Shown here in pieces: positions 1 to 16,503 of a DNA stretch of 16,503 nt. The position numbers were made by a program, and so were the translations under genes. Under the pieces are notes generated by a model, which saw only the letters and a program-made list of their open reading frames with translations, searched no databases and had not been told where the DNA came from. Numbering within the stretch: the first letter of the stretch is position 1; each line of letters begins with the position of its first letter. The DNA comes from Candidatus Heimdallarchaeota archaeon (GTDB lineage: Archaea; Asgardarchaeota; Heimdallarchaeia; JABLTI01). Location of the stretch: the NCBI GenBank assembly GCA_019894765.1, contig JAGXNT010000067.1, forward strand, positions 1 through 16,503, given 5' to 3'.

Positions 1-102
1 AAACCTTCCTTGGAGTTAGAGCTTAGTGAGATCATCACTTACCATGGGATTCATTCTTTTCGCGAAAAATTAGGTTTCTATAACCATCTTTCAAGAGTGT
101 AA
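1..102 (+). CDS. C-terminal fragment of an unidentified protein (5' end outside the window)
   Basis: Frame 1 is open from the first base to a TAA at 100-102 and gives the last 33 residues of a protein, ending in HSFREKLGFYNHLSRV. The stop lies one base from the stop of the minus-strand gene at 104, a tight tail-to-tail arrangement that supports it being a real gene end. The pattern 'F.EKLGFY' is reminiscent of the C-terminal strand region of GNAT acetyltransferases, but this is too short to name a family. Function unknown. Confidence 0.5.
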   Translation, partial: KPSLELELSEIITYHGIHSFREKLGFYNHLSRV

Positions 103-103
103 G

Positions 104-286
104 TTACACTGGCGGTTCTATCCTGTCAAAGAATTCTGCCATCTCTTTCTTGAGGATTTTCTTCTTGTGCTTTTCAGCGTAGACTTTCACTCTCAAAGCT
201 CTCTTTGTTAGGATTTTCAACAGCACTTCTGCTTCGTATTCAGCTAACTCTTGACTTACCATCATACCAGTAATTTCCTTAATCAT
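104..286 (-). CDS. Small histone-fold-like protein (candidate minimal archaeal histone)
   Basis: The product has 60 residues and is rich in Lys and Glu. From residue 10, VSQELAEYEAEVLLKILTKR and the following AEKHKKKILKKEMAEFF line up without gaps against the VSDDARITLAKILEEMGRDI...ARHAGRKTIKAEDIELAV region of archaeal histone HMfB as I remember it. The long central helix, the basic second loop and the start of helix 3 fall in register. Helix 1 is reduced to MIKEITGMM, and the Arg-Asp pair of loop 2/helix 3 (HMfB R52 and D59) is replaced by Lys and Met. If real, it would be a DNA-binding or dimer-forming histone relative. The ATG follows AGGGA at 4-base spacing, and an in-frame stop lies 9 bases upstream, so the start is firm. 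A different short helical DNA-binding protein cannot be excluded. Confidence 0.6.
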   Translation of the reverse strand: MIKEITGMMVSQELAEYEAEVLLKILTKRALRVKVYAEKHKKKILKKEMAEFFDRIEPPV

Positions 287-524
287 GCGTTCCCTTTACT
301 TAAAGTACTATAATTTAATACTCTATTTTGTGAAAAAACATTTGTTCCGAATAGAACAACTAAAAAAAATACAACTGTTAATATTCCCATATATTTTTGT
401 TTCTTGTACAATTCTATCTCCTTTTCTTGTAGAAAAAATTGTTACAATAAAATTCGTAAGATGTTCTATAAATATTGTGAGAAACTATATAGGTAAACAA
501 CAAAAAAGTATATTCTGATATTTT
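287..524. promoter_or_regulatory. Divergent intergenic region between the histone-like gene and the LVIVD gene
   Basis: This AT-rich 238-bp spacer separates two divergently read genes. A TATA-like CTATATAG at 485-492 lies about 33 bases before the ATG at 525, which would give a very short leader. On the minus strand an ATTAAATTATA-like tract near 307-318 could serve the histone-like gene. A 77-codon plus-strand frame fills part of it but looks non-genuine. Confidence 0.4.
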
Positions 525-2702
525 ATGAAAAGGATTAGATTGGATAAACAGGTTTTTTGTGTTATAGTAATTCTTCTCATTTGTTCTAATACACGTAAAG
601 TTCTTAGTTTTAATTATCCACAAACAAAACAAAATCCAATTCAGCAGACCAAATATAGCATGTTTGAATCCTCAAATAACCTAACCGATTTTACGATTCA
701 GAAAATAAACCAGTACGATACGGGTCTTGGTTTTATGCAAGATATTCATATTTTTAATAACCTTGCAGTAACAGGAGCTCATCGAGGTGGTTTAGTCATT
801 TTTAATATCTCTGATTTCACCCAACCATCATTAATTAGTACTTATGATGAGCCCAGAAGCATTTCTGAAGACAACTTATGGGATAATTACGGTGGTCTTG
901 GTTACGGATTAGATGTTAAGAGCAATTTTGTGTATCAAAGCAAAGGATTACTTGGAATGTTAATTTTAAACATATCCGATCCCGAAAACCCACAAAAAAT
1001 TAGTCACTATACAGAAAATCCAATTAATGATGTAGTACTTCATAATAATTATATTTATGGCTTAAGTTATCCTGGAATACTCATAGTAAATGTAACAGAC
1101 CCAACTCATCCTGTCTCTGCTAATTTCATTAATAGTCAAGATTTCTCAATTGATCTCATTTATAATTTTGTTATTTATGATCACTATCTCTACGCTTTAG
1201 GTTCTGAATTAGTGATTTTTGACATAAGTGATCCTTCGAATCCTTTTGAGGTAGGGAGATTAGATGTAGAACTTGGAAAAATGGCTATTGATGAAGACCG
1301 ATTATTCATAGTAACTCCCCCTACTATTTCAAATTCCTATATAAGCAAACTAAGTATAATAAATATAAGTAATCCTTACAATCCTGCATTAATTTATGAC
1401 CAAGAACTCACTGAAATCGACTCTTTTGTAACTGATATCCAAATTTATAATTCGACCATCTTTGTTTCCTCTGAAAAGAAACTTTTCGCGTTTAATCTTA
1501 GTTACGAATATAATGTTACTTATCAGAGTTCACTATTTGTATCTGGTTCATTAGGTGAAATAGCGGTTCATCGTGTTTCTCATCTTAATGGGTCAAATTA
1601 TGACCTTGTTTTTTGCGCGAATAGTAGAGGATTACAAATTGTTGATTTTACCACTACCACTAATCCTTTCCTTGTAAGCGTAACAAGTTTAGGAACTCGA
1701 ACAATGAAGGTTTTCGTAGATGAAACCTATGCTTATCTTTGTACTCAGTATGAGTTCCCTTCCAGACCTTCTATGTTATTTGTACTTAAGCATTCGAACG
1801 GGGAAATACAACAAGTTATTAGTAGTTTTACTTTTCCTAATGAGGTAATCACAGATGTTTTTGTTCACAATCATTTCGCTTTTATTGCTGGTTATTACAA
1901 CGGATTGATAATCCTTAATTTAACAAATCCTCTTAACCCAGAACTTATCTGTACTTTTTCTGATGGAATAAGTACAACTGAGGCTATATATTATGATTTT
2001 AAAAGTGATTTAGTCTTCTTAGCAAATTATGAATACGGTTATAGTATTATTGATGTAAGTAATAAAACAAATCCTTCTCTCCTATATGGTGGTAATTACT
2101 GGGGGATGTCTGTGGCTGACCTCTTCTATGAAAATGGGCTATTGTTTTTAGCTGATGATCATTTATATGGTGGGTTTGGTATTGTTAATGTTTCTAATCC
2201 AAGTAATCCTATATATTTAAAGGCAGTAAATCTTGGTGAGTCAGTTTTCAGTATTTTTGGTGAAGGGAATTTCTTGTACCTTTCAACTGATTTAACTCCA
2301 TTACATGTATTTAATATTCAAGACCCTGAAGAACCAATTATTATTGGTACATTATATACTGGTAAATGGTTTGATGGCTATGGATTATTTGTAAAAGACA
2401 ATTTGGCTTACATAGCTCGAGAAGCTAATGGTTTAATGGTAATTGATGTTAATAATCCCGGAAAACCAAAGCTGTTAGTTGAATATCGAGATTATTATGC
2501 AGGATTAAGTTATGACGTTGTCGCATTTGGAGAATACATTTTTCTCGCAGATGGGTGGGATGGATTAGAAATTTTAGTTTTAAACTCTCCAATAATTTCG
2601 ATGAAGAAGATGTTAGTAATTTCAATTCTCCCACCTTCAATTGGCGTATTAATTATACTGGTTATCTCAGTCTCAATTATTAAACAAAAGAAAAGAAGAT
2701 AG
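525..2702 (+). CDS. LVIVD-repeat beta-propeller surface protein
   Basis: This 725-residue protein has an N-terminal signal peptide or anchor (about residues 9-28, FCVIVILLIC) and a C-terminal transmembrane helix (about 696-719) followed by the basic tail KQKKRR. It should therefore sit outside the cell, anchored at its C-terminus. Between about residues 90 and 652 it carries roughly eleven LVIVD-type repeats, each with a strand such as LVIFNISD, LVIFDISDPSNP, FGIVNVSNPSNP or LMVIDVNNPGKP. LVIVD repeats (Pfam LVIVD family) fold as beta-propeller blades in secreted bacterial and archaeal proteins and are usually presumed to bind ligands or other proteins. The repeat number suggests one large or two adjacent propellers. 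Asn-X-Ser/Thr sequons are frequent, consistent with N-glycosylation. It resembles the 8935 gene in plan, but its repeats are far better conserved. The specific ligand is unknown. Confidence 0.85.
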   Translation: MKRIRLDKQVFCVIVILLICSNTRKVLSFNYPQTKQNPIQQTKYSMFESSNNLTDFTIQKINQYDTGLGFMQDIHIFNNLAVTGAHRGGLVIFNISDFTQPSLISTYDEPRSISEDNLWDNYGGLGYGLDVKSNFVYQSKGLLGMLILNISDPENPQKISHYTENPINDVVLHNNYIYGLSYPGILIVNVTDPTHPVSANFINSQDFSIDLIYNFVIYDHYLYALGSELVIFDISDPSNPFEVGRLDVELGKMAIDEDRLFIVTPPTISNSYISKLSIINISNPYNPALIYDQELTEIDSFVTDIQIYNSTIFVSSEKKLFAFNLSYEYNVTYQSSLFVSGSLGEIAVHRVSHLNGSNYDLVFCANSRGLQIVDFTTTTNPFLVSVTSLGTRTMKVFVDETYAYLCTQYEFPSRPSMLFVLKHSNGEIQQVISSFTFPNEVITDVFVHNHFAFIAGYYNGLIILNLTNPLNPELICTFSDGISTTEAIYYDFKSDLVFLANYEYGYSIIDVSNKTNPSLLYGGNYWGMSVADLFYENGLLFLADDHLYGGFGIVNVSNPSNPIYLKAVNLGESVFSIFGEGNFLYLSTDLTPLHVFNIQDPEEPIIIGTLYTGKWFDGYGLFVKDNLAYIAREANGLMVIDVNNPGKPKLLVEYRDYYAGLSYDVVAFGEYIFLADGWDGLEILVLNSPIISMKKMLVISILPPSIGVLIILVISVSIIKQKKRR

Positions 2703-2897
2703 TATTTTTAGAAATTTTAAATTATTAATCATTTCAATCACTAAGTAGTGAAAAACGATGAATATGAACCCAGAACCAACAAAAACTGCTTCATCGAACA
2801 TTAAGCCTTTTTCCTCAAGGACAGTTCTAAGAACAGCTTGACAACAATTATGGGAACTGAAGTAGTCTAGTGCTTTTTCTTCTGCTAATTGACCCAA
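2673..2897 (-). pseudogene. Truncated C_GCAxxG_C_C-family redox protein remnant
   Basis: A TTG start at 2897, behind AGAGGTT at 6-base spacing, opens MGQLAEEKALDYFSSHNCCQ, followed by AVLRTVLEEKGLMFDEAVFVGSGF. This matches my recollection of the N-terminal part of the C_GCAxxG_C_C family (putative redox-active, multi-cysteine proteins): an alpha-helical start, an N-C-x-Q-A-V motif, then a Gly-Phe turn. After residue 44 the resemblance stops. Residues 45-74 (IFIVFHYLVIEMINNLKF...) are hydrophobic, lack the remaining cysteines and run 30 bases into the 3' end of the LVIVD gene. Family members are about 140-160 residues with further GC and C-x-C positions, so only the first third remains. The start signals look intact, so a short peptide might still be made. 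Confidence 0.6.
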
Positions 2898-2950
2898 ATA
2901 ATAAACCTCTGAGATATTTTTCGATTTGTTATAACATCAATTTCTTGTTA

Positions 2951-2990
2951 TTATCACATAAAAAGCTACTGAAAAGTAAAAAAGTGATAA
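2951..2990. promoter_or_regulatory. Inverted repeat upstream of the radical SAM gene
   Basis: TTATCAC (2951-2957) and GTGATAA (2984-2990) are perfect 7-base inverted copies 26 bases apart, ending 25 bases before the ATG at 3016. The position suits an operator for a dimeric regulator, but short AT-rich repeats of this kind also arise by chance. Confidence 0.25.
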
Positions 2991-3015
2991 ATTCATAATC
3001 ATTTAGGGATGTGAA

Positions 3016-4149
3016 ATGTGGTTTCTAGCACGACCTGACGCAGCAAATGTTTGGAAGAATCATGAAGTTCGGGAAAGGTACTGGCGTTATAGAGGTATCC
3101 TTGACGGGAAAAATCAAGCAAGATACTTGATAGCAAAGCGAATTCCTGTAACTATTTCACTTGAACATCCACTGGAAAAACTCTGGGAAGAACACGATAA
3201 AATCGCTAATGAATTTGATGAACACCTTGAGAAAGTAGACCATGAAGAGGGTGCACTGAAGAACATGGAAATTCCTGAAGTTTCCTTCTTGGACTTGAAG
3301 GAGAAAATTGCTCATGAAATACTAAAAGATTGTCATTTTTGTGAGCGTCGATGCAAAACAAATAGGAAGGAAGGGAAAGTCGGTTTTTGTAGACTAGGAG
3401 ATGAATCAATCTTATCTTCAGCGTTTCTGCATACCGGGGAGGAATCAGTATTAGTGCCTAGTGGTACTATTTTCTTTGCAGGCTGTACTTTCACGTGTGT
3501 GTTCTGTCAAAATCATGATATTTCTCAGGGTTGGTGCGATGACTCTCGAGAGAATATCAGTGGCGGAGTGATAGTCACACCAAAGAAGGTTGCTCTCATG
3601 GCTCAGAGGTTGTGGAAAGAAGGAGCAAAAAACATCAATTTTGTAGGTGGAGACCCAACTCCGAATCTTCACACGATAATTTCTAGCTTGAAGGAAATGA
3701 ATGAAAATATCACAATGCTATGGAATTCTAATATGTATCAATCCCTCGAAGCTACGAAATTATTGTTAGAGTTAATGGATTTTTGGCTCCCGGATTTCAA
3801 ATTTTGGGAGAATGATTTCGCGAAAGAAATGTCGGGAATAAATAATTACAGAGAAGTTGTAACCAGAAACATCCAAATGGCTTATACTCAGGGATCGGGA
3901 GAAGTTCTCATCAGACACTTAATTATGCCTGGGAGAGTCGAGAAAGACACTTATCCAATACTTGAGTGGTGCTCAAAAGAAATTCCGAGGTCACTAGTTA
4001 ATTTAATGGATCAATATCGACCTCAATATCTCGTGCAAAGGGATCCTGCCAAGTATCGAATGATTAATCACAGAATTGATCCGAAAGAGTGGGATATGGC
4101 TACAAAGAAAGCTGATGATTTAAGCATTCTCTGGAAACCAGTTTCATAA
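3016..4149 (+). CDS. COG1313 (PflX-like) radical SAM protein
   Basis: This 377-residue protein belongs to the radical SAM group annotated as PflX or putative pyruvate formate-lyase activating-enzyme homologues (COG1313). The radical SAM cluster motif is C157-x3-C161-x2-C164 in GTIFFAGCTFTCVFCQNHDI. A second cysteine set, C106-x2-C109-x3-C113-x11-C125 (CHFCERRC...GFC), precedes it and is characteristic of the family, probably binding another metal centre. GGDPTP (211-216) replaces the usual GGE motif for SAM binding. LPDFKFW (258-264), LIMPG (302-306) and NLMDQYRP (329-336) are family hallmarks. The first 90 residues are an additional helical, charged N-terminal region. The target protein is unknown: no glycyl radical enzyme lies in the window, so a role in activating one is not supported. 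The ATG at 3016 follows a weak GTGA. Confidence 0.9.
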   Translation: MWFLARPDAANVWKNHEVRERYWRYRGILDGKNQARYLIAKRIPVTISLEHPLEKLWEEHDKIANEFDEHLEKVDHEEGALKNMEIPEVSFLDLKEKIAHEILKDCHFCERRCKTNRKEGKVGFCRLGDESILSSAFLHTGEESVLVPSGTIFFAGCTFTCVFCQNHDISQGWCDDSRENISGGVIVTPKKVALMAQRLWKEGAKNINFVGGDPTPNLHTIISSLKEMNENITMLWNSNMYQSLEATKLLLELMDFWLPDFKFWENDFAKEMSGINNYREVVTRNIQMAYTQGSGEVLIRHLIMPGRVEKDTYPILEWCSKEIPRSLVNLMDQYRPQYLVQRDPAKYRMINHRIDPKEWDMATKKADDLSILWKPVS

Positions 4150-4170
4150 GCAGTTATGAATAGCATCAAA

Positions 4171-4629
4171 TTACGAGATAGTTTTCATTTGGCGTCTACT
4201 GTACCAGAATGAACCAACCATAACAAGTAATAAGCTAATCATTTGACAAAAAGCGTATTGCGCTACTGGATTCTGATAACTAAATAATTCGACACCAATC
4301 AAGATAGCATAAACTATGTAGTAAGCAACAAAATAAACCGCTGCAACAATTGATGCAGATAAAAATGGTGCTCGGAAATCTTTGATATCATAAGATCTTA
4401 GACGAATAAGTATTGCTTCATACAAACTCATTTCAGCAGTAGCAATGATTAAAACCGCGGCAATAATCATGGTGATATAAGCTGCAAGATAATCACTACT
4501 AATAACTTCGAGTATCTCACGAGCATGATAAATCATGGGAATTTGAGTGAGAACAGCAAAACCTGTGAGAATAGCAAGAATGCCTATGGGTTTTCCTTGT
4601 CTCCATTGTATGTTCATAGCGGACATCAT
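4171..4629 (-). CDS. Four-helix integral membrane protein, unknown function
   Basis: The product has 152 residues if started at the ATG at 4629, which follows GGAAGGT at 4-base spacing. The frame can also open at a GTG at 4656, adding nine residues, but that site has no clear Shine-Dalgarno. There are four predicted membrane helices at about residues 15-34, 48-67, 92-114 and 124-142, with a cytoplasmic-type basic loop (IRLRSYDIKDFRAP) between helices 2 and 3 and a basic C-terminus (SRRQMKTIS). I recognise no family. It lies 97 bp downstream of engB on the same strand and converges with the radical SAM gene. A TTTTTAATAGG-like sequence in the gap (about 4689-4699) may give it its own promoter. 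Confidence 0.7.
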   Translation of the reverse strand: MMSAMNIQWRQGKPIGILAILTGFAVLTQIPMIYHAREILEVISSDYLAAYITMIIAAVLIIATAEMSLYEAILIRLRSYDIKDFRAPFLSASIVAAVYFVAYYIVYAILIGVELFSYQNPVAQYAFCQMISLLLVMVGSFWYSRRQMKTIS

Positions 4630-4726
4630 TAAGACCTTCCAAGAGTTAATAATCACTTCAAAAGTGAATAATTCGCTTATCCATTAAACCTATTAAAAAG
4701 ATTTTGGAGAGGTTCAAATTTCTGGG

Positions 4727-5347
4727 TTACCGCAACTTAATGTATCGTTCAAATTCTTCCACATCATTGTTGCGAAGATGCTTACGAATTAAATCCCTCA
4801 AAACACCCAAATTTGTTCCTTGTTTTGCACTCACAGTAATAACTGCTTCTTGATACTCCTCAGAGAGCTTATCATAATCAATTAATTTCTTGAAATATTC
4901 CACTGCTTCTTCTACATCGTGTTTAGCTACTTTGTCAATTTTATTAATAGCAACAATTGGAATCTGTTTGTTATTTTTCAAGAAGGTATACAATTCTTGG
5001 TCTATTGGAATAATACCTTTTTTAGATAATCGTTTGGAAACATCTATTAAACTTTTAGCATCGATGACAAGAATACATGCTGGGATATGGAATTTGTAGT
5101 TCTCAAAAAACTCTACGATTTGATCTTTAATTCGCTCTGCATACTCTTGTGTTCTATCATGTATTTTTCCCCAACCGGGAACATCGATAACCTTGAATTT
5201 CTTAGTAATTGTGTAAGTATTGATTTTACGTGTAGAACCAGGCTTCTTCCCAACAATTGGTTTAGCAGAGGTTAATTTACTAATTAAGGAACTCTTACCA
5301 GCATTGGGTCTGCCAACAAATACAAGATACCAAGCGAATTCTTCCAT
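4727..5347 (-). CDS. engB: EngB-type ribosome-associated GTPase
   Basis: This is a 206-residue TRAFAC-class GTPase with all G motifs: G1 GRPNAGKSS (12-20), a switch-I Thr at 39 in GSTRKIN, G3 DVPGWG (55-60), G4 NKID (135-138) and G5 SAK (173-175). The short length, the PGSTRKIN switch and the DVPGWG motif are typical of the EngB/YihA branch rather than Era, Obg or Der. In bacteria EngB acts in large ribosomal subunit assembly, and archaeal members are presumed to act similarly. G1 has Pro-Asn-Ala where most EngB proteins have Ser-Asn-Val. The gene starts 42 bp after the end of lhr on the same strand, so the two are probably co-transcribed, fitting a shared link to RNA or ribosome metabolism. 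Confidence 0.88.
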   Translation of the reverse strand: MEEFAWYLVFVGRPNAGKSSLISKLTSAKPIVGKKPGSTRKINTYTITKKFKVIDVPGWGKIHDRTQEYAERIKDQIVEFFENYKFHIPACILVIDAKSLIDVSKRLSKKGIIPIDQELYTFLKNNKQIPIVAINKIDKVAKHDVEEAVEYFKKLIDYDKLSEEYQEAVITVSAKQGTNLGVLRDLIRKHLRNNDVEEFERYIKLR

Positions 5348-5389
5348 AGTAATACCACTAGAAAATGAGTAAATTAGTCTTTGCTTTAA

Positions 5390-8254
5390 TTAGTCACCCC
5401 AGAAAGGACGAGTTCGAGAGTATTCCTTCTCCGCATCAATAATTTCGGAGTAGAACTCATAATCATCCTTCGAATAGCTTTTTATTAGAACCTTACTCGC
5501 ACTTCTCGGTCCAATACCTCGAGCAGCTAAAGCAATAATTGCTTTCCTACCAGAAGCAATGACTAGATCAGCACTTCGGTGGCCTCTCTTAAGGATCTTT
5601 TCTTCTTCCTCATCCATTGATTCTCTTCGAAGATGCTTCTTCAAGACCTTATGTAATTGCTCATTCATGGGTGATACTGCAGCAATGTATCTAGCCCCAC
5701 AATGTGGACAGGTAGGTTTCGCATCAACATTACCTACTTTACTGATTACATTCCACTTGCCACACCACATACAAATAAGACGGATATCCTTCTTGTCTAA
5801 TCTTTCCTGAACCTTAAGAGCAAGTTGACGATCAGGTTTCTTGGGAATGATGAAACCAGTAAACCGGAGTTGATTAACTCCAGCCTCAGCTAAAGGTGAC
5901 ATATCCTCAATTGTTTTCTTAGAAATAGACTCAACTTTTATTTCATCATTTTGAATTTTATTGAGGACTTCCATTGTTTGACGAATATCCAGCTTGTCAT
6001 GAATAAGCTCGTTTAAAGTTGCTTCTGCAACAAGAGTTCCATCATATGCTCGAGCGATCCTTCTAGGATGCAATTTGCCATATTCCCAGGTTCCCTTAAT
6101 GACTCCAAATCGTTTAGCAATGTGAACAAATCGCCACTCATACATGGTGGTTTGTGGTAATGTTCTTCGGAGTAATTCCTCGACGAATTCTCCTTTCAGT
6201 TCTCTCATAGCACTTTCAATATGTTCGGGTCTCAAAAAGTACGGGTAAGTCAAAATAATCCGATAAGCATCAGATCGTATACCAATTGAACAGGCAAATT
6301 TAGCCATGAGTAATGAGCTTACAAGTTGACCAATGGTTTGATTCACTTTGTTGCCAAAATCGCAATGAATGATAGCCATACTTGTTCCGAGAGTTTCTAT
6401 AACAATGCGTTTGTCTGTGGGCATAGGATTATCCGATGAAAAGTGCTTGTCAAGATGCTTCACGACTTCTTGTTTAGAATCATCATCAATCGGATACTTT
6501 GCTAGAACTTCCTTGGCATCATTGATATCATCTGATTCCACAAATTTATGCCAAATATCATCTCTAATTTTCCCTACTTCTTGGGCAACGGATAAGGGTA
6601 CAGGAATCATCTCCCCATCCCATACGGGTAAAGCACCTATTGGGTTGTGAACGGGAGCAACCTCGACTTTTTCTTCATGAATAGCCAAAATCTTCCAGGG
6701 AACACCTTTAACAATGAAAACTGTTCCGACTTTTGCTTGAATCTCTACGAATTCTCCATCTAAACTACCAACGTTTCTATTAGTCGCTACATCATAAATA
6801 CGGTACCTTTTGACATCCCTAATCGGACTGAGGTTATTGAAGTAATAATGAAGAGTATGTTTACGTCTAGTGATTTTGTCATCTTCTATCCAAGCAGTTC
6901 CGAGTTCTTTCATTAATTCTAGTAATTCTTGTAGTTTCTCTCGAGTAATGTCTTTGTAAGGATAAGACTTTTTGATAAGAGAGTAAAGATCATCAAAATA
7001 ACGGGGGCTTTCCTCCATCAAAAGACCGGCAATTTGATGCGAAAGAACTTCCCAAGGAAGCATATGTGGTTCAGCGACTTCTAATTCCTTCTCAAGGATC
7101 TTTCTACCAATAACAGCTGACTCCAAAATATCTTCAGCGTCAATAGTAATGAGTATCCCTTTACTAGTTTGATCAATTCTGTGACCGCTTCTCCCAACCC
7201 TTTGTAAGAGAGGAGCAATATCTCTGCTAGACATCATTTGGATAACAGTGTCAACAGAACCAATATCGATCCCTAATTCAAGACTGGAAGTACAAATAAT
7301 CGCTTTAAGATTACCACTTTTGAAGCGATTTTCTGCTTCTTTTCGAACTTCTTTTGATAACGAACCATGATGAACTCCATACGGAAACTCAGTGCCAATT
7401 AACCGCATCCGGTTTCCAAGGATTTCTGTGAATTGCCTCGTATTAGTGAAAACTAAGGTGTGGTTGTTCTCTTCGATAATTTCAATAACCTTTCGAGCCC
7501 TAGCAGTAGCTTCAGGTGAAGAATAAATTTTCTCAGCAAGAACCTCATCTTCTGGAATAGGTTGTGGATAAATTATCGATAAATTAATGGGTTTGAGGGT
7601 GGGTTCTTCAAGAATCTTATAATTCCTCTCAGGACCTACAAGTAGTTTAGAAACTAATTCAGGGTCACCAACTGTTGCAGAAAGACCGACACGTTGGAAA
7701 CTGTTTTCACAAAAACGCTCGAGGCGTTCAAGAGCAACGAAGAGTTGTGTTCCTCTTTTGGAATCAACTAACTCGTGGATTTCATCAACAATAACCCATG
7801 AAACATTGCGAAGATGCTGACCAAGTCTTTTAGCAGTAAGGATAATCCCCAAGGTTTCAGGAGTAGTGATAAGCATATTAGGAGGATCAAGGGTTTGCTT
7901 TCTTCGCTCATGCTGAGAAGTGTCAGAATGACGAATACCTGTTCGAATACCCAATTGTTCACCAATATCAATAACACGCTTGAAAATATCTCGATTCAAA
8001 GCACGTAAAGGAGTGATATACAGAATATTTATCCCGGGCTTCTTATCACCTGCTTCCCATCGTCTCATCATCTGATCGAAAACAGGCAAAACAGCAGCTT
8101 CAGTTTTCCCGGAACCAGTAGCACTAATAATGAGAGCATGTTCACCCTTCTGTACAATAGGGAAGGTCAACTCCTGAATAGGAGTGAATTCCACAAAACC
8201 TAGGCTAGCAATAACCTCTTGTAAAGCGGGACTAAAACTGCTGTCATTAAGCAT
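5390..8254 (-). CDS. lhr: Lhr-type (archaeal Lhr) superfamily 2 ATP-dependent helicase
   Basis: The protein has 954 residues from the ATG at 8254. Helicase motifs in order are Q motif TPIQ (24-27), Walker A ATGSGKT (45-51), DEIH (157-160), SAT (192-194), VFTNTR (268-273), HHGSLS (295-300), ELGIDIG (326-332) and QRVGRSGHR (351-359). The large C-terminal half is the Lhr-specific winged-helix and DEAD-associated region. It ends with a zinc ribbon, C828-x2-C831 and C849-x2-C852, and the GIGPRSASKVL segment. Lhr proteins translocate 3' to 5' on single-stranded nucleic acid and are tied to DNA repair and, for archaeal aLhr2, RNA remodelling. A TTG at 8305 would add 17 residues. I prefer the ATG because AGGAG lies 11 bases upstream and a TATA-like TTATTTAAAAG (8291-8301) would place transcription start between the two codons. 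Confidence 0.93.
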   Translation of the reverse strand: MLNDSSFSPALQEVIASLGFVEFTPIQELTFPIVQKGEHALIISATGSGKTEAAVLPVFDQMMRRWEAGDKKPGINILYITPLRALNRDIFKRVIDIGEQLGIRTGIRHSDTSQHERRKQTLDPPNMLITTPETLGIILTAKRLGQHLRNVSWVIVDEIHELVDSKRGTQLFVALERLERFCENSFQRVGLSATVGDPELVSKLLVGPERNYKILEEPTLKPINLSIIYPQPIPEDEVLAEKIYSSPEATARARKVIEIIEENNHTLVFTNTRQFTEILGNRMRLIGTEFPYGVHHGSLSKEVRKEAENRFKSGNLKAIICTSSLELGIDIGSVDTVIQMMSSRDIAPLLQRVGRSGHRIDQTSKGILITIDAEDILESAVIGRKILEKELEVAEPHMLPWEVLSHQIAGLLMEESPRYFDDLYSLIKKSYPYKDITREKLQELLELMKELGTAWIEDDKITRRKHTLHYYFNNLSPIRDVKRYRIYDVATNRNVGSLDGEFVEIQAKVGTVFIVKGVPWKILAIHEEKVEVAPVHNPIGALPVWDGEMIPVPLSVAQEVGKIRDDIWHKFVESDDINDAKEVLAKYPIDDDSKQEVVKHLDKHFSSDNPMPTDKRIVIETLGTSMAIIHCDFGNKVNQTIGQLVSSLLMAKFACSIGIRSDAYRIILTYPYFLRPEHIESAMRELKGEFVEELLRRTLPQTTMYEWRFVHIAKRFGVIKGTWEYGKLHPRRIARAYDGTLVAEATLNELIHDKLDIRQTMEVLNKIQNDEIKVESISKKTIEDMSPLAEAGVNQLRFTGFIIPKKPDRQLALKVQERLDKKDIRLICMWCGKWNVISKVGNVDAKPTCPHCGARYIAAVSPMNEQLHKVLKKHLRRESMDEEEEKILKRGHRSADLVIASGRKAIIALAARGIGPRSASKVLIKSYSKDDYEFYSEIIDAEKEYSRTRPFWGD

Positions 8255-8290
8255 ATGATAAAAAGCTCCTAGCAAAGTGCATCGGCTTCT

Positions 8291-8301
8291 TCTTTTAAAT
8301 A
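8291..8301 (-). promoter_or_regulatory. Probable TATA box of the lhr-engB operon
   Basis: Read on the minus strand the sequence is TTATTTAAAAG, close to the archaeal TATA consensus and about 37-47 bases upstream of the preferred lhr ATG. Its position argues against the TTG start at 8305. Confidence 0.4.
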
Positions 8302-8430
8302 ACAAGATGACTTCGAATAATTAAGCGTAAGTAATATCAGTTGAAGAGTGAAAAAAAGGATAGAATAATGAGTATCTAGGTGTTGTAAACAATTAATAAC
8401 AGTTGGATAATTGGTGGACCTCTGATGAGC

Positions 8431-8452
8431 TTAAAAAAAATATTTTTTTTAA
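8431..8452. repeat. Perfect 22-bp A/T palindrome
   Basis: The sequence is TT, eight A, TA, eight T, AA, identical on both strands. It is bracketed by a second inverted pair, GATGAG (8424-8429) and CTCATC (8469-8474). It lies in the non-coding or decayed stretch upstream of lhr. It could form a cruciform or bind a protein, but it lacks the GC stem of a classical terminator. Confidence 0.6.
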
Positions 8453-8621
8453 TTTGGGGAGGGAGTTACTCATCTTCATAGATCCAAGTGCTATATTGCA
8501 TTCAACGAATATTAATCTTCTAGTATAGAAATTTACACATTCTCTTGGGGAAAAATCAAGTTGTTCACTTACTCTTAGAAAGCATTTTGGTGGTTCAGCA
8601 CAATAAAATTCTACAATATTT

Positions 8622-8629
8622 TTTATAAA
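8622..8629 (+). promoter_or_regulatory. TATA box for the zinc-knuckle gene
   Basis: TTTATAAA, within TTTTTTATAAAAC, is a near-ideal archaeal TATA element 63-70 bases before the ATG at 8692. Transcription would start near 8650-8655 and leave a leader of about 40 bases containing the strong ribosome binding site. Confidence 0.5.
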
Positions 8630-8675
8630 ACAAACACTTTTAATGCCAATCTAACACCACAGCATTAGGTCTCTC

Positions 8676-8685
8676 AGGAGGGTGA
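8676..8685 (+). promoter_or_regulatory. Very strong Shine-Dalgarno site
   Basis: AGGAGGGTGA is nearly fully complementary to the 3' end of 16S rRNA and sits 6 bases before the ATG at 8692. It is the strongest site seen in the window and fixes the start of the small zinc-knuckle gene. Confidence 0.7.
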
Positions 8686-8691
8686 AGGATA

Positions 8692-8871
8692 ATGTCTAAA
8701 TTATGTCCAAAATGTCACAAGAAGTTAGAAGAGAGTGATATTTGTTTTCATTACAAAAAACCGCATCCAAGAAGTAATGCAGCATATTATTGTCCAAATT
8801 GCAAGGAAGTATCCTGTTGGCAACAATTGATAGATGATAAAACTCAATTCGAATCCCAATCCATCTTGTAA
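8692..8871 (+). CDS. Small double zinc-knuckle protein
   Basis: This 59-residue protein has two zinc-binding knuckles. The first begins MSKLCPKCHKKLEESDICFH (C5, C8, then C18 or H20). The second is CPNCKEVSC (C34, C37, C42). The spacing suits one compact zinc ribbon with C5, C8, C34 and C37 as ligands. Such tiny ribbons in archaea are usually of unknown role and may bind nucleic acid or a partner protein. The strong Shine-Dalgarno and a good TATA box upstream make it very likely to be expressed. It lies 63 bp before the second LVIVD gene on the same strand, but that gene has its own TATA-like site. It is easily missed because of its length. Confidence 0.75.
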   Translation: MSKLCPKCHKKLEESDICFHYKKPHPRSNAAYYCPNCKEVSCWQQLIDDKTQFESQSIL

Positions 8872-8899
8872 ATGCAAAATTTTTTCAAGTAAAAGAAGA

Positions 8900-8909
8900 A
8901 ATATATAAT
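8900..8909 (+). promoter_or_regulatory. TATA-like element of the second LVIVD-type gene
   Basis: AATATATAAT lies 26-35 bases before the ATG at 8935. AGGTGGAT (8923-8930) lies 4 bases before the ATG and would be the ribosome binding site if the leader is long enough to include it. Confidence 0.4.
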
Positions 8910-8934
8910 GACTATTGTCACTAGGTGGATTTAG

Positions 8935-10200
8935 ATGGAATCCAAAAAACAAGTAAAGAGAGGAATAGGTCTATCAATTATTTTTTTCCTAATTTCTAGT
9001 CAGATTATTTTCATAACGGGTATTTTTCAATACAACAAAAATCAACCCATAAATCAAGGTTTGAGCAACAATCCAATTGAGAATAGAAATTCCTATGTAG
9101 CAAATTCAGTTTTGTCTTATTGCCACGATTTTATAATTGCTGAAGATCAAATGTACGCACTAGGGAGCATGGGATTAGAAATTCTGGATATTTCAACCCC
9201 TTCAAACCCAATCGTATCTACTTTAAATGAGACGTTTTTACATATATCTCCGCTTTCACTTACAAAAGAAGAAAACACAATTTTGATAGGTTACACACAA
9301 TTTTTTCAAAACACTAGTCTTATGAAAATAAAAATAGATCAAGACCCAAATAAAATAATAGAAGTAGATGTTTGGAATAGCATAATAAAAAAAATGGTTC
9401 TGAGAAATGACACTCTTTATAGTATGATTACAAGAAATGAGGAGTATTTCTTTTTAATTCACAATGCAACAAACATTGAAGACATGAATCTCTTAGGAAA
9501 TACCAGTGTTGATTTTTATCCTTATCCCCATAATTATGAAAATTTCCCAGATTTTTACAAACACGAAAACAATTGCTTCTTTATAACAAAAGAAGAAAAC
9601 CTTGCAGTTTTTCAAGTAAACAACACAAACCAACTTTCTTTCATTAGAGAATATAACTTCACAAATTTGAAAAGCATGTATTTCAATGAGGAATATCTAT
9701 TTGCTTGCGATGAAATAGGGTTACGAATTTTTAATTATTCAAATGTAGAAAATTTGGATTTAGTAAAACAATACATTATTGCAGATGCCCAATCTGTTCA
9801 AGTAAACAATGAAATTGCTTATTTGGTTACAAAAAAACAGTTTATCACATTAGACATAAGCAATCTTGAAGAAATTAGAATAATGGATCAGTATGTTTTG
9901 GGTAATAGAGAACCATTGGATTTAATGAAAGTAGAGATGAAAAATAATTTAGCCATTGTAATGACAGAGGATTGGATCACAAATTATGTGGGATATTCCT
10001 GGTATTTGTATATATTTGACATAACAACCCCATACAAAATAAAACGAATATATCCAGTAAACTTACCAATTGACTTTTGGGGGACATTAAAAATAGTGAT
10101 GTATGTGTTCTTAGCTGCAATACCAGTTTGTATAATTACAGTAGTCGTTTTAGTTACAACGCGAAATAAGAAACTGAAAGGAAAAAACATAGTGGAGTAG
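8935..10200 (+). CDS. Diverged LVIVD-type membrane-anchored surface protein
   Basis: This 421-residue protein has an N-terminal hydrophobic segment (about residues 11-30) acting as signal or anchor, and a C-terminal membrane helix (about 385-409) followed by the basic tail RNKKLKGK. One good LVIVD-type repeat is present near the start of the ectodomain, MGLEILDISTPSNPIVST. Weaker versions follow: IGLRIFNYSN, QFITLDISNL and YLYIFDITTPYKIKRI. This implies a beta-propeller with heavily drifted blades. Asn sequons are numerous. It has the same plan as the 525-2702 protein, but it is shorter and much less regular, so the two probably diverged from a common surface-protein type. Ligand and role are unknown. 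Confidence 0.72.
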   Translation: MESKKQVKRGIGLSIIFFLISSQIIFITGIFQYNKNQPINQGLSNNPIENRNSYVANSVLSYCHDFIIAEDQMYALGSMGLEILDISTPSNPIVSTLNETFLHISPLSLTKEENTILIGYTQFFQNTSLMKIKIDQDPNKIIEVDVWNSIIKKMVLRNDTLYSMITRNEEYFFLIHNATNIEDMNLLGNTSVDFYPYPHNYENFPDFYKHENNCFFITKEENLAVFQVNNTNQLSFIREYNFTNLKSMYFNEEYLFACDEIGLRIFNYSNVENLDLVKQYIIADAQSVQVNNEIAYLVTKKQFITLDISNLEEIRIMDQYVLGNREPLDLMKVEMKNNLAIVMTEDWITNYVGYSWYLYIFDITTPYKIKRIYPVNLPIDFWGTLKIVMYVFLAAIPVCIITVVVLVTTRNKKLKGKNIVE

Positions 10201-10208
10201 TTTGATTC

Positions 10209-10221
10209 AAAAAATAAAAAA
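10209..10221 (-). terminator. Oligo-T terminator of the basic-tail protein gene
   Basis: Minus-strand sequence TTTTTTATTTTTT begins 11 bases after the stop codon at 10233. Oligo-T runs without a stem are the common archaeal termination signal. Confidence 0.45.
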
Positions 10222-10232
10222 GAGTAAGAAAA

Positions 10233-10829
10233 TTATTTCTTACGTTTTCTTTTCTTAGGTTTCTTCTTCTTTCTTAATACTGAAGAGAGAACGACGATTA
10301 AAAGAACAAGGACAAGAACTGCACCAAGACCAATTAAAATCATCCACCAGTAGCCAGCAAAACCGGAACGATTAGCATAAAGAGTATAATTGGTATCAAT
10401 TATATCAAAACCATTTAACTCACTTATCACAATGCTAAATTCATCAGTTGATGTAGGGGTTAAGACAAAAACAATTTTCCATTGACTTTTCGGGGTATTA
10501 GTATCCCAATCTCCAAACCTTGCTACAATATCTACACCGTTAGTCACAACGACAGAGAGAAAGATACCATTGGGATTATCAAATTTAACGGAGAAATAAT
10601 ACTCTTTGTCTACTGTAAGCGCGATTATGTGGGTATCAATATCCAACAAATTACTAAGTGTTTCTGAAATAGCAACAAAACCATTGTGAACCTTATCATA
10701 AGCAGTATTAGTTTCGAGATCAGTTTTGTGATTAACCTCTGCAAGAATAGGGGTAAGGATACCTGGAAGGATGGCAAGCAGAAGGAAAGAAAATAGTGTT
10801 GCTTTTAGATAGAATTTTATAGAACTCAA
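10233..10829 (-). CDS. Secreted, C-terminally anchored protein with a polybasic tail
   Basis: The 198-residue product has a clear signal peptide (about 1-30, LFSFLLLAILPGILTPILA), an ectodomain of about 130 residues, a membrane helix (about 161-185) and a 13-residue tail of almost only Lys and Arg (RKKKKPKKRKRKK). The ectodomain is strand-rich (YYFSVKFDNPNGIFLSVVVT) and could be a small beta-sandwich of the kind seen in pre-peptidase C-terminal domains, but I cannot name a family. The TTG start at 10829 is supported by AGGAG 8 bases upstream. An ATG at 10836 is out of frame and too close to that site. The gene converges with the LVIVD gene over 32 bp. Confidence 0.7.
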   Translation of the reverse strand: MSSIKFYLKATLFSFLLLAILPGILTPILAEVNHKTDLETNTAYDKVHNGFVAISETLSNLLDIDTHIIALTVDKEYYFSVKFDNPNGIFLSVVVTNGVDIVARFGDWDTNTPKSQWKIVFVLTPTSTDEFSIVISELNGFDIIDTNYTLYANRSGFAGYWWMILIGLGAVLVLVLLIVVLSSVLRKKKKPKKRKRKK

Positions 10830-11004
10830 AATTCATTCTCCTAAAGTTTAGTAAATAACCTAGTAACAAATTTATCATTTAAAAAAGTAAGGGAGAGAAT
10901 CTCTCTCAAGCTCATGTGACAAAAAAACATAAACAAAAAGAAAAGTAACTCTCCGCAATGGTAAAGCTTTTCAATTTTTAGAACAATATATCATTGGGAT
11001 AGAG
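10830..11004. promoter_or_regulatory. Divergent spacer between two membrane-protein genes
   Basis: This 175-bp spacer holds a short hairpin, GAGAGA-ATC-TCTCTC (10893-10907), and a minus-strand TTTTTTAAATGATAAATTT region near 10870-10888 that may be the TATA box of the 10829 gene. No gene is visible. Confidence 0.3.
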
Positions 11005-11439
11005 ATGATGGAAAAGAAACCAATGTATCTCAAAGAATTACGATTAGCAACAATACTGGTTTCGATAATTGGGTCAGTAATTATTCTATGTACACCTTAT
11101 AGAATGGATGTATTTAATGAAGTCAGTAGGCATTTCTATTTTTTTCCAGTGACAATATTTCCAGTATTAATTATCTGCCTGATTCTAATCGTAACATCAT
11201 CATTCCTAGCATTCCGAAAAACAAACACAAGATATGAAATAATAATGATAGTAAGCTCCCTCCTAGGAATTCCAAGCTTAATAGTAAGTGATGCTACCCA
11301 AGTAATTCTCAGTACATGTATTTCCCCGAAAATTGTCTATTTATCAGCCTTTTATTTCGCATTCCCATTCTTCATTTTTACTGCAGTCTGGGGGAGTTAC
11401 TTGTTAGTAAGGAAAAGGAAATTACTAACATCAGTATGA
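11005..11439 (+). CDS. Four-helix membrane protein, unknown function
   Basis: The product has 144 residues with four hydrophobic helices at about 13-30, 49-70, 79-95 and 111-134 and basic flanks (KKPMYLKELR at the start, VRKRK at the end) that place both ends in the cytoplasm. I recognise no catalytic or transport motif. The start is a doubled ATG with GATAGAG just before, a weak ribosome site, so either ATG may be used. No neighbour suggests a role beyond membership in this envelope-rich region. Confidence 0.6.
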   Translation: MMEKKPMYLKELRLATILVSIIGSVIILCTPYRMDVFNEVSRHFYFFPVTIFPVLIICLILIVTSSFLAFRKTNTRYEIIMIVSSLLGIPSLIVSDATQVILSTCISPKIVYLSAFYFAFPFFIFTAVWGSYLLVRKRKLLTSV

Positions 11440-11518
11440 GAAAATTAAGTTGTTAAGAAATAAAAAACAAGATCTCTACAACGGTAACAAGAAAATGGGT
11501 AACAAAGAATTACTGGAA

Positions 11519-11869
11519 TCATAATAATACGTATAATCGTATTGTTTGGTAAATGCCATATGGTAGTGCAGCAACCAAGATTAAGATCAAGATGAATCCT
11601 ATTATACTAAATACATTCATACCTTCTCTAAACGATAATACACCAAAAACTGCACCTACTATCGACAATACGAAAGTCAAACATAATAATATAATAATAG
11701 GTATAAATCCTATTGGGCCATATGCTGATAATACCATGAGTATGCCTGTGAATAAAATTGCGGTAATCCCAATTATGAATGTTCTTCGAGCTAGAATAGG
11801 ACTTTTTCGAAATTTTCCTACTTTTTCTTTTGGTTCTACTTGTTCTTGAGAAGATTCTTCAACAACCAT
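11519..11869 (-). CDS. Small three-helix membrane protein, unknown function
   Basis: The 116-residue product begins with a charged cytoplasmic segment (VEESSQEQVEPKEK) followed by three membrane helices at about 31-50, 54-79 and 86-106. The Gly-rich last two helices resemble DUF4190-like small membrane proteins in general character, but this is not an identification. The ATG at 11869 is preceded by GGGAGA at 5-base spacing. It lies just downstream of the SBBP gene on the same strand, but a long T run separates them, so it is probably transcribed on its own. Confidence 0.65.
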   Translation of the reverse strand: MVVEESSQEQVEPKEKVGKFRKSPILARRTFIIGITAILFTGILMVLSAYGPIGFIPIIILLCLTFVLSIVGAVFGVLSFREGMNVFSIIGFILILILVAALPYGIYQTIRLYVLL

Positions 11870-11924
11870 TCAATTCTCCCCAATATTACTTACTCCTTTT
11901 CACTCATCAAGTTTTCGTCAGAAT

Positions 11925-11938
11925 AAAAAAAAAAAAAA
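11925..11938 (-). terminator. T14 terminator of the SBBP propeller gene
   Basis: Fourteen consecutive A on the plus strand read as fourteen T on the minus strand, starting 16 bases after the stop of the SBBP gene at 11955. This is a strong archaeal oligo-T terminator. Confidence 0.6.
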
Positions 11939-11954
11939 TAAATTAAGTGTGAAA

Positions 11955-13544
11955 CTACTTTCGTTTCTTATATACAATGAGAGCGATGACAGGTATGACT
12001 GCACTGAGCATTACGGCTATGAAGACTAAAAATCCAGTAACAGTAAGAGGTCGGGTAGTTGGTATAGATGTGTCAACAAATTTTGTAACAAAAGCATCAC
12101 TCGAACCACCTAAAGTAGTATCGTAAGCATTCTCAGTGGGAAAATCATTTGACGAGGTCCTACCGGTGACAAAACAACTACCAGCTTCAGTAACAGCAAG
12201 GTCAAACCCACGATCACTCCCTTCACTTCCACCAAGATAGGTGCTCCAGAGGAGGAACCCTTCAGAAGAGAATTTAGTAACAAAAGCATCACCATTACCA
12301 CCGTAGGTGCTGTTATAAGCATTCAGAGTGGGAAAATCGCTGGATTCTGTAAAACCTGTCACATAGCTGTTACCATCACCTGTAACAGCAATATCATGCC
12401 CAATATCCATATAATTTCCGCCAAGATAGGTGCTCCATAAAAGGTTACCATCAGCTGAGAATTTTCCTACGAAAGCATCACCTTCAAGACTATATGTACT
12501 ATTATAGGCATTTTGGGTGGGGAAATCACTTGATGTTGTCTGTCCCGTTACATAACAGCTGTCATCACCTGCAACAGTAATACTCAAAGCTACGTCCCAT
12601 GTAGCTCCTCCGAAGTAGGTGCTCCAGAGGAGGAACCCTTCAGAAGAGAATTTAGTAACAAAAGCATCACCATTACCACCGTAGGTGCTGTTATAAGCAT
12701 TCAGAGTGGGAAAATCGCTGGATTCGGTAGAGCCTGTTACATAGCAGCTGCCATCGTTTGCAACAGCAATACTGTACCCCCCATCCAGAGCATTCCCTCC
12801 GAGGTAGGAACTCCAAAGGAGGGTGCCATTAGTGGAGAACTTGGCAACAAAAGCATCCCTATAACCACCATCAGGAGTTGGATCATATGCGTACAGGGTA
12901 GGGAAATCGCTTGATCTTGTATTACCTGTTACATAGCAGCTACCATCACCTGCAACAGCTATGCTATACCCCTCATCCCAACCACTTCCACCAAAATAGG
13001 AACTCCAAAGTAGCTGACCAATTGAAGAGAATTTGGCAAGAAAAATATCACCATTACCACCGTAGGTGCTGTTATAAGCATTCAGAGTGGGAAAATCGCT
13101 GGATTCTGTAAAACCTGTCACATAGCTGTTACCATCACCTGTAACAGCAATATCATTGCCAATATCCAAGTCACTCCCTCCGAAAAAGGTGCTCTGAAGA
13201 AGCGAGCCACTGCCAGAAAGCTTAACAACATAAGCGTCTCTGCTACTGCTTATTGTGCTGTTAAAAGCTAACTGGGTAGGAAAATCACTTGAACCAGTTT
13301 GACCAGTAAGATAGCAACTGCCATCTTCAGTAACAGCAATACCACGCCCTTGATCCAAAGCACTACCTCCAAGGTATGTACTAAAATCTAGTTTGGGATA
13401 GGTTGCAGGTACAGCTTCAGCAGAAGCTAGTAGTATAGTATGTTCAGTAAAAGGAAGCACTTGCTGAGGTATTGATAGAAATACCACACTTATGAGGAGG
13501 ACAACGCCCAAACGATTGATCGCTACTCGTAAGATTTTTCCCAA
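11955..13544 (-). CDS. SBBP-repeat seven-bladed beta-propeller surface protein
   Basis: This 529-residue protein has a signal peptide (about 12-33, LGVVLLISVVFLSI), seven SBBP repeats (Pfam 'beta-propeller repeat' family), a short PTTRP linker and a C-terminal membrane helix (about 504-525) ending in KKRK. Each repeat of about 60 residues runs W-S-T-Y-x-G-G, D-x-x-x-x-I-A-V, DGSCYVTG, SSDFPT, NAYNSTYGG, GDAFVTKFS. Seven repeats would close a complete propeller standing outside the cell. The function is presumably adhesion or binding. The TTG start is well supported by AAGGAGAT 5 bases upstream. Some blades are almost identical at DNA level (see repeat entries), showing recent internal duplication or gene conversion. 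Confidence 0.88.
   Translation of the reverse strand: MGKILRVAINRLGVVLLISVVFLSIPQQVLPFTEHTILLASAEAVPATYPKLDFSTYLGGSALDQGRGIAVTEDGSCYLTGQTGSSDFPTQLAFNSTISSSRDAYVVKLSGSGSLLQSTFFGGSDLDIGNDIAVTGDGNSYVTGFTESSDFPTLNAYNSTYGGNGDIFLAKFSSIGQLLWSSYFGGSGWDEGYSIAVAGDGSCYVTGNTRSSDFPTLYAYDPTPDGGYRDAFVAKFSTNGTLLWSSYLGGNALDGGYSIAVANDGSCYVTGSTESSDFPTLNAYNSTYGGNGDAFVTKFSSEGFLLWSTYFGGATWDVALSITVAGDDSCYVTGQTTSSDFPTQNAYNSTYSLEGDAFVGKFSADGNLLWSTYLGGNYMDIGHDIAVTGDGNSYVTGFTESSDFPTLNAYNSTYGGNGDAFVTKFSSEGFLLWSTYLGGSEGSDRGFDLAVTEAGSCFVTGRTSSNDFPTENAYDTTLGGSSDAFVTKFVDTSIPTTRPLTVTGFLVFIAVMLSAVIPVIALIVYKKRK
12238..12347. repeat. 110-bp perfect direct repeat, copy 1 of pair A (partner 12616-12725)
   Basis: The two 110-bp stretches are identical base for base at an offset of 378 bp. 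Both encode the end of one SBBP blade and the start of the next (WSTY at one end, ESSDFPTLNAYNSTYGGNGD in the middle). They belong to repeats 6 and 4 of the protein. Confidence 0.85.
12288..12397. repeat. 110-bp perfect direct repeat, copy 1 of pair B (partner 13047-13156)
   Basis: Identical base for base to 13047-13156 at an offset of 759 bp, about twice that of pair A. It overlaps pair A by 60 bases, so one blade (repeat 6) is a mosaic sharing one half with repeat 4 and the other half with repeat 2. Confidence 0.85.
12616..12725. repeat. 110-bp perfect direct repeat, copy 2 of pair A
   Basis: Identical to 12238-12347; see that entry. The first differences are at 12615 on one side and 12726 on the other. 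Confidence 0.85.
13047..13156. repeat. 110-bp perfect direct repeat, copy 2 of pair B
   Basis: Identical to 12288-12397; it lies in SBBP repeat 2. Divergence begins at 13157 (T against G at 12398). Confidence 0.85.
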
Positions 13545-13600
13545 AATAGATCTCCTTATGAAATAGTCATCTTGATTTCTTAAAAGAATTACTCAAAGTA

Positions 13601-13610
13601 AATTTAAATT
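13601..13610 (-). promoter_or_regulatory. TATA-like element of the SBBP gene
   Basis: AATTTAAATT, a palindromic TATA-like box, lies 57-66 bases before the TTG start. That allows a leader of about 30 bases that includes the Shine-Dalgarno site. Confidence 0.4.
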
Positions 13611-13630
13611 ATCTCTTTTACGATAACTAA

Positions 13631-14377
13631 TTACATTCGCAATTGCTCAATTTTACACACCCTAGGATATAGACAAAAATTACAATTGGTCTTGTTTAAT
13701 GAGAAATCTTCCTTACTAATTTCTTCTATAAGAGATGATATTTTCTCATCAATATGAAGTAGCTTCTCACTTGTTATTTTCTGTATATCATACTTACCAA
13801 GATTGTAATAATAGCAACCCATTTCAGTGATTTCAGGTGATTCGATATTATTAAACAAATTATACTCAAAAAGCAAGTTGCTATAGAATAACAACGTCTC
13901 CTCATCAGTATCGCTTGGATGAGGTTTGTAATCAATCACTCGTAAACCTTGATCTTCTGAACAAAACTCTATACAATCAATTTTCCCCCGTTGCCTGTCT
14001 GTCATTAGCTTTAGTTCCCTAGCATAAGGTAACCATAGAACTTTATCTTGCAATTGTTCGTATTTCTCTCTTTGTTTTAACCAAAACAAGCGTTTCTTAG
14101 GATTATTCTCGAGAGTAACTGGAATTTTATTACTCACAATAGAATGATAATACAGCTCGTAAAAATTCTTGAAAAAGATGTGTAATTCAATCCCTTCTAA
14201 AATGTGGTCTGGATAACCTCGTAATCGGTAATTTTCTATACTGTATTCTTGTGATTGAAACACTGATTGATAAGGGATCGGATTCAAAATTCGGTGAATA
14301 CGGAACTTCATTGGGCATTCTTTATAGTAAAAATATTCCTGTAAACTAAGATTCAACTCATAATCTAAAATTACCAC
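13631..14377 (-). CDS. Cas4/RecB-like PD-(D/E)XK nuclease with Fe-S-type cysteines
   Basis: The 248-residue product has the core of a RecB/Cas4-type nuclease: His66 in EGIELHIFF (the motif His), GKID with Asp134, and Asp149-Tyr-Lys151 in VIDYKPH, matching the D...(D/E)-x-K catalytic set. One Cys near the start (C21 in KECPMKF) and three at the end (C232-x2-C235-x5-C241 in CNFCLYPRVC) are placed as the 4Fe-4S ligands of Cas4, AddB and Dna2-type nucleases. The usual downstream Q-x3-Y motif is altered to YSNLLFEY. Cas4 relatives cut single-stranded ends and trim DNA. The GTG start at 14377 is supported by AAAGGTGAT, which overlaps the TGA of the upstream gene. That implies translational coupling. 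No cas1 or CRISPR array is visible, so it is a solo Cas4-like enzyme in this operon. Confidence 0.82.
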   Translation of the reverse strand: MVILDYELNLSLQEYFYYKECPMKFRIHRILNPIPYQSVFQSQEYSIENYRLRGYPDHILEGIELHIFFKNFYELYYHSIVSNKIPVTLENNPKKRLFWLKQREKYEQLQDKVLWLPYARELKLMTDRQRGKIDCIEFCSEDQGLRVIDYKPHPSDTDEETLLFYSNLLFEYNLFNNIESPEITEMGCYYYNLGKYDIQKITSEKLLHIDEKISSLIEEISKEDFSLNKTNCNFCLYPRVCKIEQLRM

Positions 14378-14382
14378 CTAAA

Positions 14383-15096
14383 TCACCTTTCCATCTTTAA
14401 TCCTCTAAATAACAAAGGATGCTCTACGAGAACTTTTGTTAATCTAGTAGTTGGGTCTTGCGAATCTTCTTCATAAATTCCCGAATAAGCACTAATTAAT
14501 TCCTCAATCAAAATCGAAAGTTCATCATCTGTTGCTTGAGCAATCCTATTGCTTTTCTGAGCAAAATTTCTCTCAACATTCTCAAAATTATATGACTTTC
14601 TTATACAATTCCTATATCTCAGAAGTGCTTCCTCACAAAAGTTTTCGTTGAGTTCATTTGCTCTATAGAATTTGGAATAGTATGTAAGCAGTCTTTGTAA
14701 TTCCAAAGAACAATTAGTATTTGGTGAGAAATTAAGTCTACAGATTTTCATCTTATCAGTATTTCTCCCAAAGATGATGTAATCGCTTTTCTTGAGGAAA
14801 TCCAGATATTTGTTTGTTTGATCCCAACCCCAATAAGAGGAATCAACAACTTCGTGAATTTCTTTTTCCTTTAACAAACCAGTAGTTGTGAAGTCTTTAA
14901 TCCATGAAGACAAAAATGCGTGAGTTCGGATGTAACCAGTATTACAAAAAATATCTACAAGTTTTTTTAGTGTCTTAATCATTTCCTGAGTTAAATCACC
15001 CTCGTCTGTTATACGAGGAATAACTAGCTTGGGTATTTTTCTGATACATTGAACCATTTTGGAGTCGAATTGTTTTGTTAGTTCTTCATCTTTCAT
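14383..15096 (-). CDS. Unidentified protein in the Cas4-like operon, possible winged-helix region
   Basis: The product has 237 residues from the ATG at 15096, or 240 from a TTG at 15105 that lies only one base after GGTG and looks less likely. It is mostly helical and charged. The stretch from TQEMIKTLKKLVDIF through HEVVDSSYWGWDQTNKYLDF and LKKSDYIIFGRNTDKMKICR has the helix-turn-helix plus beta-hairpin rhythm of a winged helix, but this is only a visual impression. The second half (LLTYYSKFYRANELNENFCE and ISAYSGIYEEDSQDP) is helical. I recognise no family. Its stop codon TGA overlaps the Shine-Dalgarno of the nuclease gene, so the two are made together. It probably partners the nuclease and the larger upstream protein. 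Confidence 0.75.
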   Translation of the reverse strand: MKDEELTKQFDSKMVQCIRKIPKLVIPRITDEGDLTQEMIKTLKKLVDIFCNTGYIRTHAFLSSWIKDFTTTGLLKEKEIHEVVDSSYWGWDQTNKYLDFLKKSDYIIFGRNTDKMKICRLNFSPNTNCSLELQRLLTYYSKFYRANELNENFCEEALLRYRNCIRKSYNFENVERNFAQKSNRIAQATDDELSILIEELISAYSGIYEEDSQDPTTRLTKVLVEHPLLFRGLKMER

Positions 15097-15114
15097 GTCT
15101 ACCAAACACCAAAT

Positions 15115-16503
15115 TTAGTTAATTTCAATAATCGTTAACGGTTGAAAAGAAAATTCGTTATCCAAGAAATGCTTTATGAAATCATGAAGAATTCTCAATT
15201 CCTCTCGAGAGAAATGACTACTATCTCTTGTTTGCTGTAACATTTTCCATGGAGCCAACTTTTCTCGGGAATTATTCCCTGACAGCAATATTTGTGATGA
15301 GCTAAGACCAAGTTCAGTGAAAAGTTTCTGGTATTGTTGAACTTGATCTTTATAGATTTGTAGAATGGATGAAGTAGAACCACATTCCAAACTTACTTTC
15401 GTTTGCAAAACACTTTGAGCAATACGTCGAAGAATGGTTTCTCCTTCCGATTCAACCTCAATGATGAACAATTCATCAAACCTTTTTCCACGTTGCTTTA
15501 TGAAATGACTGGGAAGCAGTACTCCTTCACGAATAGTCTGGATCAGCTTCACTAAACCAACAAATTTAGCTTGCTCGGATTTGTCGAACATCAAACCTTG
15601 CGGTTGATTCTGATGACACCAACCACGAAGACCGAACCAAGGAAAACTGATTCGATTGTAAGCAAGCTCTTTAAGAATGGAAGTAACAATTTGATTTACA
15701 CCATTTATAGCTGAGTGAAAATCTGAACGAGCGCGATACAGACCAAAAGGAAGGAAATGTTCACCGCGAACCATTCGAGCATTTGCTCTCGAGGGAGCAA
15801 AGAATCCGTGTTCTCGAGCTTCCACTTTGAAGGGTTCATACATAAGACTCCCACAACCCCCTTCAATTTGCTGCCAATGACGATAATCAAGTTTAGTAAT
15901 CTGTTTATGCTCCAAAACCTTCTCATTTATTCGCTTTTTCGCTTCCCGGTATATTTCTTTAGTACCTGAAGAAGCTTCTAATCCAGCAGTTTCTACACTT
16001 GTTTCTCGAGAAACTAAATTACTCTGAAGACAAAAAGGATTCAAGTAACCACTGAAAATCATTAATTCATTCCCACCAATTTCCAAGTCGGTGGGAGTCG
16101 CACTATCAGGACCTGCTCTTGGAGGATAAATAGTTGATTTACCATACAGCTTTCGGATTACACCTTCTTGATCCTCATATTCAGGATGTAAGGCTTTCAG
16201 TAAAGCAAAGTAATCCGGCCAAGAATTAGTTGAAATATAATCTAATTCTTTCAGGGGAAAAGCCGCAAGGTCGCAAACATCGGAATCCAGAGTGGAATCA
16301 TACCCGAGATAAATAATTTCATGACGAAGATTGAGGAAAAAGTTAAGATCTCTATGTATGGAAATACCAAAGTGCTTTGCAGATTTCCGAGCAGGGAGGG
16401 ATTTGTTGGTTAATTTCTTGTAATCTTTCTGTAAGAAATCATAACGAGCATCCCAATATCTCACTTCAATACGAGCAAGATGCTCATTATACGCAAGGAT
16501 CAT
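15115..16503 (-). CDS. Large unidentified protein, first visible gene of the Cas4-like operon (possibly incomplete at its start)
   Basis: At least 462 residues are visible. The first codon seen, at the window edge (16503), is ATG, but no upstream sequence is available to judge it, so the protein may be longer. It is soluble, with no signal peptide or membrane helix. Notable stretches are FFLNLRHEIIYLG (55-67), which looks like the 'LRN.I.H' region of HEPN-type (DUF3644-like) helices with the catalytic pattern altered, and an aromatic-rich central part: DYRHWQQIEGGCGSLMYEPF, GEHFLPFGLYRARSDFH and NRISFPWFGLRGWCHQNQP. A helical C-terminal region ends in FSFQPLTIIEIN. I cannot assign a family. 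The next gene starts about 18 bp after its stop. Its size and lead position suggest the main sensor or effector of the module, which is inference only. Confidence 0.7.
   Translation of the reverse strand: MILAYNEHLARIEVRYWDARYDFLQKDYKKLTNKSLPARKSAKHFGISIHRDLNFFLNLRHEIIYLGYDSTLDSDVCDLAAFPLKELDYISTNSWPDYFALLKALHPEYEDQEGVIRKLYGKSTIYPPRAGPDSATPTDLEIGGNELMIFSGYLNPFCLQSNLVSRETSVETAGLEASSGTKEIYREAKKRINEKVLEHKQITKLDYRHWQQIEGGCGSLMYEPFKVEAREHGFFAPSRANARMVRGEHFLPFGLYRARSDFHSAINGVNQIVTSILKELAYNRISFPWFGLRGWCHQNQPQGLMFDKSEQAKFVGLVKLIQTIREGVLLPSHFIKQRGKRFDELFIIEVESEGETILRRIAQSVLQTKVSLECGSTSSILQIYKDQVQQYQKLFTELGLSSSQILLSGNNSREKLAPWKMLQQTRDSSHFSREELRILHDFIKHFLDNEFSFQPLTIIEIN

Follow-up and report, generated by a model that had tools for sequence, protein, structure and literature searches.

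Transposons built around Cas1 are the proposed source of CRISPR adaptation. As set out in PMC4046053 and PMC9939771, casposons are the Cas1-solo group 2 transposons; the Cas1 transposons treated there are defined by PolB, some casposons carry Cas4-like nucleases and a Cas1 fused to zinc and HTH domains, and the casposase leaves a target-site duplication (TSD) of 15 bp, while Cas1-solo group 1 has an incomplete catalytic set. Other mobile elements linked to tRNA genes, the aloposons and HeimM2, are known from Ca. Heimdallarchaeum: according to PMC8813620, aloposons have tandem genes for proteins of 3,000-6,000 aa, and the 8-kb HeimM2 has a gene for an enzyme that is compared there with homing endonucleases of rRNA introns.

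The DNA analysed here, a stretch of 16,503 nucleotides from Candidatus Heimdallarchaeota archaeon (the window), ends in a three-gene operon (Table 1) that a sequence-only reading had proposed as a candidate for an undescribed defence or DNA-processing system. We consider it likely that the trio forms the right-hand part of an integrative element of Heimdallarchaeota that is based on Cas1, resembles casposons and lacks PolB, because relatives occur as insertions with matching empty sites (three loci and one locus of a related lineage), one of them flanked by a 9-bp TSD. The system is conserved and apparently undescribed, and probably processes DNA; the setting of the relatives is a mobile element rather than a demonstrated defence system. 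In the literature covered (titles and the starts of abstracts, with subscription papers mostly outside its scope) no Cas1-like Asgard element of this kind is described, the main text of PMC8813620 has no occurrence of Cas1, Cas4, TnpB or LAGLIDADG, and a term search of PMC12669027 gave no matches.

As in casposons, the only integrase recognised in the Asgard elements is a Cas1 that stands alone and keeps all four catalytic positions; a TSD and several copies at tRNA genes are further points in common. Unlike in casposons, no PolB or HNH was seen, the TSD is 9-10 bp rather than 15 bp, a TIR is found in only one mapped element (L041), a LAGLIDADG-HTH hub with TnpB or RAMP neighbours is present, and the Cas1 itself is too divergent for most family models. 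They also differ from Cas1-solo group 1 in that the family of the Cas1-like protein (c0) keeps the full catalytic set. With aloposons and HeimM2 they share mobility and a link to tRNA genes; unlike in aloposons, the largest ORF in the L004 element has 668 aa.

The window operon and its products

The trio comprises three collinear ORFs on the minus strand, c0, c2 and c1, which are nearly contiguous as first read: an ORF check of the window places c2 9 nt from c0 if it starts at its TTG (240 aa) and 18 nt if it starts at its ATG (237 aa), followed by a gap of 5 nt before c1. The overlap of the nuclease ribosome site with the preceding stop is likewise real, with GGTGA 5' of the c1 start running over the TGA of c2.

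Table 1. Positions in the window of the three genes, the catalytic residues of c0 and the probable border.
Feature	Position	Strand	Remarks
c0: Cas1-like protein, residues 204-665 of 665	15115..16503	-	5' end cut by window edge
c0 catalytic positions	E417 15862-15864; H500 15613-15615; D510 15583-15585; E513 15574-15576	-	
c2: ~237-aa probable DNA-binding partner	14383..15105	-	same slot 3' of c0 in relatives; weak winged-helix matches
c1: Cas4-like PD-(D/E)XK nuclease	13631..14377	-	Pfam PDDEXK_1, PADLOC Cas4, conserved residues in alignment A6
Probable right border of mobile core	13545..13640	.	L118 and L005 right borders; window compared with L165; putative in the window itself

The gene of the 462-aa ORF runs on outside the window, which is why the ORF begins at the very edge. 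P0001, a protein of 665 aa, includes the entire ORF with 100% identity, which places residues 1-203 of c0 beyond base 16503. The full-length protein has a winged helix at its N terminus, two four-cysteine clusters, which are probable zinc clusters, and at its C terminus a Cas1 fold, where the structure model gave Foldseek and VIA matches to Cas1 and casposase over model residues ~332-665. The catalytic positions (E/D417, H500, D510 and E513) are kept throughout A4 (17 sequences) and align with those of 32 Asgard Cas1 proteins. Family-model searches with the window c0 itself reached no Cas1 family model, and the lineage I profile alone compared with Cas1 gave a probability score of 57 (E 1.1e-4). 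Judged by modelled fold and conserved residues, the larger of the two supposed unknowns is thus predicted to be a very divergent protein of the Cas1 superfamily. The seven family members bearing a source name are all annotated 'hypothetical protein', and all named finds come from Heimdallarchaeota, Gerdarchaeota or the 'Asgard group'.

This alters the sequence-only reading in several respects. Its statement that no cas1 lay in view is reversed, since the 462-aa ORF covers the last two thirds of a protein with a Cas1 fold; its 'solo' Cas4 is a misnomer because the operon partner is, by fold and profile comparison, a Cas1 homologue; and a solo Cas4 with two unknowns is ruled out by the full-length c0 and its fold. 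Of the two partners it could not place, one was a fragment, and the structure prediction it had suggested for both gave a Cas1 fold for c0 and a low-confidence model for c2. That model (mean pLDDT 61, best over residues 60-121) is mostly helical with a central winged-helix-like part, and together with the weak winged-helix matches, none of them at E<=1e-3, it suggests that c2 is probably a winged-helix DNA binder.

The nuclease assignment of c1 stands. Its sequence matches Pfam PDDEXK_1 (E=1.5e-11) and scores weakly against Cas4 family models (PADLOC Cas4, E 4.4e-4); D134, D149, K151 and the four cysteines are present as claimed. Across A6 (18 sequences, including that of the window) C21, H66, D134, K151 and C232 are invariant, C235 and C241 are near-invariant (L030 is without them), and position 149 is D or E, which gives c1 both the RecB-like motif and the four cysteines that characterise the Cas4 family. 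By analogy, C21, C232, C235 and C241 would be Fe-S ligands.

Conservation of the cassette and its left-hand genes

The sequence-only reading had asked whether the trio is conserved elsewhere, and it is: a scan of genome_contigs returned 11 loci, all titled Heimdallarchaeota or Asgard group, and 10 of these have c0, c2 and c1 on one strand in the same order (L008 stops inside c0). The trio is the right half of a longer cassette, which reads LAGLIDADG-HTH (c3), small gene (c4), Cas1-like (c0), c2, Cas4-like (c1) and is found in order in 9/11 loci, where a few genes are broken or truncated at the end of a contig; truncation at contig ends also accounts for the remaining two loci. Four extra ORFs lie between c3 and c4 in L010 (6937-8792, equal to L118 10747-12602), and other ORFs fill a 1.6-kb gap there in L009 (6678-8273).

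An A1 search of the seven genomes behind the 11 loci found additional, distant members with ORFs of ~500-720 and 1,000-1,400 aa. These were named lineages II to IV, lineage I being the window type; they lie in loci of the same kind, mostly with c3 where the contig is long enough, and Cas1-like members occur in several copies per genome. Lineage IV combines a giant protein with a helicase and an SbcD-like phosphoesterase, and the giant protein is Cas1-like by profile only (best A4 match of the L041 copy, E 1.1e-13). Among the best 5 candidates per genome in 227 genomes of the phylum, A4 matches above 300 bits fell in the same seven genomes only. From a set of 5.8 billion proteins, scoring covered the 7,997 candidates with the most shared words, and among these at least 22 reached E<=0.01, all of them lineage I relatives of 454-676 aa.

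On the left side, c3 combines two LAGLIDADG motifs with an HTH, and c4 is weakly wHTH-like; c3 is present in all four lineages, and its LAGLIDADG acidic residues are invariant (18 sequences). The 40 regions fetched hold 39 c3 copies of 380 aa or more. A TnpB gene lies within 1.5 kb upstream of 18 of them, a RAMP-type (Cas7-like) gene, c7 and/or c5, within 3.5 kb of 10, both beside none and neither beside 11, counts that hold for this sample only because its regions were picked for c3 or Cas1-like matches and at most 6 candidates were scored per genome. One copy scored as having neither, L134, has a RAMP pair ~4.7 kb from c3, past the distance limit. The assignments draw on a RAMP superfamily match of c7 in L001 (E=2e-7; no Pfam match in L131), a weak RAMP likeness of c5 and a TNB domain in the L004 TnpB (2.5e-22). 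In three copies (L117, L126 and L133) c3 adjoins a NERD-nuclease-domain gene instead.

Downstream of c3, a Cas1-like gene follows within 9 kb in 26/39 copies (18 of lineages I-III, 8 of lineage IV), and only three of the remaining 13 (L130, L142 and L149) have 9 kb of downstream sequence at all. A Cas4-like gene accompanies 16 of the 18 lineage I-III copies, and a helicase 6 of the 8 lineage IV copies. The hub gene is exchangeable separately from the Cas1 module. At the same tRNA-Leu site in two genomes (L030 4859-4946 and 12925-12966; L038 4438-4525), elements with different Cas1-like lineages have the same first ~527 bp of c3.

The gap between c3 and c4 (L003 8918-9221, L004 8926-9221, and the same gap in L001, L002, L005-L008 and L010) holds a conserved TGTACAAGAGGGGT-like element in all nine aligned loci, as well as three short repeats before a TATA-like box, whose spacing of ~59 and 32 bp is kept in six loci. 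The three-repeat motif before c4 was reached by at most 2 of 60 shuffles in 6/9 loci, and by 5, 4 and 22 of 60 in L005, L002 and L010. These motifs are possibly operators or end-binding sites.

Insertions, empty sites and element borders

The clearest insertion, L004 5975-17371, is absent from G005, where its flanks are joined, and also from G006 and G003. TTAATTCGAT stands at both junctions and TAATTCGAT occurs once in the G005 empty site, a target-site duplication of 9 bp (10 bp within L004) and the one resolved among L004, L003, L118 and L041. L003 ~5624-19671 is absent from G004 and G005, and the RAMP-type element of L118 (~6752 to 17241) is absent from G004, while G007 retains a piece of c5. 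L041, of lineage IV, has an empty site in G002 and lacks ~290 bp of host DNA seen there; its ends carry an 18-bp perfect inverted repeat (chance expectation ~1e-5). No clear TIR was found in L004, L003 or L118, and a search of lineages I-III gave nothing convincing. Mapped inserts measure ~10-14 kb. For L145 (lineage IV) a search for an empty site led in G005 to a copy that shares the left part of the element and has lost ~7 kb internally, which is not an empty site.

For the window copy no empty site was found in G005, which is rearranged right there, and the left border lies outside the window. Similarity to the DNA of G005 ends at window 13547, at a distance of 84 bp from the nuclease ORF end, and a relative of the neighbouring gene (11955-13544, minus strand) is inverted in G005. 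That gene, which adjoins the trio, encodes a repeat-rich protein that looks propeller-like by eye. We infer that the window copy, too, is an insertion of this kind. A resident, non-mobile DNA-repair or nuclease operon whose flanks differ through age alone would draw on that step, and on the finding that no relative was confirmed in viral contigs, but empty sites in related genomes for four elements and several copies per genome make this reading highly improbable, and for the relatives with empty sites it is already contradicted.

At the right side, the core of L118 and L005 ends within ~25 bp of the c1 stop; in L005, whose left side is off the contig, it does so within the final ~11 nt of the c1 ORF, at the point where tRNA-Asp anticodon-loop sequence begins, and the tRNA-Asp gene at this border is intact in G004. 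An intact tRNA-Asp precedes the element in L001 and L002. Several copies are found at tRNA genes; a tRNA 3'-end repeat was rejected as a general att site, being clear once only, in L030 (37/42 nt), and an Rfam search of 8 sources returned two tRNAs only. L004 and L003 carry cargo between the Cas4-like gene and the right border, including in L004 a gene with TPRs. At the L003 site G006 has apparently the same element, on two contigs (L172 and L011), with a core 94.6-94.8% identical to L003; to the right of the Cas4-like gene, along stretches of 6.0 and 4.1 kb, matches between the two reach at most 39 bp up to the final ~500 bp.

At the left side, the border is exact in two elements, and in these TnpB stops 13 nt (L004) and 18 nt short of it. 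A TnpB gene ending at the border is shared with IS200/IS605 and IS607 elements, and from such a position a guide could be copied from the flank. Unlike those elements, the Asgard ones have a Cas1-like integrase and large inserts, and neither TnpA, a serine recombinase nor HNH was seen among the scanned genes. The PolB scan gave no match among the TnpB, c3, c4, c0, 260-aa and 221-aa genes of L004; it took c1 and c2 as their window copies and the 645-aa cargo gene through its L003 relative (an FG-GAP propeller).

We infer that c0 carries out integration because of its fold, its active site, the TSD and the want of any other recognised integrase among the scanned L004 genes. Several points count against the element reading: a single TSD resolved, no clear TIR in L004, the host DNA missing at L041, the distance of c0 from Cas1 family models, the separate exchange of c3, and cargo right of the Cas4-like gene in L004 and L003. 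In addition, c3 and TnpB are also nucleases and could drive movement. In a homing element of that kind, powered by c3 and/or TnpB, the role of the Cas1-like and Cas4-like proteins would be limited to resecting or repairing the break, which would suit the occurrence of c3 in all four lineages with its invariant acidic residues, the position of TnpB just inside the two exact left borders and the copies at tRNA genes. We nevertheless judge it improbable: L004 has a target duplication, and homing by double-strand-break repair is not known to leave one; the Cas1 catalytic positions are kept throughout A4; and for 11/39 c3 copies neither a TnpB nor a RAMP gene lies inside the distance limits.

For a Cas1-based integrative element, the presumed division of labor would be as follows. 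The Cas4-like c1 would trim or prepare DNA ends; c0, via its winged helix and two probable zinc clusters, would bind the element ends and the target and transfer 3' ends onto a staggered target, with a short duplication as the result; and c2 would serve as a DNA-binding accessory. The left-side genes c3 and c4, often accompanied by either TnpB or RAMP-type genes at the left border, may recognise or cut sites that are still unoccupied and so help the element to spread or to be retained.

CRISPR features and possible RNA-guided partners

Like the CRISPR adaptation module Cas4-Cas1-Cas2, the operon joins Cas1 and Cas4 homologues, and it is linked to RAMP (class 1) genes or to TnpB. TnpB is the ancestor of class 2 effectors. 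Unlike that module, the Asgard loci are without an array or a Cas2 that could be found and are carried as insertions with empty sites, and their Cas1-like protein has extra winged-helix and cysteine-cluster domains. A spaced-repeat scan of 177 records was positive in 11, each of which belongs to the 33 taken as genuine Cas1 loci, while no element record was positive; it took in these 177 plus a separate check on seven regions, with L177-L180 outside its range and the upstream side of the window beyond view. Cas2 (PF09827) exceeded its cut-off only at the four genuine Cas1 loci of the seven genomes and at no element locus, and two sub-threshold matches lie inside ~780-aa ORFs elsewhere. Elements are present in G001, G004, G005 and G007 alongside no genuine Cas1 or Cas2 over the cut-off, absences that are provisional because the genomes are MAGs of unstated completeness. 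An ordinary CRISPR locus is rejected for the relatives' loci, where neither array nor Cas2 was found. A virus module was tried as well: pattern matches in viral_contigs (2 for A4 and 26 for A3) included no confirmed relative.

An array-less, CRISPR-like immune or DNA-capture system, in which Cas1-Cas4 would capture DNA and RAMP proteins or TnpB would use its RNA against invaders, with mobility of the defence-island kind, seems quite improbable to us. Its appeal lies in the CRISPR-like module logic, Cas1 and Cas4 with an exchangeable RAMP (10/39) or TnpB (18/39) and never both; in the two sister species that have, apparently at one site, cores ~95% identical and unlike DNA right of the Cas4-like gene; and in L038, which seems to adjoin restriction-modification genes (a guess by eye). 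Set against these are the scanned element records, where no CRISPR-like array was found, a Cas2 that exceeds the cut-off beside genuine Cas1 only, and the fact that no spacer-like DNA was seen.

A related alternative, which we regard as doubtful, would make the elements a mobile, array-less CRISPR-Cas counterpart in Asgard archaea: Cas1-Cas4 with a LAGLIDADG-HTH hub and an exchangeable RNA-guided partner, a flank-derived guide directing integration or homing, and cargo swapped beside the Cas4-like gene. If true, the elements would be extant kin of the step in which transposons with Cas1 came together with effectors of classes 1 and 2. The Cas1 branch described here is deep, mobile and from Asgard archaea; it stands beside a Cas4-like nuclease and has its hub gene in common with RAMP or TnpB genes, which makes the union of integrase and RNA-guided effector testable on living elements.

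Outside the seven genomes, a 993-aa Cas1-like ORF lies near a RAMP pair in another Asgard genome, G054 (L156 263-6457, with no c3 in the piece), and in three other genomes of the phylum (G082, G177 and G178) Pfam Cas1 matches fall inside ORFs of 1,325-2,772 aa.
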